A DNA stretch of 64,000 bases, taken from NCBI GenBank assembly GCA_030949995.1, contig JAUZRY010000087.1:1-64000 (forward strand), in the 5' to 3' direction. Each line of letters begins with the position of its first letter. Positions within the stretch are counted from its first letter, which is position 1. This stretch comes from Ardenticatenia bacterium (GTDB taxonomy: Bacteria > Chloroflexota > Anaerolineae > Ardenticatenales > Ardenticatenaceae). A model generated the notes under the pieces. It searched no databases. It had not been told where the DNA came from and saw nothing but the letters and a program-made list of their open reading frames with translations. This document shows, one piece after another, positions 1 through 64,000 of this stretch. The translations under genes and the position numbers were made by a program.

Positions 1-842
1 GGGAACCCGGCGGCGTGCGGCGGTTTGAGGCTATTTTGGCAGACATCGCACCCGAGCCCACCAGCCACGGGAGATCAACTGGCTGCCGCCTCTCGGGGCG
101 TGCACGTGCTCTGTGACAAGCCCATGGCGACCACGCTCGCCGAGGCGGACGCCATCGTGGAGGAGGCCCGCCGCGCCGGCATCAAGCTCATGGTGCCCTT
201 CAACCCCCGTTTCCAACTGCCCGTCATGCGCTGCAAGCACGAGCTAGACACCGGACAAGCGGGCAAGCTGGTGGCTATTTACGCAGTGAAGTACGGGAAG
301 CTGCCCACATGGGCGCCGGGCCCCCAACGCGCTGACTGGTTCCTGAACCCACGCCAGGCCGGGGGAGGGGGCTTCTTGGACATCGGCATTCACGCCGTGG
401 ACGCCCTGAGGTGGCTGGCCGGCGCCGAGGCCACGCGTGTCCACGCCCACATGGCCACCTGTGTCCACCCACTGGAGGCCGAAGACTTGGGCGTCATGAC
501 CGTGAATTTGCCAACGGCGTGGTGGGAGTGCTCAGTGCGGGGTGGGTCAACCCCAAGGAGGCTCCCTCTTGGCTGGACGTGCGCTTCGAGGTGTTAGCCA
601 CCAAGCGCACCTATCTGATCGACAGCCCATATCATGCCTTCACCCTTTATGGGCCCACAGGCACGGAGGTTCGCCCCTGGTGGCGGCGAGATGTGGACGG
701 CCTAGTGAATGAATTCATCCACGCCATCTTGGAGGACCGCGAGCCGGCCATCACTGGCGAGGATGGTCGGGCGGCCTTGGCCATTGTGTTGGCCGCCTAC
801 GAATCAGCCCGTTTGGGCCGGCCTGTCGTCCCAACGTTATAG
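1..842 (+). CDS. Gfo/Idh/MocA-family NAD(P)-dependent oxidoreductase, 5'-truncated, frameshifted
   Basis: The visible part starts inside the Rossmann domain. The motif [13 protein letters not shown] is the family's conserved HV(L)CEKP segment, whose lysine contacts cofactor and substrate. The next domain carries [19 protein letters not shown], the family's G-x-L-x-D-x-G-x-H-x(2)-D motif with the catalytic Asp/His. The reading frame breaks near 504: inserting one G after GTG rejoins DLGVMTV to [11 protein letters not shown] second indel near 80 is likely, because the frame upstream reads APEPTSHG. The nucleotide-binding GxGxxG lies outside the window. The substrate (sugar, inositol or other) cannot be told. 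The stop overlaps that of the convergent YggT gene by three bases. Confidence 0.8.
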
Positions 843-1120
843 GGCCATGGCCCGAAGTGTTTCGACAATGATGGACTGCACCACTTGGAGCACGAGAATG
901 GCCACGATGGGGCTGATGTCCACCATGCCGATGGGCGGAATGAGGCGCCGGAATGGTTCCAAAATGGGATCGGTCACGCGGTACAGAAATTGGACGATCG
1001 GATGATAGGGGGATCCACGTGGATGCCGAGCAATGGCAACCACGAGAGCAGGATGCGGGCGAAAATTGCTAGGTCAAGCAGGTAGAAGAAGAGGTTGACC
1101 AGGTCAATGAGAGCACCCAT
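837..1120 (-). CDS. YggT-family integral membrane protein, one frameshift
   Basis: Small two-helix membrane protein, about 94 residues once corrected. The N-terminal half ([20 protein letters not shown]) is a hydrophobic helix; the C-terminal half has [19 protein letters not shown], the YggT signature, and a second helix. The halves lie in different frames. Adding one C to the C5 run (plus-strand G5 at 1008-1012) joins them and gives exactly 95 codons. It follows yggS by 32 bases on the same strand. The yggS-yggT pairing is common near cell-division genes in many phyla; YggT is linked to osmotic tolerance and membrane integrity but has no defined reaction. Confidence 0.8.
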
Positions 1121-1152
1121 TGATTTCCCCCGTACTTCTGCTGTCTCAGCGC

Positions 1153-1890
1153 TTAGAGGCTCCGTGGCCCTAGAATAGCGGTGCCGATGCGCACCAGCGT
1201 GGCCCCTTCTTCAACAGCCACTTCAAAGTCGTTGGACATGCCCATGGAGAGTTCACGCCAGTTCGCCTCCGGGAACTCCCGAACGAGTTGGTCTCGCAGC
1301 CGGCGCAAGGCCACAAAGTGGGGACGCGCTTCTTCAGGGTCGGCCACCAGAGGCGCGAGAGTCATCAGGCCATGAACCCGAATGTGCGGCAGTTCCAGAA
1401 TGGCCCGCACCTCGTCCAGAAATGGCCCCACGTGGTCCGGTGATATGACGGGAAAGCCGTACTTGGTCGCCTCTCCGCTGACATTGACCTCCAGCAACAC
1501 GTCAACGTGGTCCACGCCGGCCATGTGGGCGCGCTTGTCCAGCTCACGCGCCAGCCGCACCGAGTCCACCGAGTGCACCAGGGCGAATCGACCCACCACG
1601 TGGCGTGCCTTGCGCCGCTGGACATGACCAACCATGTGCCAGCACACGTCGGCCACGTCGGCCAGGGCCTGCTGTTTGTCCAGGGCTTCGTGGACCCGGT
1701 TCTCCCCTATCTCCCGGACTCCACACGCATAGAGCGCCCGGATAGTCTCCGGCGGGTGAGTCTTGGTGATCACCACCAGCCTCACCTCGGCAGCCGACCG
1801 ACCGGCGCGCTGGGCCGCCGAGGCTATTCGTTCCCTCACGCGATCCAGGTTGGCCTGCAGGGCACTGCACTCCATTGGGTCACACCACAT
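1153..1890 (-). CDS. yggS: YggS/PROSC-family pyridoxal phosphate homeostasis protein
   Basis: Fold-type III PLP-binding protein of 245 residues (family about 230). VVITKTHP carries the PLP lysine, and [11 protein letters not shown] matches the family's GENxxQE segment. LMTLAPL and [16 protein letters not shown], the phosphate-binding region, are intact. The family buffers free pyridoxal phosphate in the cytoplasm and affects amino acid metabolism; it has no known catalytic turnover. Two in-frame ATGs five codons apart (1890 and 1875) could start it. Neither has a clear Shine-Dalgarno sequence; [10 protein letters not shown] at 1875 fits the usual family length better. Confidence 0.9.
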
Positions 1891-1922
1891 GCGGACACAT
1901 GAGGCTCATGTTGACGGGCTAC

Positions 1923-1951
1923 ATTGTACCCGGAAATACTCCTTTTGACGA
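1923..1951 (-). promoter_or_regulatory. Possible promoter of yggS
   Basis: On the minus strand TCGTCA (1951-1946) and TACAAT (1928-1923) are separated by 17 bases. The -10 is one mismatch from consensus; the -35 is weak. It lies about 35 bases upstream of the yggS start. Confidence 0.3.
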
Positions 1952-1996
1952 AGTGACAGGTTCCCTTGACGGCGGGGCAAGTTTCGTCCGGACGGA

Positions 1997-2740
1997 CTAG
2001 CGCGCCGGCACTTTGATCTCCTGGCCTATGCGCAAGCGCCTGGGATCGAGTCCTGGGTTGAGAGCCAGGATGTCGTCCACGGTGACGCCGTAGCGGCGCG
2101 CAATGGTGCCTAGAATTTCCCCTTGCTGGACCACGTGGATAATGACTGCTGAAGTTGCCGTGGGCTCCGGCGTGGGCGTGGGCGCCGCCTGTGGTGTTTC
2201 GGCTGGCAAGGGCGTGGTGGCTTCTGGTGTGGGCGTGGGCAGGGGGATGAGCAGCTCTTGGCCAACCCGCAGGAAGTCATTTGCCAAGCTGTTAGCCTCC
2301 CGGATGGCCTCCACGGTGACGCCGTACTGGTTGGCAATTTCCAGGAGCACCTCTCCCTCCTGGACAACGTGAATGAGGGTGGCCGGCGTCGGCGATGTGG
2401 TGGGCGTATTTGTGACCTCCGGCGTGGGAGAAGGGGACGGCGTGGGCGTGGGCGTGACGGTAGGCGATGCCGTTGGCGGGAAGGTCGGCAACGGGGAGCG
2501 GGCCGACGTGGCCGTAGTAGTCGGAGTTGGTGTGGCGATGGAGGGCAGTTGACTTGCTGCCACCACGCCCACGAAGAGGAGCGTGATGGCCAGGGCAATC
2601 AAGTCGGTGAAAAAGACGGCGCTGCGGGACCACCCTGCACGGCCCTGCTGGCGCCAGCGTTGCCACAGGAGGCCGGCAAAGCCCACAGCAATCATGGCCC
2701 CTACGAGGAGAACGGGCCATTTGACGCGCAAGCCATCCAT
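1997..2740 (-). CDS. Membrane-anchored protein with two LysM domains
   Basis: Likely peptidoglycan- or glycan-binding envelope protein of 247 residues. The chosen ATG has a strong AGAGGAAGG site just upstream; an ATG 41 codons earlier (2863) has none. Residues 8-26 and 43-62 are membrane helices. A Thr/Pro-rich linker spans about 68-121. LysM repeat 1 is at 123-167 (IHVVQEGEVLLEIANQYGV) and LysM repeat 2 at 201-246 (IHVVQQGEILGTIARRYGV), joined by a second TP linker. LysM modules bind N-acetylglucosamine-containing glycans. It sits directly downstream of the glycosyltransferase gene on the same strand, so a shared envelope role is possible but unproven. Confidence 0.85.
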   Translation of the reverse strand: MDGLRVKWPVLLVGAMIAVGFAGLLWQRWRQQGRAGWSRSAVFFTDLIALAITLLFVGVVAASQLPSIATPTPTTTATSARSPLPTFPPTASPTVTPTPTPSPSPTPEVTNTPTTSPTPATLIHVVQEGEVLLEIANQYGVTVEAIREANSLANDFLRVGQELLIPLPTPTPEATTPLPAETPQAAPTPTPEPTATSAVIIHVVQQGEILGTIARRYGVTVDDILALNPGLDPRRLRIGQEIKVPAR

Positions 2741-2866
2741 GTCTGCCTTCCTCTGCCTCACGAGCCGGCGCCAGAGGGCGCCACTTTTTCGGTTCCAGAA
2801 GGCCGGCACCGGGCGTCGGCCCGGACTGATTATACGCCGTTCTGTCCTGTTGTCGAGCCACACGCT

Positions 2867-5167
2867 TCATGGGGCACGGATGGCCAACGCCCCCAGCTCC
2901 ACACGCCGGTCACCAGCCACCAGGAGGAGCCGTGCCGTGCCCTCTGGCACATTCCCTGGCAGAAAGCCCACTTGGGGATCACGCACTATCTCGCCGGCCT
3001 CCCACATCTCTGGCGGATAGCGCCCGTCGGCCGGCACCCATGTCCACGCGGCCACCGTTCGCCCGCCGGGGATCACGACCACGAGGCTGAGAGAGGGGAT
3101 GGCCGGAGCCGGCCGCTCGGCCTTCCAGAAGAGCACCACACTAAGGGGATCGCCCGGAGCCAAGGGCGTTTTAGGAGCGTGGTCGAACCCCAGTTTGTTG
3201 AAGCGCCAGCCCAAAAGGGATACGTCTCCCAAGGCTATGCGCTGGCGAACGGCGGCGTCCAAGGCGTCAGCGGTGGGCGGCACGGCCGGCCGTCGCACCC
3301 GCACGTCGGCCAGGGCAAGGGCATCGTTCCCCCCGTCCAGGGGAAGGCGCGTGCCCGTGGCCTGGTCGTACAACCCCACGATGAGCCGATACGTTCCCGG
3401 CGGCGTGCCTGGCAGTACAGGCACGCCAAGGCGGCCACGATAGGTGCGGCCGGGCTTCCAAGTTTCCGTTGGCGTTGCAGCCGGCGGCCCATCGTATTGG
3501 CCCACGATGTGGTTGCCGCCGTCGAGCAGTTGGGCGAACACGGTGAGGTTCGCCGCCGGTGGCCTCTCGGCCCGCCACACCAGTTCAACGCGCACTGTGT
3601 CTCCGGCAGCGACCTCGTCAGGGGCTACGGCCGCCTGGGTCAACACCACATTCTCGCCGAAACGTGCTTCTACGGGCCTCAGCCGGTCCTCAATGCTGCC
3701 GAACTCGTAGACGGCCAAGCGCACGTTCCCATACCACCGGTCACTGGCCTTGAAGGCATTGGTGTTCAGCCATCCCTCGATGATGCCCTTGGGATCACTC
3801 TCCTGTTGAGCCCAGAGCACAGCGTAGAGCCTGCGGTGACGGCGGGAGATGGCTTCCAGCTCCTGCACTGTGGCCTCCGGGTCAGGTGGGCGCTGGCGGG
3901 GGAGCGGGTAACGGGGTAATGGGCCTTTGTAGTAGTAGTTGAGGATCTCGATCTGGCCGGGCCCCAGGAGCATGATGGCGTCCTCCGGGCTGGCGGTGGC
4001 CTCGATGGTACGGGCGATGCCCCGATAATCGTCTCGCCAGTAGGTGGGATCAGTCCACTCATTGCGCAACGGCCCAACAGCAGCGCCGAACAAAAATCCC
4101 ACGGCGACGAGGCTGACCAACGCCCGCCACGCCGGCCTGTTGCGTAAGCTGGCCATCCCCTGCGCGCCCAAGCCAAGAGCCAAGTGGTAGCCGGGCAAGG
4201 CCACGATGAGGAATTTGGCATCGTAGAAGGGACGGTCGATAGCCGAGAGCATCAACATAAGCGTGGGAGGCACCAGCCACCACGCGAAGATGTGGACTGC
4301 CGCCCAGCCAGTATGGCGGAGCGCCGCGGCCGTGGCCACGATCAGGGCCCAGAAGCCCCACAGCCAAGGGGACCACATGGCGGGCACGCTGGGACCCAAG
4401 CTGAAGGTGCGCATCACCTCTTGCATCAGGAAGTCGGGGCCAAAAGGCTGGCTGATGGCCGGCCAGTTCAGCAGCGTCTGCCGGCTGATGTAGAGCCAGG
4501 GCAAGTACGCGGCAGCCACCGCCACGTGGGCTCCCAACCACCACGCCCAGCGGCCCAGAGGCCACCGCCTCCGCCAAGCCCACAGCGCCCACACCACATT
4601 CTGGGCGACGATCACAGCTCCGCCGAAGTAGTGGGTGTAGGCCACTGCCACGCCCATGAACCACCAGGTCACCAGGCGCCGGGCCGTGGGAGTTCCCAGC
4701 AGGCGCACAAATGCCGCCCAGGAACACGCCCCCAGGAGGGCCATGAGGATGTACATGCGCGTCTCCTGGGAGTAGTGGATGGCGAACGGAGAGAGCGCCG
4801 CGGCGGTTCCGGCCACGATGCTTCCCGGCCATCCTAGCCAGCGCCGGCCCAAGGCGTAGGTCACGGCCACGAGCAGGGTGCCGTACACGGTGCTCAGCCC
4901 GCGCACGGCGAAGACGCTCGTGCCGGTCAGGGACACCCAAGCGTGCAGGGTGAAGTAGTACAGGGGCGGGTGGATGTCACGCGATGCATCTTGGGCAATG
5001 CGGACGAGGGGGCGGGGCGCCAAGGCCACGCTGGTGCCCTCATCGGCCCACAAACTCTGAATGTCCAGGCCGTAGGTGCGCAGGGCGAAGGCCAGGAGAA
5101 CGAGTCCCAGGCCGACAAGCAAGTGTTCACCGGGCCGACGGTGTTCCCGTTGCCTCATTCGGCTCAC
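2867..5167 (-). CDS. GT-C (GT39/ArnT-like) membrane glycosyltransferase with C-terminal beta-sandwich region
   Basis: A 766-residue polytopic membrane protein. The first outer loop has SLWADEGTS (acidic pair near 42-43) and DIHPPLYYFTLHAW. Both are typical of lipid-phosphate-sugar-dependent GT-C enzymes, in which the first-loop acidic residue is catalytic. SQETRMYILMALLG marks the next conserved helix. Several more helices run to about residue 380. After these comes a soluble extracytoplasmic region (about 480-766) of predicted beta strands without clear catalytic motifs. Such enzymes transfer sugars from polyprenyl phosphate donors to proteins or glycans outside the membrane; donor and acceptor are unknown. 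Its ATG overlaps the stop of the upstream hydrolase gene (ATGA), indicating translational coupling. Confidence 0.85.
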   Translation of the reverse strand: MSRMRQREHRRPGEHLLVGLGLVLLAFALRTYGLDIQSLWADEGTSVALAPRPLVRIAQDASRDIHPPLYYFTLHAWVSLTGTSVFAVRGLSTVYGTLLVAVTYALGRRWLGWPGSIVAGTAAALSPFAIHYSQETRMYILMALLGACSWAAFVRLLGTPTARRLVTWWFMGVAVAYTHYFGGAVIVAQNVVWALWAWRRRWPLGRWAWWLGAHVAVAAAYLPWLYISRQTLLNWPAISQPFGPDFLMQEVMRTFSLGPSVPAMWSPWLWGFWALIVATAAALRHTGWAAVHIFAWWLVPPTLMLMLSAIDRPFYDAKFLIVALPGYHLALGLGAQGMASLRNRPAWRALVSLVAVGFLFGAAVGPLRNEWTDPTYWRDDYRGIARTIEATASPEDAIMLLGPGQIEILNYYYKGPLPRYPLPRQRPPDPEATVQELEAISRRHRRLYAVLWAQQESDPKGIIEGWLNTNAFKASDRWYGNVRLAVYEFGSIEDRLRPVEARFGENVVLTQAAVAPDEVAAGDTVRVELVWRAERPPAANLTVFAQLLDGGNHIVGQYDGPPAATPTETWKPGRTYRGRLGVPVLPGTPPGTYRLIVGLYDQATGTRLPLDGGNDALALADVRVRRPAVPPTADALDAAVRQRIALGDVSLLGWRFNKLGFDHAPKTPLAPGDPLSVVLFWKAERPAPAIPSLSLVVVIPGGRTVAAWTWVPADGRYPPEMWEAGEIVRDPQVGFLPGNVPEGTARLLLVAGDRRVELGALAIRAP

Positions 5168-6778
5168 TCCGGCCGAACGATCAGTCCGTCTACGCCGAGC
5201 TCTCCTTCCACCACGTCGACGCGCACGGTGTGGCGTCCTGGCCCAAGCTCCTCAGCCAACAGGAGAAACACGGGATCTGTGGTCTCATTGCCCGTCACGA
5301 GCAGTTCGCGAGGGGCGCGCTCCCCCACGCGGACCTTGAGACGGGCGGCAAAGCCGGGGCGCACGACGAGCACGGCCGCGCGCCCTTGGACGCCGAAAGT
5401 CAGCACAGCGCCCTCACGGCCCAGGGCATACCCCCCCAGCACGGCGCGCTCATCTTTCCGCTGTTCCCAAGGCCCCTCGTAGGAGAGAGCCCACTCCGTC
5501 TCCTGGTGGTACCCCTGGTACAATGTGGGTTGCAACGCGGTCAGAAAGGCGCGCAGGGCTTCGTAAGCCGGCGTGGGCGTGAAGTCAGGCTCCACCAGGC
5601 GGAAGTAGTATTGAGGGCGGTCGGCCTCACGGTCGTCGGCTTGTTTGAAGAACCAATAGGTGACGACGCCCATCCAAGGCCACTCCTGCCAAATGCGCTC
5701 GAGGGCCTCCACGGCATAGCGAGCACGTTGGGCCTCCGAGGTGCGGCCGAAGAGGGGCACAACTCCCTCAGGCGCCGAGTTCCACCCCACTTCACTGGCC
5801 CAGATGGCCTTCTCACCGTCGCCGTTGCGGAGCATGATGTCACGGATGTAGATGGGCCGGGAGAAATTGAGGACGCGCGGTCTCATGCGGCGGTCGTAGG
5901 GACCACTCCAGAGGCCGTAGTCCTGGACGGCCAGCACGTCGAACCACTGCGCGGCGCCCGCGTCGTAGAGACGCTGGAGGAAGAGGAAGTCGTTCAGGTC
6001 CCGCTGGGTGAGCTCGATGGTGGGCGCCAGGGGAGCCGTGAGGATCACGGCGTCGGGGTCCACGGCCTTGATACACGTGAACCCAACTTGGAGCAGGCGG
6101 GCGTATCCTTCCGGGCTGACAGCATATGTGCCCCACTCGGGGAAAATGTTGGGTTCATTCCAGATCTGATAGTAGCGGATGCGCCCCCGGTAGCGCCGGG
6201 CCACGGCTTGCACGTAGTCGCAGAAATCCTGGGAGGTTGTCCGGGGGAGCCTGAGGGCCCACCTCGTTTCCCCGCGCCCTGGCCCACGCCGGCGGGTTGG
6301 AAAGGCGGGCGATAATGGTGAGCTCGTGAGCTTCAGCGCGTTCCACAATGTAGTCGTACTTGATCCAGGCATTGCGGATCTCCCGGTTGCGCAGGTCCAC
6401 AAACCAGCCCTTTCGGTGGATCTCCAGGTCCTCCCAGGGAAACTCTTGGCGGATCCAGCGGAAGCCGGCCGCCTCGATCAGGGCCAGTGTCCGCTCGACG
6501 CGGCGGGGATCAGTCTCGTTCTGGAGGAAGGTGTTGACGCCGAAGGGGAAGAGGTCAGCGTGGCGCACAGGCCGCAATGGTTCAGTAGCCGGCCGGGGAC
6601 GCAGGTAGCCACTCACCAGGTGGCCAAGCGCCCGCACTTGGGCGGCGAGGAGCTCTTCGCCCGTCTGGGCGCGCAGCCAACGGCGCAGGACATCCTGTCG
6701 TGTCCACGTGCCGACGGCAACCAGGGCCAACAGCGCTCCCAGGAGCAGGCGCCCGAGGAGGCGCGTGTGCGAGCCCAT
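5164..6778 (-). CDS. Membrane-anchored clan-A glycoside hydrolase (GH39/GH5-like), one frameshift
   Basis: About 537 residues after correction. The ATG at 6778 has GAGGTG six bases upstream; an N-terminal helix (LLGRLLLGALLALVAVGTW) anchors it. A TIM-barrel follows: FGVNTFLQNETDP, YYQIWNEPNIFPEWG (acid/base Glu of the W-N-E-P motif) and IWASEVGWNSAPEG (probable nucleophile Glu). A C-terminal beta domain ends in VDGLIVRPE. The frame breaks at the plus-strand GGGGG at 6243-6247; removing one base joins APPDN to TSQDFCDYVQ and gives exactly 538 codons. It is translationally coupled to the downstream GT-C enzyme, suggesting joint work on one extracellular glycan. The exact GH family and substrate cannot be told from motifs alone. 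Confidence 0.8.
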
Positions 6779-6786
6779 CGTGCACC

Positions 6787-7950
6787 TCAACCGCGCAGTC
6801 GAATCAGCCGTTCGGCAGCCGCTTCCAGCGTCGCCCACCGTTTACAGAACGTGAAGCGTACCAGGTGGCGCCCCTCGTGCTTGTTGATGTAGAAGGCCGT
6901 CGGCGGAATGGCCGCAACGCCGACTTCGGTGACAAGATGGCGGCAGAAGGCCACGTCATCGGGGAAGTCGGTCTCCCCAATGTCCACGAGGACAAAGTAG
7001 GTACCCTCCGGCACGTAGGCTGGCAAGCCGATCTGGGCGAAGAGATCGAGCATGAAATCACGACGGGCCTGGTAGTCGCGGCGCAGCGCCTCAAAGTAGT
7101 CGTCGCCGGCACGGAGGGCCACGGCGATGGCCTCCTGGAGGGGCGTGGCACCAGCGAAGGTGATGAACTGGTGGGTGCGCCGCACGGCCGGCGCCAGGTG
7201 GGCAGGGGTGATGGCCCACCCCACCTTCCACCCTGTGAGGCTAAACGTCTTGCCCGCACTGCTGATCGTGATGGTGCGCTCCCACATGCCGGGCAACGAG
7301 GCCAAGCGCAGGTGCCGGTGGCCGTCGAAGACAATGTGTTCGTAGACCTCATCGGTGATGGCCACCACGTCGTGGGCGTGACAGAGCTCGGCGATCAGCG
7401 CCAACTCTTGCCGGGTGAAGACGTGGCCAGTGGGGTTGTGTGGGGTGTTCACAATGATAGCCCGGGTGCGGGGGCCAAAGGCAGCCCGCAACTCGTCGGC
7501 CGGCACGCGGAAGTCCGGCGGCCGCAGGGTGACAACACGCGCCTTTCCCCCGGCCATGCGCACGGCCGGCAGGTAGGAGTCATAGAAGGGCTCAAAGAGT
7601 ATCACTTCGTCCCCCGGGTTGATGACCCCCAGGATAGCCGCGAAAACAGCCTCCGTGGCCCCACAGGTAACGGTGATGTGTGCATCTGGGTCGAGCTCCA
7701 TGGCGTAGAAGCGCCGGCTGTGTTCGGCCAGGGCGTGGCGCAGGGTAGCTTGGCCGTGCATGAGGGCGTATTGGTTTAGGTCACGTGTAATGGCGTCGCA
7801 GGCAGCCTCTTTGGCCAAGTGAAAGCCTGGAAAGTCGGGAAACGCTTGGCCCAAGTTGACGGCTTGGTATTGGGTGGCCAGGCGGCTCATCTCCGTGAAA
7901 ATTGTCGTGCTCGTACCTCGGATGCGCTCGGCCAGGTAGCGCTCTTGCAT
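6787..7950 (-). CDS. Class I/II PLP-dependent aminotransferase
   Basis: A 387-residue fold-type I aminotransferase. VNTPHNPTGHVFT, ITDEVYEHIVFDG and SSAGKTFSLTGWKVGW (Schiff-base Lys) are all intact, and the C-terminal VRFTFCKR supplies the carboxylate-binding Arg. Overall the pattern (LGQAFPDFPGF, QYALMHGQATLRHALAEH) resembles the kynurenine/glutamine/methionine transaminase group (YbdL, KAT-like) rather than AspC. It probably moves amino groups between methionine, glutamine or aromatic amino acids and 2-oxoacids in the cytoplasm. The ATG is eight bases downstream of the stop for a small membrane ORF. Substrate specificity is inferred. Confidence 0.88.
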   Translation of the reverse strand: MQERYLAERIRGTSTTIFTEMSRLATQYQAVNLGQAFPDFPGFHLAKEAACDAITRDLNQYALMHGQATLRHALAEHSRRFYAMELDPDAHITVTCGATEAVFAAILGVINPGDEVILFEPFYDSYLPAVRMAGGKARVVTLRPPDFRVPADELRAAFGPRTRAIIVNTPHNPTGHVFTRQELALIAELCHAHDVVAITDEVYEHIVFDGHRHLRLASLPGMWERTITISSAGKTFSLTGWKVGWAITPAHLAPAVRRTHQFITFAGATPLQEAIAVALRAGDDYFEALRRDYQARRDFMLDLFAQIGLPAYVPEGTYFVLVDIGETDFPDDVAFCRHLVTEVGVAAIPPTAFYINKHEGRHLVRFTFCKRWATLEAAAERLIRLRG

Positions 7951-7962
7951 TGCTGTCCCCCC

Positions 7963-8145
7963 TCAGCGTTTGGAGAAAAGCAGTGCGCCGACTATGCCAC
8001 ACAAAGCCAATACGGAACATCCTGCCACGAGCACCATCACCATGGCCACGCGCGTGTAGCCGTGGTGGAACTGTTGTTGGTCCACGTAACGGGCCACGTC
8101 CAACGCGAGGGCGACGGCACCCAAGGTGGTTCCTAGTGTGTACAT
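7963..8145 (-). CDS. Small predicted membrane protein, unknown
   Basis: A 60-residue ORF fits tightly between radC (ends 8150) and the aminotransferase (starts 7950). It has two hydrophobic stretches, near residues 4-16 and 34-56 (MVMVLVAGCSVLALCGIVGALL), separated by a short polar loop. No family is recognised. Its compact placement and hydrophobic pattern support a real gene, but length alone is weak evidence. Confidence 0.45.
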   Translation of the reverse strand: MYTLGTTLGAVALALDVARYVDQQQFHHGYTRVAMVMVLVAGCSVLALCGIVGALLFSKR

Positions 8146-8149
8146 GGAT

Positions 8150-8962
8150 TCAACTCCGCTGAGGTGTTGTCAGTGGGGCAAGTATAAACAACTTGGGCGA
8201 AAACGGAAATGGGCTCACTCGAACCCCAAAGCCGCGTTCCCGCAGGCTGACCCACCGGTTGTGGCCAATGATCAGGTGGTCAAGCACATTGATGTCGAGT
8301 AGTCTTCCGGCCGCAACGAGGTCACGGGTGAGGCGGATGTCCTCTCGGCTGGGCGTGGGGTCGCCGGAGGGATGGTTGTGGGCCACAATGAGGGCAGCGG
8401 CATTGGTGCGGATGGCCTCTCGGAAGAGCTCGCCCACGCGCACAACAGCGCCGTTGAGGCTTCCCTTGTACACTGTCGGCGCGCCCATCACGTGGTTGCG
8501 GGTGTCCAGGAGCACAACGCGGAGGATTTCCTGTTCGAGGTGCGCCATGTCGGGCATCAGAAGGGCGGCGGCCTCGTCGGGGCTGGTGATCTTTGGGCGC
8601 TCATCAGGGGTGGAGCGCACAAGGCGACGGCCTAGTTCCAGGGCGGCCAGGAGTTGGGCGGCTTTGGCCGGCCCCAAGCCTTTCACCTGCTGTTGGAGCT
8701 CCACCGGCGTGGTGCGGGCCAGCCCGCGCAGGCCGCCAAAAGAGCGCAGCAAGTGTTGGGCCAATGTGACGACGCTCATGCCCCGAACGCCGGTGCGCAG
8801 CACAATGGCGAGGAGTTCAGCTTCGGAAAGGGCTTGAGCACCTTGAGTCAAGAGGCGCTCGCGAGGACGCTCGCCGTCCGGCAGGTCACGGATCATGAGG
8901 GGGCGGTATTCAACGTGTGCGTCGGACACAGGAGTCACTCCGTCTCTAGGAGCGTCAATCAT
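8150..8962 (-). CDS. radC: RadC-family JAB/MPN-domain protein
   Basis: A 270-residue RadC. The N-terminal region has [15 protein letters not shown] and an HhH-like segment ([19 protein letters not shown]). The C-terminal JAMM metalloprotease-like motif is intact ([15 protein letters not shown]). DNA repair was the original role assigned to RadC, but it is not well supported; the fold suggests a zinc-dependent hydrolase. The C-terminus carries about 20 extra residues after SLRERGFGV, where most members stop. The start overlaps the stop of ftcD by eight bases, so the two are probably cotranscribed; a later ATG (8896) at MIRDLPDGE is an alternative. Confidence 0.9.
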
Positions 8963-9854
8963 CCAGCAAGTGGGTTTCGAGCACTTGGGTGAGGCGAAAT
9001 CCTGCTACCTGTAAGTACCATGCGGCCGCTTGCACCCACGCTTCGAGGGGCGCCACGCCCACCAGCTCGGTGTGGGTCACGGTGAGTCCGTAGCGGGCGG
9101 CCTCCCGGCGCACTAGTTCGAGGGCGCGGTGAAGAGGGGTGCGGCGGTAGTCGGTGATGTTCATGGAGACCTGCGCCTGCCCATCCACGAGCACACCCAT
9201 GGCTTGCACGTGTTGAAGGCCGCCACTCGATGCACGTACGGCGCGGGCGATGTGACGGGCTTTTTCCACGTCATCGGTATTCAGGTAGACGTTGAAGGCG
9301 ATGAGGAAAAAGCGTGCTCCCACAGCCGTAGCCCCGGCGGGGCCCACCTTGGTCGGCCCAAAGTCGGGCGTCCGCTCAGGGCGTGTCGCGATCTCCGCCT
9401 TGAGAGCTTCGAATCCTCCTCGGCGAATCGCGGACAGATAGCGACGGTCGGGGCAGGTGGCCGCCTCGCCGTAGAGGTAGACTGGTATGGAGAGTTCCTC
9501 CCCAATGCGCCTGCCAACTTGGCGGGCTAGGGCCACACAGTCGGCCATGCGAACGCCGCGCACAGGGATAAAGGGGATCACGTCGGTGGCCCCAATGCGC
9601 GGGTGGACGCCCTTGTGGGCGCGCAGGTCAATGAGCTGGGCTGCCCTGGCGGCTCCCCGGAAGGCAGCCTCGGCCACGGCGTCAGGCGGGCCAATACAGG
9701 TGACCACTGATCGGTTATGTGAGGCGTCGGTGTGAACATCCAACAGGTGCACGCCCGACACAGCCGTGATGGCCTCCACGATCTGGGCTACCACATCCGG
9801 GCGGCGGCCTTCGCTAAAGTTGGGCACACACTCGACAAGGGGTACGGTTCCCAT
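8955..9854 (-). CDS. ftcD: Glutamate formimidoyltransferase
   Basis: Single-domain formiminotransferase, 299 residues (vertebrate FTCD is a fusion with a cyclodeaminase; bacterial forms are often this short). [16 protein letters not shown] is the conserved N-terminus. [16 protein letters not shown] and [18 protein letters not shown] hold the active-site and substrate-binding His residues. [14 protein letters not shown] is the second-subdomain signature. It transfers the formimino group of formimino-glutamate to tetrahydrofolate in histidine breakdown. No hut genes are visible here, so the pathway context is missing. It is followed by radC with an eight-base overlap. Confidence 0.92.
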
Positions 9855-9997
9855 CCATCAGGCCAGGGGCACTTCGCCCGAGCACAGGACACTCATTAAG
9901 GCCACCTGTACGTCCTTGTGTGCGACGCCCAGGTGGTCACCACAAGCCCACACGGCAAGGAGAGAGGCGAACGGTCAGCCGTTCCGGGCAAACGTCA

Positions 9998-10372
9998 CTA
10001 TCCTAACAGGCGAATCAAGCTTTCGGCCGCCCGGCGCATGTCGAGGAAGACGAGGCCTAACTTGGCCTCCTTGCGGGCCAACACGGTCAGCACCGCTTCC
10101 TCGCCAATGGCGGTTAAGATCACGTAGCCTGAATCACCCCGAATGTAGACTTGCTCCAGCGTGCCACGCTCCAACTCTGAGGCAATGCGCTCACCAAGAG
10201 AAAGCATGGCCGCCGACATGGCCGACACACGGTCTTCTTCCACGCCGGCCGGCAGATCAGAAGCAATGGGCAACCCATCGGCACTAACGACAGCCGACGC
10301 CTCAATATCAGGAGAATTCCGACGCAGGGTACGCAACTCTTCGATCATCTGCTCATTTCTTGAGCGCACCAT
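9998..10372 (-). CDS. Roadblock/LC7-domain protein (MglB-like)
   Basis: A 124-residue protein whose ATG has the strong site AGGAGGAAGG about seven bases upstream; an in-frame start 20 codons earlier lacks one. The whole chain is one Roadblock/LC7 fold: IEASAVVSADGLPIASDLP, then a long helix, then GYVILTAIGEEAVLTVLARKEAKLGLVFLDM. The family forms homodimers that act as GTPase-activating or scaffold partners of MglA-type small GTPases in polarity, or as signalling scaffolds. No MglA-like GTPase lies in the window, so the partner is elsewhere or the role differs. Confidence 0.85.
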   Translation of the reverse strand: MVRSRNEQMIEELRTLRRNSPDIEASAVVSADGLPIASDLPAGVEEDRVSAMSAAMLSLGERIASELERGTLEQVYIRGDSGYVILTAIGEEAVLTVLARKEAKLGLVFLDMRRAAESLIRLLG

Positions 10373-10716
10373 GGTGTATTCCTTCCTCCTCAGCAGAGTG
10401 GGCAACGTGTTTTTCGGCCTCAAAGGTACCACAAAACAGCGGAAAGGTCAATGGGCCTACGGTTACACTCACCGGAGTCATCCGCCTATTTGGACGTTCT
10501 TCGCTTTCACCACGCCCTCTATCCTACCACAACCTGCGTATGTTGAAAATTCACCCTGCGTCGGCTCTCCAAGCCGAGGCGGGGTGTGCCTCACGTCGCC
10601 GTACACAGAAGAGAGCCTTCTTTCATGCCTTCAACCCCTTTGAGCTCTCCCGCAGGTGCCTGACCGAACCGTTCGGGTTTCAACCGCTTGGGCTTGCAAA
10701 TATGTCTAAAGTCCTA
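10373..10716. other. Intergenic region without recognised gene
   Basis: Divergent spacer between the Roadblock gene and the polysaccharide locus. I see no ORF with family features, no tRNA and no strong hairpin. The promoter and leader of the plus-strand locus follow immediately (10717-10838). Confidence 0.5.
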
Positions 10717-10744
10717 TTGCGTGTCGTTTCCTTTCATGTATAAT
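10717..10744 (+). promoter_or_regulatory. Promoter of the polysaccharide locus
   Basis: TTGCGT (10717-10722) and a perfect TATAAT (10739-10744) are separated by 16 bases. The predicted start of transcription is near 10751, giving a leader of about 88 bases before the chosen TTG start at 10839. Confidence 0.6.
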
Positions 10745-10825
10745 TTGGAATGCCACCTCTAGCAGATCATTTGTGGCCCACCAACGGAACACCGGCGAGA
10801 TGTTGTGGGTCACCCAAGGTGTTCC

Positions 10826-10832
10826 AAGGAGG
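10826..10832 (+). promoter_or_regulatory. Ribosome binding site that decides a TTG start
   Basis: AAGGAGG lies six bases before the TTG at 10839. The earlier in-frame GTG (10773) and ATG (10800) have no such site, so TTG is preferred. Confidence 0.65.
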
Positions 10833-10838
10833 CACACG

Positions 10839-12509
10839 TTGGACGACGTTGTGGAATTCCAGGAAATTGACCTGCGGGAATACCTGTTCATCTTAAAACG
10901 TTGGTTTTGGGCTATTGTGTTAAGCGCCATCTTGGCCGCAGCTACAGCCTTCTTCGTCAGTTCCCAACAACAACCCGTCTACCGTGCTTCGGGCAAGATG
11001 TACATTCTGCCTGCTCCCTCGGCCGGCAGCGGCGCCACAGCCGACTACGCGGCCATCGCTGCCAGCGAGCGGTTGGCGCAGACGTATGCTGAACTCGTGC
11101 GCACCTACCCTGTGATGGAACGTGTGATCCAAAATTTGGGGCTCGATCTCTCCCCTGCCCAGCTCGCCGCGAAGGTAGAAGTCTCCCCGCTTCGGAGCAC
11201 TGCTCTCATCGAGGTGAGTGTGCGGGACACAGATCCCCAACGCGCGGCCAACATTGCCAACGAAGTCATGCAGGTCTTCATTCTCCAAAACCAGGCCCTT
11301 CAGGCCAGCCGGTACGCCGCGTCGAAGGAGAGCCTGCAGCGGCAACTGGCCGAAATCCAGGCCGAGATGGAGAGGACGCGAGCGCGGCTTGATGCGTTGG
11401 CCAACGCCTCCACGCAGGAGAGCGTGGCCGAACGCCAGCGGCTGGAAGCACTGTTGGCCCAGTACCGCAGCAGCTACGCCACGCTCCTGCGCAGCTACGA
11501 AGACGTGCGCCTTGCCGAGGCGCGCTCCACGGACAACCTCTACGTGGTGGAGGCCGCTGTGCCCAACCCGTCGCCGGTGGCCCCACGCACGAAGCTCAAC
11601 GTAACGGTGGCTGCTGCCATAGGCATAATGGCTACCATGTTCCTCGCTTTTCTCAAGGAGGCGTTGGACGACTCGGTGAAGACAGGCGAGCAGGCCACGA
11701 AGGTGACAAAAGCGCCGGTGATCGGCACGATTGGCGTTATCGGGGGCCGGAGCGAGCCCGCCAAGCTGGTGACTGCTCTCAATCCTCGTTCGCCACAGGC
11801 CGAAGCGTTCCGTATTTTGCGCACCAATGTTGACTTCGCCAGCATCGACACACCGGTGCACACCCTGCTCGTGACCAGCAGTGGGCCAGAGGAAGGCAAG
11901 AGCACCTTGGCCACCAACTTGGCCATTGCCTTCGCTCAAGGTGGCCGGCGTGTGGTACTCCTCGACGCCGACTTGCGCCGCCCCTCTATACACCGCTTTT
12001 TCCAAAAGGCCAACACCCGCGGCGTGACGACGGCTCTTCTGCAGCCCCGGCGCTCAGTGACCGCTCACCTCATTGAAACTGATATCCGTGGCCTTCTCCT
12101 GATGCTCACCGGTCCCACTCCCCCCAATCCCGCCGAGTTGTTGGGCTCAAAGCGCATGAAAGAGATGCTCGAGGGACTTCGCACTCACGCGGACATCGTG
12201 GTGATCGACACGCCCCCACTGCTCGCCTTAGCCGACACCCACCTGCTCTCCCGCCTGTGCGACGCAGCCATCGTCGTCGTGGATGTGGGCTCCACGAAAA
12301 TACAGGCCCTGGAAAATACCGTCGAACAACTACGGCAAAACGGCGTGCATCTCCTCGGCTTGGTGCTCAACCGCGTCACACGAGGTCGAAGCGTCTACAC
12401 ACTTCAATACGAGTACACCGGCTACTACGCCGAGAGCGGCAAACGACCACGCCGGTGGTGGCGCCTTTGGCAACCGGGGCGCAAGACCCAACAGACGGCC
12501 AAGGGATAG
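10839..12509 (+). CDS. Wzz-type chain-length determinant fused to BY-type tyrosine kinase
   Basis: A 556-residue single-chain polysaccharide co-polymerase. Residues 10-42 hold the Wzz N-terminal motif and first membrane helix. A periplasmic part with coiled coil spans about 150-235, and helix two is near 252-272. The cytoplasmic kinase follows, with Walker A SSGPEEGKST (347-356), Walker A' VLLDADLRRP (374-383), Walker B VVIDTPP (454-460) and a Tyr-rich tail (YTLQYEYTGYYAES). Kinases of this kind autophosphorylate the Tyr cluster and control export and chain length of capsule or exopolysaccharide. One-chain Wzz-kinase is usual in proteobacteria; in Firmicutes the halves are separate. It opens the plus-strand cluster with ugd-like, wzm and wzt genes. 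Confidence 0.9.
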   Translation: MDDVVEFQEIDLREYLFILKRWFWAIVLSAILAAATAFFVSSQQQPVYRASGKMYILPAPSAGSGATADYAAIAASERLAQTYAELVRTYPVMERVIQNLGLDLSPAQLAAKVEVSPLRSTALIEVSVRDTDPQRAANIANEVMQVFILQNQALQASRYAASKESLQRQLAEIQAEMERTRARLDALANASTQESVAERQRLEALLAQYRSSYATLLRSYEDVRLAEARSTDNLYVVEAAVPNPSPVAPRTKLNVTVAAAIGIMATMFLAFLKEALDDSVKTGEQATKVTKAPVIGTIGVIGGRSEPAKLVTALNPRSPQAEAFRILRTNVDFASIDTPVHTLLVTSSGPEEGKSTLATNLAIAFAQGGRRVVLLDADLRRPSIHRFFQKANTRGVTTALLQPRRSVTAHLIETDIRGLLLMLTGPTPPNPAELLGSKRMKEMLEGLRTHADIVVIDTPPLLALADTHLLSRLCDAAIVVVDVGSTKIQALENTVEQLRQNGVHLLGLVLNRVTRGRSVYTLQYEYTGYYAESGKRPRRWWRLWQPGRKTQQTAKG

Positions 12510-12551
12510 CGCGGAGTCCAAGTGCCCGAGCGAGAAGTCACAGCGGTCACC

Positions 12552-12575
12552 AATGTGGGACTTAGGTCCCACATT
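12552..12575. repeat. Perfect 10-bp inverted repeat, 4-nt loop
   Basis: AATGTGGGAC, loop TTAG, GTCCCACATT. It lies 42 bases after the kinase stop and 64 bases before the dehydrogenase start. There is no following T-tract on the plus strand, so a simple intrinsic terminator is unlikely. It may be an operator or an RNA element tuning expression between the two genes. Confidence 0.55.
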
Positions 12576-12639
12576 TGTCATGGGTGCCCATTGCCCCATA
12601 CTTGTGGGGACATCTTCACCTGTGGACTGGACGTGAACC

Positions 12640-13983
12640 ATGACCACAAAGGACGAACTCCTTCGCAAGATCGAACGCCGGCAGGCCACGGTGTGTGTGG
12701 TGGGACTCGGCTACGTGGGACTCCCCCTCGCCGTGGCCTTTGCCCGGGAAGGGTTTCCCACCATTGGCTTGGACGTAGACGTGGCCAGAGTGGAGGCCGT
12801 GAACCGGGGCGACTCCTACGTCGAGGACATCCCCTCCACTTTGCTGGCCGAAGTTGTCTCGTCGAGCGGCCACTTGCACGCCACCACCGACTACAGCGCG
12901 CTGGACAGGGCCGACGCCGTGCTCATCTGCGTGCCCACTCCCCTCAGCAAGACCAAGGACCCGGACGTCTCCTACATCCTCGCGGCCGGCCAGGCCATCG
13001 GACGGCGGCTTCACGCCGGCATGCTCGTAGTGCTCGAGAGCACCACCTACCCAGGCACCACTGAGGACCTTCTCCTGCCCCTGCTGCTCGAGGAACATGC
13101 CCGGCATCATCCCGATGGGGCTCCGTTAGTCGTGGGGCGTGACGTTTTTCTGGCGTTTTCCCCCGAACGCATTGACCCAGGCCGTACTGACTACACGCTG
13201 CGCAACACGCCCAAGGTGATTGGCGGCATGACTCCGGCCTGCTTGGAAGTGGCCCAAGCGCTGTACACCGCTGTGGTTGAGCACTGCGTGCCTGTCTCCT
13301 CACCCAGGACGGCTGAGATGGTCAAGTTGTTAGAAAATCTCTTCCGCACGGTGAACATCGCCCTCATCAACGAGGTGGCCATCATGTGCGACTGCCTAGG
13401 CATCGACGTGTGGGAGGTGATCGAAGCCGCCAAGACCAAACCCTTCGGATACATGCCCTTCTACCCAGGCCCCGGATTGGGCGGCCACTGTCTGCCGGTG
13501 GATCCCCAATACCTGGCTTGGAAGATGCGCACCCTCAATTACAATGCCCGCTTTGTGCAGCTAGCAGCAGAGATCAACTTTCAAATGCCCAGATATGTAG
13601 CCACTAAGGTGGCCGATGCCCTCAACGAAGAGGGTAAGCCTGTCAAGGGGTCACGCATTTTGTTGTTAGGCGTGGCCTACAAGCCCGACGTCGGCGACAC
13701 GCGGGAATCGCCCGCCCTGGAGATCGCCCAGATCTTCGTCGAAAAGGGCGCCCGCCTGCACTACCACGATCCCTACGTGCCAACCATTGAGCTGAACGGG
13801 CAATCGTTTCACTCCGTTGAGCTCACGGAGACCACCCTCGCCGACGCTGACTGCACCGTCATCGTCACCGACCACACGTGGTATGACTGGACGTGGGTTG
13901 CCCGCCACGCCCGCCTCATCGTGGACACGCGAAACGCCTGCCGGCACGTGCGCGAGCCCAGGGGACGCATTGTGAAGCTCTGA
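12640..13983 (+). CDS. Nucleotide-sugar dehydrogenase (UDP-N-acetylhexosamine 6-dehydrogenase type)
   Basis: A 447-residue UDP-sugar dehydrogenase. VVGLGYVGLPLAVAF (20-34) is the Rossmann NAD motif. ESTTYPGTTED and AFSPERIDPGR match the WecC/WbpA/TviB group better than UDP-glucose dehydrogenase. LLENLFRTVNIALINE is the central helix with the conserved Lys/Asn region. GLGGHCLPVDP carries catalytic Cys284. The C-terminal Rossmann-like domain has LGVAYKPDVGDTRESPALE. It oxidises C6 of a UDP-HexNAc twice with NAD to a uronic acid, feeding an acidic surface glycan. Its place between the kinase and Wzm/Wzt exporter supports this. Sugar specificity is inferred. Confidence 0.9.
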   Translation: MTTKDELLRKIERRQATVCVVGLGYVGLPLAVAFAREGFPTIGLDVDVARVEAVNRGDSYVEDIPSTLLAEVVSSSGHLHATTDYSALDRADAVLICVPTPLSKTKDPDVSYILAAGQAIGRRLHAGMLVVLESTTYPGTTEDLLLPLLLEEHARHHPDGAPLVVGRDVFLAFSPERIDPGRTDYTLRNTPKVIGGMTPACLEVAQALYTAVVEHCVPVSSPRTAEMVKLLENLFRTVNIALINEVAIMCDCLGIDVWEVIEAAKTKPFGYMPFYPGPGLGGHCLPVDPQYLAWKMRTLNYNARFVQLAAEINFQMPRYVATKVADALNEEGKPVKGSRILLLGVAYKPDVGDTRESPALEIAQIFVEKGARLHYHDPYVPTIELNGQSFHSVELTETTLADADCTVIVTDHTWYDWTWVARHARLIVDTRNACRHVREPRGRIVKL

Positions 13984-14036
13984 CAGGAGCGGGCGGAGTA
14001 TGTGAAAGGTGTATTTCATTCTCACGAGGGTAAGCC

Positions 14037-14867
14037 GTGTCCAATGAGCGCCCACTCTGCCGGATCATCGAGCCTACAAGGGGGTGGTGGGCTCTCCGCT
14101 GGCGAGAGCTGTGGACCTACCGTGAGCTCCTTGTCTTCTTTGTCTGGCGTGATCTGAAAGTGCGGTATAAACAGACAGCACTCGGCGCGGCGTGGGCCCT
14201 CTTCCAGCCGCTGGCCTCATTGGTGCTCTTCTCCTTCGTGTTGGGGCGTCTGGTTGGCGTTCCCTCTGAGGGCCGACCATATGCGCTCTTCGCTTACGTG
14301 GCTCTCGTCCCGTGGACCTACTTCGCGGCCACGCTCACCTACGCCACCAACAGCGTGGTGCACCAGGCTCACCTATCCGGCGGGTAGCTTTCCCCCGTCT
14401 CCTCATCCCGGCGTCCAACACGCTCACCGGACTGGTGGACTTGGGACTCGCCCTTGTGCCCGTGCCGGTGCTCTGGTGGCTTTACGGCCATCTTCCCTCG
14501 TGGCGCGCCCTCACGTTGCCCATGTGGCTTGTGTTGGCCGTGGCCGCGACGTTGGGCACCGGTGCCTGGCTCTCGGCTCTCAACGTGCAGTATCGGGACG
14601 TGCGCCATCTCGTCCCCTTTCTGGTTCAGGTGTGGTTCTTCGCCACGCCGGTCGTCTATCCTGGAAGCCTTGTGCCCCTCCCTTGGCGATATTTGTACGC
14701 CTTGAACCCCATGGTAGGCGTTGTGGAGGGGTTCCGCTGGGCGCTGGTGAACGTACCGAGTGAGATTTCTGTCCTGGCCATCTCCACCGGCACGAACCTG
14801 TTCCTCTTGGTCAGCGGCGTGCTCTACTTCCGCCACGCGGAACGCACCTTTTGCCGACGTGGTGTAG
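14037..14867 (+). CDS. wzm: ABC-2 type polysaccharide export permease (Wzm-like), two frameshifts
   Basis: Membrane subunit of an O-antigen/teichoic-acid-type exporter, 276 residues after correction. The GTG start follows GAGGGTAA. RELLVFFVWRDLKVRYKQT is the family N-terminal amphipathic signature; QYRDVRHLVPFLVQVWFFATPVVYP and YALNPMVGVVEGFRWAL are the classic C-terminal motifs. One base is missing near 14373, and the T4 run at 14849-14852 is one too long. Removing that T gives the natural ending ERTFADVV and a stop at 14865, just ahead of wzt. It forms the channel through which Wzt drives undecaprenyl-linked glycan. Confidence 0.87.
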
Positions 14868-14877
14868 GAAAACGGCC

Positions 14878-16077
14878 ATGGTACCGGCCATTGAAGCCCA
14901 CAATCTGAGCAAGTGTTACCATCTGCGAGCCGGTCTCCCGGCCGAATACCACACCCTTCGGGACGCCATTGCCAGCGCCTTCGGCCGGGTATTCGGCTAT
15001 GGCCGCCCAACAACCCAAGTGCGGACTGTGCGGGCATTGGATGGAGTTTCATTTCGCATTCATCCCGGCGAAGTGGTGGGCCTTGTGGGGCGCAACGGCG
15101 CCGGAAAGAGCACGATGCTCAAAATCCTGGCCGGCATCACAGAGCCCACGGAGGGCCGGGCCGTCCTGCGTGGCCGCGTGGGCGCATTGCTCGACGTGGG
15201 TACCGGATTTCACCCGGAACTCACCGGCCGGGAGAACATCTACTTCAGCGGCGCACTCCTCGGCATGAAACGGGCCGAGATCGACCACAAGTTGGACGCC
15301 ATTGTGGCCTTCGCCGAAGTGGAGGAGTTCCTGGAAACCCCGGTGAAATTCTATTCCAGTGGCATGTACGTCCGGCTGGCTTTCGCCGTGGCCGCCCACT
15401 TGGAAGCGGACATTTTGCTGGTGGACGAGGTGCTTGCCGTCGGCGACGTGGCCTTCCAGCGCAAATGCCTGGGAAAGATGGAGGCCATTTCCCAGGAGGG
15501 GCGCACGGTGCTCTTCGTAAGCCACAATCCTGCCCACGTCAAGCGCCTCTGTAACAGAGCCATTTGGCTACACCAGGGGCGCATCCGCTTTGACGGGGAG
15601 GTGCACGAGGCCGTGGCCCGATACCAGGCCAGCCTGTTGACCTTCCCCGATGCCCCTGGAGCTCCCGCAAATGGCTTTGTGGCATGGCGCCTGACCGGCG
15701 AAACTCAGCCGTTCACCCTTGAACACGAAGGCCCGGTGACCCTGGAAATCACGCTGACGTTGCACGAGGAAGTGCGCAACGGGCTGCACGTGCTGGTGCT
15801 CCAAACACCCGAGGGCCTGCGCGTGGCCGGTTGGGGATTTCAGGGTATTCGCCTGGGAATTGGCACTCACCGGTTCCGTTATCAGTTCCCGGCCTTGCCC
15901 CTGCGCCCCGGGGTCTACCGGTGGTTTGCGGCCCTGTGGGAAGGGGAAAACCCCGTGGACACGCTGCTCCTCCCCCAACCTCTCATGGTGACCACCCCTG
16001 CTCACAGTGTGTTGGGCGACGCTTGGGCCGGTATCCTGAACGTGCCCTGTGATTTTGAGATCGCCCGAGAGCACTGA
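14878..16077 (+). CDS. wzt: ABC polysaccharide exporter ATP-binding protein with Wzt-type C-terminal domain
   Basis: A 399-residue ATPase; ATG 14878 follows the restored wzm stop by ten bases. Walker A GLVGRNGAGKST (68-79), signature SSGMYVRLA (160-168) and Walker B ILLVDE (179-184) are intact, and the switch His is in LFVSHN. PELTGRENIYFSG is typical for the Wzt/KpsT group. Residues about 255-399 form an extra beta-rich domain of the kind that in Wzt binds the modified end of the glycan before export. Together with Wzm and the Wzz-kinase this makes an ABC-dependent surface glycan export module. Confidence 0.9.
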   Translation: MVPAIEAHNLSKCYHLRAGLPAEYHTLRDAIASAFGRVFGYGRPTTQVRTVRALDGVSFRIHPGEVVGLVGRNGAGKSTMLKILAGITEPTEGRAVLRGRVGALLDVGTGFHPELTGRENIYFSGALLGMKRAEIDHKLDAIVAFAEVEEFLETPVKFYSSGMYVRLAFAVAAHLEADILLVDEVLAVGDVAFQRKCLGKMEAISQEGRTVLFVSHNPAHVKRLCNRAIWLHQGRIRFDGEVHEAVARYQASLLTFPDAPGAPANGFVAWRLTGETQPFTLEHEGPVTLEITLTLHEEVRNGLHVLVLQTPEGLRVAGWGFQGIRLGIGTHRFRYQFPALPLRPGVYRWFAALWEGENPVDTLLLPQPLMVTTPAHSVLGDAWAGILNVPCDFEIAREH

Positions 16078-16091
16078 AAGGAGATCAGCCT

Positions 16092-17289
16092 GTGGATCCC
16101 AGCAGCCGTGCCCACACACTCAGCGTTCTGGCCCGCCTGATCACATCACGAGAGGCCGAGGAAATCCGGCACCCTCTTCCAGCCTCGACATGGCACACGC
16201 TGTCTCAAGAAGCATACGCGGAGGGCGTTGCCCCTCTGGTGTACCAGGTAGTCCGCTCCGCCCCGGAGCGATTCGGCGTGCCGGCGGAGGTGCTCCGCGC
16301 CCTCCAAGCCACCGCCTATCGGACGGCCGGCGTGAATGCCCTGCTGAACCGTGAAATGGCTCGCATTGTCGAGGCCACCTGTCGGCTGACGCCCCCGTTG
16401 CACCTTGTTGCTCTGAAGGGCATCGTGCTCATTCCCCAACTCTACGGCAATGCTGCCCTCCGACCACTCCCAAGACCTGGACTTTCTCGTGCGCCCAGAG
16501 GAGGTGTCACGGATCAACAACGTGCTCCGAGAGCTAGGATACGTCCAAGCCCCCCTGTGGGATGAGCACTTCACAAACCGGGTAGGCCATCACCTGATCT
16601 TTTACCGCTCTCAGAGTGAAAACGTGCCACTTACCGTGGAAGTGCACTGGCAACTGTTGAGTGGCCACAGCAGAGCTCACACCACCTTTGGAACCTGGTT
16701 TTGGAGCCACACAGAGCCCTTTATGTCGGTTCCACATGCCTGCACTCACCTCCACGCGCCAACGCCTACGGCCCATCTCCTCTACCTTGTCTTCCACCAA
16801 ATACTCCAACATGGCCTTTTTTCCACTCGTCTGATCTGGCTCTATGATGTACATCGGCTGGTAGAACACCTTGGCCCCCACGTGGACTGGACGGAGGTCA
16901 TTCATCAAACGCGCCTCCTCGGATGGGAACAGGCATTCCACATTGTTGTTGTCCTCACTCGAACCCTCTTTGACACTCCTTGGCCCCCTCAGATTGAAGC
17001 CACTTGGCCGCCCAATGCCGACTACGCTGACCAGCTTCTGGTCCAAATGGGCACGGCGCCGGGACGAGCTGAGGCCCTGTGGCGCGAATGGGGCGAACTC
17101 ACCTGGTGGGACCGATGTCACTACGTGTGGCGCAAGCTCTTCCCAACCGGCGAGTACATGCGCTGGCGGTACCACCCCCCGCTGGCATGGCTCTGGCCAC
17201 TGTGGTATCCCTATCGGTGGTGGCGCGCTGCTCAGGAGTCCGCCCGCCTCGCCTTCACCGCGCTCAGGCACAGGCGGCCAAGACACTGA
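16092..17289 (+). CDS. Nucleotidyltransferase-family protein (NTP_transf_5-like), one frameshift
   Basis: About 398 residues after correction. GTG start with AAGGAG upstream, 14 bases after wzt. The motif LVALKGIVLIPQLYGNAALRP followed by QDLDFLV is the family's K-G ... D-x-D core, where the two Asp bind metal. TVEVHWQLL further on is also conserved. One extra base near 16465-16475 splits the core between frames. These putative nucleotidyltransferases are common in exopolysaccharide clusters but have no proven reaction. Its position as last gene of the export cluster fits. Confidence 0.75.
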
Positions 17290-17332
17290 CCGTTCGAGCT
17301 CACGCTCAACGGGCTCGGATATCCGCACCCGT

Positions 17333-17360
17333 TTGACTTTGCGCCCGCTTCTCTTATCAT
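17333..17360 (+). promoter_or_regulatory. Promoter of recO
   Basis: TTGACT (17333-17338), 16-base spacer, TATCAT (17355-17360). The inferred start near 17367 lies downstream of the in-frame ATG at 17363, which supports the TTG at 17405 as the recO start. Confidence 0.5.
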
Positions 17361-17404
17361 TCATGCTGGTGAAACTCACTGCTCTGGGGAGAGGGCACCC
17401 ACTC

Positions 17405-18173
17405 TTGAACGAGCGACGTCTACGCGTGTACAGCACTGAAGCCATCGTGCTCGGCCGGCGGGACTGGGGCGAAGCCGACCGGCTCATGACGCTCTTCTCG
17501 CCCACCTACGGCAAACTCCGGGCCGTGGCGCCAGGCGCCAGGAAACCCCTCACCCGCAAGAGCGGCCACGTGGAGCTCTTCACGCGTGGTCACTTCGTGC
17601 TGGCCAAGGGGCGTACCTTCGACAAGATTACCCAGGCACACACGGAAGCGTACTACATTCGCCTGCGGGCTAACCTCAAGGCTGTCGCACAGGCTGCCCT
17701 GGTCTGCGAATTGGCGGATCGCTTTGTCCCCGAGGGAGACGCACATCCCCGCTCTATGACTTGCTGACACGCACGCTGGAGCGCCTCGACGCCGGCGATG
17801 CGCCCGAGATGGCCGTGCTCTTCTACCACGTGCGCCTGCTGGCACTCACCGGCTTCGGCCCGAATCTGGCCACGTGTGCGCTCTGCGGCCGCCCCCCCCT
17901 GAGCCGACGGACCACGCTTTTAGCCCGGCCGAGGGAGGCCTCATCTGCCCCCCCTGTGCGTCCGGCGCCGAGCTCCTGCCCCTTGCCCTCCCGACGCTCA
18001 AGGTGTGGCGCTTTCTCTTGGGCGAAACCTGGCCCACTGTTAGGCGGTTACGTCTGGACGCTCACACCCACCGGCAGCTTACCACTTGTCTCCACCTGTA
18101 CACGACATACTTGCTGGAACGCGAGCTCCGTTCAGCCCAATTCCTCAGGGAAATTCTCACTCACAGCAGGTGA
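17405..18173 (+). CDS. recO: DNA repair protein RecO, two frameshifts
   Basis: Recombination mediator that works with RecR and RecF to load RecA on SSB-coated DNA. The N-terminal OB fold is seen as YSTEAIVLGRRDWGEADRLMTLFSPTYGKL. The middle helical part has VLFYHVRLLALTGF, then the zinc-finger CALCG...CPPC. One C is missing from the C4 run near 17751 and one from the C8 run at 17892-17899. Correcting both gives 257 codons, a normal RecO length (256 aa). A TTG start is chosen because the promoter places the 5' end past the earlier ATG; ATG 17363 remains possible. Confidence 0.85.
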
Positions 18174-18178
18174 AACTC

Positions 18179-18583
18179 ATGGATATCCGTGCCTATCAAG
18201 AGTGGTTCGAGGAATACGATCGCCTCCGAGGGTGGGACTGCGTGGAACCATGTCATGTGTTGGCCCACCTGATCGAAGAAATCGGCGAGATCGCCCGCCA
18301 CGTGCTGAGGCTAGATGGCTACCGTGAGCTGGACGAAGTTCAGCGCCAAGCCGAGATCGAACACCTTGCCATGGAGATCAACGATGCGTTCGTCTTCTTG
18401 ACGAAACTGGCCATTTGCTATAACCTCGACTTAGCCGACATCCTCAGGCGGGGCCAGGCGAAAGCAGAGGCCAGAACCAACGTCGAAGAAGGCCGACGCG
18501 AAATGGCCCGCTACCTGGAAGCCAGGCGCCGCCGCCTTCAAGAACTCGTCGGCATTGACTGCGGCCCAGACTCTGGCTCCTAG
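18179..18583 (+). CDS. MazG-like nucleotide pyrophosphohydrolase-fold protein
   Basis: A 134-residue all-alpha protein. HVLAHLIEEIGEIARHV gives the E-E-x-x-E metal-binding helix, and EINDAFVFLTKLAICYNLDLADIL gives the E-x-x-D partner helix of the MazG/dUTPase superfamily. It starts five bases after the recO stop with CAGGTGA as a probable ribosome site. Such enzymes hydrolyse nucleoside triphosphates to monophosphate and pyrophosphate, often as pool cleaning. The substrate is unknown. It likely forms an operon with recO. Confidence 0.75.
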   Translation: MDIRAYQEWFEEYDRLRGWDCVEPCHVLAHLIEEIGEIARHVLRLDGYRELDEVQRQAEIEHLAMEINDAFVFLTKLAICYNLDLADILRRGQAKAEARTNVEEGRREMARYLEARRRRLQELVGIDCGPDSGS

Positions 18584-18694
18584 CCATCTGACTCCGGGCC
18601 GCCATCCCACCGTCCTCACGCCGTTCCGGCCAAGCGAGCGCCGGCCCTCCGCCACCAGGCCAAGTCTGAGCGAAAACCGGGAGAGAGCTCCACC

Positions 18695-21687
18695 ATGACT
18701 GACATGTTGACTTTCCAAGACGCTATCCTGCGCCTCCACCACTACTGGGCGGGCCGAGGGTGTCTCATCTGGCAGCCCTACAACACAGAAGTGGGCGCCG
18801 GCACCATGAATCCGGCCACCTTCCTGCGCGTTCTGGGTCCTGAACCGTGGAACGTGGGCTACGTGGAACCCAGTGTGCGCCCGGATGACAGCCGCTACGG
18901 GGAAAATCCCAACCGCATGCAAATGCACACGCAATATCAGGTCATCCTCAAGCCCGACCCCGGCAACCCGCAGGAGCTTTACTTGGGAAGCCTAGAAGCC
19001 TTGGGCATTGACCGTACTGCCCATGATATTCGGTTCGTGGAGGACAATTGGGAATCACCAGCCTTAGGTGCCTGGGGCCTTGGTTGGGAAGTGTGGCTTG
19101 ATGGCCTGGAGATCACCCAGTTTACCTACTTCCAACAGGCAGGCGGCTTCACCCTGGACCCGGTGGCCGTGGAGATCACCTACGGGCTTGAGCGCATCCT
19201 GATGGCCCTGCAGGGTGTCACCCATTTCAAGGACATTCTCTACGCGCCGGGGCTCACGTACGGCGAAGTGCTTGGCCAAAACGAGTACGAGATGAGCGTC
19301 TACAACTTGGACGCAGCCGACGTGGAGCGCGTGGCCCAACTCTTCGACCTCTACGAGGCCGAGGCGCGCATGTTGTTGTCCCAAGGGCTTCCCATTCCTG
19401 CCTATGCCTACGTGCTCAAGACCTCCCACACCTTCAACATTTTGGACGCCAGGGGCGCCATCGGCGTCACAGAACGGGCGCGCTACTTCGCGCGAATGCG
19501 CACTTTGGCTCGTGAGGTGGCTGCGCTCTGGCTCCAGAAGCGGGAGGAGGCCGGCTTTCCTCTGGGCACAGTGGCCGTACCCGAAGTCACTCCACCGCCT
19601 GCACCCGAATGGCCCACCGATGTCGAGCGCACCTTCGTGCTCGAGATCGGCACCGAGGAACTGCCAGCCGATGATGTGACCTTGGCCGTCACCCAACTCC
19701 GCGAGCGGGTGCCGGCTCTCTTCGAGGAGATGCGGCTCCCCCACGGCGACATCACCGTGGCGGGCACACCCCGTCGCCTGGCCGTCATTGTGGAAGCAGT
19801 GGCCCCGCGCCAGCAGGACGAGGAGCGCATCGTGCGCGGCCCGCCCGCTCACATCGCCTTTGACGAACACGGCAACCCCACCCAAGCGGCTCTAGGGTTC
19901 GCGCGTGCCCAAGGGGTGGACGTGACCCAGCTTCGTCGCCAGAACATGAACGGCGGCGAGTATGTGGTGGCCGTGGTGCGAGAAGAGGGCCGGCCGGCCG
20001 GAGAGGTGCTCGCCGGTGCCCTCCCTCACCTGGTGGAAGCCCTCGCGTTTCCCAAGTCCATGCGCTGGAACCGCACCAATGTGGCCTTCAGCCGGCCTAT
20101 CCGGTGGCTAGTGGCCCTGCTCGGCGACCACGTGGTTCCCTTCACCTATGCCGGCTTGGTCAGCGGGCGCACGAGCCGTGGTCTGCGTCACGTTGCCCCG
20201 GAGCCCTTTGAGGTGGCCTCGGCTGAAGCCTACGCTGAAGAGATCGCCCAGCGGGGCATTGTGCTCCCCGTCGAGGAACGCCGGCAACGCATTTGGCAGG
20301 CTGCTCAAGGTTGGCCGCCGAAGTCAGCGGCCGGGTGCCCGAGGAGGCCCGCGGCGACCTGCTGGCCGAGGTGGCCAACTTGGTGGAAGCGCCCACCCCC
20401 CTCCGGGGTCGGTTCGAGGAGCGGTACTTGAGCCTGCCCCGTGAAGTTCTGGTGACAGTCATGCGCAAACACCAGCGCTACTTCCCGGTCGAAGGGCCGG
20501 ATGGCGAGCTGCTCCCCCACTTCATCACTGTGGCCAACGGCCCTGTGGACGTGGACACCGTGCGCGCGGGAAACGAGGCCGTGATCCGCGCCCGCTACGC
20601 CGATGCTGAATTCTTCTGGAACCACGACACATCCCGCCCGCTGGAGTCGTTCCGGCCGGCCTTGGCCGGCCTGATTTTCCAGGAAAAACTCGGCTCCATG
20701 TTGGAGAAGAGCGAGCGCCTGCAGGCGTTAGCACTTCAACTGGCCGAGTGGTTGAATCTCTCGACCGCCGGCCAGACCACTGTCGAGCGGGCCGCTTACC
20801 TGGCCAAGGCGGACTTAGTGACCGACATGGTGGTGGAATTCACCGGGCTGGCAGGCATCATGGGGCGCTACTACGCGCTCCACAGCGGCGAGTCCCCCGA
20901 GGTGGCCCAAGCCATCTTTGAGCACGTGTTGCCACGCTACGCCGGGGATCGATTACCCCAGAGCCGTCCCGGCATCGTGCTCGCCCTGGCCGACCGCCTC
21001 GACAGCTTGGTAGGGCTCTTCGCCGTGGGGCTCCAACCCAAGGCCACGGCCGACCCCTTCGCCCTGCGGAGGGCTGCTCTGGGCCTCGTCAACATTCTGG
21101 CCACACGCCACGTGGACCTTGACTTGCGGCCGGCTGTGGAGAGGGCTGCTGAGCTCCAGCCGGTGCCTGTGTCCGAACAGGTGCGCCACGACGTGTTGGC
21201 CTTTATTGGCCGGCGCCTGGAACAGTGGCTCCTCGAGCAGGAACTTCCCCCCGACGTGATTCGGGCCGTGTTGGCAACGCGGGGCCACACGCCGGCCTTG
21301 GCCACGCGCACGGCTAAGGAGTTAGCCGAACTGGTGAAGTCAGAGGTGTTCCAACGTGTGCTCACGGCCTACGCCCGCGCAGGGCGTATCGTGAGAGGGC
21401 AGAACGTAGCACAACATGCCGCCGATCCCGAGCGCTTCCAGCAGGAGGAGGAACGTCGCCTGTGGCAGGCGTATCAGGAGGCTCAAGCCCGCATCTACCC
21501 CGGTATGGGTGTGGCCGAATTCATGGCTGCGTTTGAGCCATTGGTGGAGCCCATTGACGCCTTCTTCGACCACGTTTTCGTCATGGTCGAAGACGAGCAC
21601 GTGCGCCAGAACCGGCTGGCCCTGTTGGCCCAGATTGTCCAGTTGGCCAACGGCATTGTGGACCTGAGCCAACTGGAAGGGTTCTGA
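18695..21687 (+). CDS. glyQS: Glycyl-tRNA synthetase, alpha and beta subunits in one chain, one frameshift
   Basis: Charges tRNA-Gly with glycine in the cytoplasm. The first 290 residues are the alpha (catalytic) part: [51 protein letters not shown] and [19 protein letters not shown]. After a short Pro-rich linker ([11 protein letters not shown]) the beta part begins with [11 protein letters not shown], later [11 protein letters not shown], and ends in an anticodon-binding region. Total 997 residues, the size of chlamydial fused GlyRS. One base is missing near 20313, in GGTTGG; restoring it gives 998 codons. Most bacteria encode glyQ and glyS separately. The end converges on lexA with a three-base gap. 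Confidence 0.92.
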
Positions 21688-21690
21688 GAT

Positions 21691-22446
21691 CTACATGAGC
21701 TGGCGTACCACCAACACCACGCGCCCGTGGACCTCCACAGCATCGGCAGGTATCTCAATGGGCTCATAGGAGGGATTGGCCGGTACTAGCCGCACGACAG
21801 CTTGGGCCGAGGGACTGGCAACCATATCGTCGGGGTCTGGCTGGATGACATCATCGTGTAATGAGGAGCCATCTGGCAATTCTTGGGCCGGTGGAATCAG
21901 GTAGTAGTACTTCAGTGTGACCTCATTGCGCTCGGGGAGCCACGCAGCTACCATCTGGCCGTTGTGGACGCTGTCGGTCCGCAGGCAGATGACCAAATCC
22001 CCGTCGCCCACCAGGGCGTCGATCATGGAATCGCCCCTCACGCGCAGGGCGAAAAGATCGTCAAGGCGGTCCTCCGGCACCGGGGCGAGCAAGTCGCGCC
22101 AAATGTACACGTCCTCGTCGGCGTCGTGATCCTCGGCAGTGGGCATCGGGCTCCCGGCAGCAATGTGGCCGTAGAAGGGAACACGCACCGTCGTCCGGGC
22201 GTTGTCCCCGGCCAAAGCGGTGGCACGGAGGACAATGCCCCGCGCACTGCGCCGGATGCGTTCAATGTAGCCCTTCTCCTCCAGCCGTCGGAGGTGGTAA
22301 TCCACGAGCGAAGTGGTGGAGAGATGGCAACCCGCCTGAATTTCCCGCACCGTTGGGGCCACGCCGTGTTGCCGGTGGTAGTCGGCAATGAACCGCAAAA
22401 TGCGCGCCTGAATCCCGGATAATGTGCTTGAAGCCCGTTTGCCCAT
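21691..22446 (-). CDS. lexA: LexA-family SOS repressor with an insertion
   Basis: A 251-residue repressor (usual about 200). Winged helix: ILRFIADYHRQHGVAPTVREI, then LEEKGYI. Self-cleavage site Ala97-Gly98 in GHIAAGSP; nucleophile Ser140 in RVRGDSM; general base Lys179 in EVTLKYYYL. Between Lys179 and the normal continuation VRLVPANPSYEPI lies an extra segment of about 33 residues (185-217), acidic and Pro-rich. RecA-DNA filaments trigger autocleavage and derepress DNA repair genes. The ATG has GAGGAG four bases upstream. A likely SOS box sits in its own promoter region. Confidence 0.9.
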   Translation of the reverse strand: MGKRASSTLSGIQARILRFIADYHRQHGVAPTVREIQAGCHLSTTSLVDYHLRRLEEKGYIERIRRSARGIVLRATALAGDNARTTVRVPFYGHIAAGSPMPTAEDHDADEDVYIWRDLLAPVPEDRLDDLFALRVRGDSMIDALVGDGDLVICLRTDSVHNGQMVAAWLPERNEVTLKYYYLIPPAQELPDGSSLHDDVIQPDPDDMVASPSAQAVVRLVPANPSYEPIEIPADAVEVHGRVVLVVRQLM

Positions 22447-22534
22447 TGTCTCCTCTCACGCCTTCACCGCTGTGTCGGCACAAGCTCACAAGGGAAAAGT
22501 CAGAAAAGGAACACGGCCTCCTTGTAAGAAGGTA

Positions 22535-22546
22535 GCACATTTGTTC
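22535..22546. promoter_or_regulatory. Candidate SOS box in the lexA promoter
   Basis: On the minus strand GAACAAATGTGC matches GAAC-N4-GTTC, the box known from Gram-positive and several other phyla, at seven of eight positions. It lies between a TTGATA -35-like element and a CTACCT -10-like element upstream of lexA, so binding would block transcription (autoregulation). Confidence 0.5.
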
Positions 22547-22555
22547 TGTATTGTA

Positions 22556-24298
22556 TCAAGGGGCTCCCATTTCGTCAACTTCATCGAGTCGCTCTCCCCG
22601 CATCAGGCGCAGCGCAAGGGTGTAAGTCTGGTGTTGGGCGCGTGAGGTAGGCGTGTGGGCTGCCAAGTAGCGGGCGGCCGCGATGAGACAGTGGTCCCCT
22701 TCGGGGCGTGGTCCCCATTCGGCCGCTTGGCGGAAAGCGACTTCGACGGCTTGGATGGTGTGGAAGTCGCGGTCCTCGCACAACAGGAGACGGCCTAGCG
22801 TCGCCTGGAGGCATTTCCGGGAGCCGCCAGCTCTCAGGTACGCTGCTACCAGCGTGCTGGCCTCGTTCACGTGATCCCGCTGGTCAAAGACCTCTTGGAG
22901 ATCGGCCAAGGCACGGCGCGGATCGGAGACGGGATCGGGAGTGGGAAGCGGTGCCGGCGGCACGTTGAGGAAACGGTCCAAGTAGACACTCATGGCCGCG
23001 TCGAAGACGGCCCGCACCAGGTCGGCCGAAGGGAAGCGCTTAAGCCCTTGATGAACAGCATTTGCAAATGTCCACGTGTGCAGTGCTGTGTCCCAGTCGG
23101 TGAACTGGTTGGCCGTGCCGAAGTGAATCAGTCGCCGGGCGGCCGCGTAAGCCACGACTTGGGCCAACTTTGCCGGCGGACAACCGTCGGCAAGTGCTTC
23201 CAAGAGGCCGTCCACAATGGCCTGCGGATTATCGCCCAGAAGCACCTCGGTGAGCGTGTGGACGTCGTCCCACTCGGGTTGTTTTGGCGTGGTCATCAGG
23301 GCCGGCAGGCGTTCAAAGGCCGCCTCGAGCATGGCGACCAAATCCACCGGCGCGCGCCAGGCGCTGTGCTCTTCCATGCGCACGCCCCTGGCGTAGCCGG
23401 GCACTAAGCTGGTGAGCACTGGTGTCACGTCCTCGGGGGCCATTGCGGCAAGAGCTTCCAAGGCTTTGTTGGTGAAATCCAGGGGATGTCCCACGCTGAC
23501 ATACCGGTGGTCGGTGATGGCGGCGAAGAGCATGTCAGCCAACACGTGCAGTGGTGCTCCGACAGCCACTGCGGAGGCCACACAGCGTTCAGCCCCCTCG
23601 GCGTCTCGCACCTCGACGAACTTCCGGAACCACGCCTTGAGTGTAGCTTGGTCCGGGGGCACGCCGGGCAGTGGCTCGACGGTGAAGCGGGGCGGTTGGC
23701 CCTCACAATCCTCGGCCACAGCCGCCAACCCGTGGTAGAGCGCCAGGGGGCGATCCCCCTCGTCCAACAAGGTGTGCATGTTGTGGAAACAGGTGAGCAT
23801 GGTGAGTCCGGGCCCCCATCCGGCCGCACGGTAGCGGACTCCGAAGCGCACACCGTGGCGAAAGGCTTCCACGAGCGGAATGGAGAGGGCAGAGAGAGCT
23901 ATTGTCCCCTTGGCCAGGAGCAGGTCCAAGTTGCGCTCAAGCCCCCGGCGAAGGCGATTATGCGCTTGCTGGCGGGCATCGTGGCGCGGCGTGGGATTGA
24001 CCCACACCTCGTTGTCGCGCACCTCAACGGGGAAAGTGGGCACATCGTCAGCCCACAGGTCGAACGTGCCTCCGCTGCACACGTCGAACCGGGCGTGATG
24101 CCAGTGGCACGTGAGCAGTCCATCCTCGATCGTGCCGCGGTGGAGGGGAAAGCCCATGTGGGGACAACGGTTGTCGAGCGCGTAGACACCCATTTCGGTG
24201 AGCACGAGCAGCACCACCCGATGGCCCACGCGGCGCGAGAGCAGCGGCCGGGCTCGCAGTTCGTCCAAAGTCGCCACTTTCACAAAGGCATCTTCCAT
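22556..24298 (-). CDS. Rieske [2Fe-2S] protein with large unassigned C-terminal domain
   Basis: A 580-residue protein. ATG 24298 has AGGAGG six bases upstream; an ATG 17 codons earlier does not. Residues 5-110 are a Rieske domain with cluster ligands C45, H47 (CPHMGFPLHRG) and C64, H67 (CHWHHARFD), followed by FDLWADDVPTFPVEVRDNEVWV. The remaining 470 residues are mostly helical, and I do not recognise the family. They contain His/Asp-rich segments such as ITDHRYVSVGHPLDFTNKAL and RRLIHFGTANQFTDWDTALH, which could bind a second metal. The Rieske part resembles ring-hydroxylating ferredoxins and nitrite reductase small subunits. A redox role is likely; the reaction is unknown. Confidence 0.75.
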   Translation of the reverse strand: MEDAFVKVATLDELRARPLLSRRVGHRVVLLVLTEMGVYALDNRCPHMGFPLHRGTIEDGLLTCHWHHARFDVCSGGTFDLWADDVPTFPVEVRDNEVWVNPTPRHDARQQAHNRLRRGLERNLDLLLAKGTIALSALSIPLVEAFRHGVRFGVRYRAAGWGPGLTMLTCFHNMHTLLDEGDRPLALYHGLAAVAEDCEGQPPRFTVEPLPGVPPDQATLKAWFRKFVEVRDAEGAERCVASAVAVGAPLHVLADMLFAAITDHRYVSVGHPLDFTNKALEALAAMAPEDVTPVLTSLVPGYARGVRMEEHSAWRAPVDLVAMLEAAFERLPALMTTPKQPEWDDVHTLTEVLLGDNPQAIVDGLLEALADGCPPAKLAQVVAYAAARRLIHFGTANQFTDWDTALHTWTFANAVHQGLKRFPSADLVRAVFDAAMSVYLDRFLNVPPAPLPTPDPVSDPRRALADLQEVFDQRDHVNEASTLVAAYLRAGGSRKCLQATLGRLLLCEDRDFHTIQAVEVAFRQAAEWGPRPEGDHCLIAAARYLAAHTPTSRAQHQTYTLALRLMRGERLDEVDEMGAP

Positions 24299-24345
24299 GG
24301 GTTTCCTCCTTCTGGCAGCGAGCGCCATAGTGTGTTGGCCGTGCT

Positions 24346-24915
24346 TCACCGGCCCGCTGGCGATGCGCCACTTGTGGATGCCTTCTCGGGAAAGGTCTTG
24401 AGGAACTTGGCCACTTTAGGAGCGATAATGAGGCGACAGTAGGGGTGATCAGGATGACGGCGGAAGTAGTCGTGGTGGTACGGTTCTGCCTCGTAGAAGG
24501 CCGTCAGGGGAACAATCTCGGTCACGAAAGGGGCCGGCCACAGGCCAGACGCCTCGGCTTCGGCCTTGGAGGCCTCGGCCTCACGGCGTTGTTCCTCGTC
24601 GTGGTACAGGATGATGGAGCGATATTGGGGCCCGACATCATTGCCCTGCCGGTTGGGTGTGGTGGGGTCGTGGATGTGCCAGAAGATGGTGAGCAGATCA
24701 CGGTAAGTGATGAGCCGGGGATCGAAGGTGATTTGCACGACCTCGGCGTGACCGGTGGTTCCAGTACACACGTGTTCGTAGGTGGGGTTGGGCACATGGC
24801 CGCCAGCGTATCCCGGCACCACACTCACCACGCCCCGTACACGTTGGTACACAGCCTCCAGACACCAGAAACATCCTCCTCCCAATGTAGCTTGCTGATA
24901 CATGTCCTTACCCAT
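24346..24915 (-). CDS. msrA: Peptide methionine sulfoxide reductase MsrA
   Basis: Repairs methionine-S-sulfoxide in proteins using thioredoxin. [18 protein letters not shown] holds the catalytic Cys (residue 15) of the GCFWC motif. [26 protein letters not shown] and [23 protein letters not shown] are fully conserved, and YHHDYF follows. At 189 residues it is a normal single-domain MsrA. ATG at 24915 is preferred, 24903 is possible. It ends 47 bases before the Rieske gene start, so the two may form an oxidative-stress operon, and it diverges from the BatA-like gene. Confidence 0.92.
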
Positions 24916-24980
24916 TGGCCCTCGCCCCGGCCACATGGCGTCACTTCCCTCCGCCCGTCTTCGCCTTCGTGCCCCTGTTA

Positions 24981-24990
24981 AAGTATACTT
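24981..24990. promoter_or_regulatory. Palindromic -10 element between msrA and the BatA-like gene
   Basis: AAGTATACTT is its own reverse complement, so TATACT reads as a -10 box on both strands. The ATG of msrA is about 70 bases to the left and the BatA-like GTG is 47 bases to the right. A shared bidirectional promoter is plausible; -35 elements are weak on both sides. Confidence 0.45.
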
Positions 24991-25036
24991 ACTCCTGTCG
25001 TGGCGTGAAAAACGACGCGTTCCAGGAGGGTTGTCC

Positions 25037-26914
25037 GTGGGGTTTCTGGCACCAACTGCGCTGGCCCTGTTGACCCTAGCTCTGCCCATTCTTCTCATGT
25101 ATCTCCTCAAACGTCGCCGCGAGGAGGTGACTGTCTCCAGCACGCTGTTGTGGCATCACTTGATCCGCGATGTGGAGGCCAACGCCCCGTGGCAACGTCT
25201 GCGCCCTCACATTTTGCTCTTCCTCCAACTGTTGGCTCTGCTGGCCTTGGTGTTGGCCGCGGCCCGCCCCTTCGTGGCCGTGCCAACCGTTCGCGGCCGC
25301 CATCTCATTGTGGTTGTAGACACTTCGATCAGCATGGGTGCCCACAATGAGGAGGGGACAAGCCGGCTGGACGTGGCCCGCCAGCGCGCTCTGGTCCTCT
25401 TCGACGCGCTGCCCGCCGGCGGCCGGATGACCCTCATCAGGGGTGGAGGCAATGCCGATGTGCGTCTTGCCCAGGCGGAGGAGCGTGCGGCCCTGGAACG
25501 CGCTCTCCGGACATTGACCCCCTCAGCGCCCGACAGTGACATGACCGCAGCCCTCCACTTGGCCGCGGCCTTGGCGGCCCGTGACGAGGACGCCCAAGTG
25601 ATCCTCCTGAGCGACGGCGACATCCACGTGGAGCCAACAGCCCGCCAAGCAGTATCGGACATTGCCTTCACCTTCGAGTCGGTGGGCTCACCGGTCGAGA
25701 ACAGCGCCATCAGCAGCCTAGCCGTGCGCCCCCAGGGGCAAGGATTTTCCCTCTTCGTCCAAGTAACGCATTATGGCCGGTCACCTGTGGACCGCCGGCT
25801 GGTTGTGGAGACAGACAACCAACTCTTCTCGGCCTTGGATGTCACCTTGGCCCCCGGCGCTTCCGCCGATTACCTGTTCGACCTGCCACCTCAAACCAGA
25901 ACTGTGCACGTGCGCTTGGATCCGGCCGATGCCCTTCCGGCTGACGACGTTGCTTGGGCCACTGCTGTCCTTCCCGCGCCGCGCACTGTGCGCCTAGTTT
26001 CCGCCGGCAACCGCTTTCTGCAGGCCGCACTTAGCCTGTTGCCCAACGTCACCCTTGTGGTGGACCCGCTTCCGGCGCCTCCTCCAGACGAGCCGCCGAC
26101 GTTGACTGTGCTCGACGCGGGCTGGTCGGGTGACGCGCTGCCGGAGGGCAACGTGTGGCTCATCGCGCCCGCCCAGAGCGTCGGCACCATCGAGGTCACC
26201 GGCGTGATCAGCGCGCCGGTGCCTGTGGCCACCACGGCCGACGATCCCATTCTCCGCTTCGTGGACGTAAGCGACGTGGCCATCCTGGACGCTGTGCGCT
26301 CTGAGCTCCCCGGGTGGGCCAGGCCCGTTCTTGTGGATAGGCTTACCGGCGCGCCTCTCCTCTGGGTTGGCGAGGAGAGTGGCCGGCGCGTGGCCTTTTT
26401 GGCCTTTGACCTCCACAGGAGCGACCTGCCCCTGCGAGTCGCCTTTCCCCTGCTCGTCGCCAACCTCGTGAACGAGTTGACCGGGCCAGAAGCGCCCCAG
26501 GACGTAACCGCGCGGGTCGGGGAGCCCGTGCGCCTCGTCCCGCCGGCATCTGCTCAGCGTGCTACGGTCATTACTTCGGAGGGACGCCCCATTGAGCTCA
26601 CTCTCGGGAGCCGTGTGCCATCCTCCTTTGTGCCCACGAGCCCTGGCCTCTACACCATCCGGTGGGAGGGGGTTGAATCCCCGCCCATCCGGGTGGGTGT
26701 GAGTGTGCTCAACCCGCCGGAAAGCCGAGCCGGCGTGGGTGTTCCCAACCTAGTCGGCCGGGCAATCGCGCCCGAACGCGGGCCCAGCCGAGTGGGGCAA
26801 CGGGAATTCTGGCGTTGGGCCGCCGGCCTGGCCCTCCTCGCGCTGGTGGTGGAGTGGTTGATCGCGTACCGTCCTCACTTGTACGCCACCACACCGAAGG
26901 CCCGTGGGCGTTGA
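25037..26914 (+). CDS. BatA/VWA-domain membrane protein
   Basis: A 625-residue protein; the GTG start is set by AGGAGGG six bases upstream. The N-terminus ([26 protein letters not shown]) is the BatA N-terminal hairpin, with a second helix near 58-75. A von Willebrand A domain follows, with MIDAS DTSISM (95-100) and VILLSDGD. Middle and C-terminal parts are Ig-like and GATase-like, unassigned in detail. A last helix lies near 595-612. Proteins of this layout (Bat or YfbK-like aerotolerance group) usually sit with MoxR ATPases and DUF58 proteins; none is in this window. It overlaps the end of the convergent methyltransferase gene by 40 bases. Confidence 0.8.
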
Positions 26915-27735
26915 ACCACGCGCCGAAAACCCACCTCCCGCAGTCGGCGCACCACGCCGCGCGTTACCCGACGCCCCGAGGGGCTATGCGGATCACCCAC
27001 GTAGTGGAAGAGACGGCCGCCGGGCCTGAGGAGTCGGTACAGGTGGCGGTAAAAGGCTGTCGAGTAAAGTTGGCCGGCCAGCCGAAAGGCCGGCGGATCA
27101 TGAAGAATGCGCGTGAAGCTCGCCGCCTCCAGTTCGGTGACCCATTCGCTCACATCGCCCACGAGCTGCCGGATGTGGGAGGTCTCGAAGAGAGGGCGCG
27201 ACCAGGGGTTCAATCGGGCCACGTCCAACACGGCTGGGTCGAGCTCCACGGTGATGACCTCCCGGGCCGTTGCGGCGGCCTGAATGGCCGTGTAGCCCAA
27301 GCCCGTGGCTGTGTCGAGCACTCGTCCCCGCAGGGGAGCTATTGCCTTCACCTTCATGCGCGTGTCCTCCCACGGGTCCACATCTTTGATGCGGTGCATG
27401 GGAATGCCGGCGAGGAGCAAGGTGGGCGCCTTTGGTGTGGGCATGAGGGCACAGAGGCGGTTTGTCACCTCGGAGAAGCGCTGTATTCGGTGGGGCACGC
27501 CCTCTGGGTCCACCCAAAAACACACAGTTTCGTGTGTTGCTACTTCCTCCACGTGCTCCCAGCGCATCAACGTGCCCGCAGGGAAGCGCACGCCGGCCGG
27601 CTCCAACATAACCTCGACCTCGCTGAGCCCCAAGTCAGGCGAGCAGCGTGTCCGTTGCACGCCGTGACGTCGCGCCGCCAGAAGGGGGCGTGCCTGGTAA
27701 TGGGAGAGCACCGGTGGAGAGGAGCTCATTTCCAT
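26875..27735 (-). CDS. Class I SAM-dependent methyltransferase (spermidine-synthase-like fold)
   Basis: About 286 residues from ATG 27735 (27729 also possible). The N-terminal part is beta-rich ([19 protein letters not shown]). The Rossmann core has [16 protein letters not shown] as SAM motif [16 protein letters not shown] as motif II, and ILHDPPAF as motif IV, with [11 protein letters not shown] after it. The pattern is like predicted methyltransferases of the COG2521 type, first noted in archaea. The Asp-Pro-Pro motif would suit N-methylation of a base or amine; the substrate is not known. It overlaps the end of the DUF3048 gene by ten bases and is probably cotranscribed with it. Confidence 0.75.
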
Positions 27736-29048
27736 GAGACGGGCGACTCCAGGGGCACAATCTCCACCCAAATGGGACCGGGCTTGAAGGGCACAATCTC
27801 CCCTCGGCCGTCCACCGGCCGGATCATCACATTTTCCCCCTCCCGCCGCCACGTCACCTCGTAGGCCATTCCATCGCGCACGACAACCGCCGGCCCCTCA
27901 CCGTAGATGGCGAAGTGCAACGATCGGCTTCCCAACCTGTCCTCCACAATTCGAGTGATGGTCATTTTGGCGAAGATCACGAAGACGGTGGATGCCCGCA
28001 GTGGTTCACCAGTGAGCCGGTCCATGTGGGGTATACTCCCCTGGTAGCGCACGTGAGTGCCACGCTCCGGGTCGTACCGGAAGCGGACTACCGAATTGGC
28101 GGCTTGGGAGAAAGGAATGACAAGCTCAGCGGCAGGCTGTCCACCTGCTGGAGGCACGTTGTTGAAATGCCAGCCTCGCAGCGTGCGCGACGGCCGTTGT
28201 TGGCCCATTGCTTCTACGGCCTCCCAGAGCAAGGCCGTGTTGGTGTACGTGCGCAGCCAACTCGCCGGTGCCTCAGACACCCGGTAGAAGCCGGGGGCTC
28301 CCAAGTATTCGTCCAAGTTGGCCTCTGCCCAAGGGGAGGAGAGAATCATGTCCATCACAGGCTGACTGGCGCCCACGTGGACGAGAACTGCGTCCAACAT
28401 GGGCCACAGTTGCAAGTCAATCAAGCGCGCACTGCGCACAGGGCCAATGGCTTCCGCCTCCTGGCACAGGTAGGTGGCAGTGAACCGGGTGATGCCTCCC
28501 TCGGCCAAGGCTTCCCACACCACGTCAGCAAGGGCAAGGCCCGCTTGGGGCCTGGCCGGCTCCGAGTTGTCCACGCGCACGTTCAGAGGACGACGCTGCA
28601 ACACGGTGGTGTCCTCAACGAGTTGGCCGGTTAGGGGACAGGTTCCCTCCGGCACGGCCGGGAGGCTCTCGACAAAAGCATCGGGGACCCGTGCGGGCGG
28701 AGGCGGCACACCGAACTGGGTGTGAATGAACTCGAAGGCGCCAGGAGGGTATGTCCGGTTCCCCGAAGTGCGGCCTGGGCTGGGTGGACGGGTCGGCGGT
28801 TTCGCGATAAAATCAGGAGTCGCCGTTGGTTGGGGTGTTGTGGTTGGCCGGGGCGTCGCCGTAGCCTTGGGCTCGGGCGTGGGGCTCACTGTTGCCGCCG
28901 GGGAGGGCGTAGCTGCCAGGGAGGTGCGCACGGCCGCCTGCCCCCCCTCGTCTCCACCAACACCTTGGTTATTCGCGCAGGCCACCAGCACCCAAGCCAC
29001 CAGGGCCAAGAGTCCGATCGACCGCCGCTGCGAGCTCGTGTGGTTCAT
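27726..29048 (-). CDS. DUF3048-domain lipoprotein (YerB-like)
   Basis: A 440-residue secreted lipoprotein. Signal peptide with lipobox LVAC (Cys near 24), then a Thr/Pro linker to about residue 85. The DUF3048 domain begins with [20 protein letters not shown] and [16 protein letters not shown], continues with [13 protein letters not shown], and ends in a beta-rich C-terminal part ([21 protein letters not shown]). The Bacillus member is YerB; no reaction is established. It diverges from the PhnD-like gene. Confidence 0.88.
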
Positions 29049-29160
29049 AGTTCGTTACCGTCCTACTTGTCGTTCCGCACAGGACATTGTAAAGCGTCCG
29101 GGAGTGGCTGACAAGTACCATGCATGTGTCGGTCTCGAGGAAGTAGAGGGAGGAATCGTT

Positions 29161-29889
29161 ATGAAGTTGAGCGTCTGTCCCCACGACATCGTGAAACAAA
29201 TGAAGACGTGGCTGGAGTTCGCCACCTACTTGCAGCGGGCGTTGAACCTTCCTGTCACTTTGGAGCCGGTGACCGACTTCGCCATTTTCTACCGAGAATC
29301 CCTTCCCCACGCGGAGTTGGCGTTCCTGAACCCCATGGACGCTTGGAAGATGACAAACGAGCGCAGCTTTCGTCCCCTGTTCCGCACGGAACTGTACGAT
29401 GAGGTGGTCTTCATCACCAGCCCGGACAACGCTGAGGCTACATTGGAGGATTACGAGGGACAGGTTGTGGCCGCCGTGGACAGCCAATTCGCGACGTACC
29501 TGGGGTTGTACGTGCTCCAAGAGCGGGGCATCCGCGTGGCGGGCATGGCTTGGCAGCCTTCCTGGCTCCAAGTGATCCGGGCGATTATGAAGGGTGAGGT
29601 GCAATATGGGTTTCTCTACCAGGATTTCTACGCGAGCCTCAGTGCCCTTTCCAGGGATCAAGTGCACGTCATTCATGAAAGCCATACTCGATACACCACC
29701 CACATCATGCTCCTCCACCCCGAGAGGGAAGCATGGCTGGAACCCGTTCGTCACGTGCTCGCCTCCATGCACGAGGACCGCGATGGCGCAGCGATCTTGG
29801 AGACGTTGCGGTTGAAACGCTGGGTGCCCATTGAGGACTTGGGCCCCATAGAGCCCATTGTTACCCTGCCGGTGCCTTCGTCGTCGTGA
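29161..29889 (+). CDS. PhnD-like phosphate/phosphonate-type binding-protein domain, no signal peptide
   Basis: A 242-residue protein starting at ATG 29161 with GGGAGGA upstream. The sequence begins directly with the mature fold ([17 protein letters not shown]) and has neither lipobox nor secretion signal. [14 protein letters not shown] and [16 protein letters not shown] match the PhnD family pattern, in which the second segment replaces the usual G-x-V/A-D-A motif. No permease or ATPase for phosphonate uptake is near. A cytoplasmic ligand sensor or scavenger is one possibility; ligand unknown. Confidence 0.65.
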
Positions 29890-29999
29890 TCAACTTGGGG
29901 CCACGGCCGGCTTTAGCGAGAAGGTCTCCCGTCTCGCGTGGGATGCCCGCAGAGCACTCGCCCGGTTAGATGACATAACATTGTACGTACATCCCATGC

Positions 30000-30034
30000 G
30001 CTCGACGGCCCGCGTGATGCTTGGGCCGTCGAGC
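30000..30034 (+). repeat. Perfect 12-bp stem-loop in the dcd leader
   Basis: GCTCGACGGCCC, 11-nt loop, GGGCCGTCGAGC, ending 39 bases before the dcd ATG. A ten-base palindrome TGTACGTACA (29982-29991) lies just upstream. There is no T-tract, so a terminator for the preceding gene is possible only in a Rho-assisted form; a leader structure or protein site for dcd is the other reading. Confidence 0.55.
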
Positions 30035-30073
30035 CGGCCGTGGCCCGATTCACCGTTTGGGGGCGCGCGCATG

Positions 30074-30628
30074 ATGTCCATTAAACCAGACCGCTGGATT
30101 CGCCACATGGCGTTGGAACACGGCATGATTGAGCCCTTTGTGGACCGTCAGGTCCGTGAGGGGGTTATCAGCTATGGGCTGAGCTCCTTCGGCTATGACA
30201 TCCGCATCGCGGACGAGTTTTTGATTTTCACGCCAAATCCCTACAATACCGTCGTGGATCCCAAGGCCATTGACAAACGTGCATTCACCCGCTTCCAGGG
30301 CGATGTCTGTATCATTCCGCCCAACTCCTATGCCTTGGGGCGCTCCGTGGAGTACTTCCGCATTCCGCGCAACGTGATCTGTGTTGTGCTGGGCAAGAGC
30401 ACCTATGCGCGTTCGGGCATTATCGTCAACGTCACGCCCGGCGAGCCCGGCTGGGAAGGGCATTGGACTATCGAGATCAGCAACGCCACGCCGCTGCCAG
30501 CCAAAATTTACGCCAATGAGGGCATAGCACAGGTGCTCTTCTTCGAGGGCGAGCCTCCGGAGGTCTCCTACGCTGACAAGCGGGGAAAATACCAAGCGCA
30601 AAGGGGCATTACATTGCCCAAACTTTGA
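30074..30628 (+). CDS. dcd: dCTP deaminase
   Basis: Converts dCTP to dUTP and ammonia in pyrimidine deoxynucleotide synthesis. 184 residues, the usual long form: [57 protein letters not shown] (substrate and catalytic Ser/Arg loop) and [26 protein letters not shown] with the general-base Glu. The C-terminal [14 protein letters not shown] closes over the nucleotide. The ATG one codon earlier (30071) is equally possible. It is followed by the sugar dehydrogenase lipoprotein after 12 bases. Confidence 0.93.
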
Positions 30629-30640
30629 GGGGAGGTCGAA

Positions 30641-32211
30641 GTGACGTTCAACGGAGACAATGATGTTGGTCAGCCGGTCCACCGCGCTTTCTTTGGAGCC
30701 ATGGTGGGGAGCATCTTGGCGCTGCTGGTGATCGTCACATTGGGGTGCCAGTTTGTTGCCCAAGACTCCCCGGCCACGTCCGTGCCAGCCGGAGGAGCCG
30801 GCGGAGGCGAGGAGCTCCCTACTGCCACGGCTCGGCCCGAGCTTTCTCCGACAGCCGAAGAAGCGCCAACAGCGACGGTGCGGCCGCCATCCTCGTCAAC
30901 CGCTCCGTCGCCCTCACCCTCGTCCTCGCCAGGGTCGACAGAGCCTGTCCAAGAAACCTCGCCGTCACCAGTTCCCCCCTCCCCAACGCCACCATCCTTG
31001 CCCGCCGTGCGCTCGCCCGACGATGTATCACCCCAGGTCCTCCGTCCTTTCCCTTCACCATCACGCTCCGGCCATTTGTGGCCGTGCCGGAGCCGCCCAC
31101 CTACGTGACGCACGCCGGTGACGGCAGCGGCCGGCTCTTCGTGGTCACGAAACCGGGGCGCATCTGGGTGGTGGAAGACGGGACGTTGAGGCTGCAACCC
31201 TTCTTGGACATCGCGGACTTAGTGAAATCGGACGCCTACGAACAAGGGCTTTTCAGCGTGGCCTTCGCACCCGATTACGCCCAAAGTGGAGAATTTTACG
31301 TCAACTACACCTCGCGCGCCGGCGACGGCGACACGGTGGTTGCCCGTTATCGGGTGAGCGCCGATCCCAACGTGGCCGATCCCGCGTCGGCCGAGACGGT
31401 CTTGGTCATTGACCAGCCGGCCGCCAACCACAACGGAGGACAACTTCAGTTTGGCCCCGACGGGTATCTCTACATCGGCACCGGCGACGGTGGGCGCGCC
31501 GGCGACCCGTGGGACAACGCGGAGAACTTGGGCGTCCTGTTGGGCAAGATGCTGCGGATCGACGTGAACGATGTGGACACGTACACGGTGCCGCCCGACA
31601 ACCCCTTTGTGGGACAGGCGGGCGTGCGGCCGGAAATTTGGGCGTATGGCCTCCGCAACCCGTGGCGCTTTTCCTTCGACAGGCAGACAGGGGACATGTA
31701 CATTGCGGATGTGGGGCAGGGAAAATGGGAGGAGGTTCACGTTCAACCGGCCAGCAGCCGAGGGGGAGAGCACTACGGCTGGGACACCATGGAAGGCGCC
31801 CACTGTTTCGAGCCTGAGACGAATTGTGATATGAGTGGCAAGGAATTGCCGGTGGTCGAGTACGATCATTCCTTGGGGTGCTCGATCACGGGAGGATATG
31901 TCTACCGTGGTGTCCAATACCCCCAATTGGTCGGCACCTATTTCTTCGCCGACTTCTGCTCGGGGCGCATCTGGGGGCTACGCGCCGAGAACGGCGCGTG
32001 GCGCGCCGCCGAGCTGTTGAGCACCTCCTACAACATTGCTTCCTTTGGCGAGGACGAAGCCGGTGAGCTCTACGTAGTGGACCTCAACGGGGCCATTCTG
32101 CGCATTACCTCAACGCCGGCAGCCGATCAGGTCTATCTCCCCATGGTGGTCCAGAATCCGGGCGGAGAGACCCGCGTGGCGGCCAAAGGTGGCCGCGTGG
32201 ACGGTGGATGA
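30641..32211 (+). CDS. PQQ-type sugar (glucose/sorbosone) dehydrogenase-like lipoprotein, one frameshift
   Basis: About 523 residues after correction. The GTG follows GGGGAGG. Signal and lipobox (VTLGC, Cys near 36), then a Ser/Pro/Thr-rich linker to about 125. A six-bladed beta-propeller follows: HAGDGSGRLFVVTKPGRIWV, QGLFSVAFAPDYAQSGEFYVNYT, AANHNGGQLQFGPDGYLYIGTGDGG, AYGLRNPWRFSFD, ADVGQGKWEEV. These are the soluble-glucose-dehydrogenase motifs that bind PQQ and calcium. One T is missing from the run at 31048-31050. It probably oxidises a sugar at the cell surface; substrate and cofactor are inferred. The tail (VYLPMVVQNP) is common in Chloroflexota exported proteins. Confidence 0.82.
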
Positions 32212-32284
32212 CACATAGCACGCCCGGCGAGTGCTGCTGTCAGCTTGCACGCGTGGCCGGCTTACAACACGAGGAGGGATCACG

Positions 32285-33965
32285 ATGGCCAGCAACAATG
32301 TGGATGAGATTCGGCGCGAACACACCCGTTGGGCGGAAGAGATCCTGACGCCCTTTCTCCAGAAAGCCCCTGAGCGGCGCTCGACTTTCGAAACGTCGTC
32401 GCATATTCCCGTGGAGCGCCTGTACACGCCCGCTAACGTGGAGCCACTGGAGTACACAAGGGACGTGGGCTTTCCCGGCGAGTATCCGTTCACGCGGGGC
32501 ATCTACCCCACCATGTACCGCGGCCGCTTCTGGACAATGCGCCAATACGCCGGATACGCCACAGCCGAAGCGTCAAACCGGCGGTACAAGTACCTGTTGT
32601 CCCAAGGGCAGATGGGCCTTTCTGTGGCCTTCGACTTGCCCACCCAACTGGGCTTGGACGCGGATGATCCCCTTGCCGAGGGCGAGGTGGGCAAGGTAGG
32701 GGTCTCAATTTCATCGTTGCGGGACATGGAAGTGCTCTTCGACGGCATTCCCCTCGAACGGGTGAGCACGTCCATGACCATCAACGCGCCAGCAGCCATC
32801 TTGTGGGCCATGTATATTGCCGTGGCCAAGAAACAGGGGGCTGACGTCCGCAAGCTTCGGGGTACCATCCAGAACGACATCCTGAAGGAATACATCGCCC
32901 GTGGGACGTACATCTTTCCCCCACACCCTTCCATGCGCCTCATCACGGATACCTTCCGTTTCGGGGCCCGGGAGGTACCCAAGTGGAACCCCATCAGCAT
33001 TTCGGCTACCACATCCGGGAGGCCGGATCGACCGCCGTGCAGGAAGTGGCCTTCACCCTGGCCAACGCCATGACCTACGTGCAGGCCGCCCTGGACGCCG
33101 GATTGGACGTGGACGCCTTCGCCCCTCGGCTCACCTTCTTCTTCAACGCCCACAACAACCTGTTCGAGGAGGTAGCCAAGTTCCGGGCCGCGCGAGGCAT
33201 CTGGGCTCCGCATCATGCGGGGAGCAGTTCGGGGCCAGGAATCCCCGTTCGTGGATGTTGCGCTTCCACACCCAGACCGCGGGTTCCACCCTCACGGCCC
33301 AGCAACCGGAGAACAACATCGTGCGGGTGACCCTGCAGGCCCTGGCCGCGGTGCTGGGAGGCACCCAGTCCCTGCACACCAACGCCATGGACGAGGCCCT
33401 TGCCCTTCCCACGGAGAAATCGGCCCGCATCGCCCTGCGCACACAGCAGATTATCGCGTATGAGAGCGGCGTGGCCGACACTGTGGATCCCCTGGCCGGC
33501 AGCTTTTACGTGGAACACCTGACGGACGAAATTGAACGCCGCGCGCAGGAGTACATCGAGCGCATTGACGCCTTGGGCGGAGCTTTGGCGGCTATCGAAG
33601 GTGGATACATGCAGGCCGAGATCCAGCAAGCAGCCTACGAGACACAGATGGCCGTGGAACAGGGTGATCAGATTATTGTGGGCGTCAACGCCTTCACCAC
33701 CGACACGCCGCCGGAGATCGAGCTGCTGGCCGTAGACGAGCGCGTGCGCGAGATCCAGGTGCGCCGCCTCCGAGACGTGCGAGCCGCGCGGGACAACCGG
33801 GCTGTGCAGAGGACATTGGCCGCCATCCGTGCGGCCGCCCGACGGAATGATGTGAACTTGATGCCCCTTTTCATTGAAGCCGTGGAGGCATACACCACTG
33901 TTGGGGAAATCTGCCGCGTGTTGCGCGAAGTGTGGGGGGAATATCGGCCCGAAGTGATCGTGTGA
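32285..33965 (+). CDS. Methylmalonyl-CoA mutase large (catalytic) subunit, three frameshifts
   Basis: About 559 residues after correction, TIM-barrel part only, without the B12-binding domain that must come from a separate subunit. ATG with GAGGAGGG upstream. [60 protein letters not shown] and [20 protein letters not shown] are family motifs. Tyr78 (TMYRG) and Arg206 (IARGTY) match the residues that favour methylmalonyl/succinyl-CoA; isobutyryl-CoA mutase has Phe and Gln there. One G is missing near 33004, and extra bases lie near 33212 and 33222; correcting them gives 560 codons. It would interconvert methylmalonyl- and succinyl-CoA for propionate metabolism. Confidence 0.88.
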
Positions 33966-33986
33966 ACTTCCACAGGATGGGCCGCT

Positions 33987-34550
33987 GTGAATGTCCGGAG
34001 AAAATCAGACAACACCCTTTCCGTCCTCACCAGAAGCCCGGCAGCAACCCGACGACTTGGTTTCCTGGTGGGCCGTCTGGCACAGCCCGGCCACGTGGTG
34101 CTGCTCAGCGGGCCACTGGGCGTCGGCAAGACGCTCTTCGTGCAAGGGGTGGCGGCCGGACTTGGGATCCCAGACGTTGTCCGCAGCCCCTCGTTTACCC
34201 TGATCAATGAATATCACACCGGCCGGCTGCCCTTGTATCACGTGGACCTTTACCGTTTGACCGGCGCGGATGAGCTGACCACCATAGGACTGGAAGAGTA
34301 CTTGGAACGCCACGATGGAGTCATCGCCGTCGAGTGGCCTGAGCGGGCAGCCGGTCAGCTTCCCACGGAGGCGCTCCACGTGCGCTTGGAATCCACCGAA
34401 GAGGGCGAGGAGGTTCGCCTAATCAGGGTTGAGGCTGTGGGTGTCGATTACCGTGCCCTGCTTGAGGCCATTTGGGGTGAACTCACCGCCGCCTCGGTGA
34501 AGGCGGTTGGGACACCATCGCGAGGAGAGGAAGGTGCTGTTGGCCATTGA
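33987..34550 (+). CDS. tsaE: tRNA threonylcarbamoyladenosine biosynthesis ATPase TsaE
   Basis: Essential-type ATPase that drives cycles of the TsaB-TsaD complex making t6A37 in ANN-decoding tRNAs. 187 residues from GTG. P-loop GPLGVGKT at 42-49, SPSFTLINEYHTGRLPLYHVDLYRL and GVIAVEWPERA are diagnostic. The N-terminus is a little longer than typical and the start is not strongly supported by a ribosome site. Its end overlaps tsaB by 17 bases, the usual tsaE-tsaB-rimI order. Confidence 0.92.
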   Translation: MNVRRKSDNTLSVLTRSPAATRRLGFLVGRLAQPGHVVLLSGPLGVGKTLFVQGVAAGLGIPDVVRSPSFTLINEYHTGRLPLYHVDLYRLTGADELTTIGLEEYLERHDGVIAVEWPERAAGQLPTEALHVRLESTEEGEEVRLIRVEAVGVDYRALLEAIWGELTAASVKAVGTPSRGEEGAVGH

Positions 34551-35196
34551 CACGGCAACACGCTACGCTGGCTTGGCCCTCCACGACGGAGATCGTGTGG
34601 TGGTGGAGATGGTGTGGCAAGCCGGATACCATCACTCCCGGCAGGTGCCTCCGGTCATTGAAGAAGCTCTGCGGTGCACCGGCACCGCGCCCGCCGACTT
34701 GGTGGCTGTGGGTGTGGCCTTGGGCCCTGGCTCGTTCACGGGGTTGCGCATCGGCCTCAGCTTGGGCAAAGGATTGGCTTGGGCGCTGAACATCCCGATC
34801 TTGGGAGTGCCCACATTGGACATCACGGCTGCTCCTCACGCCGGCCAAGAGTCTGTCTGTGCCATCATCCAGGCAGGACGGGGGCGGTTCGCCTTTGCCC
34901 TGTACGCGCCTGCGGACCAGGAGACTTGGAAGCGGCTAGGCGAGTATCAGTTGGGCACGTTGGACGATGTCATGGCCTCGGTGCATGTTCCCACGCGCTT
35001 CGTGGGTGAACTCTCCGCTCAGGAACGGGCCCGCCTGAGGGAGCACCTTGGGGAGCTGGCCCGCTTTGCCTCTTCGGCCCAGAACGTGCGGCGCCCGGCC
35101 GTTCTCGCCGAGTTGGCTTGGCAACGGTGGCACAGTGGAGACGTGGACGATCCAGCCACGCTCTCTCCCATCTACTTGCACGTGCCCGGGGCATAG
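34534..35196 (+). CDS. tsaB: tRNA threonylcarbamoyladenosine biosynthesis protein TsaB
   Basis: A 220-residue ASKHA-fold scaffold that dimerises with TsaD (not in this window). LLAIDTATRYAGLAL is the first phosphate-like motif; GPGSFTGLRIGLSLGKGLAWAL is the TsaB signature. The chosen GTG has GGAGAGG directly upstream and overlaps the end of tsaE; a TTG nine codons earlier (34507) is an alternative. The C-terminal PIYLHVPGA fits the family ending. Its stop is 14 bases before rimI. Confidence 0.92.
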   Translation: MLLAIDTATRYAGLALHDGDRVVVEMVWQAGYHHSRQVPPVIEEALRCTGTAPADLVAVGVALGPGSFTGLRIGLSLGKGLAWALNIPILGVPTLDITAAPHAGQESVCAIIQAGRGRFAFALYAPADQETWKRLGEYQLGTLDDVMASVHVPTRFVGELSAQERARLREHLGELARFASSAQNVRRPAVLAELAWQRWHSGDVDDPATLSPIYLHVPGA

Positions 35197-35210
35197 CGGA
35201 GGAGGGGAAG

Positions 35211-35880
35211 ATGTCCGTGTGCTACTTACCGGCCACGGCGGGCGCACGCCCCCGCCTGATTCTGGAGCCAATGCGCCTTTCTGACATTCCCGAAGTGATC
35301 GCCATTGAAAGGGCTTCGTTTCCCACACCGTGGTCCGAGGCCGGCTACCGACACGAGCTGCTCCGCAATGAACTCGCCCATTACCTGGTGCTCCGGTTGT
35401 TCTCCTCCGGTCGCACCGGCGCATGGCATTGGTTTTCCCGCTTCATCGGGCCACATGCCAGTCGGATTATCGGCTATACAGGCTATTGGCTCATTGTGGA
35501 CGAAGCGCACATCACTACGATTGCCGTGGCCCCACAGTGGCGCTGTCATGGGTTAGGCGAGTGGTTGCTCGTTCACCTCCTCGCACACGCCACAGCCCAC
35601 GGCGCAGACACCGCTACCCTTGAGGTGCGGGGTGAGCAATCACGTGGCCCAACGGTTGTACGCCAAGTATGGCTTTCACGTGGTGGGAGAACGAAGGCGG
35701 TACTACAGGGACGGCGAAGACGCCCTTCTCATGACATCGCCCCGGCTACAAGCTCCATCCTATCAGGATTTCTTGGCCGAGCGACGTGCCCTTCTGGCCA
35801 CGAGGCTCCGAGCCCTGTTCTCCCTACAGGAGTCCGACCAGAAGAGCGAGGAGCACGGCGGCGAAGCTGCCCGCCACTGA
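35211..35880 (+). CDS. rimI: RimI-like GNAT N-acetyltransferase, one frameshift
   Basis: Acetyltransferase of about 222 residues after correction, with GGAGGGG before the ATG. LEPMRLSDIPEVIAIERASFPTPWSEAGYRHEL is split family signature; ITTIAVAPQWRCHGLGEWLL is the acetyl-CoA pyrophosphate loop (Q/R-x-x-G-x-G/A). NHVAQRLYAKYGFHVVGERRRYY is the C-terminal signature with the catalytic Tyr. One G is extra in the G4 run at 35629-35632. Middle residues (FSRFIGPHASRI) are an insertion relative to E. coli RimI. RimI acetylates the ribosomal protein S18 N-terminus in E. coli. The end overlaps the convergent DUF92 gene by 57 bases. Confidence 0.85.
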
Positions 35881-36678
35881 GCTCACAGCGTTGACCACGT
35901 CGTTGTCGAGCCATGGCCACCCTCGCAGGGCATGAGTGGCCGTGCCGCACGTGTGGGGATCCTGTTCTGTCTCCTCCTGGCACAGAGGACACCACCTGAC
36001 AGCTTGCAAGGTGGCGCCCAAGAGACTGTCCACTCCTGTGCCCACGAGGCCGCTGGCAACAGTCACGGCGGCTAATCGGCCAGGACTGAGATCAGCCGGG
36101 ACGCTTCCCACAAGAACCAACAGGCCGGCCACAAACCCCATGAGCGAGGCACCGGTAGCTGCTCCTAAGAGGCCAAGGAGGGTAATCCCACCGTTCGTGC
36201 CCGGCGGCACGGTTCGCCCTGAGGTGATCAGCCGTGGAGGCGTTGGGCTCAGCAGTCCCAGTTCTGTGGACCACGTGTCAGCCGTCACAGCAGCCAGAGC
36301 GCCAATGGCGGCCAACGGCACCCACGGTGCCGGTTGGTAGGCCTGCCAGAGGGCTAACAGGGCCAGCCACCCTCCATTGGCCAGCACTTGAGCAGCATCT
36401 CGGGGACCGCCTTTAGTCACACGGCTCACGGCAATTTCTTTTCTGGCAGCGCCGTACTTGGAGAGGAGGGAAGAGGCTACGAAGAACAACACGAGAAGCA
36501 CTGCCCATCCCCACCCGCCAAAGGTGAAGACAGTCGCGCCCACCAAGGTCGCTGCCACGCCTCCATCCCGCCGGAGCCACCTGCGCCAAACCCCTACACC
36601 GCCCACACAGCCTCCCAACACGAGGCCGAGCAGCAGGCGGAGTTCCAGCGTTTCAGGGTAGAACATCGGCCAGCCCAT
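35824..36678 (-). CDS. DUF92-family integral membrane protein
   Basis: A 284-residue protein with about six helices. GGVAATLVGATVFTFGGWGWAVLL, DAAQVLANGGW, AAVTADTWSTELG and GGITLLGLLGAATGA are DUF92 motifs; WLDNDVVNAVSSVAGS closes the chain. A Cys/His loop (WCPLCQEETEQDPHTCG) is also family-like. Plant VTE6, a phytyl-phosphate kinase, belongs here, so a CTP-dependent isoprenyl-phosphate kinase role is a reasonable guess. The ATG overlaps the stop of the upstream small membrane gene (TGATG). Confidence 0.87.
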   Translation of the reverse strand: MGWPMFYPETLELRLLLGLVLGGCVGGVGVWRRWLRRDGGVAATLVGATVFTFGGWGWAVLLVLFFVASSLLSKYGAARKEIAVSRVTKGGPRDAAQVLANGGWLALLALWQAYQPAPWVPLAAIGALAAVTADTWSTELGLLSPTPPRLITSGRTVPPGTNGGITLLGLLGAATGASLMGFVAGLLVLVGSVPADLSPGRLAAVTVASGLVGTGVDSLLGATLQAVRWCPLCQEETEQDPHTCGTATHALRGWPWLDNDVVNAVSSVAGSFAAVLLALLVGLL

Positions 36679-37062
36679 CACGCTTGTGACTCCCTGAGCA
36701 ACACGAGCAGTTCGGCGGCCACCACAATGGAGAACAGGATCGCACCCGTGAGGAGCGAGAGCACCTTGAGCAGGGAAAGCCAAGCGTAGAGCACAAACAG
36801 AAGACCGAGCCACATGCCCTGGCGCACGAAACGTACCAGGGAGCCCGATGCACGGCGCAAGCGCACGTGAAGCGCCCAGCTTGCTATGGCACCAGTGGAA
36901 GTGCTCGCCAAGAAGAGGAGCACGAAGGCCATGATCACGTGAACAGTTGTGGGAGGAGTGCGGGTGATCAGACGGTAAAGCTGCCACCAGAAGAAGAGGC
37001 CAATGCTTCCCCAGCATGGTCAAGTAGAGAGTCGGTTGAGATGACTTGCGCCTGCGGGCCAT
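36678..37062 (-). CDS. Small hypothetical membrane protein, one frameshift
   Basis: 127 residues after removing one base from the G4 run on the minus strand (plus-strand C4 near 37008-37011). The corrected chain reads MLGGSIGLFFWWQLYRLI, then IMAFVLLFLASTSTGAIASW, then two more helices ending in ELLVLLRESQA. Four membrane helices are likely. I do not recognise a family. It is coupled to DUF92 by a one-base overlap. Confidence 0.6.
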
Positions 37063-37097
37063 GCGCTTCCTCTCAACAGCACCAGAGGCCGGCTACA

Positions 37098-38753
37098 TTA
37101 CGGAATAGGGGTTTGCGTGGCGACAACCCGCCGTACATTGACATACCATGCCGGGAGAGAACGAAAGCGTTCAGCCGGATGAAACAGCGGCCCCACTTGT
37201 ACGTCTTGGACCTGTTGGTCGACAGCATAAGTGTAAACCGGATGGTAGAGGAGCAGAGAAGGCACTTCTTCGGAGAAGAGCTCTTGGAAGGCAGCGTAAA
37301 TTTGGCGTCGCGTGTTGTGGTCGAGCACGCGCCGGCCCTCAACAAGCAACTCATCTGCCTCAGGATGCTTCCAACCGGCCCAATTTTGGCCTTCGTCCAC
37401 GGTTTGGGTGGAGTGCCAGAGGGAGTACAGGTCAGGATCGGGACTTTGAAGCGAGACGTTTAACAACACGGCGTCGAATTGCCTGGGCCGTAGAAAGTCC
37501 TGGGTGAGGCCGGAAAACCCCACGGCCTGGGGCTCAGCTTGCACGCCAATACGCGCCCACTGACGGCTTATTTCGTTGATGAGGGCGATTTGGAGGGGAT
37601 CTTCCAAATTGGTGAGCAGCACAAAGCTCAAGGGCACGCCATCCTTCTCTCGCACGCCATCATTGTTCTGGTCCTTCCAACCGGCCTCGTCGAGCAGTTG
37701 GCGAGCCCGTTCCGGGTCGTAGGGATATGTGCGCACGTTTGGCGCGTATGCCCAGTGAGAGGGAAGGAAGAACGTGTCGGCTACAATGCCTTGACCGTTC
37801 AGCACGTCGGAGATCAAGCCCCGCCGGTCAAGGCCGTAGAGCAGAGCTCGGCGCACGCTCTTTTCAGCAAACACGGGACGTTCCAAGTTGAGCACAACCA
37901 TGGTGTAGGCCGCCATGGGCGCATTGTAGAGGTTGAGGGTATCCAGCTCGGCAATTTCCACCACATCCTCAGGTTCAACCGTAGAAATTCCCATGATTTC
38001 GCCCCGACGATAGGCGCTGTACACCGCTTCGTCTGAGGAGTAGACGAAGAAGGAGAGTTGGCCGAGCATGGGCTTGCGCCCCACGTAGCCCTCGAAGGGC
38101 ACCAGGGTAATCTCGCCACCCTGGTTCTTGACCACGCGCCAGGGGCCTGTGCCCACAGGTCGTCGGCTCAACAGGGTATCGGGAACTTGTTCGACAGGCA
38201 CATCTTGGAAAAGGTGGGCCGGCAAGATGCCCAACGTGGTAAAGCTGAGGAAAGGTGCAAAGGGTTGGGGCAGAGTGAAACGCACAGTGTAGGGGTCGAG
38301 CACGTCCACTCGTATACTGCGCCACAGCTCCGTCAACTCGGGCCTTCCGGTAAATGCCGGATCCTGAACGAGGCGAATCGTAAAGGCCACATCCTCAGCC
38401 GTGAACGGTTGGCCATCATGCCAGCGGACATCGTTTCGCAGCTCGAAGGTGTACGCCAAGTCGTCGGGACTAATGTCCCATGAACGAGCGAGGTCGGGGA
38501 CCACGACACCACTTTCTGAGATTCGGGTCAGGCCCCTGAAAACGAGGGCGCCGATGTCGCGGTCGGTTTGATTTTGGTAGTAGAGGGGGTTGATCACACC
38601 CGGTGGGCCCACAATGCCTTCTACATAGGTACCGCCGGGCTCGGGCACAAAGGTGACTTCCAAGGTGCTGGAAACGGCGTAGAGGGTAAGAAAGAGGGAG
38701 AGAATACCTACTATTGTGACGGCTACTTGCCACCGGATGTGTTGAAAGACCAT
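37098..38753 (-). CDS. Orphan ABC transporter substrate-binding protein, family 5 (peptide type)
   Basis: A 551-residue extracytoplasmic solute receptor. An N-terminal helix (VAVTIVGILSLFLTLYAV) without lipobox suggests a membrane-anchored form. VRWHDGQPFTAEDVAFTIRL, the family-5 signature, and VGTGPWRVVK are intact. RRALLYGLDRRGLI and the C-terminal WAGWKHPEADELL follow. No permease or ATPase genes adjoin it; it could feed one of the three transporters downstream at 40.5-59 kb. Ligand (peptide, nickel or sugar) is unknown. Confidence 0.85.
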   Translation of the reverse strand: MVFQHIRWQVAVTIVGILSLFLTLYAVSSTLEVTFVPEPGGTYVEGIVGPPGVINPLYYQNQTDRDIGALVFRGLTRISESGVVVPDLARSWDISPDDLAYTFELRNDVRWHDGQPFTAEDVAFTIRLVQDPAFTGRPELTELWRSIRVDVLDPYTVRFTLPQPFAPFLSFTTLGILPAHLFQDVPVEQVPDTLLSRRPVGTGPWRVVKNQGGEITLVPFEGYVGRKPMLGQLSFFVYSSDEAVYSAYRRGEIMGISTVEPEDVVEIAELDTLNLYNAPMAAYTMVVLNLERPVFAEKSVRRALLYGLDRRGLISDVLNGQGIVADTFFLPSHWAYAPNVRTYPYDPERARQLLDEAGWKDQNNDGVREKDGVPLSFVLLTNLEDPLQIALINEISRQWARIGVQAEPQAVGFSGLTQDFLRPRQFDAVLLNVSLQSPDPDLYSLWHSTQTVDEGQNWAGWKHPEADELLVEGRRVLDHNTRRQIYAAFQELFSEEVPSLLLYHPVYTYAVDQQVQDVQVGPLFHPAERFRSLPAWYVNVRRVVATQTPIP

Positions 38754-38827
38754 AGGCCAGAAACAGAGGGGGCTGTCAGAGCAGGGCTACCATCAACAGG
38801 CGGGCAGCCATTGTTCCTCGCCCAATC

Positions 38828-39049
38828 TCAGCCGGATACTAACACGACGATCAGGTCGAGCAGGAAGAAGAGCACGGCCAACACGATGGTGAGCTGAAAG
38901 ATGGTCTTCTCCACTCCCCGTCGCGTTCTGGTCACGCCCCCTTCGCCGCCAAAGGCGCTTCCTAAGCCAGACCCTTTGGCCTGGAGCAGCACTACGGCAA
39001 CTAGGCCAATGGAGAGCAGAATAAGCGCGGTGTAAAGCGCAGCGAGCAC
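38828..39049 (-). CDS. secG: Preprotein translocase subunit SecG
   Basis: A 73-residue accessory subunit of the SecYEG channel. Two helices (4-22 and 52-71) flank the conserved loop VVLLQAKGSGLGSAFGG. Length and topology are typical. The region between its start and the hsp20 terminator holds no other gene. Confidence 0.9.
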   Translation of the reverse strand: MLAALYTALILLSIGLVAVVLLQAKGSGLGSAFGGEGGVTRTRRGVEKTIFQLTIVLAVLFFLLDLIVVLVSG

Positions 39050-39173
39050 ACGATCCTCCTCAACAGTCTATTCAACTCGCCGTTCGGGTTCCGAGAGCAA
39101 GACATGCGGGGAGATTATAGGCCAATTCCCTCAACGTGCAAGTCAGCTTTTGGGCCTTTCAGTGCAAGTGCAC

Positions 39174-39214
39174 CAAAAAGAACGCGCTGTGTGGTTTCAC
39201 TCCACACAGCGCGT
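39174..39214 (-). terminator. Intrinsic terminator of hsp20
   Basis: Perfect 13-bp stem (39182-39194 with 39202-39214), seven-base loop, followed on the minus strand by TTCTTTTTGG. It is 31 bases past the hsp20 stop. Confidence 0.85.
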
Positions 39215-39245
39215 CAGGGGACATGAAGCAAAGGGCTCGCCGGTA

Positions 39246-39683
39246 TTACTTGCCCTTGACTTTGATCTTTTTGGCTTGGGCCTTTTGAGCCTTGGGGAAG
39301 CGCAACGTGAGGATGCCGTCCTCAAAAGCGGCTTCGGCCTTGTCTGCGTTGACATCAGCGGGCAGGGTGAGCTGGCGGTAGAAGCGTCCAACGCGATACT
39401 CCCGCAGATGGTAGGTGGCTTCCTTTTCCTCACGCTCCTCCTGGCGTTCGGCTTTGATCGTCAGGACGCCATTGTGGAATTCGAGGTCCACATCACCGGC
39501 CTTGAACCCTGGCAGAGGGGCCTTCACGACGACTTCCTTGTCCGTTTCGTACATTTCAACAGGCAGGCCAGCATACTCTCCACGAGAAAACCAAGGTCGC
39601 ACGAAGGACTCCTCGAACAGACGGTCCATAGCCTCACGCAGGCTCATCACATCGCGGAACGGGTCCCAGCGGCTGAGGGTCAT
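39246..39683 (-). CDS. Small heat-shock protein Hsp20
   Basis: A 145-residue ATP-independent holdase. ATG 39683 has the near-perfect site AAGGAGGTGA; the ATG 14 codons earlier has none. N-terminal WDPFRDVMSLREAMDRLFEE, then the alpha-crystallin domain with PVEMYETDKEVVVKAPLPGF, GDVDLEFHNGVLTIKAERQ, GRFYRQLTLP and AAFEDGILTLRFPKA. The tail KAQAKKIKVKG lacks a clear I-x-I anchor before it. It shares strand and probable regulation with the CbpM/MerR-like gene upstream, and ends at a strong terminator. Confidence 0.92.
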   Translation of the reverse strand: MTLSRWDPFRDVMSLREAMDRLFEESFVRPWFSRGEYAGLPVEMYETDKEVVVKAPLPGFKAGDVDLEFHNGVLTIKAERQEEREEKEATYHLREYRVGRFYRQLTLPADVNADKAEAAFEDGILTLRFPKAQKAQAKKIKVKGK

Positions 39684-39747
39684 TGATCTCACCTCCTTAG
39701 TCTGCATTTCAGGTTCCACTCCCATCTTTCATTAGGGCCGGGAGGTG

Positions 39748-39791
39748 TTAGAAAGGCGCTAAAGGAGCACTAGAAGGCCATTAGAAGGAGA
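39748..39791. repeat. Four 11-bp phased repeats upstream of hsp20
   Basis: Units start at 39748, 39759, 39770 and 39781, consensus YTARAAGGNSN on the plus strand (CCTTCTAR on the coding strand). The near edge is 64 bases from the hsp20 start. The last unit overlaps the stop codon of the regulator gene. One unit per helical turn puts all on one DNA face. Confidence 0.6.
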
Positions 39792-40128
39792 AGTCTTCCT
39801 CGTCAGGAAGGCTGAGCAGGCGGTACACACGGCGTTGTTTGGCTTGATAATAGGCCTCCAGCGAATCCATCTCGGCGCGCAGCACGTCGAGCTCCTGCTG
39901 CAAGGCGATGACTTGCCGGCGCAAACGGAGAGCGACCACCACGCCAGCACGATTGAGCCCTAAGGAGAAGAGGCGCCGCGCTCGGCGTAGTTCCCGGAGC
40001 TGCTCTGAGGAAATCTTGCCCTCATAGACTGGCCCGATAACCGCCTCTTCAACGAGGGCCATCACGAGGCGCACGGGTAGACTGGCCAAGTGCGCCGCTT
40101 CCTCGAGGGAATACCAACGGCTGCTCAT
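39781..40128 (-). CDS. CbpM/MerR-like chaperone-associated regulator
   Basis: A 115-residue protein. The N-terminal winged-helix-like part (YSLEEAAHLASLPVRLVMALVEE) corresponds to the MerR/CbpM helix-turn-helix. RRARRLFSLGLNRAGVVVAL matches the CbpM dimer helix, followed by a coiled coil (LQQELDVLRAEMDSLEAYY) and an acidic tail. CbpM inhibits and modulates the DnaJ-like CbpA; MerR types such as HspR control heat-shock genes. With hsp20 directly downstream and repeat arrays in front of both, a DNA-binding role is favoured. The ATG has AGGAG seven bases upstream. Confidence 0.7.
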   Translation of the reverse strand: MSSRWYSLEEAAHLASLPVRLVMALVEEAVIGPVYEGKISSEQLRELRRARRLFSLGLNRAGVVVALRLRRQVIALQQELDVLRAEMDSLEAYYQAKQRRVYRLLSLPDEEDFSF

Positions 40129-40200
40129 GAAGATACTCCTGCGAACTAGGTTTCACTTTCTGCGTTGGGGAGCATCTGCATCCAGTGTGCAGGTGGGACA

Positions 40201-40244
40201 TTAGAGGCGTGCTATACGCACATTAGAAGCGCGTTAGAAGGGCT
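40201..40244. repeat. Four 11-bp phased repeats upstream of the CbpM/MerR-like gene
   Basis: Units start at 40201, 40212, 40223 and 40234, each YTA-led; two match TTAGAAG exactly. The near edge is 72 bases from the regulator start, similar to the array-to-hsp20 distance, suggesting one protein acts at both places. Confidence 0.6.
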
Positions 40245-40265
40245 AGGTGTCTTGTCCCATCCGGT

Positions 40266-40466
40266 TTAGTGACGGCGTTCGAGATATGCCTGCACAGCTC
40301 CCATCATGCCGAACCACAGCCCGGCCACTGAACTCCCGTAGGCGAGGAAACTCAGGAAGAAAGAAGCGGGCAAGAGCTTGATGACCATGAGGAATGGTAA
40401 CACCGCTCCTATGAGGGCCAAGACGAATCCCAGTGCGATCAGGCGTTTCCAGCTTATGAATTCCAT
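40266..40466 (-). CDS. Small two-helix membrane protein, unknown
   Basis: 66 residues: RLIALGFVLALIGAVLPFLMVI, a short loop, then SFFLSFLAYGSSVAGLWFGMMG and a basic tail. AGGAGG lies about 11 bases upstream of the ATG. No family is recognised, but the pattern (two helices, basic ends) and the ribosome site support a real gene. It lies between the peptide-transporter operon end and the regulator. Confidence 0.6.
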   Translation of the reverse strand: MEFISWKRLIALGFVLALIGAVLPFLMVIKLLPASFFLSFLAYGSSVAGLWFGMMGAVQAYLERRH

Positions 40467-40563
40467 ACCCCGTCGCGCCTCCTGTGTCTTTCGAGCCCCC
40501 TATGATTTCACCGGGTAGCGTTCACGTGGTGCGCGACATCATAAGCTTGTCGTCCTCATTGTC

Positions 40564-41613
40564 TCACATATCCGGTGGGTCAGGGGAGACATCAGGGTCA
40601 TACAACCAGCATTGGACGAGATGGTTTGGGGTTACCTCCTTCTCGGGTGGCACCTTGACCTCGCACACACCCTGAATGATCTTAGCACATCGAGGGTGAA
40701 AACGACAACCGGGTGGAGGGGTGATCAAGCTCGGGGGCTCTCCCGGTGGCACCTCGCGGAACATGTGGGCATTTCTGGGATCGGGCTCGGGTGTTGCCGC
40801 CAGCAGAGCCCACGTGTAGGGGTGTTTAGGACGTTCTAAAATTTCATCCACCGGCCCCTTCTCAACAATTTTACCCGCGTACATCACGAAAATACGTTCC
40901 GAAAAGTAGCGCACAGTGGAAAGATCATGTGTAATGTAAATTACAGAAAGGCGATGATCCTGCTGGAGTTGGCGCAACAGGGTGAGAATTTCGACGCGCA
41001 CGGAGGCGTCCAGCATGGAAACTGGCTCATCAGCCACGAGCAGGCGGGGTTCCAGCAAGATGGCCCGGGCAATAACGATGCGCTGCTGTTGGCCTCCGCT
41101 CAACTGGTGGGGGAATTTGCCCAAGAAGTCATCTACCGGTGTCATTTTGACTTCCTGCATGGCCTTACGGATGCGTTCGATGCGAGCTTGGCGATTCTTG
41201 ACACCGGCCACGATGAGTGGTTCCTCCAAAATGGAGCGAACTGTCATGAACGGGGGCAAAGCACCGTACGGATCCTGTTGGACATATCCGACACGGGTAC
41301 GATACCAGCGCAGCTCTTCTCGGGTGAACCGGGAGATGTCCCGTCCGTCGAAGATAATGCGCCCTTCGCGCGGACGGTTGAGGCCCAAGATTGTGCGCAT
41401 CAAGCTCGACTTCCCACAACCGCTCTCACCTACGATGGCTATGGCCTCACCTTCATATAAGTCGAAACTGACGTCATCCACAGCGCGCACATACCCGGCT
41501 ACGCCTAAGCCAAATCGGCGCAACTCAAACCACACTCGCAGATCTCGAACGGACAGCAGAGGTTCCCCGGGAGCGATATGTGTGGTCACGGGTGCAGGAT
41601 CTGTCAGGGTCAT
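40564..41613 (-). CDS. Peptide-type ABC transporter ATP-binding protein (OppF-like), operon 1
   Basis: A 349-residue ATPase. Walker A GESGCGKS (62-69), Q-loop VQQDP, signature LSGGQQQR (171-178), Walker B LLVADE (191-196) and H-loop His229 are intact. After residue 290 comes the oligopeptide/HPY C-terminal domain with four Cys (GCRFHPRCAKIIQGVC and CWLY), as in family members that can carry an iron-sulfur cluster. It energises peptide uptake with the OppD-like partner at 42529. The ATG at 41613 has AGGAGG upstream; a 21-codon longer start is possible. It is the last gene of operon 1. Confidence 0.9.
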   Translation of the reverse strand: MTLTDPAPVTTHIAPGEPLLSVRDLRVWFELRRFGLGVAGYVRAVDDVSFDLYEGEAIAIVGESGCGKSSLMRTILGLNRPREGRIIFDGRDISRFTREELRWYRTRVGYVQQDPYGALPPFMTVRSILEEPLIVAGVKNRQARIERIRKAMQEVKMTPVDDFLGKFPHQLSGGQQQRIVIARAILLEPRLLVADEPVSMLDASVRVEILTLLRQLQQDHRLSVIYITHDLSTVRYFSERIFVMYAGKIVEKGPVDEILERPKHPYTWALLAATPEPDPRNAHMFREVPPGEPPSLITPPPGCRFHPRCAKIIQGVCEVKVPPEKEVTPNHLVQCWLYDPDVSPDPPDM

Positions 41614-41648
41614 GGGGAATGGTTCCTCCTCGTTGGCATCACTCGACT

Positions 41649-42498
41649 TCACCTCTGAGCAAGATAGCCCAGCCACGCAATGAGCAGGGCTAATACGGTA
41701 AACCCGAGACTGATCACGCGGAGCAGCACGTCCAATCGCCGGTCCACCGCCTCGAAGTGCTTGTCCACCTCCTGAAAGAGGGCCTCAAAGCGTTGATCCA
41801 CCGCCTCGAAGCGCTTGTCCACCTCCCGAAAGAGGGCCTCAAAGCGTTGGTCCACCGCCTCGAAGCGCTTGTCCATCTCCCGAAAGAGGGTCTCAAAGCG
41901 TTGGTCCCGCCGCCTCGAAGCGCTTGTCCATCTCCCGAAAGAGGGCCTCAAAGCGTTGATCCGCCGCCTCGAAGCGCTTGTCCATCTCCCGAAAGAGGGC
42001 CTCAAGGCGTTGATCCGCCGCCTCGAAGCGCTTGTCCACCTCCCGAAAGAGGGCCTCAAAGCGTTGGTCCACCGCCTCGAAGCGCTTGTCCACCTCCCGA
42101 AAGAGGGCCTCAAAGCGTTGGTCCACCGCCTCGAAGCGCTTGTCCATCTCCCGAAAGAGGGCCTCAAAGCGTTGGTCCACCGCCTCGAAGCGCTTGTCCA
42201 TCTCCCGAAAGAGGGCCTCAAAGCGTTGGTCCGCCGCCTCGAAGCGCTTGTCCACCACCTTGAAGTGATGTTCAACGATTTCGAGTCGTTCTTGGTTCCG
42301 CTTGTCATAATGTTCGAGCAAGCGGAACATGTCTTCGCGCAACGTCTTCAGTTCTTCTTCGACGTGGAGCAATCGGTCTACCAAGACCATCTGATGGGCC
42401 TGCTGCTCGTACTTGCGGGCAAACTCAACCAGCAACTGTTCAACAATGGCCCGTACTTGGTTTTCCTGTTCAGGGGTGAACGTTGTCTCCGAACTCAT
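41649..42498 (-). CDS. Coiled-coil repeat protein with C-terminal membrane tail, one frameshift
   Basis: About 282 residues after correction. N-terminal 50 residues are helical (QENQVRAIVEQLLVEFARKYEQQ). Then nine near-identical 18-residue units (DQRFEALFREMDKRFEAV) form a long amphipathic coil. The chain ends in a single helix (VISLGFTVLALLIAWLGYLA), giving a tail-anchored topology with the coil probably in the cytoplasm. One extra C in plus-strand CCC at 41906-41908 shifts the frame; removal gives 283 codons. It lies between the two ATPase genes of operon 1 on the same strand. No family function is known. Confidence 0.7.
41748..42257. repeat. 54-bp tandem repeat, nine full units plus a partial
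   Basis: Unit begins CGCCTCGAAGCGCTTGTCCA and is highly conserved between copies. Because 54 is divisible by three, loss or gain of whole units keeps the reading frame. Several frames stay open through the array, which explains overlapping ORFs here. Confidence 0.9.
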
Positions 42499-42528
42499 AA
42501 GTCACTCGCCTTCGGCCATTGGAGCTAG

Positions 42529-43539
42529 TTACTCCTCCGGTTGGATGGTCTCCGAAGCTGGCGTGGTCAGGGTGCCCTCATGTTCGTACAGCCAACATTT
42601 GACGATGCTGCCGTTGAGGTGGAATGTGGGCGGATCCTGATCACATTTGTCGAAGCGCAGGGGACAGCGGGAGGCGAACCGACAGCCGGAGGGCGGACTG
42701 AGCAAACTCGGCGGCCGGCCTGGAATGAACTCCAGAGTCTGCTTGCCGTGCAGGCGGGGCACGGAGGCCATGAGCTTCTGAGAATACGGATGTAAGGGCT
42801 GAGAGAAGAAATTGGCAGCGTTGTTCATCTCCACAATTTGGCCGGCATACATGACAGCCACATATTCGGCCAAGTCGCTGGACGTGGCGATGTCATGGGT
42901 GATGAGAATGTAGCTCGTGCCGGTTTCCTGTTTGATGCGCTTGAGGGTATTCATGATGTTGGCCTGTGTAAGCACATCAAGGGCTGACGTGGGCTCGTCC
43001 AAGATAATCAGGCTGGGAGAGGTCACAAGGGCCATGGCAATGGCCACACGTTGGCGCATGCCACCGCTCAGCTCGAAAGGGTAGCGGTTGAGGAATCCTT
43101 CGGGCACGCCCACGTAGCGGAACATGCGCCGGGCCATCTCCCACCCCTCCTCCTTGGTCACGCCCAGATGAACCATCGCCGGCTCGGCCACTTGGTCACC
43201 CACGCGGAGTACTGGGTTGAGGGCATTCATAGCAGCCTGGGGTACCATGGAGATGCGTACCCAGCGGATTTGGTCGCGGAAGGTGTCCTCGTCCAAGGCC
43301 ATTACATTCTGGCCGTCCAACGCGATTTTGCCCGTGTACGTGTGAACGTTCCGGGGCAGAAGGCGCAGAATGGCACGGGCCAGTGAACTCTTCCCGCACC
43401 CGGATTCACCGAGAATTACTGTGGCAGAGTTGCGCGGCAGCGAGAAGCTGACTCCGTCAACGGCCTGCACGATCCCTTTCTTGGTGACGAAATAGAGATA
43501 CAGGTCTTCGACGTGTAACACATGTTCGTTTTTCATCAT
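42529..43539 (-). CDS. Peptide-type ABC transporter ATP-binding protein (OppD-like), operon 1
   Basis: A 336-residue ATPase. Walker [10 protein letters not shown] (44-52), VPQAAMNALNP at the Q-loop, [16 protein letters not shown] signature, LIILDEPTSALD Walker B, and LITHD H-loop. The C-terminal HPY domain has GCRFASRCPLRFDKC and CWLY. The ATG overlaps the stop of the permease gene upstream as ATGA, with GAGAGG in front, so translation is coupled. It pairs with the OppF-like protein at 40564. Confidence 0.92.
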   Translation of the reverse strand: MMKNEHVLHVEDLYLYFVTKKGIVQAVDGVSFSLPRNSATVILGESGCGKSSLARAILRLLPRNVHTYTGKIALDGQNVMALDEDTFRDQIRWVRISMVPQAAMNALNPVLRVGDQVAEPAMVHLGVTKEEGWEMARRMFRYVGVPEGFLNRYPFELSGGMRQRVAIAMALVTSPSLIILDEPTSALDVLTQANIMNTLKRIKQETGTSYILITHDIATSSDLAEYVAVMYAGQIVEMNNAANFFSQPLHPYSQKLMASVPRLHGKQTLEFIPGRPPSLLSPPSGCRFASRCPLRFDKCDQDPPTFHLNGSIVKCWLYEHEGTLTTPASETIQPEE

Positions 43540-44900
43540 ACCTCTCGCAGACGTGGATTGAAAATGCGGTCGAGCGTGAAGCCCAGCATGGCAAAGCCCA
43601 ATCCGGTCACCATGAGCAGGGCTGAGGGTTCGAGCACCCAGTAATAGAGCCCTTTGTAGAGGGCACCGTTGGCCAAGGAGTCCTGAATGAGTTTGCCCCA
43701 CGTGGGCAAGATCGGATCACCCAATCCCAGCACGGCCAGCGAGGCCTCAAGGAACACGAAGGAGGGTATCAGCGTGACCAAGTTGGGAATCAGGACTGGA
43801 AGAATGCGCGGAATCAAGTAGCGGAAAATAATCCGCACATCACTGGCTCCGTATGCTTGGGCTGCTTCGATGTAGGGAGATTCGCGCACTTGGAGGAAAA
43901 TGGCCCTGTAGGTTTTAATGCTGGCGCCGAAGATGCTCAGCACAATGGTGGCCCCCAAAATGACCCAGATGCTGCGCGAGTAGAAGGTTCCAATCATGAT
44001 CAGAATGGGCAACAGGGGCAACATGAGATTGACTTCAGTCACTCGCTGAATGGTCTCATCCACAAGGCCGCCGAACCAAACACCGACCGCGGCAATGATC
44101 ATCGTGGTTACCGTGGTGCCCACGGCTGCCAGCAGGCCAAAGGCCAAGGCCACTGGTGCGCCCCACATGAGGGCAACTTTGAGGTCTCGCCGCAGGTGAT
44201 CGGTGCCGGCTATGCCGTAGACCTGACCGTACACAATGAGTTCGCTCTCCACATTGGCCTCAGGCTCAAATGTGGTGGCCACGACTTCCAAGCGATATAT
44301 GCCCTTCAGGGGCGTGGGTTCACCCCCGTTTTCCACAGATGCCGGGTCCAGGAAGAGTGCCACGTTGGCCGGGTAGTCACCGATCTTCCGCTTAATGCGC
44401 CGGGCTAACTTCTCATCCTGGCCAAAGCGAAACGCTCCGCCTCGCTTGACAGCTACGTCCGTGATGCGCAACTCCCGCCCATCTGGCATGAACCAGGTGA
44501 CGGAGACAAAGGGAGCCTTGTTCTCATACGTGGGATAAAAGTACAGGGAGAGATCATCGGGAAAGGCATCGTATTGAAAGTCAAACTCAAAGTTCATTGT
44601 GATTTGTTTGCCGTCCGACATGGCCTTTTCTGAGCGCTGCGCTTGGCCTTGACGGGAATCCAAGATGACACTTTCGGGCAGCTTCTTGGCCCGGAAGAAG
44701 TTCGTCCACGCCGGAGGTACTGTGCGGGGCAAACGGTACCAAATGTTTTCACCACCTCGCCAGAGGGTAATAGCTTCCTCGTAAGGTATGGCGATTACTG
44801 TGTATATGGAGAAAATGGTCAATAAGCTAATAATGATGAGGCCAGCAACGGCTGATGGGTAGTAACGCAACTCTCGTAGCGTATCACGCAATAATTCCAT
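43536..44900 (-). CDS. DppC-like ABC permease with large extracytoplasmic insert, operon 1
   Basis: 454 residues, while DppC/OppC are about 300. Helix 1 is at 17-38. Residues about 45-230 form a soluble, beta-rich extracytoplasmic segment (SLYFYPTYENKAPFVSVTWF and others) where relatives have about 50 residues. GTDHLRRDL (232-240) replaces the usual GTDxLGRD. The permease core follows, with EAA loop EAAQAYGASDVRIIFRYLIP (345-364). Helices then continue to LGFTLDRIFNPRLREV, the DppC ending. The insert could contact the binding protein or substrate. Confidence 0.88.
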   Translation of the reverse strand: MELLRDTLRELRYYPSAVAGLIIISLLTIFSIYTVIAIPYEEAITLWRGGENIWYRLPRTVPPAWTNFFRAKKLPESVILDSRQGQAQRSEKAMSDGKQITMNFEFDFQYDAFPDDLSLYFYPTYENKAPFVSVTWFMPDGRELRITDVAVKRGGAFRFGQDEKLARRIKRKIGDYPANVALFLDPASVENGGEPTPLKGIYRLEVVATTFEPEANVESELIVYGQVYGIAGTDHLRRDLKVALMWGAPVALAFGLLAAVGTTVTTMIIAAVGVWFGGLVDETIQRVTEVNLMLPLLPILIMIGTFYSRSIWVILGATIVLSIFGASIKTYRAIFLQVRESPYIEAAQAYGASDVRIIFRYLIPRILPVLIPNLVTLIPSFVFLEASLAVLGLGDPILPTWGKLIQDSLANGALYKGLYYWVLEPSALLMVTGLGFAMLGFTLDRIFNPRLREV

Positions 44901-45065
44901 TTGTGTTCACCTCTCACAAGATCGCTTCATGTCTACCTGTGGAGACACGTCAGGAATACGAGCAAAGGGATGTGTCACCTTATTCACACAGCGAGGTATT
45001 CTGCCTCTCTTCCACCTGTGTCCAAGTTCACCGTCAACAAGCAGTTGCCATGTGGTTTCTGGGGT

Positions 45066-46192
45066 TCATTGTTTATGGCCACCACCGATGCGCACGCGGG
45101 GGTCCACTAGGGCGTAGAGGATGTCCAACAGAAAGACGGTGATGGCCAGAAGATAGGCGAAAATCACGGTAGAGCCCACAATGACCGGGATGTCGAAGAG
45201 ACCTATCGCTTGGAAGAGGGTTCGTCCCAATCCCGGCCAGTTGAAGACAGTTTCAAAGATGGGAGCACCCGTCCAGAGGCTGATTACCATGAGAGCGAAA
45301 CTCGTGATAATTGTGGGCAGCGTAGGACGAAGAATGTAGCGCCGTTCAATGGTGCGGCCGGATAATCCTTTAGCTCGTGCGAGTTCCACGTAGTCTTCGC
45401 TGGAATAGATAAGAAAGAAAGTGCGCCAGCTGTAGACGCTGATGAAAATGGCGCTTAAGATAATGGCCATAGTGGGCAAGATCATGTGCTTCAACACGCT
45501 GAGCGCATAGAGCACTCGGGATTCCGGGGGAGGAACATCCACTAAGTCGCCAAAGGGCAAAATGCGGAGCCAAGACGCAAAGATAAGGATCAGGAAGATC
45601 CCGTAGAACCACCCGGGGGCAGCCGAGGTGGGCGAAAGTGCCACGAACACGCGGTCCCAGAAACTGCCGTATTGGCGTGAGAGGACGAGGGCCACAAAGA
45701 CGCTGAGGAAAAAGAGCAACAAATCGGCCGTGCCGAAAAGCAGCAGCGTGGTGGGTAATCGTTCCAGAATGATCAGGCGCACCTGACGGGAGCCCGCATC
45801 ACTCACCATGCGTTCGGCAAATCCTAACCGCAGTGTTAAGGCATTGCGCAGAAAGAGAAAGCTGCGCACTACAAAGGGCCTGTCAAGGCCAAGTCGTTTC
45901 TCCTCCAGACGCACCCGTTCCTCGATAATTTGGCGTTTCTGTTCAACCGTGTAATTCTTCAGGCCAGATCATTCATCACCTGAATGGAGACCATCTCGCG
46001 GATCTCATTTCGCCGGATCTCGTCCACGTAACCGCCCATGTTGGCCACCAACACAGTCAAGTAGACGCCTACGATGACTGTAAAGAAGAGCACAACGCCC
46101 CGGACAATCGTGTACTTGGCCAGACGGATCAGCGTGCTCTCACCAGTAGGCGCTGAAATCCCCTGCTCGACAGGAAGCGCTTGTTCAGCCAT
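45066..46192 (-). CDS. DppB-like ABC permease, operon 1, one frameshift
   Basis: About 375 residues after adding one base near 45958, where GGCCTGAAG breaks MNDLA from KNYTVEQKRQII. Helix 1 (GVVLFFTVIVGVYLTVLVA) is followed by a charged segment predicted as a long helix, unlike the short loop in DppB. The core has VELARAKGLSGRTIERRYIL as EAA loop and MVISLWTGAPIFETVFNWPGLG. The end LLDILYALVDPRVRIGG is typical. It forms the channel with the DppC-like subunit. Confidence 0.88.
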
Positions 46193-46424
46193 TCTCCTTG
46201 CTCCTCGTGCTCATGAGCCGGTACTCACCGCCCTCACTTTTTCGTTGATTCCCTTTTCAGCCCACATAAGGGGAATTGACCTCACATTGCCCAATGTTCG
46301 TGTTCCTCTAGACCACATCGTTTCAGGGGGACCAAGGCAAAGAACTTGATATTTTGCTTACTGAACCGAAAAATGAACATTCCAAGTGAACCTCACACCC
46401 GCACTCTCCGGGTGTTGTCGGATC

Positions 46425-46450
46425 GGGGGGCGAGCAGTTGCTCGCCCCCC
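46425..46450. repeat. GC-rich stem-loop after the operon 1 binding-protein gene
   Basis: GGGGGGCGAGC, loop AGTT, GCTCGCCCCCC; 11-bp perfect stem, 14 bases past the stop of the binding-protein gene. No T-tract follows on the minus strand. Such structures often protect the binding-protein mRNA and lower downstream permease expression. Confidence 0.75.
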
Positions 46451-46464
46451 CGGGTGGGACGGCG

Positions 46465-49074
46465 TTACGGTGCCACAGCCACGAACTCGAAGCTGCCGAA
46501 GCTGGGCACGCTGACCATCTTGGAGGTCACGGCCACTTCCAGCTTGACAGCGCCGGCGGGGATGTTCTGGGTGTCGTCGCCGGTGAGGATCACCTCGTAC
46601 ATACCGTCCTCGACCAGCTCAGCCTCACCACTCACTAACAGGTTGCCGGCGTCGTCGAAGACCAGGTATTTGACTGTCTCGATTTCGTCGGCGGGGTAGG
46701 GCTCATCGCGGAAGGTGACGTAGATCTCGAAGGTGGCCTCCTCGCCGGTCGTCACCTGGCCGGGGCCGTCCACCTCAACGTCGGCGATCTTGGGCTCACC
46801 GAAGCCGGCCCACTTGGTCGCCAAGTCGGGGTACTCTTCATTGCGGTCAATGACGACCACTTGGGCTGTGGTGTCCACACGGCTCAGGTAGAAGGGACCG
46901 GTGCCGACCCAGAAGTGGCCCATCTCCTCGTACCAGTTGGCCAGGTTCTCGTAGCGAGCTTGGGCCTCGTCGGCCGTGATGTACTCGCTCAGCGTGGGCT
47001 CATAGGGGATGAACCCATCTTCCATAGCCTGGTCCAAGTACTTCTTGAGGATTTCCAGGCTGGGGCCGGAGACATAGTTCATCCACTCCACGCCGGCGGC
47101 TTCGGACTTGTCCGAGGTGAAGGCCAGCTCACCGTTCGCCTCGGCGAGATAGCCGATGGCCAACGCGTGCCACGGGGACTGGCCTTGGTCGTAGTAGGGC
47201 CACCAGGTAGAGACCGTGTTCTCCGCGTCCAAGCTGTAGCTGTCGGAGTAGGTCTCGATCACCAGCGGGTCGGTGGAGACAATACGCACGCCCTTGAAGA
47301 CACTCAGGAAGGATTCAAGCGAGGGGACGACAGCCTCGTCGAAGATCTCGCTTTCCTGCTTACCACGGTCGAAGGTGAGGATCATGTTGATCACGAAGTC
47401 GCCCAAGCTGAGCGGGCTACCGTCGTGCCACTTGACCTTGTCGAAGAGGTCCTCGGGGTAGTAGACGACGGTCTTGACCTTGGCCGTCGCGCCGTCGGGG
47501 AACTTTTCGGCCACGGTCACGAAGCGCTGTTCGGCCGCATCCCAGTCCGCCCATGCGTCCTCGGGCACGGTGATTTCATCCTGGAACTCCAAGGTCACCC
47601 AGTCGAGGGTACGGCGGATAGGCAACCCCGTCTCGGCCACCACTTCGGCCCGCTCGATCCGGTTGGGCAGTTGGAGGCCGGTGTAGGGGTTAGGCACGGT
47701 GGCGAACTCACCGATGGCCCGCTGCACGTCGGTGTCGTAGATCCAGTTGCTGCCACCCAGCGGATTCCAGGGCTCGATGAGCACACCCTGCTGGCCCCAG
47801 CGGACTGTGCCGCCCACTTGGTCCTTCCAGCGCAGCGTGTAGGGCCAGAGCACAGCACCCTGGACACCACCGGCCAAGTCATACGCCACTTCTAGGTCGG
47901 CCGAGAAGGTTGTAAACGTCACACCGTCGGCCAGCCAGACGCGCACCGAATCCTGGAGGGCGTAGTCCATGGCCTGACGGAAGAGTTGATCGCGCTCCTC
48001 CATGGAGTTGAATTCGTTGTTGGCCAGCTTTTCGGCCACATCGTAGAAGTCGGGGTCGTTCTCGTAAGCCTGCCAGAGGGGGCCCGGAAGACCGAGGTTG
48101 GTGTAGAAGAAGGCGAAGTTACTGCCTTGGTCGCGGTCCACAGCGGTGGTGATCCAGCCACCCGTGTAGATGCTCCACTGGCCTTCGGCCGGGTCGGAGC
48201 CGTACCAGATGGGGCTCGCTTCGGTCCGGGTCTTGTACTGGCGGTCCACGGTGAAGCCCAGCTCTTCGAGCTGGTTGGACACGTAGTCACCGATCTGGGT
48301 GCGCTCGTCCTCAGTGCGGATGAGGAAGATAATGGTGACCGGTTCGCCGTTGTACGTCCACTTGCCGTCCACCATTTCAGCGCCCAGTGCCTGCATGCGC
48401 TCGGTGATCACCTGGCGTGCCCGTTCCAGGTCATAGGAGTACCGGGCTTCCAGCTCACGGACCTTGTCCACATAGCGAGCGTAGTCGGGGAAAGCTGACG
48501 TGATGGGCAAGTACTTCGTCCGGGCCAGACCGCCGTAAATCTCCTGCACGATGTAGTCGCGGTCCACCACCCAGTTCATGGCCTCGCGAATTTGCGGGTC
48601 GCCGAAGGGGTTGAGGCGTCCGTCGTTGAAGGTGAGCACGGGGTTGAATGTGAGCTCGGTGTAGGTGCCGAAGCTGAGCACGTAGGTCAGGTCGGGGTTC
48701 TCCTTGACCCGGGCAAAGGCTTCGGGGTCACTGAGGCCACCGCCGTAGAGGTCGATATCATCGGCTTCCAAGCGGGGGATCGCCTGATCATCGGACTCGA
48801 GAGCACTGAAGACCACCTGATCCACCCAAGCGCCCGTGCGATCCTCAGCCATCGGCTCGGGCGTAGCCGTGGGCTCAGGCGTGGCGGTGGGCTCCGGCGC
48901 CTCGGTAGGTTGTTCCATCGGGGCTTCGGTCGGCGTTGGCGGCGCAGCAGGTGCCTCAGTCGGCTCCTCGGGTGGCGCCGTTGTTGGCGTCGCCTGCTGT
49001 CCCGGACAGGCCGTTAGGGCCAAGGTCATGATGAGCAGCACGACAACACTCCAGAACAGACGTTTACGTGGCAT
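46465..49074 (-). CDS. Peptide-type ABC transporter substrate-binding lipoprotein, operon 1
   Basis: 869 residues, long for family 5 (usual 500-650). Signal peptide with lipobox LTAC (Cys23), then a Pro/Thr/Glu linker to about 78. The periplasmic-binding fold has IREAMNWVVDRDYIVQEIYGG and KVKWHDGSPLSLGDFVINM, but the order and spacing are unusual. The last 110 residues form an Ig-like domain (EPKIADVEVDGPGQVTTGEE). First gene of operon 1, preceded by a promoter and followed by a stem-loop. Ligand unknown; the extra C-terminal domain may hold it near the cell surface or partner. Confidence 0.88.
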   Translation of the reverse strand: MPRKRLFWSVVVLLIMTLALTACPGQQATPTTAPPEEPTEAPAAPPTPTEAPMEQPTEAPEPTATPEPTATPEPMAEDRTGAWVDQVVFSALESDDQAIPRLEADDIDLYGGGLSDPEAFARVKENPDLTYVLSFGTYTELTFNPVLTFNDGRLNPFGDPQIREAMNWVVDRDYIVQEIYGGLARTKYLPITSAFPDYARYVDKVRELEARYSYDLERARQVITERMQALGAEMVDGKWTYNGEPVTIIFLIRTEDERTQIGDYVSNQLEELGFTVDRQYKTRTEASPIWYGSDPAEGQWSIYTGGWITTAVDRDQGSNFAFFYTNLGLPGPLWQAYENDPDFYDVAEKLANNEFNSMEERDQLFRQAMDYALQDSVRVWLADGVTFTTFSADLEVAYDLAGGVQGAVLWPYTLRWKDQVGGTVRWGQQGVLIEPWNPLGGSNWIYDTDVQRAIGEFATVPNPYTGLQLPNRIERAEVVAETGLPIRRTLDWVTLEFQDEITVPEDAWADWDAAEQRFVTVAEKFPDGATAKVKTVVYYPEDLFDKVKWHDGSPLSLGDFVINMILTFDRGKQESEIFDEAVVPSLESFLSVFKGVRIVSTDPLVIETYSDSYSLDAENTVSTWWPYYDQGQSPWHALAIGYLAEANGELAFTSDKSEAAGVEWMNYVSGPSLEILKKYLDQAMEDGFIPYEPTLSEYITADEAQARYENLANWYEEMGHFWVGTGPFYLSRVDTTAQVVVIDRNEEYPDLATKWAGFGEPKIADVEVDGPGQVTTGEEATFEIYVTFRDEPYPADEIETVKYLVFDDAGNLLVSGEAELVEDGMYEVILTGDDTQNIPAGAVKLEVAVTSKMVSVPSFGSFEFVAVAP

Positions 49075-49106
49075 GTGTTCTCCTCCTCACATGTTCACAA
49101 GTTGAC

Positions 49107-49134
49107 ATTCTAATTACACCACCCGCTTCGACAA
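49107..49134 (-). promoter_or_regulatory. Promoter of operon 1
   Basis: Minus strand TTGTCG (49134-49129), 16-base spacer, TAGAAT (49112-49107). The leader of about 25 bases contains AGGAGGAGAAC before the ATG. Confidence 0.5.
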
Positions 49135-49154
49135 AAAACCGTCCGGGGTTTTTC
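49133..49154 (-). terminator. Probable terminator of operon 2
   Basis: AAAAACC and GGTTTTT form a seven-base stem with a six-base loop (GTCCGG); the minus strand continues into T6. It is 65 bases past the last gene of operon 2 and touches the operon 1 promoter -35. Confidence 0.5.
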
Positions 49155-49218
49155 TCTCTCCTCTCACCCCCTTTCTGGTAACATGTGCGTCAAAGCGACG
49201 GTGATCCACAATTGGACC

Positions 49219-50237
49219 TCATTCACCGCGCAAGCGCGGATCGAACGCATCGCGCAGGCCATCGCCCAGGAAATTGAATGCTAGCGTGGTCAACGTCAGG
49301 GCCAGAGACGGCACAAAGACTTGGTGAGGATAAACAGTCAGAGCACGGAAGGCATCAGAGATCATCAGTCCCCAACTTGGTGTTGGAGGGTTCACGCCCA
49401 AGCCAATGAAACTCAAAAACGCCTCCAGGAAAATGTAGCCTGGTATGGCTAGCGTTTCAGCCACGATGCAAGGGCCTAAGATGTTAGGCAACACGTGGCG
49501 TATGAGGATACGTCTGTTACTGGCCCCGAGGGCGCGAGCGGCTTCGATGAACTCCTTTTCCTTCACGGCCAACGTCTGTCCGCGGGCGATTCGTGCCATA
49601 CCGATCCAGTTAATCAGGCCGATGGCGATGAAGATAAACAACATGCCGCCCATCGATTTGTCCAAATCCACCAACATCTGAGCGATGCCACCCCCTCCTC
49701 GGCGGGAAAGGGCCTTAAAGTATACTTGCATCAAGATTACAAAGATAATAAAGGGAAACCCGTAGAGGAAATCCACAAATCGCATCATCCAATTGTCTAC
49801 CTCGGGTCTCGAATATCCCGAAATAAGACCATATGCCAAGCCCACGACGAGACTGACCAAGATGCCATGATGGCCACAGAGAGAGATACTCGGGCCCCGT
49901 AGATGGTGCGGCTGAGCAGATCACGCCCGAGTGCGTCTGTGCCCAAGATGAAAAGTCGTCCATCATCAGCCCGTTCCATGATGCCCAAGTCATGGTACTT
50001 AAAGTTTGCCTCTGAGTAGTGGTATGGGGCGAGCAGTGGCTTCGTCTCACCACCGGTAAATAAGGTCAAGAGGGCTGTATCGGCGAACAGAGCGACAATG
50101 AGGAGGAAGAGGATGAAGACACCACTCACAACGGCCAGACGGTTGTTGAGAAGTTGACGAACAGCATCGGCCAAGGGGCTCCGGCCACGTCGCACTTGAG
50201 CTCCCCACGTGTCCATTGTTGGTGTCTGAACAGCCAT
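49219..50237 (-). CDS. DppC-like ABC permease, operon 2, one frameshift
   Basis: About 339 residues after restoring one base near 49867, where SVAIMA meets ILVSLVVGLAYG. Helix 1 near 33-53, GTDALGRDLLSRTIYGAR as the conserved loop, EAA segment IEAARALGASNRRILIRHVLPN, and the ending FNFLGDGLRDAFDPRLRG are all present. It is the last gene of operon 2, which has no ATPase genes. Confidence 0.9.
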
Positions 50238-50284
50238 GTTTTCTCTACTCTCTTCGGCTTGCCTGTTTTGCTCCTCAGCCGTCT

Positions 50285-51259
50285 TTATTCATAGCGGATA
50301 CGCGGGTCAAGCCACGCGTACAGCACGTCCACGACTAAGTTCGCAATGATTAACAACACGGCGTAGAGGAGTGCCGTGCCCATGATGACCGGATAATCTC
50401 GGTTCGTTACACTTTGCACGAAATGTCGTCCCAAGCCGTTGATACCAAAAATTTGCTCCGTGATAAAGGAGCCGGTGACAACGGCCGCAAAGAGAGGCCC
50501 CAAGATAGTGACCACAGGGATCAGGGCGTTTTTCAGGGCATGGCCTAAAATGATGCTGCGTTCACGCAAGCCCTTGGCTCGCGCGGTGCGGATGTAATCT
50601 TCCCTGATGACCTGGAGCAGGCTGGCCCGTGTCAAGCGCGCTATGCTGGCTGAAAGGGCTGTGCCCAAGGTAATTGTGGGAAGCACGGCGTGTTGCCAGA
50701 ATTTGGTGGTCATGGGGGGAATAAAGCCCAAGTAGAACTCGGTGTAATCGGCACCCCAGCGGGCGACGGGCAACCAGCCCAGCTTGACACCGAAGAGCCA
50801 AATGAGGAACGGTCCCAACACGATGTTCGGAATAGAAACGCCCAAAATAGCAATGAATGAACTCGTGTAGTCCAACCACGTGTTGTGGTTCAGCGCGGCA
50901 ATAATCCCTGCCGGTAATCCAATGGCGAGCCCTAGCAGGAGTGACAACACGCCAAGCTGGAAGGAAACTGGAAACGTCTGCTTAATGATGTCATTGACAG
51001 TGAGGGAACGACTGCGGAAGGAGGGGCCTAAATCACCGCGCAGGAGATCCCACCAGTAGGCTAAAAACTGCTTCCAAAGCGGCCAATCCAGATTGTACTT
51101 GCGCTCCAAATTTCGCACCACGGACTCGGGCAAGCTGCGGTCTCCGGCGAAATCGAAGGGTCCCCCCGGGAGAGCACGGGCTAAGAAGAACGTGACTGTG
51201 CCCACGGCGAAGAGCACCGGAATAGCCCACAGCAGCCGTCGAATGATGTACTTAAGCAT
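50285..51259 (-). CDS. DppB-like ABC permease, operon 2
   Basis: 324 residues, six helices. MLKYIIRRLLWAIPVLF is the standard N-terminus, then GPFDFAGDRSLPESVVRNLE. EAA loop: REDYIRTARAKGLRERSIIL. LGPLFAAVVTGSFITEQIFG and DVLYAWLDPRIRYE close it. It pairs with the DppC-like subunit 47 bases downstream. Confidence 0.93.
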   Translation of the reverse strand: MLKYIIRRLLWAIPVLFAVGTVTFFLARALPGGPFDFAGDRSLPESVVRNLERKYNLDWPLWKQFLAYWWDLLRGDLGPSFRSRSLTVNDIIKQTFPVSFQLGVLSLLLGLAIGLPAGIIAALNHNTWLDYTSSFIAILGVSIPNIVLGPFLIWLFGVKLGWLPVARWGADYTEFYLGFIPPMTTKFWQHAVLPTITLGTALSASIARLTRASLLQVIREDYIRTARAKGLRERSIILGHALKNALIPVVTILGPLFAAVVTGSFITEQIFGINGLGRHFVQSVTNRDYPVIMGTALLYAVLLIIANLVVDVLYAWLDPRIRYE

Positions 51260-51278
51260 TCCTCACCATCCTTGGCGG

Positions 51279-51318
51279 CCTGGCGTGTCCCCGGGATTAC
51301 CCTTGGGGACACGCCAGG
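51279..51318. repeat. 14-bp stem-loop after the operon 2 binding-protein gene
   Basis: CCTGGCGTGTCCCC pairs with GGGGACACGCCAGG around a 12-base loop that has an inner GGG/CCC pairing. It starts 11 bases past the binding-protein stop and 20 bases before the permease start. No T-tract. Same placement as the operon 1 stem-loop. Confidence 0.75.
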
Positions 51319-51329
51319 ACCCTCTGGTT

Positions 51330-53231
51330 CTACTGGCCCAAGGCCGCGTTCCTGGCCTCCACGTCAATGGACCATCGCCAGATGTGCAAGCGGCCCGGGT
51401 CACCCCACACCCGGTTCAACCAAGGCTTGGCCAAGCCATTCCGGGTGTAGTAGTAGATGGGCGCAATGGCCGCAATTTCGTCCACCAGCAACTGCTCGGC
51501 CCGCTTGTAGAGCTCGACCTGCTCTTCAGGGGAAGCCGTTTGTGCTTGCTTAGTCGTCTGGTCGAACTCGGCCACCAGATCACCTACTTGCGGGTCATCG
51601 GCCGAGAGCATGGGCTCGTTGGCACCTTCAGAGGGGCTGAAGACCTCGTGGACCCAATTGTTGGCGTGCGGGTAGTCGGCGCACCAGCCGAGCCGGTAGA
51701 CGTTGGGCTTGTCTTCCAAGGGACTATCAATGTCAATGGTCTTGAGGTACACGCGCCACTCTTGGGTCTCAATGGTGACGTTCATCTCAGGGTAAGCCGA
51801 CTTCCACATGGCTTGGATGGCTTCAGCGATGCGGGCGTGGCTTTCGCTCACATTGTGCATGAGCAGGATGTCCAGCCCAGCTCCGTTGGGATATCCGGCC
51901 TCCTCGAGGAGCTTGCGCCCTTCCTCGACGGCTCGCTCGTATCCCCAGCCGTTCATGTCCTCGGGCAACGCCCAAGGGGCCACCTCTGGATCGCCGGCCG
52001 GGGAGCCGAAGTTCAGCGGGTTGGTAAACGTGTTCGCCGGAATTTGACCACCCTTGAGCACCTCTTCCACCAGTGTCTTGCGGTCGATGGCCATGGAGAG
52101 GGCCCGGCGCACGCGCACGTCGTCCGTGGGTGGCTTCTGAGTGATGAAGCCATAGTAGTAGGTGCAGTTGATCGGCTGATTCACGTATTCCTTGCTGAGT
52201 ACCGGGTCAGTTTGCACGCGCTCCATTTGCTCGAGCGGCACCCCGGCAGTGTCCAGCTCGTTGGCTTCGTAAAGGGCGAACTCTGTCGAAACCTCTTCGA
52301 TCATGAGGCCGAAGATGCGCTCGATGTTTCCGGCTTGGTCGGCCAACTCCTCCCAACCGTACCAATAGGGATTTTTGACGAGCACGATGTTATCACCGTG
52401 CACCCATTCGCTCAGCGTGTAAGGACCGTTGGTTACAATAAAGCCCGCCTCGATCCATCGGTCTCCTTTCTGATCAATGATCCACTTGGGCTGAGGCCGC
52501 GCGATCCACATGCTGGCGATTTGCGGGAAGAAACCGGCCCCGTATTCCAGCGTGAACTCGACGGTGAATTCATCCACCGCCCGCACGCCGACAGCATCGT
52601 AAAGGGCTTGGAATTCCTCGCTCTCGGGGTCAGCTTCAGTGGTGTTGAGATCCTTGCACCCTTTCACAATGTAGAGCACATAGGAATAATCGGACCCGGT
52701 CGTGGGGTCACAGGTGCGCTTTACGCCGTAGACCACGTCTTCAGCCGTGACAATGCGGGGGTTTTCATTATCATCGAGCACCTGTTCGACTTCACCGGTT
52801 GCCGGATTGTACTTCACCCAGACGGCATCGTCGCGCATCTTGAACGTCCAGACAGTATTGTCCTCGTTGGAACTCCACTCGGTGGCCAGTTCAGGGATAG
52901 GTTCCATGGTCTCGTCGTCCAAGTCTGTGAGCCCTAAGAACATTTCCTCGATCAGGCCCACCGACGTGGTATCCGTGGCCAACGCCGGATCAAGCGTGGG
53001 TGGTTCCGTGCCCCAGTTGATGTTGAGCGTCACCGGCTCAGGCCCTTTGGGCTCTGGAGTCGCCGTCACCACAATCTGCTCAACCACCGGCGTCCCTTCG
53101 ACGATGCGGGTGACTTCGACGATTTGAGTTTCCACCACTCGTTGCACTTCTGTCGCCTGTTGTTGTCCGGGGCAGGCAACGAGCAGAAGTGCTAAAACCA
53201 TAAGAGCGATAGACAGCACAGGTTTCTTCAT
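51330..53231 (-). CDS. Peptide-type ABC transporter substrate-binding lipoprotein (OppA-like), operon 2
   Basis: 633 residues with lipobox LVAC (Cys20). GTEPPTLDPALATDTTS begins the mature fold and is nearly shared with the operon 3 protein. VTAEDVVYGVKRTCDP and VKGCKDL give a Cys pair also found there, probably a disulfide. NGPYTLSEWV and VRRALSMAIDRKTLV are family motifs, and LGWCADYPHANNW matches OppA-type peptide-binding proteins. Extracellular peptide capture is likely. Confidence 0.92.
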   Translation of the reverse strand: MKKPVLSIALMVLALLLVACPGQQQATEVQRVVETQIVEVTRIVEGTPVVEQIVVTATPEPKGPEPVTLNINWGTEPPTLDPALATDTTSVGLIEEMFLGLTDLDDETMEPIPELATEWSSNEDNTVWTFKMRDDAVWVKYNPATGEVEQVLDDNENPRIVTAEDVVYGVKRTCDPTTGSDYSYVLYIVKGCKDLNTTEADPESEEFQALYDAVGVRAVDEFTVEFTLEYGAGFFPQIASMWIARPQPKWIIDQKGDRWIEAGFIVTNGPYTLSEWVHGDNIVLVKNPYWYGWEELADQAGNIERIFGLMIEEVSTEFALYEANELDTAGVPLEQMERVQTDPVLSKEYVNQPINCTYYYGFITQKPPTDDVRVRRALSMAIDRKTLVEEVLKGGQIPANTFTNPLNFGSPAGDPEVAPWALPEDMNGWGYERAVEEGRKLLEEAGYPNGAGLDILLMHNVSESHARIAEAIQAMWKSAYPEMNVTIETQEWRVYLKTIDIDSPLEDKPNVYRLGWCADYPHANNWVHEVFSPSEGANEPMLSADDPQVGDLVAEFDQTTKQAQTASPEEQVELYKRAEQLLVDEIAAIAPIYYYTRNGLAKPWLNRVWGDPGRLHIWRWSIDVEARNAALGQ

Positions 53232-53341
53232 GGTTCTCCTCCTCCTTCTTTACAACCGATGCACATTACTGGAATGAGCATTTTTTAATAAGTTCCGGAT
53301 TCCACCCCCTTTCTGCAACAACTTGCGAGGACTCCCTACAC

Positions 53342-53370
53342 AATACACAATTTTCCCCCTCACGGTTCAA
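53342..53370 (-). promoter_or_regulatory. Possible promoter of operon 2
   Basis: Minus strand TTGAAC (53370-53365), 17-base spacer, TGTATT (53347-53342). A second candidate, TTATTA-17-TAATGT, lies closer to the start; I cannot choose between them. Confidence 0.35.
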
Positions 53371-53421
53371 CACTGAAACACGCGGTCACAGCGACCGTCC
53401 AAGGAGAGCAGGTTGGGGTGT

Positions 53422-54432
53422 TCAATGCACGAGGTGGCAAGCCACGTAGTGGCCTCCGCCGGCGTCCTTGAATTCCGGTTCTGGGTCCTCACGACAGACA
53501 TCCATAGCCAGCGGACATCGTGTGTGGAAGCGGCATCCCCGTGGAGGGTTGGTTGGACTCGGGACGTCGCCTTCTAAGATGATACGTTGCCGTTGGGCTT
53601 CGATTTCAGGATCGGGGATGGGCACTGCTGAGAGGAGCGCTTGCGTGTAGGGGTGCAGTGGGTGCTCATAAAGCTCCACGCGATTGGCCAGCTCGACAAT
53701 TTTGCCCAAATACATCACGGCGACCCGGTCGGAGATGTGGCGCACGACGCTCAGGTCGTGAGCGATGAACAGGTAGGTGAGCCCAAACTGTTCTTGGAGG
53801 TCCTCGAGCAAGTTGATGATCTGGGCTTGGATGGAAACGTCCAAGGCTGAGATGGGTTCGTCGCACACGATGAAATCCGGGTTGAGGGCCAAGGCCCGGG
53901 CGATACCGATCCGTTGGCGTTGGCCGCCCGAGAACTCATGGGGATATCGGTTGATGAAGTACGGGTTCAGGCCCACAACGCGCAGGAGCTCTTGGACGCG
54001 CTCCCGTTTCTCCTTGCCCTTGGCGATGCCGTGCACTTCCAGCGGTTCGCCCACAATGCCTCCCACGGTCATGCGAGGGTTCAGGGAGGCATAGGGATCC
54101 TGGAAAATCATTTGCATGCGGCGGCGCATACGTCGTAATGCCTCTCCCTTAAGGGTTGTGAGGTCCACATCGCCGAAGTAGACATGGCCGGAGGTGGGAC
54201 GATAGAGTTGTAGGATGGCCCGCCCTGTTGTGCTCTTGCCGCAGCCCGATTCCCCCACGAGTCCGAGGGTTTCGCCGCGCTTGATTTCAAAGTCGAGGCC
54301 GTCAACAGCTTTGACATCGCCCACGTGGCGCTGGAAGATGATGCCTCTGGTGATGGGAAAATAGACGCGCAATCCTTCAACACGGATCAACGGCTGCTCC
54401 CGTCCATTTCCGTTGGCACGCTGAGCATTCAT
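53422..54432 (-). CDS. Peptide-type ABC transporter ATP-binding protein (OppF-like), operon 3
   Basis: 336 residues from ATG 54432, directly after [26 protein letters not shown] Walker [32 protein letters not shown] signature, [12 protein letters not shown] Walker B and FIAHD H-loop. HPY tail with [15 protein letters not shown] and the closing ACHLV. It ends operon 3. As operon 2 has no ATPases, this pair may serve both transporters. Confidence 0.92.
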
Positions 54433-54505
54433 ACCTCCTCCCTTCTTCCCGGCGTGCACATCACTGGGAACCGTCCGGCCCGAGGTACGCGAGGTGAACG
54501 CGCCT

Positions 54506-55520
54506 TCATTGAAGCGCAGCCGCCCGCCACGCTGCCAACACCTCTTCACCCACAGGCTTCACCCAACACGCGGTCTCATGTTCGGGGCCCACTTTTTCCA
54601 ATGGGGGATCCTCCTCGAAACAGCGTTCGATGGCAAAGCGACAGCGCGGGGCGAAAGGACATCCTTGGGGATAGTCAATGAGATCGGGGGGCAACCCCCT
54701 CGATGGGTTCCAGTCGTTCTCGGCGCTTCTCGTCCAAGCGGGGAATGCTCTGCAACAGGCCAATAGTGTAGGGGTGGCGCGGGTTCCGGTAGATGTCGGC
54801 CGTCTGAGCACTTTCCACGACTTGGCCGGCGTACATGACGATGATGCGGTCGGCCAAGCCGGCCAGCAGGGATAAGTCGTGGGTGATCCAGATGATGGCC
54901 ATGCCGATTTCGTCGCGCAGGCGTTTGACCAGCTCCACGATTTGAGCTTGGATGGTCACGTCGAGGGCTGTAGTGGGCTCGTCGGCGATCAGGAGGCGGG
55001 GGTTGCACGCCAATCCCATGGCGATCATCACCCGTTGGCGCATTCCGCCCGAGAATTGATGGGGGTAGTTGTCAATGCGTTGTTCGGCGGCGGGGATGCC
55101 CACCATCTTCAGCAGCTCGATGGCCCGACGGCGCGCCTGTTGGTGGTTCATGCCCAAGTGGAGTTCGAGTGCCTCGGTAATCTGTTGTTCAATGGTGAGC
55201 ACGGGGTTGAGCGAAGTCATGGGGTCCTGAAAGATCATGGCCATGCGGTTGCCCCGCACTTCGCGCATTTCCTCCTCGTCGATTTTGAGGAGATCCCGGC
55301 CCTCGAAGATGATTTCTCCGCTGGTGATTTTGCCGGGCGGGGAGGGAATGAGGCGCATGATGGAGAGAACCGTTACGCTCTTGCCGGATCCCGATTCACC
55401 CACGATGCCCAATGTCTCCCCTTCGTCCACGTGGAAGGAGACCCCGTTGACCGCGTGAACGATGCCGTCTTGGGTGTAGAAGCGGGTTTCGAGGTCACGC
55501 ACGTCGAGCAGTCGGGCCAT
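54506..55520 (-). CDS. Peptide-type ABC transporter ATP-binding protein (OppD-like), operon 3, one frameshift
   Basis: 337 residues after correction. Walker [50 protein letters not shown] and WITHD are intact. The C-terminal HPY part ([19 protein letters not shown]) lies in another frame: one extra base in the plus-strand C5 run at 54695-54699. Removing it joins EPIEG to [10 protein letters not shown]. If real, the shift would remove only the HPY tail and leave the ATPase core. A promoter candidate precedes it. Confidence 0.9.
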
Positions 55521-55573
55521 ACGTTCCTTTTCCTTTCAGTGTACAGGCCACCGCGCCAAGGTGTCGGCCACGT

Positions 55574-55602
55574 ATGATACCACACCTTTGCATCACGTAA
55601 AA
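55574..55602 (-). promoter_or_regulatory. Possible internal promoter for the operon 3 ATPase genes
   Basis: Minus strand TTTTAC (55602-55597), 17-base spacer, TATCAT (55579-55574), in the 158-base gap between the permease and OppD-like genes. It would allow ATPase expression separate from the rest of operon 3. Confidence 0.35.
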
Positions 55603-55678
55603 CTGGTTCACACGGGAGCGGTAGACGAAGGCAGGAGTCGGCTTCCGAGTGCCATGCGAGTGTGGTCCACCGGGTTTT

Positions 55679-56647
55679 TCAGCGCTGGTCGCGCGGGTTC
55701 AGGGCTTCGTTGAGGCCATCGCCGATGAAGTTGAAGGCAAACACGAGGGCTGCGACGATGAGTCCAGGCGCCCACAACATCCACGGGGCCGATGGTTTGC
55801 GCCAGTACTGAAAGTTGTTGATGATCATGCCCCCCCAACTCGGTGTGGGCGGTTGAATGCCGATGCCGAGAAAGCTGAGGGATGCCTCTGCTAGAATAGC
55901 GCCTCCCATCCCCATGCTGATGGCCACGATGACCGGTGGTAAGGCGTTGGGCAACAGGTGGCGGAAGAGAATGCGATGAGCCGGAATGCCCAGTGCTTCG
56001 GCCGCTTCGATAAACGGCTCCTCGCGCAGGCTGAGAATCTGGCCACGCACCAGCCGGGCCAATCCGGGCCATCCGACAGCGCTCAGGGCCGTGATCACCA
56101 CGAGGAACTCCACGTATCCGCTGCGCACCCATGGCTTGGTCACCTCGAACTGCAGCAGCCATTGTTCAAAGCGGGGTTGCAGTGTGGCCGCAATCAGGAG
56201 GGCAAAGAGCAGGCCAGGAAAGGCGAAGAGCACGTCGCTGAGGCGCATGATGATCCGGTCCACCCAGCCGCCAAAGTATCCGGCCATCAGGCCGAAGAGG
56301 AGGCCTAACGTGACTCCCACCACCGTGGCCGAGGGGGCCACAATGAGCGCAGTGCGTGCGGCCCACACCAGCCGGCTGAACTGGTCCCGTCCCAAATCGT
56401 CGGTGCCCAGCGGGTGAGCCCAAGAGGGTGGCAACTCCACTGCGTCCAAGTTCTGTTCGGTGTAGCTGTAGGGCGCGATCCAAGGGGATCCGATGCCTGT
56501 CACCACGAAGAGCAACGCGATCACCAGTCCCACCACGGCCAGTCGGTTGCGCCGGTAGCGGCGCCAGAATTCCGTCAAGGGGTGTCGGCGCGGCGGGAGG
56601 AGGTCCACACGCACGCCCGGTTTCATCTCTAACTGTGCCTGTGCCAT
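55679..56647 (-). CDS. DppC-like ABC permease, operon 3
   Basis: 322 residues. Helix 1 (LAVVGLVIALLFVVTGIG), then HPLGTDDLGRDQFSRLVWAAR, the first core helices, EAA loop IEAAEALGIPAHRILFRHLLPN, LSFLGIGIQPPTPSWGGMI and the ending FNFIGDGLNEALNP. A normal full-length DppC. The start is 15 bases after the DppB-like stop. Confidence 0.93.
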   Translation of the reverse strand: MAQAQLEMKPGVRVDLLPPRRHPLTEFWRRYRRNRLAVVGLVIALLFVVTGIGSPWIAPYSYTEQNLDAVELPPSWAHPLGTDDLGRDQFSRLVWAARTALIVAPSATVVGVTLGLLFGLMAGYFGGWVDRIIMRLSDVLFAFPGLLFALLIAATLQPRFEQWLLQFEVTKPWVRSGYVEFLVVITALSAVGWPGLARLVRGQILSLREEPFIEAAEALGIPAHRILFRHLLPNALPPVIVAISMGMGGAILAEASLSFLGIGIQPPTPSWGGMIINNFQYWRKPSAPWMLWAPGLIVAALVFAFNFIGDGLNEALNPRDQR

Positions 56648-56662
56648 GCGGTGCCTCGCCCT

Positions 56663-57595
56663 CTACTCGTACCGAATGCGCGGGTCCGCCAGCGCGTAGA
56701 CCACGTCTACCAACAGGTTGGCCAGCGTGTAGCTCACGGCGATGAGCAAGGTCAGAGCCGTCAGGATGGGGTAGTCGCGTGCTGAGAAGGCTCGAAAGCC
56801 CAGCCGGCCAATGCCGGGAATGCCGAAGATCGTTTCCGTAATGAAGGAGCCTGTGACGAGCCCGCCTAACATCAATCCGAAGATGGTGATCAGGGGGATG
56901 AGGGCGTTGCGCAGGGCATGTCGTCCCAATACCAGGAGTTCTGGCAGCCCCTTGGCGCGCGCGGTGCGCACATAATCTTGGTCGAGGACTTCGATCAAGT
57001 TTGCCCGGGTTTGGCGGGCGAAGACGGCAATGGGGCCGGCGCCCAGCACAAGTGCCGGCAAGATCACGCTGCGGCTGAATACGCCGTCCCATCCTCCTGG
57101 GGGCAGCAGTCGCACTTGATAGGAGAGGAGCCACAATAAAATGGGCGCCGTCAGGAAAGTGGGAAAGGAAATGCCCATAACGACGCCTGCAGTGGTCAGG
57201 TAATCGAGCAATGTGTTGCGCCGTACGGCTGCCAGCACACCTAAGGGAATGCCCACCACGACTCCCAAGGCGATAACTACGGCGTTGAGTTGGATCGAAA
57301 CCCATAGCCCCCGCGCGATGAGCTTGATGACTGGCTGGCCACGGGCCACAGTGATGGATTCGCCCAAGTCTCCCCGGAGCGCACGCCTCACGTAGTCAAT
57401 GTATTGGATCACCAGGGGACGATCAAGCCCCAGCTCGCGTCGGATACGGGCCACGGTTTCGGGATCACTGCGCTGGCCCAGCAGTTGCTGAACCGGGTCA
57501 CCCGGACCGTAGACCCCTAACGCAAAGGTGATGAAGCTGATGATGACCAGCAACACCGGCAACCAGAGCAAACGGTTGACGATGTACTTGAGCAT
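56663..57595 (-). CDS. DppB-like ABC permease, operon 3
   Basis: 310 residues. MLKYIVNRLLWLPVLLVII, then GPGDPVQQLLGQRSDPETVAR, six helices, EAA loop DQDYVRTARAKGLPELLVLG, LGGLVTGSFITETIFGIPGIG and VVYALADPRIRYE. Starts 14 bases after the binding-protein stop; unlike operons 1 and 2 there is no stem-loop between them. Confidence 0.94.
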   Translation of the reverse strand: MLKYIVNRLLWLPVLLVIISFITFALGVYGPGDPVQQLLGQRSDPETVARIRRELGLDRPLVIQYIDYVRRALRGDLGESITVARGQPVIKLIARGLWVSIQLNAVVIALGVVVGIPLGVLAAVRRNTLLDYLTTAGVVMGISFPTFLTAPILLWLLSYQVRLLPPGGWDGVFSRSVILPALVLGAGPIAVFARQTRANLIEVLDQDYVRTARAKGLPELLVLGRHALRNALIPLITIFGLMLGGLVTGSFITETIFGIPGIGRLGFRAFSARDYPILTALTLLIAVSYTLANLLVDVVYALADPRIRYE

Positions 57596-57609
57596 ACCGT
57601 ACCGCTCGA

Positions 57610-59316
57610 TTACCGCTCAACGCTCACGTATTTCAGCCGAGGTACAATGGCCGAGGGGAAGCGCATGTTTTTCACCCACGGCTTCACCAGCCAAAACTCC
57701 TTGCCATACCAGAGGGGCACGATGGGCGCATCCTGGAGGATGAGCGCTTCAGCCCGGCTGTAAAGTTCAAAACGCTTCTGTTGGTCCTGTTCCACGGCAG
57801 CCTCCTGGAGGAGTGCATCCACGTCGGGATTACAGTAGCCCAAGTGGTTGTCCTGGCTCTCACAACTGAAGAGAATCTCCAGGAAGTTCTGGGGATCGGG
57901 ATAGTCGGCAATCCACCCGATGTCGTAAATTTGGTAGGGATTGGGCGTCTTGTTGATGTCGAAGAGGAATGTGGCCCACTCTGTCTGTTCGATGGCCACT
58001 TCCACGCCCAAGTTCTGCCGCCACATCTCCACAATGGCCTCGACCGTTTGGGGAGGTGCTCCACCCCGTCCTGGCACGTGGATGGTGATGTCCGGCAGTC
58101 CCTCAGGCCCGCCATAGGAGGAGTTGGCCAGGGCCTCCTGTGCGGCTTGGGGGTCGTACTCGTAGCCCTTCACATCGGGGTTGTAACCGGGCAGGCCCGG
58201 GGGAAGAATGCCGTGGGCCGGCTGCACGGTTTCGCGCAGGACCACACGGGCCAGGCGCTCCCGGTCCAAGGCCATAGTGAAGGCCTTGCGCACTTCGGGA
58301 TCGTCAAAGGGGGGCTGGTCGTTGTTGAGCCCCAAGTAGCCCAAGGAGAGCGTTTCCACTTCCACCAAGTCTTGGTTCAGCGGGTCGCTGGGATCGAGCA
58401 CCCGTTCGATGTCGGCCAAGCCAACAGGCACCACGTCCAGCTCGTCGGTCTCGTAGCGGGTCATGATGGAGCCACCGGCCAGCGAGTAGATCACCCGTTC
58501 GAGCGCCGGCTTGGGTTCACCGTAGTAGCGCTCGTTGGGGACGAGAATGAGCTCCTCGCCGAACGTGTAGCGCTCCAAGGTGAAGGGGCCGGTGCCGTTC
58601 GGGTTCTCCGCGGCCCAAGCGCGTCCGCCCTGCTCGACCGCCTCCCGGTCCACCACGAAGGCTGTGGGATAGGTCAACTTGGCCAGGAAGTAGACTTTGG
58701 GCGCCTCAATGGTGATCTCCAACGTGTAGTCGTCCACCACGCGCACGCCGTCCACCGAGTCCACCTGTCCTTCCAGCTTATCACGGCAGCCCACGATGTC
58801 CCCCAAATAGGTGTGGGCGACAGGGGATTGGGTCTTTGGGTCACAGGCCCGTTCAATGGTGTACCTGAAATCTTCGGCCGTGACGGGCTTGCCGTTGGCA
58901 AAGGTGACATCTTGGCGCAAGTAGAACGTGTAGACCGTGCCGTCGTCGGAGATCTCCCACCGTTCGGCGATGTCAGGTTGTACCGAAAGGTCATCGGGGG
59001 AAAGTGTGACTAAACCGCTGAAGAGCTCCACAATGTACTCGGCTGAGGTGGCATCGCTGGCCAAGGCGGGATCCAAGGTAGGAGGATCAGCACCGGGTAT
59101 GCGCAACACACCGCCTGTGGCCCCGCGTGGTGGGGAGTCGTCCTGTGGCCCAGTCACTGCTGTTGGCTGTGCTCCACCGGGGGCGAACGAAGGGGCGGCG
59201 TCCTGTCTGAAGAAGACGACAGCAGCTCCGGCCACCACGACACAGAGAAAGAGCAACGCACATGCTGCTGCCACGCCGGCCGCCAGCCAGAACCAATTTC
59301 TGGAGGTGTTGTTCAT
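57610..59316 (-). CDS. Peptide-type ABC transporter substrate-binding protein, membrane-anchored, operon 3
   Basis: 568 residues. The N-terminal helix (WLAAGVAAACALLFLCVVVAGAA) has no clean lipobox, so a membrane anchor is likely. ADPPTLDPALASDATS, VTAEDFRYTIERACDP and IVGCRDKL parallel the operon 2 protein, including the Cys pair. GTGPFTLERYTFGEELILV, VRKAFTMALDRERLARVVL and IGWIADYPDPQNFLE are family-5 motifs typical of oligopeptide binders. Its strong promoter diverges from that of superoxide dismutase. Confidence 0.92.
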   Translation of the reverse strand: MNNTSRNWFWLAAGVAAACALLFLCVVVAGAAVVFFRQDAAPSFAPGGAQPTAVTGPQDDSPPRGATGGVLRIPGADPPTLDPALASDATSAEYIVELFSGLVTLSPDDLSVQPDIAERWEISDDGTVYTFYLRQDVTFANGKPVTAEDFRYTIERACDPKTQSPVAHTYLGDIVGCRDKLEGQVDSVDGVRVVDDYTLEITIEAPKVYFLAKLTYPTAFVVDREAVEQGGRAWAAENPNGTGPFTLERYTFGEELILVPNERYYGEPKPALERVIYSLAGGSIMTRYETDELDVVPVGLADIERVLDPSDPLNQDLVEVETLSLGYLGLNNDQPPFDDPEVRKAFTMALDRERLARVVLRETVQPAHGILPPGLPGYNPDVKGYEYDPQAAQEALANSSYGGPEGLPDITIHVPGRGGAPPQTVEAIVEMWRQNLGVEVAIEQTEWATFLFDINKTPNPYQIYDIGWIADYPDPQNFLEILFSCESQDNHLGYCNPDVDALLQEAAVEQDQQKRFELYSRAEALILQDAPIVPLWYGKEFWLVKPWVKNMRFPSAIVPRLKYVSVER

Positions 59317-59405
59317 GGGCGCCTTTCCTCCTGACCAAGTTGTCCACGTGGGTTGCGTCCTCGAACGCGCCAGGATACATGTACAGAAACGTTGAGGGTG
59401 GCGGT

Positions 59406-59435
59406 ACTATAGCACACGGTCAAAGTTCATGTCAA
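59406..59435 (-). promoter_or_regulatory. Promoter of operon 3
   Basis: Minus strand TTGACA (59435-59430), 18-base spacer, TATAGT (59411-59406). The -35 is perfect and the -10 has one mismatch. Confidence 0.65.
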
Positions 59436-59474
59436 GTGGTCGGAAGGTCCTCTGGCCTTGCGCTTGGGCGCCAA

Positions 59475-59503
59475 TTGACACGGGCACATCACCGTGATAG
59501 AGT
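59475..59503 (+). promoter_or_regulatory. Promoter of superoxide dismutase with inverted repeat at the start site
   Basis: Perfect TTGACA (59475-59480), 17-base spacer, TAGAGT (59498-59503). An inverted repeat AGTAAA-N6-TTTACT (59501-59518) overlaps the -10 and the expected start, so it could be a repressor site. Confidence 0.6.
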
Positions 59504-59556
59504 AAATGGTAGTTTACTGGGCGGAATACTTAACAATCACCACGAGGAGGTGAACC

Positions 59557-60180
59557 ATGGCCCACACCCTTCCGGCTTTGCCCTACGCCTATGACGCTCT
59601 CGAACCCCACATTGATGCGCGCACCATGGAGATCCATCACACGAAGCACCACCAAGGGTACGTCAACAACTTGAACAAGGCCATTGAGAAGTACCCCGAG
59701 CTACAGGATCGCTCCGTTGAGTCCCTGTTGCGCAACATCAACAGCGTGCCCGAGGACATTCGCACGGCCGTGCGCAACAACGGTGGCGGCCACGCCAACC
59801 ACTCCCTCTTCTGGACGATCATGTCTCCTAACGGCGGCGGCACGCCCACAGGCGAATTGGCCGACGCCATCAACACCGCATTTGGTTCCTTCGACGCCTT
59901 TAAGGAGACGTTTTCCAAGGCGGCCGCTACCCGCTTCGGCAGCGGGTGGGCTTGGCTGGCGCTCACCGGCTTCGGCAAGCTGGTTGTTTATTCCACGCCC
60001 AACCAGGACAACCCCTTCATGGATGGCTTCACGCCCATTCTGGGCCTCGACGTGTGGGAGCACGCCTATTACTTGAAGTACCAGAACCGTCGCGCCGACT
60101 ACATCGCTGCCTGGTGGAACGTGGTGAACTGGGAACAGGTGGCCAAGAACTACGCTGAGGCGCTGGCTGCCTTGAAGTGA
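59557..60180 (+). CDS. sodA: Superoxide dismutase, Fe/Mn family, Mn-type residues
   Basis: Converts superoxide to oxygen and hydrogen peroxide. 207 residues; GAGGAGGTG precedes the ATG. Metal ligands His27 (MEIHHTKHH), His82 ([11 protein letters not shown]), Asp165 and His169 (LDVWEHAYY). Gly77 and Gln150 (STPNQDNP) are the pattern seen in manganese enzymes; iron enzymes place the Gln in the first domain. No signal peptide, so cytoplasmic. Single-gene unit with its own promoter and terminator. Confidence 0.95.
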
Positions 60181-60207
60181 AGCTATTCTGGGGTTCATTG
60201 AGGAGAG

Positions 60208-60247
60208 GGCGGGGACAGGGTATTCCTGTTCTCGCCTTCTTGTTTGC
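60208..60247 (+). terminator. Intrinsic terminator of superoxide dismutase
   Basis: 12-bp stem (60208-60219 with 60225-60236, two G-U pairs), five-base loop GTATT, then a T-rich tail TTCTTGTTTGC. Starts 27 bases after the stop. Confidence 0.75.
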
Positions 60248-60341
60248 TTCACAGCTCACACCTGTGGCCGCGCTCAGTGAGTGCCCCCGCCACCGTGATT
60301 GTGTGGACGGCCCCTGCGTTCCGTGGGGCTACATTCTGTTG

Positions 60342-61268
60342 TCAAGAGGAAGCCAGGAAGCGCTCCAGCATCTGGCGTGTGGGCATGGCAGGCTGCGCGC
60401 CATGTTTGGTGACGGCCAGCGCGCCGGCTGCCACCCCCCACACGAGCGCCTGGTGGAAGGAGCGGCCCTCGGCCAAGGCCACAGCCAAGGCGGCGTTGAA
60501 GGCATCGCCCGCTGCGACGGTGTCCACAGCTTGAACTGGGAAGGCCGGCATCATGCCCTCGCCGGCGTCAGAAGCCCAAAAGATACCCTGTGCTCCTCGT
60601 TTGATGATCACGGTGTTGGCTCCCCGCTGGCGGAACACCCGTACTGCCCGAGCAGCTTCCTCGGCTGTCGTGACCGGGAATCCTGCCAGGCAGCTCGCCT
60701 CGGCCTCGTTGGGTGTGAGCACGTCGGCCAAGCGGAACACCTCGTTGGGCAAGCCTTCTCGGGCCGGAGCTGGGTCCAGGATCACCGGCACCCCGGCCGC
60801 CCGAGCAGCCTTGGCGGCTTCCAGCACGGCCGGCAGGGGCACCTCAAGTTGAAGCAACAGAGCAGCGGCGCCCTCCAGCCGTGGCCGCAGCCGTGCCACA
60901 TCGTCGTTTCCCACTCGGCCGTTGGCGCCGGCCGCAAGTACAATCTGATTTTGGCCCTCCTGGTCCACCACGATGACGGCCACACCGCTGCGGACTCCTT
61001 CATCCACCCACACCCCCTCGGCGTTCACCCCGGCCTCACGCAAGCCTGCCAGCAGAGCGCGGCCAAACCCATCATTTCCGACACGGCCTACCATGAATGT
61101 GGGCGCGCCGAGTCGGGCCGCCGCCACAGCCTGATTGGCCCCTTTGCCGCCCAGTACCGTGACGAATTCATGTCCCTCAACGGTCTCGCCGGGAACGGGC
61201 AGGCGGGGCGCTCGGATGACCATGTCCATATTGAGGCTTCCCAACACCACCAGATGTCGCCGGCTCAT
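60342..61268 (-). CDS. rbsK: Ribokinase (PfkB family)
   Basis: Phosphorylates D-ribose at O5 with ATP. 308 residues, the normal length; ATG 61268 has GGGAGAAAG upstream. VVLGSLNMDMVIRAPRLPVPGETV, GGKGANQAVAAARLGA (substrate binding), LTPNEAEASCLAGF, and DTVAAGDAFNAALAVAL with the catalytic Asp are all intact. The pattern N-M-D and G-G-K-G-A-N-Q-A is specific for RbsK among PfkB kinases. No ribose transporter is adjacent. It diverges from the GalT-like gene. Confidence 0.93.
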   Translation of the reverse strand: MSRRHLVVLGSLNMDMVIRAPRLPVPGETVEGHEFVTVLGGKGANQAVAAARLGAPTFMVGRVGNDGFGRALLAGLREAGVNAEGVWVDEGVRSGVAVIVVDQEGQNQIVLAAGANGRVGNDDVARLRPRLEGAAALLLQLEVPLPAVLEAAKAARAAGVPVILDPAPAREGLPNEVFRLADVLTPNEAEASCLAGFPVTTAEEAARAVRVFRQRGANTVIIKRGAQGIFWASDAGEGMMPAFPVQAVDTVAAGDAFNAALAVALAEGRSFHQALVWGVAAGALAVTKHGAQPAMPTRQMLERFLASS

Positions 61269-61293
61269 TGTCTTTCTCCCGTTTACAGGTGTT

Positions 61294-61321
61294 TTGACGG
61301 ACGGACAACGTGGCGTATACT
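61294..61321 (+). promoter_or_regulatory. Promoter of the GalT-like gene
   Basis: TTGACG (61294-61299), 16-base spacer, TATACT (61316-61321), about 58 bases upstream of the ATG. Confidence 0.55.
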
Positions 61322-61379
61322 CCCCCATAATTGTAGCGCAAATGCACGTCTGGAAACAGTGGGGAGCAGGGGAGAGCTT

Positions 61380-62417
61380 ATGGGTCTCATGTTCCGGCGG
61401 GAGCGGGTGACACACAGGATGTTGGACCCGCGCCAAGGCTTTCGCCCGCTCGAGCACACCCTCGAAGTGCGCTTTGACCCTCTGACCGGCCACTCGGCTC
61501 ACATCGCCCACTTGGATGCCATCCGCCCTGTGCCCATCTCCCCGTCGGCCTTTGACGCGCCGTCCCGGCGGGCCACATGTCCCTTCTGCCCGGAGCGCCG
61601 TGAGGCCACCACGCCTCGCTTTCCGCCGTCACTTCTCCCCCAAGGACGCCTTCAGCGGGGCGAAGCACTCGTGGTGCCCAACATTGCCCCCTATGACCTT
61701 GTCAGCGCGGTTACCATTATGACGTACCGCCACCTCGTGCCCATCACCGATTTCACCGAAACCCACATTGCCGACGCGCTGGCCGTTACCCTCGACTTTC
61801 TCCGGCGCGCCCGCAACCATCTTGGACAGGACACTGTTGCTCTGATCTGCTGGAACTACATGCCTCCGTCCGGCGGCGGGCTCGTTCATCCCCACGTGCA
61901 GGCGCTTTTGACCCATTTTCCCGGCAATCGCCTGCGCGCCGAGCTGGAGGCTGCCCGTGCCTACGTTCGTGCCACTGGCCACGTCTATTGGGCAGCCCTG
62001 GTGGACGCTGAACGTGCCGCCGGGGAGCGATACATTGGTTGCACAGGAAGCGCTCATTGGATGGCGGCCTTTGCCCCAGTGGGCACACTGGGAGAAGTGT
62101 TGGGCATCTTTCCCGAGGTGGAAGATCCACATGTCCTTGGAACGCGCTTCTGTCGCGAGACAGCACGGGCATTTCTACGCCTCTTTCACTTCTTCCACGC
62201 ATGGGGGGTGGGCAGCTTCAACGCGGCCTTAGCCCTGGCACCAGCGGGCTGGCCTGGGTGGCGCCCTTGTTGGCGCGTGGTGCCCCGGACTTATCTCAAC
62301 GCCGAGGAGCGGCCGTCCGACACGAATGTCTTCCAAGTCGTGTTGCAGGAACCTGTCTCCAGCATCGTACCCGAGGTATTGGCCGAACGCGCTCGTCCTT
62401 TCTTCAAAGGAGAATGA
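61380..62417 (+). CDS. GalT-like HIT-superfamily nucleotidyltransferase
   Basis: 345 residues. CPFC (67-70) is the zinc-knuckle half; GGGLVHPHVQ (166-174) is the active-site H-x-H-x-Q, with His172 the nucleotidyl-transfer nucleophile, where GalT has HPHPQ or HPHGQ. FNIAPYD-like PNIAPYDLVSAVTI and a second GSFNAALAL segment mirror the duplicated GalT fold. It probably transfers a nucleotidyl group to or from a sugar 1-phosphate; galactose specificity is not assured because the leloir neighbours (galK, galE) are absent. GGGGAG stands before the ATG. Confidence 0.78.
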   Translation: MGLMFRRERVTHRMLDPRQGFRPLEHTLEVRFDPLTGHSAHIAHLDAIRPVPISPSAFDAPSRRATCPFCPERREATTPRFPPSLLPQGRLQRGEALVVPNIAPYDLVSAVTIMTYRHLVPITDFTETHIADALAVTLDFLRRARNHLGQDTVALICWNYMPPSGGGLVHPHVQALLTHFPGNRLRAELEAARAYVRATGHVYWAALVDAERAAGERYIGCTGSAHWMAAFAPVGTLGEVLGIFPEVEDPHVLGTRFCRETARAFLRLFHFFHAWGVGSFNAALALAPAGWPGWRPCWRVVPRTYLNAEERPSDTNVFQVVLQEPVSSIVPEVLAERARPFFKGE

Positions 62418-62494
62418 GCCCGTAAACGCGCCAATCGCCTGATCCGAACTGTGCCCCATGAACTCAAGAGCGCTCGGACAAGGGAGGTGATGCC

Positions 62495-63646
62495 GTGGAC
62501 TTTCGTCTCACAGAGGAACAAGAGGCCATACGCGAACGGGCACGGGCGTTTGCCCGGCAGGAAGTGGCTCCCATCGCCCGGGAGGCGGACGAAAAGGGGG
62601 AGTTTCCCCTTCATTTGGTTCGCCGGATGGGAGAACTGGGCTTTCTCTGTGGCCCTGTGGAGCCGGAATACGGAGGAGCAGGCATGGATTACCTCAGCTT
62701 CGCCCTCGTTTACGAGGAATTGGGCTGGGCTGACTCCTCCGTGCGCGGGTTCCTGGCCGTTCACGCCGGCCTTGTGGCCCTCTGCCTGCGCGACTGGGGC
62801 ACAGAAACCCAGAAGTGCACCTACTTGCCCCGCCTCGCAACAGGGGAACTGATTGGTTGTTATTGTCTCACAGAGCCCAACGCCGGCTCGGATGCGGCCG
62901 CTTTGGAGACACACGTGCGTGAGGAAGAGGACGCCTACGTGCTCAACGGCGAAAAGATCTGGATCACCAACGGCAACATTGCCGACGTGGCCATTGTCTT
63001 CGCCACGCACGATCCTACACGGCGACACCGGGGCATCTCTGCCTTTTTGGTCGAGACCAACACGCCCGGCTTCCGGCGCGAGGCAATGCCGGGCAAGGAA
63101 CTCGGCCATCGTGCCTCAGACCACGCCAGAATCGTGTTGGAGGAGTGCCGTGTGCCCAAGGACGCGCTGTTGGGCGCACCTGGGGAGGGATTCAAGGTGG
63201 CTATGTCGGCCCTCGACCACGGGCGGTTGGGGGTGGCTGCTGGTGCCGTGGGCGTGGCGCAAGCTTGTCTTGACGCCTGTGTGGCTTTCACCACCGGGCG
63301 ACGACAGTTTGGCCGGCGCCTGGCCGACTTCCAAATGATCCAGGCCACGCTGGCCGATATGGCCACTCATGTGGAGGCCGCCCGTTGGCTTGTCTACAGG
63401 GCCGCTTGGCTCAAGGACCAAGGGCTTCCCAGCACCAAAGAGACCTCCATTGCCAAACTGTTTGCCACAGAAACCGCTGCCAAGATCGCTTCGGACGCCG
63501 TGTTACTTCACGGAGGAAGAGGCTACTCCAACGAGTACCCGGTCGAACGCCACTATCGGGACATCAAGGGACTTCAAATTTACGAGGGCACCAGTCACAT
63601 CCAGCGCATCATTATTGCCCGCCACCTCGTGGGCAAAGACCGGTAA
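62495..63646 (+). CDS. Acyl-CoA dehydrogenase
   Basis: FAD enzyme of 383 residues that oxidises acyl-CoA to trans-2-enoyl-CoA, passing electrons to ETF. GTG start with GGGAGGTGATG upstream. MDFRLTEEQEAIRERARAFA, CYCLTEPNAGSDAAAL and KIWITNGNIADVAIVFA (FAD-binding), GVAAGAVGVAQACLDACVAF, and GLQIYEGTSHIQRIIIAR with the catalytic Glu position. The residue pattern is of the short/branched-chain group. Chain-length specificity is not predictable here. Confidence 0.92.
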   Translation: MDFRLTEEQEAIRERARAFARQEVAPIAREADEKGEFPLHLVRRMGELGFLCGPVEPEYGGAGMDYLSFALVYEELGWADSSVRGFLAVHAGLVALCLRDWGTETQKCTYLPRLATGELIGCYCLTEPNAGSDAAALETHVREEEDAYVLNGEKIWITNGNIADVAIVFATHDPTRRHRGISAFLVETNTPGFRREAMPGKELGHRASDHARIVLEECRVPKDALLGAPGEGFKVAMSALDHGRLGVAAGAVGVAQACLDACVAFTTGRRQFGRRLADFQMIQATLADMATHVEAARWLVYRAAWLKDQGLPSTKETSIAKLFATETAAKIASDAVLLHGGRGYSNEYPVERHYRDIKGLQIYEGTSHIQRIIIARHLVGKDR

Positions 63647-63659
63647 CGTTTTTGGCTCT

Positions 63660-64000
63660 TTATGGCCGCTCAGCCAAGGTGACATCCACATCCATTTCCT
63701 TGCCGTCACGCACCACGCGCACAGTCACTCTGTCTCCCACACGGTAGCGGTTTTCGAGCAGAAGCCGCAGCTCCCGCTCAGTGCGTATTGGCGTGTCATC
63801 AAGGGCCACAATCACATCGCCCCCAACGGGCAAGATCAAGTTGCCCAGCCGCACGCGGCGGGTGCCTCCCCGCAGCCCGGCCTGGTGAGCCGGGCTGTTC
63901 CGGTACACGGCCACAATGAGCACGCCCTCGTCCGGCACCTGGAGGCCCAAGCGTTGGCGCAGGACGCGGGCCACGGCTGGCTTCAGGTCAAACGTTTGGC
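63660..64000 (-). CDS. C-terminal PDZ domain of a serine protease-like (HtrA/DegP) protein, cut by the window edge
   Basis: The frame is open to the window end (5' part missing), so the internal GTG at 63974 is not the start. The visible 113 residues form one PDZ domain: VPDEGVLIVAVYRNSPAHQAGLRGG, DVIVALDDTPIRTERELRLLL and VRVVRDGKEMDVDVTL. In HtrA proteases this domain follows a trypsin-like domain, which would lie outside the window; other PDZ proteins remain possible. It converges with the acyl-CoA dehydrogenase gene. Confidence 0.75.
   Translation of the reverse strand, partial: QTFDLKPAVARVLRQRLGLQVPDEGVLIVAVYRNSPAHQAGLRGGTRRVRLGNLILPVGGDVIVALDDTPIRTERELRLLLENRYRVGDRVTVRVVRDGKEMDVDVTLAERP

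Follow-up and report, generated by a model that had tools for sequence, protein, structure and literature searches.

The product of a gene in the window (the whole 64,000-nucleotide stretch of Ardenticatenia bacterium contig JAUZRY010000087.1 that was analyzed) is, on balance, probably a mononuclear iron oxygenase that is fed by a Rieske domain and has a questin-oxidase-type catalytic domain, and its substrates would probably be redox-active cyclic compounds. Structure prediction shows a questin-oxidase-type helical fold for the C-terminal domain of the protein; the mononuclear iron, the electron flow from the Rieske cluster, the oxygenase chemistry, and the ring-type, redox-active substrates are what we infer. 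To our knowledge, Rieske oxygenases are normally taken to have a single catalytic fold, and a large “Rieske protein” family that apparently relies on a different fold would extend the range of enzymes known to be driven by a Rieske domain. No publication on a Rieske/questin-oxidase-like fusion was found in the portion of the open-licence literature that was available.

The Rieske-QO gene and its Rieske domain

The gene, designated Rieske-QO, occupies positions 22556..24298 of the minus strand, stop included, and encodes 580 amino acids. Its uninterrupted frame runs from an ATG at 24298, immediately preceded on its 5' side by the ribosome-binding sequence AGGAGG, to a stop ending at 22556, while the plus strand of the same interval carries stops. 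A chance open reading frame was dismissed because all 80 kept homologues match it over nearly the entire length at 51 to 86% identity. The fusion of a full Rieske motif to a helical remainder, proposed in a sequence-only reading, is real, as is the 580-residue minus-strand frame that encodes it.

Residues 5 to 103 (23990..24286, minus strand) constitute a Rieske [2Fe−2S] domain, as indicated by PF00355 and PF13806 and by a match to the Rieske ferredoxin fold; the PF00355 match covers residues 6 to 80 with an E value of 1.1e-12. The cluster ligands, C45-x-H47...C64-x-x-H67 (24098..24166, minus strand), reside in the motifs C45-P-H47 and C64-H-W-H67 and are invariant in 81/81 and 54/54 aligned sequences, so that the Rieske center with two Cys and two His, noted earlier as intact, has all four of its ligands. 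A second Rieske-like stretch of the window's own genome (L082; G000:C89:5571-5918) is 33% identical over residues 3 to 118 and is read with two internal TGA codons.

Distribution of the family and a sister group

Homologues were sought in one genome per species, and 80 near-full-length loci were kept. At least 584 of the 593 pattern-matching stretches scored as relatives, a count that may include other Rieske proteins because one of the patterns is the Rieske motif itself. According to their record titles, the kept loci belong to Chloroflexi, Cyanobacteria, Actinobacteria, Acidobacteria, Planctomycetota, Armatimonadota, NC10, and others. Matches were found in 9 of the 60 genomes around the window's own (itself included; one match, in G001, is a 34-residue fragment), in 11 of 346 genomes of the phylum to which the genome of locus L027 belongs, and in 6 of 244 genomes of the phylum of the cyanobacterium L007. 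The gene is also carried by 24 of 72,556 plasmid records, including those of haloarchaea, Priestia, Microvirga, and Paraburkholderia. The family is widespread in bacteria and on haloarchaeal plasmids and is labeled only “Rieske protein,” which is the sole annotation of the plasmid copies among the 20 of 24 matches listed. Its patchy spread and its presence on plasmids suggest horizontal gene transfer.

A search with a profile of the C-terminal domain, extended by a second search, revealed divergent actinobacterial proteins, seven of which form a sister group, here group II (L108, L109, L110, L122, L124, L125, and L127), with 20 to 31% identity to group I, to which the window protein belongs. 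Group II proteins also start with a Rieske domain, as seen in the three scanned by Pfam and in the ligands of 7/7. The duplicate loci L121, L123, and L126 were dropped from this count, and four actinobacterial Rieske proteins of another type (L145, L146, L147, and L149) were set aside. In these four proteins, an N-terminal Rieske domain is fused to a complete thiamine-pyrophosphate enzyme, with the N, M, and C parts of TPP_enzyme and the Rieske domain identified by Pfam in L145 and L149, and by likeness in L146 and L147. Another kind of fusion is seen in the 738-residue homologue at L013:3758-5971, which has three parts, the last of which is a guanylate-cyclase catalytic domain (PF00211, residues 583 to 734). 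The alignment used for conservation contains 47 group I and 7 group II proteins.

Predicted fold of the C-terminal domain

The rest of the protein had been described as an unassigned helical region of about 470 residues, a description that proved apt in length, in the helical character of the models, and in the lack of a Pfam family. When the whole window protein was scanned with Pfam and NCBIfam, only the Rieske part was placed, with no match over the C-terminal domain, and no Pfam family covered this domain in more than 4 of the 47 homologues. The full-length AlphaFold model, built with 47 sequences, has a mean pLDDT of 90.4, and that of the domain alone (residues 108 to 580; 35 sequences, from a domain alignment for which 37 homologues were chosen and L013, L060, and L066 were excluded) has a mean pLDDT of 90.6. 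We assign residues 108 to 575 (22574..23977, minus strand) to a helical questin-oxidase-like domain based on the latter model, whose best VIA match is BTG13 at Z 16.7.

With the full-length model, the top VIA row was BTG13 (7y3y; Z 18.3, rmsd 4.1, 327 aligned residues). With the domain-only model, the top six rows were all from the questin-oxidase family (Z 13.8 to 16.7, 322 to 339 residues), consisting of three BTG13 entries (Z 16.5 to 16.7; best rmsd 4.1 over 327 residues), the AflY-named dioxygenase 8yxs (Z 15.3), and two entries of the hydroquinone dioxygenase PaD (Z 13.8 to 13.9), and the next unrelated chain followed at Z 9.7 (102 residues). High VIA Z scores often arise by chance with helical models (typically 14 at best among five such models); the questin-oxidase match stands out from such scores because one family fills the top six rows and most of the domain is covered. 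Foldseek gave a weaker result on its own, with 8yxs first (E 0.012, probability 1.00) and no row below 0.001. An MgsA-type identity was also considered and rejected as a local helical likeness since only some quarter of the domain is involved: MgsA_C matched weakly in 4/47 members (best E 1.8e-4), and MgsA fragments reached VIA Z scores of 9.3 to 9.7 over 102 to 122 residues.

The N-terminal Rieske domain would also be expected if the protein were a canonical Rieske non-heme iron oxygenase whose helix-grip catalytic domain had diverged. We regard this explanation as very improbable, as strands of three or more residues are lacking beyond residue 100 of the model and the catalytic family of ring-hydroxylase alpha subunits is absent among the Pfam matches of the 47 members.

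Comparison of sequences gave a different picture from that of the folds. The questin-oxidase profile PF14027 matched 0/47 members at E values of up to 1, although it does detect the proteins at loci L092, L096, and L164. There was no PF14027 match in the window's own genome (0/1), in 201 genomes of the window's phylum (0/201), or in 9 genomes holding homologues (0/9), searches in which the controls were silent too. Five of 296 genomes from the phylum of the L027 genome do contain PF14027, and a protein search with one of these finds returned the same 5 genomes out of 346. Profile-profile comparison by hhalign against a bacterial questin-oxidase set gave a local E value of 0.15 in the first comparison, local values of 0.083 and 0.012 and forced global values of 0.79 and 0.41 with two profiles and three settings, and local values of 0.041 and 0.049 among the matches listed with two profiles and two settings. 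None of these values, taken alone, makes homology with the questin-oxidase family significant at the sequence level. A clear C-terminal match to a characterized family, named beforehand as the outcome that would speak against an unassigned domain, was thus obtained for the fold and not for the sequence (PF14027 in 0/47 members; weak profile comparisons).

Candidate metal-site residues

The “His/Asp-rich segments” pointed out in the sequence-only reading were loosely worded as such; what the alignment contains instead is three invariant histidines, H271, H407, and H513, and several invariant Asp/Glu residues in 81/81 aligned sequences. In the conservation alignment, H271 (23486..23488, minus strand) is found in 47/47 group I and 7/7 group II proteins, and the same is true of K278 (23465..23467, minus strand), an invariant Lys seven residues further along the same helix (267 to 283). 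The motif H407-x-x-T410 (23069..23080, minus strand) provides a candidate metal ligand and a nearby Thr, with His in 54/54 proteins and Thr in 52/54 (Ser in 2). H513-x-x-Q516 (22751..22762, minus strand) appears to be the counterpart of BTG13 H374-x-x-K377; H513 is invariant in the 53/53 proteins of both groups that have a letter there, and position 516 is Gln in 46/46 group I letters and Lys in 7/7 group II proteins. H264 (23507..23509, minus strand), a possible extra ligand, is His in 42/47 group I and 7/7 group II proteins.

These residues were compared with nine bacterial questin-oxidase proteins, comprising five finds of the PF14027 genome search in the phylum of the L027 genome and four plasmid proteins. 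Four histidines are invariant in 9/9 of them, namely N-H32, T-H126, H251-x-x-T254, and H325 (L096 numbering), and the position three residues past the last His is Lys in 7/9 and Ser in 2/9. The BTG13 sequence contains H158-P-L-I-Q and D-D-G-H374-x-x-K377. We take the BTG13 iron to be bound by four His and a carboxylated lysine, the latter presumably being the Lys of H-x-x-K. On the basis of motifs, order, and fold ranges, H271 was paired with L096 H126 and BTG13 H158, H407-x-x-T410 with L096 H251-x-x-T254 (in our alignment T299 of BTG13, the residue mutated in 7y3y), and H513-x-x-Q516 with L096 H325-x-x-K328 and BTG13 H374/K377. Unprompted, hhalign put the HxxT and last His motifs in register, at local E values of 0.012 to 0.15. 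Two registers are possible for the His pair, as a maximum-accuracy run with the combined profile lined up H264/H271 with H126/H133 and a run with group II alone placed H271 with H126. The pairing of H271 with H126 and BTG13 H158 was adopted because of the group II run, the motif H-G/P-x-I, and the near-constant offset to BTG13, which is 114 where the VIA range of the full-length model begins, 113 at H271, and 111 at T410.

The earlier suggestion of a second metal site in an oxygenase-like enzyme is supported by the predicted likeness to non-heme iron dioxygenases and by the conserved histidines. This site differs from that of the questin-oxidase family, since N173 replaces the first His of the family (near BTG13 H58; L096 H32) in 45/47 group I proteins and Gln replaces K377. 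The same two replacements in group I would suit a noncatalytic scaffold or ligand-binding module and, with it, a redox sensor or electron carrier, and the extension of L013 into a guanylate-cyclase domain is what a sensor might have. We consider such a role improbable in view of the three His, the several Asp/Glu, and K278 that are invariant across phyla and of the Lys that group II retains. For the Rieske-fed oxygenase that we favor, the Gln/Lys difference between the sister groups offers a ready test of the role of the unusual lysine at the iron.

Gene neighborhood

The window gene is flanked upstream by msrA (PF01625; ORF 24346-25143, minus strand) and downstream by a lexA-like gene (TIGR00498, 127.2 bits; cut-off, 110.95). 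A hint at oxidative stress had been drawn from msrA and was not borne out, as an msrA relative occurs in 0/80 loci; the locus of the 86%-identical gene, L023, also lacks one and is the only locus of the 80 with lexA. Clustering of 776 ORFs from the 80 loci revealed clade-local synteny, with rsgA-like genes in 14 loci and dnaX-like genes in 13 (named by eye), and no common partner gene; nor was a reductase or substrate gene consistently adjacent in the loci compared.

Group II differs in this respect from the loci above. A SoxR gene (NCBIfam equivalog, 212.5 bits; cut-off, 116.9) divergently adjoins 6/7 group II genes, the exception being L124, and neither the window nor any of the 80 group I loci gave a SoxR match. 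The SoxR search also matched two partial loci, L143 and L112 (L144 being the same locus as L112). In one of five actinobacterial questin-oxidase loci, SoxR (L094:762-1193) is divergent from a questin-oxidase gene without a Rieske domain, a pairing that ties the questin-oxidase family to redox-cycling compounds in bacteria. The six SoxR-linked group II proteins are related to each other and do not amount to six independent events, while L094 represents a different protein group. SoxR is a sensor of redox-cycling compounds, quinones and phenazines among them, and in view of the linked members, redox-active compounds would be the first substrates to try. Inverted repeats (ACTTCAA...TTGAAGT) were recognized by eye between SoxR and the gene in six group II loci, with a related one in the intergenic stretch of L094. 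We claim them as nothing more than inverted repeats because an 18-base SoxR-box consensus showed no excess over shuffled sequence, 1.32 Mb of which gave 29 matches at no more than 5 mismatches, about the same number as the real loci.

Other neighbors are confined to small sets of genomes, and the window gene has neither the SoxR nor the following SufR-like regulator beside it. In three cyanobacterial loci (L018:972-1628, L037:5216-5866, and L058:5243-5893), a SufR-like iron-sulfur regulator gene is divergent upstream of the group I gene; the L058 score of 138.4 bits is below the 178.8 cut-off, and a fourth SufR-like copy is located further off in L011. In two NC10-type loci (L064:1837-2871 and L078:4952-5986; PF00494 scanned in L078), the end of a squalene/phytoene-synthase gene overlaps the Rieske-QO start. 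This could hint at an isoprenoid substrate in those two genomes, and we set it aside as a functional clue because two loci are too few. The questin-oxidase genes of two Rhizobium plasmids (L164:966-3451 and L165:2363-4968) adjoin an NAD(P)/FAD-dependent oxidoreductase gene, and in both proteins the lysine of H-x-x-K is replaced by Ser.

The SoxR linkage also bears on the source of electrons. The fungal relatives are considered to take electrons from a reduced substrate. The window protein might likewise be a dioxygenase that receives all electrons at the metal from its substrate, with the Rieske domain pre-reducing a quinone substrate or keeping the iron ferrous. The fold match to hydroquinone dioxygenase and BTG13 is consistent with this, as is the occurrence of SoxR next to both the group II genes and a relative that lacks the Rieske fusion. 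It is nevertheless unlikely, given that every one of the 54 aligned members retains the Rieske ligands and that an unfused group I or II member was not among the finds of our searches, which were not designed to exclude such members.

Proposed mechanism and comparison with known systems

As a Rieske-fed oxygenase, the protein would receive electrons at its N-terminal Rieske [2Fe−2S] cluster from an NAD(P)H-dependent reductase that is presumably encoded elsewhere and pass them on to the helical C-terminal domain, where a single non-heme metal, most likely iron, would be bound. Candidate ligands of this metal are H271, H407, and H513, the positions of which are conserved in the questin-oxidase family, and probably H264. 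The reduced iron would then bind O2 and oxygenate a cyclic redox-active substrate, possibly a quinone, a hydroquinone, or a related ring. The fused Rieske domain would thereby free the enzyme from the need for substrate-derived electrons, and in group II, SoxR would probably turn the gene on in the presence of redox-cycling compounds. If this holds true, these proteins are the bacterial equivalents, supplied with electrons from outside, of the fungal enzymes that open quinone rings. It is tempting, and to us somewhat short of an even chance, to see in them a second, independently assembled class of Rieske oxygenases, in which the lysine was exchanged for Gln and a His was moved (H264), substrate-driven quinone-ring cleavage gave way to externally driven oxygenation, and the genes spread horizontally and on plasmids in bacteria and haloarchaea, with one branch coming under SoxR control.

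Three known systems resemble the window protein in part. Residues ~1 to 107 are nearest in both sequence and fold to stand-alone Rieske ferredoxins (naphthalene dioxygenase ferredoxin 2qpz and BphA3), which are separate subunits, whereas in the window protein the carrier is fused to a putative oxygenase. Canonical Rieske non-heme iron oxygenases, such as those acting on dicamba and phthalate, likewise have an N-terminal Rieske domain that is presumed to feed a mononuclear iron, and the CxH...CxxH motif of their alpha subunits is present in the window protein as in the 54/54 aligned members. Their Rieske part superposes (dicamba 3gke, Z 14.4 over 103 residues), but the match to the window model stops at residue 105 to 106, and their catalytic domain has a helix-grip fold with a 2-His-1-carboxylate iron, while the corresponding part of the window protein is predicted to be helical.

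The questin-oxidase family (PF14027; BTG13 7y3w/7y3x/7y3y, 8yxs, and PaD 8z4q) has its overall helical fold in common with the predicted window domain, as well as the HxxT motif. Three of the family's four His have counterparts in the window protein (H271, H407, and H513) and the first is missing; the lysine of H-x-x-K is Gln516 in group I, although even within the family this lysine varies (Ser in 2/9 bacterial members), and H264 and K278 are extra in the window protein, which also adds the N-terminal Rieske domain. By the Pfam profile and the two residue comparisons, of the four His and of the lysine, the window protein is not a member of PF14027, but it most likely works like a member with a built-in electron supply.

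Follow-up and report, generated by a model that had tools for sequence, protein, structure and literature searches.

Two arrays of direct repeats at the hsp20 locus

Two genes lying next to one another on the reverse strand of the window, by which we mean the whole 64 kb stretch of DNA analysed, encode a small heat-shock protein and a CbpM/HspR-like protein, and each is preceded by a tandem array of short direct repeats. The features of this locus are as follows:

39246..39683, reverse strand: hsp20, encoding a small heat-shock protein of 145 aa (PF00011, E value 1.1e-20), with the ribosome binding site AAGGAGGTGAG; target of array A
39731..39736, reverse strand: putative -10 sequence CCTAAT of the hsp20 promoter, a weak match 11 bases past the last repeat
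39748..39791, reverse strand: array A, four 11 bp direct repeats upstream of hsp20 (model E value 5.7e-8)
39781..40128, reverse strand: CbpM/HspR-like protein of 115 aa, with a degenerate MerR-type helix-turn-helix and a C-terminal coiled coil
40184..40189, reverse strand: putative -10 sequence CACACT of the CbpM/HspR-like gene's promoter, a weak match 11 bases past the last repeat
40201..40244, reverse strand: array B, four 11 bp direct repeats upstream of the CbpM/HspR-like gene (model E value 1.1e-6)

A sequence-only reading of this DNA had described two arrays of four units, each of exactly 11 bases, situated 64 and 72 bases upstream of the starts of hsp20 (39683) and the CbpM/HspR-like gene (40128) respectively, and both the arrays (39748-39791 and 40201-40244) and these distances were confirmed. 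On the forward strand, the units of array A are TTAGAAAGGCG, CTAAAGGAGCA, CTAGAAGGCCA and TTAGAAGGAGA (TTCTAAT, TTCTAGT, TTTAGC and TTCTAAC on the gene strand), with the distal unit overlapping the 3' end of the CbpM/HspR-like open reading frame (ORF), and those of array B are TTAGAGGCGTG, CTATACGCACA, TTAGAAGCGCG and TTAGAAGGGCT (TTCTAAC, TTCTAAT, GTATAGC and CTCTAAT on the gene strand). The weak unit in both is the second, corresponding to the third in the orientation of the genes. The consensus YTARAAGGNSN, as originally proposed, proved to be over-specified: the core YTAGA(A) is constrained, but the GGNSN tail is not conserved. Read on the gene strand this core is TTCTAAY, and the unit is TTCTAAY-N4, present in four copies at 11 bp intervals, which bears out the suggestion of one unit per helical turn in both arrays.

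The arrays are real and lie far beyond chance expectation. When scored with a matrix trained solely on 28 arrays from other families, A and B reached 42.9 and 30.7 respectively, against a best score of 8.4 among 12 first-order shuffles of the window, and overlapping registers of the two arrays excepted, no score above zero was found in the rest of the 64 kb. Weak matches to pairs of units, with two mismatches, found elsewhere in the same genome were rejected as noise, because a reversed control pattern yielded more of them.

Two further features of the window were observed in the vicinity. Just upstream of array B is a 66 aa ORF resembling a membrane protein (40266-40466), which has no match in Pfam, and similar ORFs occupy the same place in both congeners. 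At 41649-42498, a highly repetitive stretch with a repeated DKRFEAVDQRFEALFRE motif is spanned by two ORFs that overlap in different frames, and probably encodes a coiled-coil protein.

Distribution of the arrays and their target genes

A search of related genomes, set as a check on the operator reading, found arrays upstream of the hsp20 and CbpM/HspR-like genes in both congeners, with units and spacing conserved and spacers diverged. In one congener a 342-codon gene separates the two genes, each of which retains its own array. Across the genome containing the window, a search model built from the sequences of ten arrays detected seven sites, six of which were in the training set, such that independent support comes from other families. 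Besides the two in the window, these sites precede two hsp20 genes on contig 107, one heading an hsp20-groES-groEL cluster; a further two, on contig 78, are found in the gap between dnaJ and dnaK and at an ECF-sigma/baeRF-family gene pair; and the last, on contig 14, accompanies a small DUF2630-like gene and is conserved in both congeners.

Among 60 relatives, with the genome containing the window counted as one of them, the model matched at an E value of 1 or below in 34. The genes downstream of these arrays include hsp20, dnaK, groES, clpB, lon, htpG, grpE, htrA and those for M50 and YugP-type metalloproteases, among others, and most of the array loci retrieved have a chaperone or protease gene downstream, with a minority having no identifiable target. 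This conservation upstream of heat-shock genes supports the proposal, already made for the window, that the arrays act as heat-shock operators.

Several of these loci have individual features. The contig 78 array (L027:4872-6989) precedes an ECF-sigma-like gene followed by one for a zinc-finger/baeRF family 10 release-factor protein, and adjoins dnaK; homologs of this release-factor protein come after an HspR-like gene in other genomes. In genome G008 (L079), a run of approximately six units has an unusual target: the gene downstream encodes a 918 aa protein whose GEAGAGKT motif is NTPase-like. A pair of dnaK paralogs is present in many relatives, the first adjacent to hrcA and the second elsewhere; where arrays were found, the second carries them (L362-L391).

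Promoter geometry

When 94 distinct arrays were aligned at their last unit, a -10 hexamer could be recognised in 71, and in 54 of these it begins at position +11 after that unit; the base frequencies were 80% T at +11, 86% A at +12 and 76% T at +16. Judged from alignments only, no -35 consensus is seen, the array alone occupying the -35 place. In the two congeners, CACACT or CATTAT is present near the same place as the -10 of the CbpM/HspR-like gene. The arrays combine two features of OmpR/PhoB-type sites: tandem direct repeats with an 11 bp period, and a fixed distance to the -10 with the repeats replacing the -35. As far as can be told from sequence, OmpR/PhoB-type class II activators have sites laid out in this way.

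The CbpM/HspR-like protein

It had been proposed that the protein encoded at 39781-40128 binds both arrays and controls itself and hsp20; such binding would be in the manner of BldC or HspR. The adjacency of the genes and the array at the protein's own promoter, found in all three congeners, are in keeping with this, as are the positions of its homologs in dnaK-grpE-dnaJ operons, the context typical of HspR, and the precedent of the MerR-like protein BldC, which binds direct repeats cooperatively and head to tail (PMC5859096). By profile comparison, the protein is a distant relative of MerR_2, CbpM and HspR, scoring 27.5 bits against Pfam MerR_2 (cut-off 29) and 18.4 bits against the HspR equivalog, below the cut-off of 105. 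However, the HPQTLRRYE recognition helix and wing kept by HspR relatives are degenerate and lost in this protein, and its family and the arrays occur independently of each other: 15 of the 60 genomes have both, 15 only the array, 15 only the protein and 15 neither, meaning that many array-bearing genomes lack the family altogether. The fixed spacing to the -10 would, furthermore, be unnecessary for a repressor. BldC itself recognises the unit AATTNNNNC rather than TTCTAAY, in variable repeat number and at other genes, and is a wHTH protein with no coiled coil, whereas the window protein has a C-terminal coiled-coil-like region; membership of the BldC family was rejected on these grounds. The claim that this small protein binds both arrays was therefore not supported, and we regard it as improbable.

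The gene is instead best read as probably a further target of the arrays, and its product as probably a chaperone modulator. Relatives of the protein are encoded after dnaJ in dnaK operons, and CbpM is known to bind a J-domain, with an evolutionary link to transcriptional regulators having been proposed (PMC4063869).

HrcA and HspR operators

Arrays A and B had been described as unlike the known heat-shock operators CIRCE and HAIR, and this was borne out, as they are direct repeats of a different sequence. Neither the CIRCE inverted repeat nor that of HAIR (CTTGAGT-N7-ACTCAAG) is present at A or B, and across 29 regions upstream of dnaK from relatives the best HAIR-like site differed at 3 to 6 of its 14 positions. 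The HspR/HAIR and HrcA/CIRCE systems likewise control dnaK, groESL, clpB and hsp20, but do so through inverted-repeat repressor operators.

That HrcA might bind the arrays as a derived form of CIRCE seems very improbable indeed. HrcA is found in 53 of the 60 relatives, and single stretches like CTAGCACTC are similar to half of a CIRCE site; yet the array repeats are direct rather than inverted, an array-bearing genome that is 92% complete (G018) has no HrcA match, and the genome containing the window has separate, near-perfect CIRCE sites, one of which is beside hrcA. These sites (C103:20092, C106:10004 and C16:1391) mean that an HrcA/CIRCE branch coexists with the arrays. Over the 60 genomes, neither HrcA nor the HspR/window-protein family is associated with arrays.

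A candidate response regulator

The neighbourhoods of the arrays led to one OmpR-family response regulator. Its gene directly precedes an array and dnaK in two genomes of different families (G034 and G027), is near hsp20 and dnaK in a genome of a third family (G048) and is near an array in another (G042). Orthologs share at least 62% identity and are cleanly separated from the next paralogs, at no more than 55%. They were identified in 47 of the 60 relatives if fragments at contig edges in G015 and G032 are included; the G015 fragment, part of the DNA-binding domain, resolved an apparent exception. The protein is KdpE/RpaB-like, although its score of 203.8 bits against the KdpE equivalog is below the cut-off of 325, and it also falls below the RpaB, MtrA and PhoB equivalog cut-offs. 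Many copies of the gene follow one for a GAF-PAS-HisKA kinase, in which Pfam searches found no transmembrane or extracellular sensor domain. A putative histidine kinase beside the regulator in G048 was discarded, being a repeat-rich, secreted-looking protein.

Genomes were considered to have arrays if they had a model match with an E value of 0.065 or below, a cut-off chosen post hoc, or if a phased array at dnaK was significant. The candidate regulator is present in 39 of the 42 genomes so defined, and the three exceptions are 73-86% complete. One of these is the assembly containing the window (86% complete), in which the regulator was not found; both congeners have it. Among genomes at least 90% complete, the regulator is found in all 33 with arrays, and arrays in none of the six lacking the regulator (Fisher p value of 2.8e-4, ignoring kinship); over all 60 genomes the corresponding p value, again ignoring kinship, is 1.0e-4. 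Similarly, of 20 regulator-positive genomes in which the model had no match, 12 carry phased arrays of divergent sequence upstream of dnaK (p value of 0.01 or below), against none of eight regulator-negative genomes. The units of these arrays include TCTTAY, in G007 and G045, and TCTGAT, in G025, where several copies of the changed unit at 11 bp are found upstream of dnaK (L388). Other periods score lower than 11 bp at most regulator-positive dnaK promoters, and in eight regulator-positive genomes no array reached significance at the locations examined.

The tight spacing to the -10, together with this co-occurrence, points to an OmpR/PhoB-family response regulator encoded elsewhere in the genome as the binder, and we infer that the KdpE-like candidate fits this role better than the window protein. 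It is also possible, though unlikely, that another regulator uses the array, whether a different OmpR-family paralog or some other direct-repeat binder, in which case the operator reading would stand. These genomes contain many Trans_reg_C proteins, and the assembly containing the window is without the named ortholog. Two sister genomes, G004 and G005, encode a different OmpR-family regulator next to hsp20, but this was rejected as a paralog not common to other array genomes. Against any such substitute is the presence of the named ortholog in every array genome at least 90% complete, and the absence of arrays from equally complete genomes lacking it.

KdpE binds TTTATA-N5-TTTACA, with R193, R200 and T215 important for binding (PMC3264566), and the matching residues appear, by eye, to be kept in orthologs of the candidate regulator. 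Within the motif LY[IV]xYLR, residue x is T or N in most genomes, where operators are TCTAAY. Six genomes have A there, and in the majority of these the fourth base of the unit differs from that of TCTAAY: it is A in 11 of 26 units in the x=A genomes, compared to 234 of 247 for x=T. Such covariation between a recognition residue and its operator, from T/N with TCTAAY to A with TCTTAY, is suggestive only, since the array searches favoured TCTAAY and the residue change represents essentially one clade plus one outlier on the tree.

Proposed mechanism and comparison with known systems

Arrays A and B are probably operators of a heat-shock and protein-quality regulon extending across the class Anaerolineae, which, together with a KdpE-like activator, forms part of the best explanation of these observations. 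The 11 bp operator architecture is already known; what appears to be new is that the heat-shock regulon of an entire class should use it. As to how it operates, we lean towards a system in which the main chaperone and protease genes of the Anaerolineae would be switched on by a soluble GAF-PAS kinase and a KdpE-like regulator acting on the four-unit TTCTAAY box, presumably in response to heat. This regulator, of the OmpR/PhoB family and often paired with a GAF-PAS histidine kinase, would occupy the four units on a single face of the DNA, head to tail, and act as a class II activator that recruits RNA polymerase, in the way of PhoB at its pho boxes. HrcA and CIRCE would form a separate repressor branch running beside the activator, and the CbpM/HspR-like protein would be made as a member of the regulon and might modulate DnaJ or provide feedback.

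Pho boxes consist of direct repeats in tandem, each of 11 nucleotides with approximately seven conserved and four loose, to which the protein binds head to tail (PMC4415409). The PhoB/PhoP boxes resemble the arrays in this arrangement and in their location in the -35 region, but here the unit is TTCTAAY, four units are the norm, and the targets are chaperone and protease genes instead of those for phosphate. The operator of kdpFABC shares the 11 bp period and the TT opening each half-site, and the candidate resembles KdpE and RpaB in sequence; unlike the kdpFABC operator, the arrays have four units and different targets, and the kinase is a soluble-looking GAF-PAS protein instead of KdpD. CpxR is an OmpR-family regulator of htrA-type and membrane proteases, acting through direct repeats in envelope stress, whereas the genes preceded by arrays also include the cytosolic dnaK, groESL, clpB, htpG and hsp20. 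In Myxococcus, the response regulator MXAN_4468 likewise acts on chaperonin genes, but is a receiver-only protein controlling groELs partly through HrcA as a negative factor (PMC9040617).

If this mechanism is correct, a heat-shock regulon would be under positive, phosphorylation-based control instead of that of repressors or an alternative sigma factor, adding a phosphorylation-controlled activator to the ways of running a cytosolic chaperone regulon. Heat-shock control in the Chloroflexota is almost unstudied: a full-text literature search combining Chloroflexi with HrcA and CIRCE surfaced only a single study, of Myxococcus, and one combining Anaerolineae with heat shock and response regulators found nothing. 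A large environmental class would thereby gain a testable heat-shock circuit, complete with an operator, a promoter geometry, a regulon and a candidate regulator, and the TTCTAAY box would help to annotate stress promoters in genomes of uncultured organisms.

Arrays outside the Anaerolineae

A collection-wide pattern scan favours AT-rich genomes and so yields names but no distribution. The array also occurs in bacteria of other groups. Among the matches listed, a four-unit, 11 bp TCTAAY array precedes look-alike P-type ATPase genes in Bacteroidales (L110, L137, L140, L144, L204, L208, L209, L215 and L223), three of which were confirmed as magnesium-translocating, suggesting that an OmpR-family magnesium regulator may act there. 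The listed matches also include mgtC preceded by such an array and, in Firmicutes bacterium ZCTH02-B6 (L113), a TCTAAC array at a distance of 47 bp from the downstream pstS, where the unit is used in the manner of a pho box. As pstS and mgtA, both preceded by the array outside the class, are typical targets of response regulators, these instances fit a general role of the array as an operator for such regulators.
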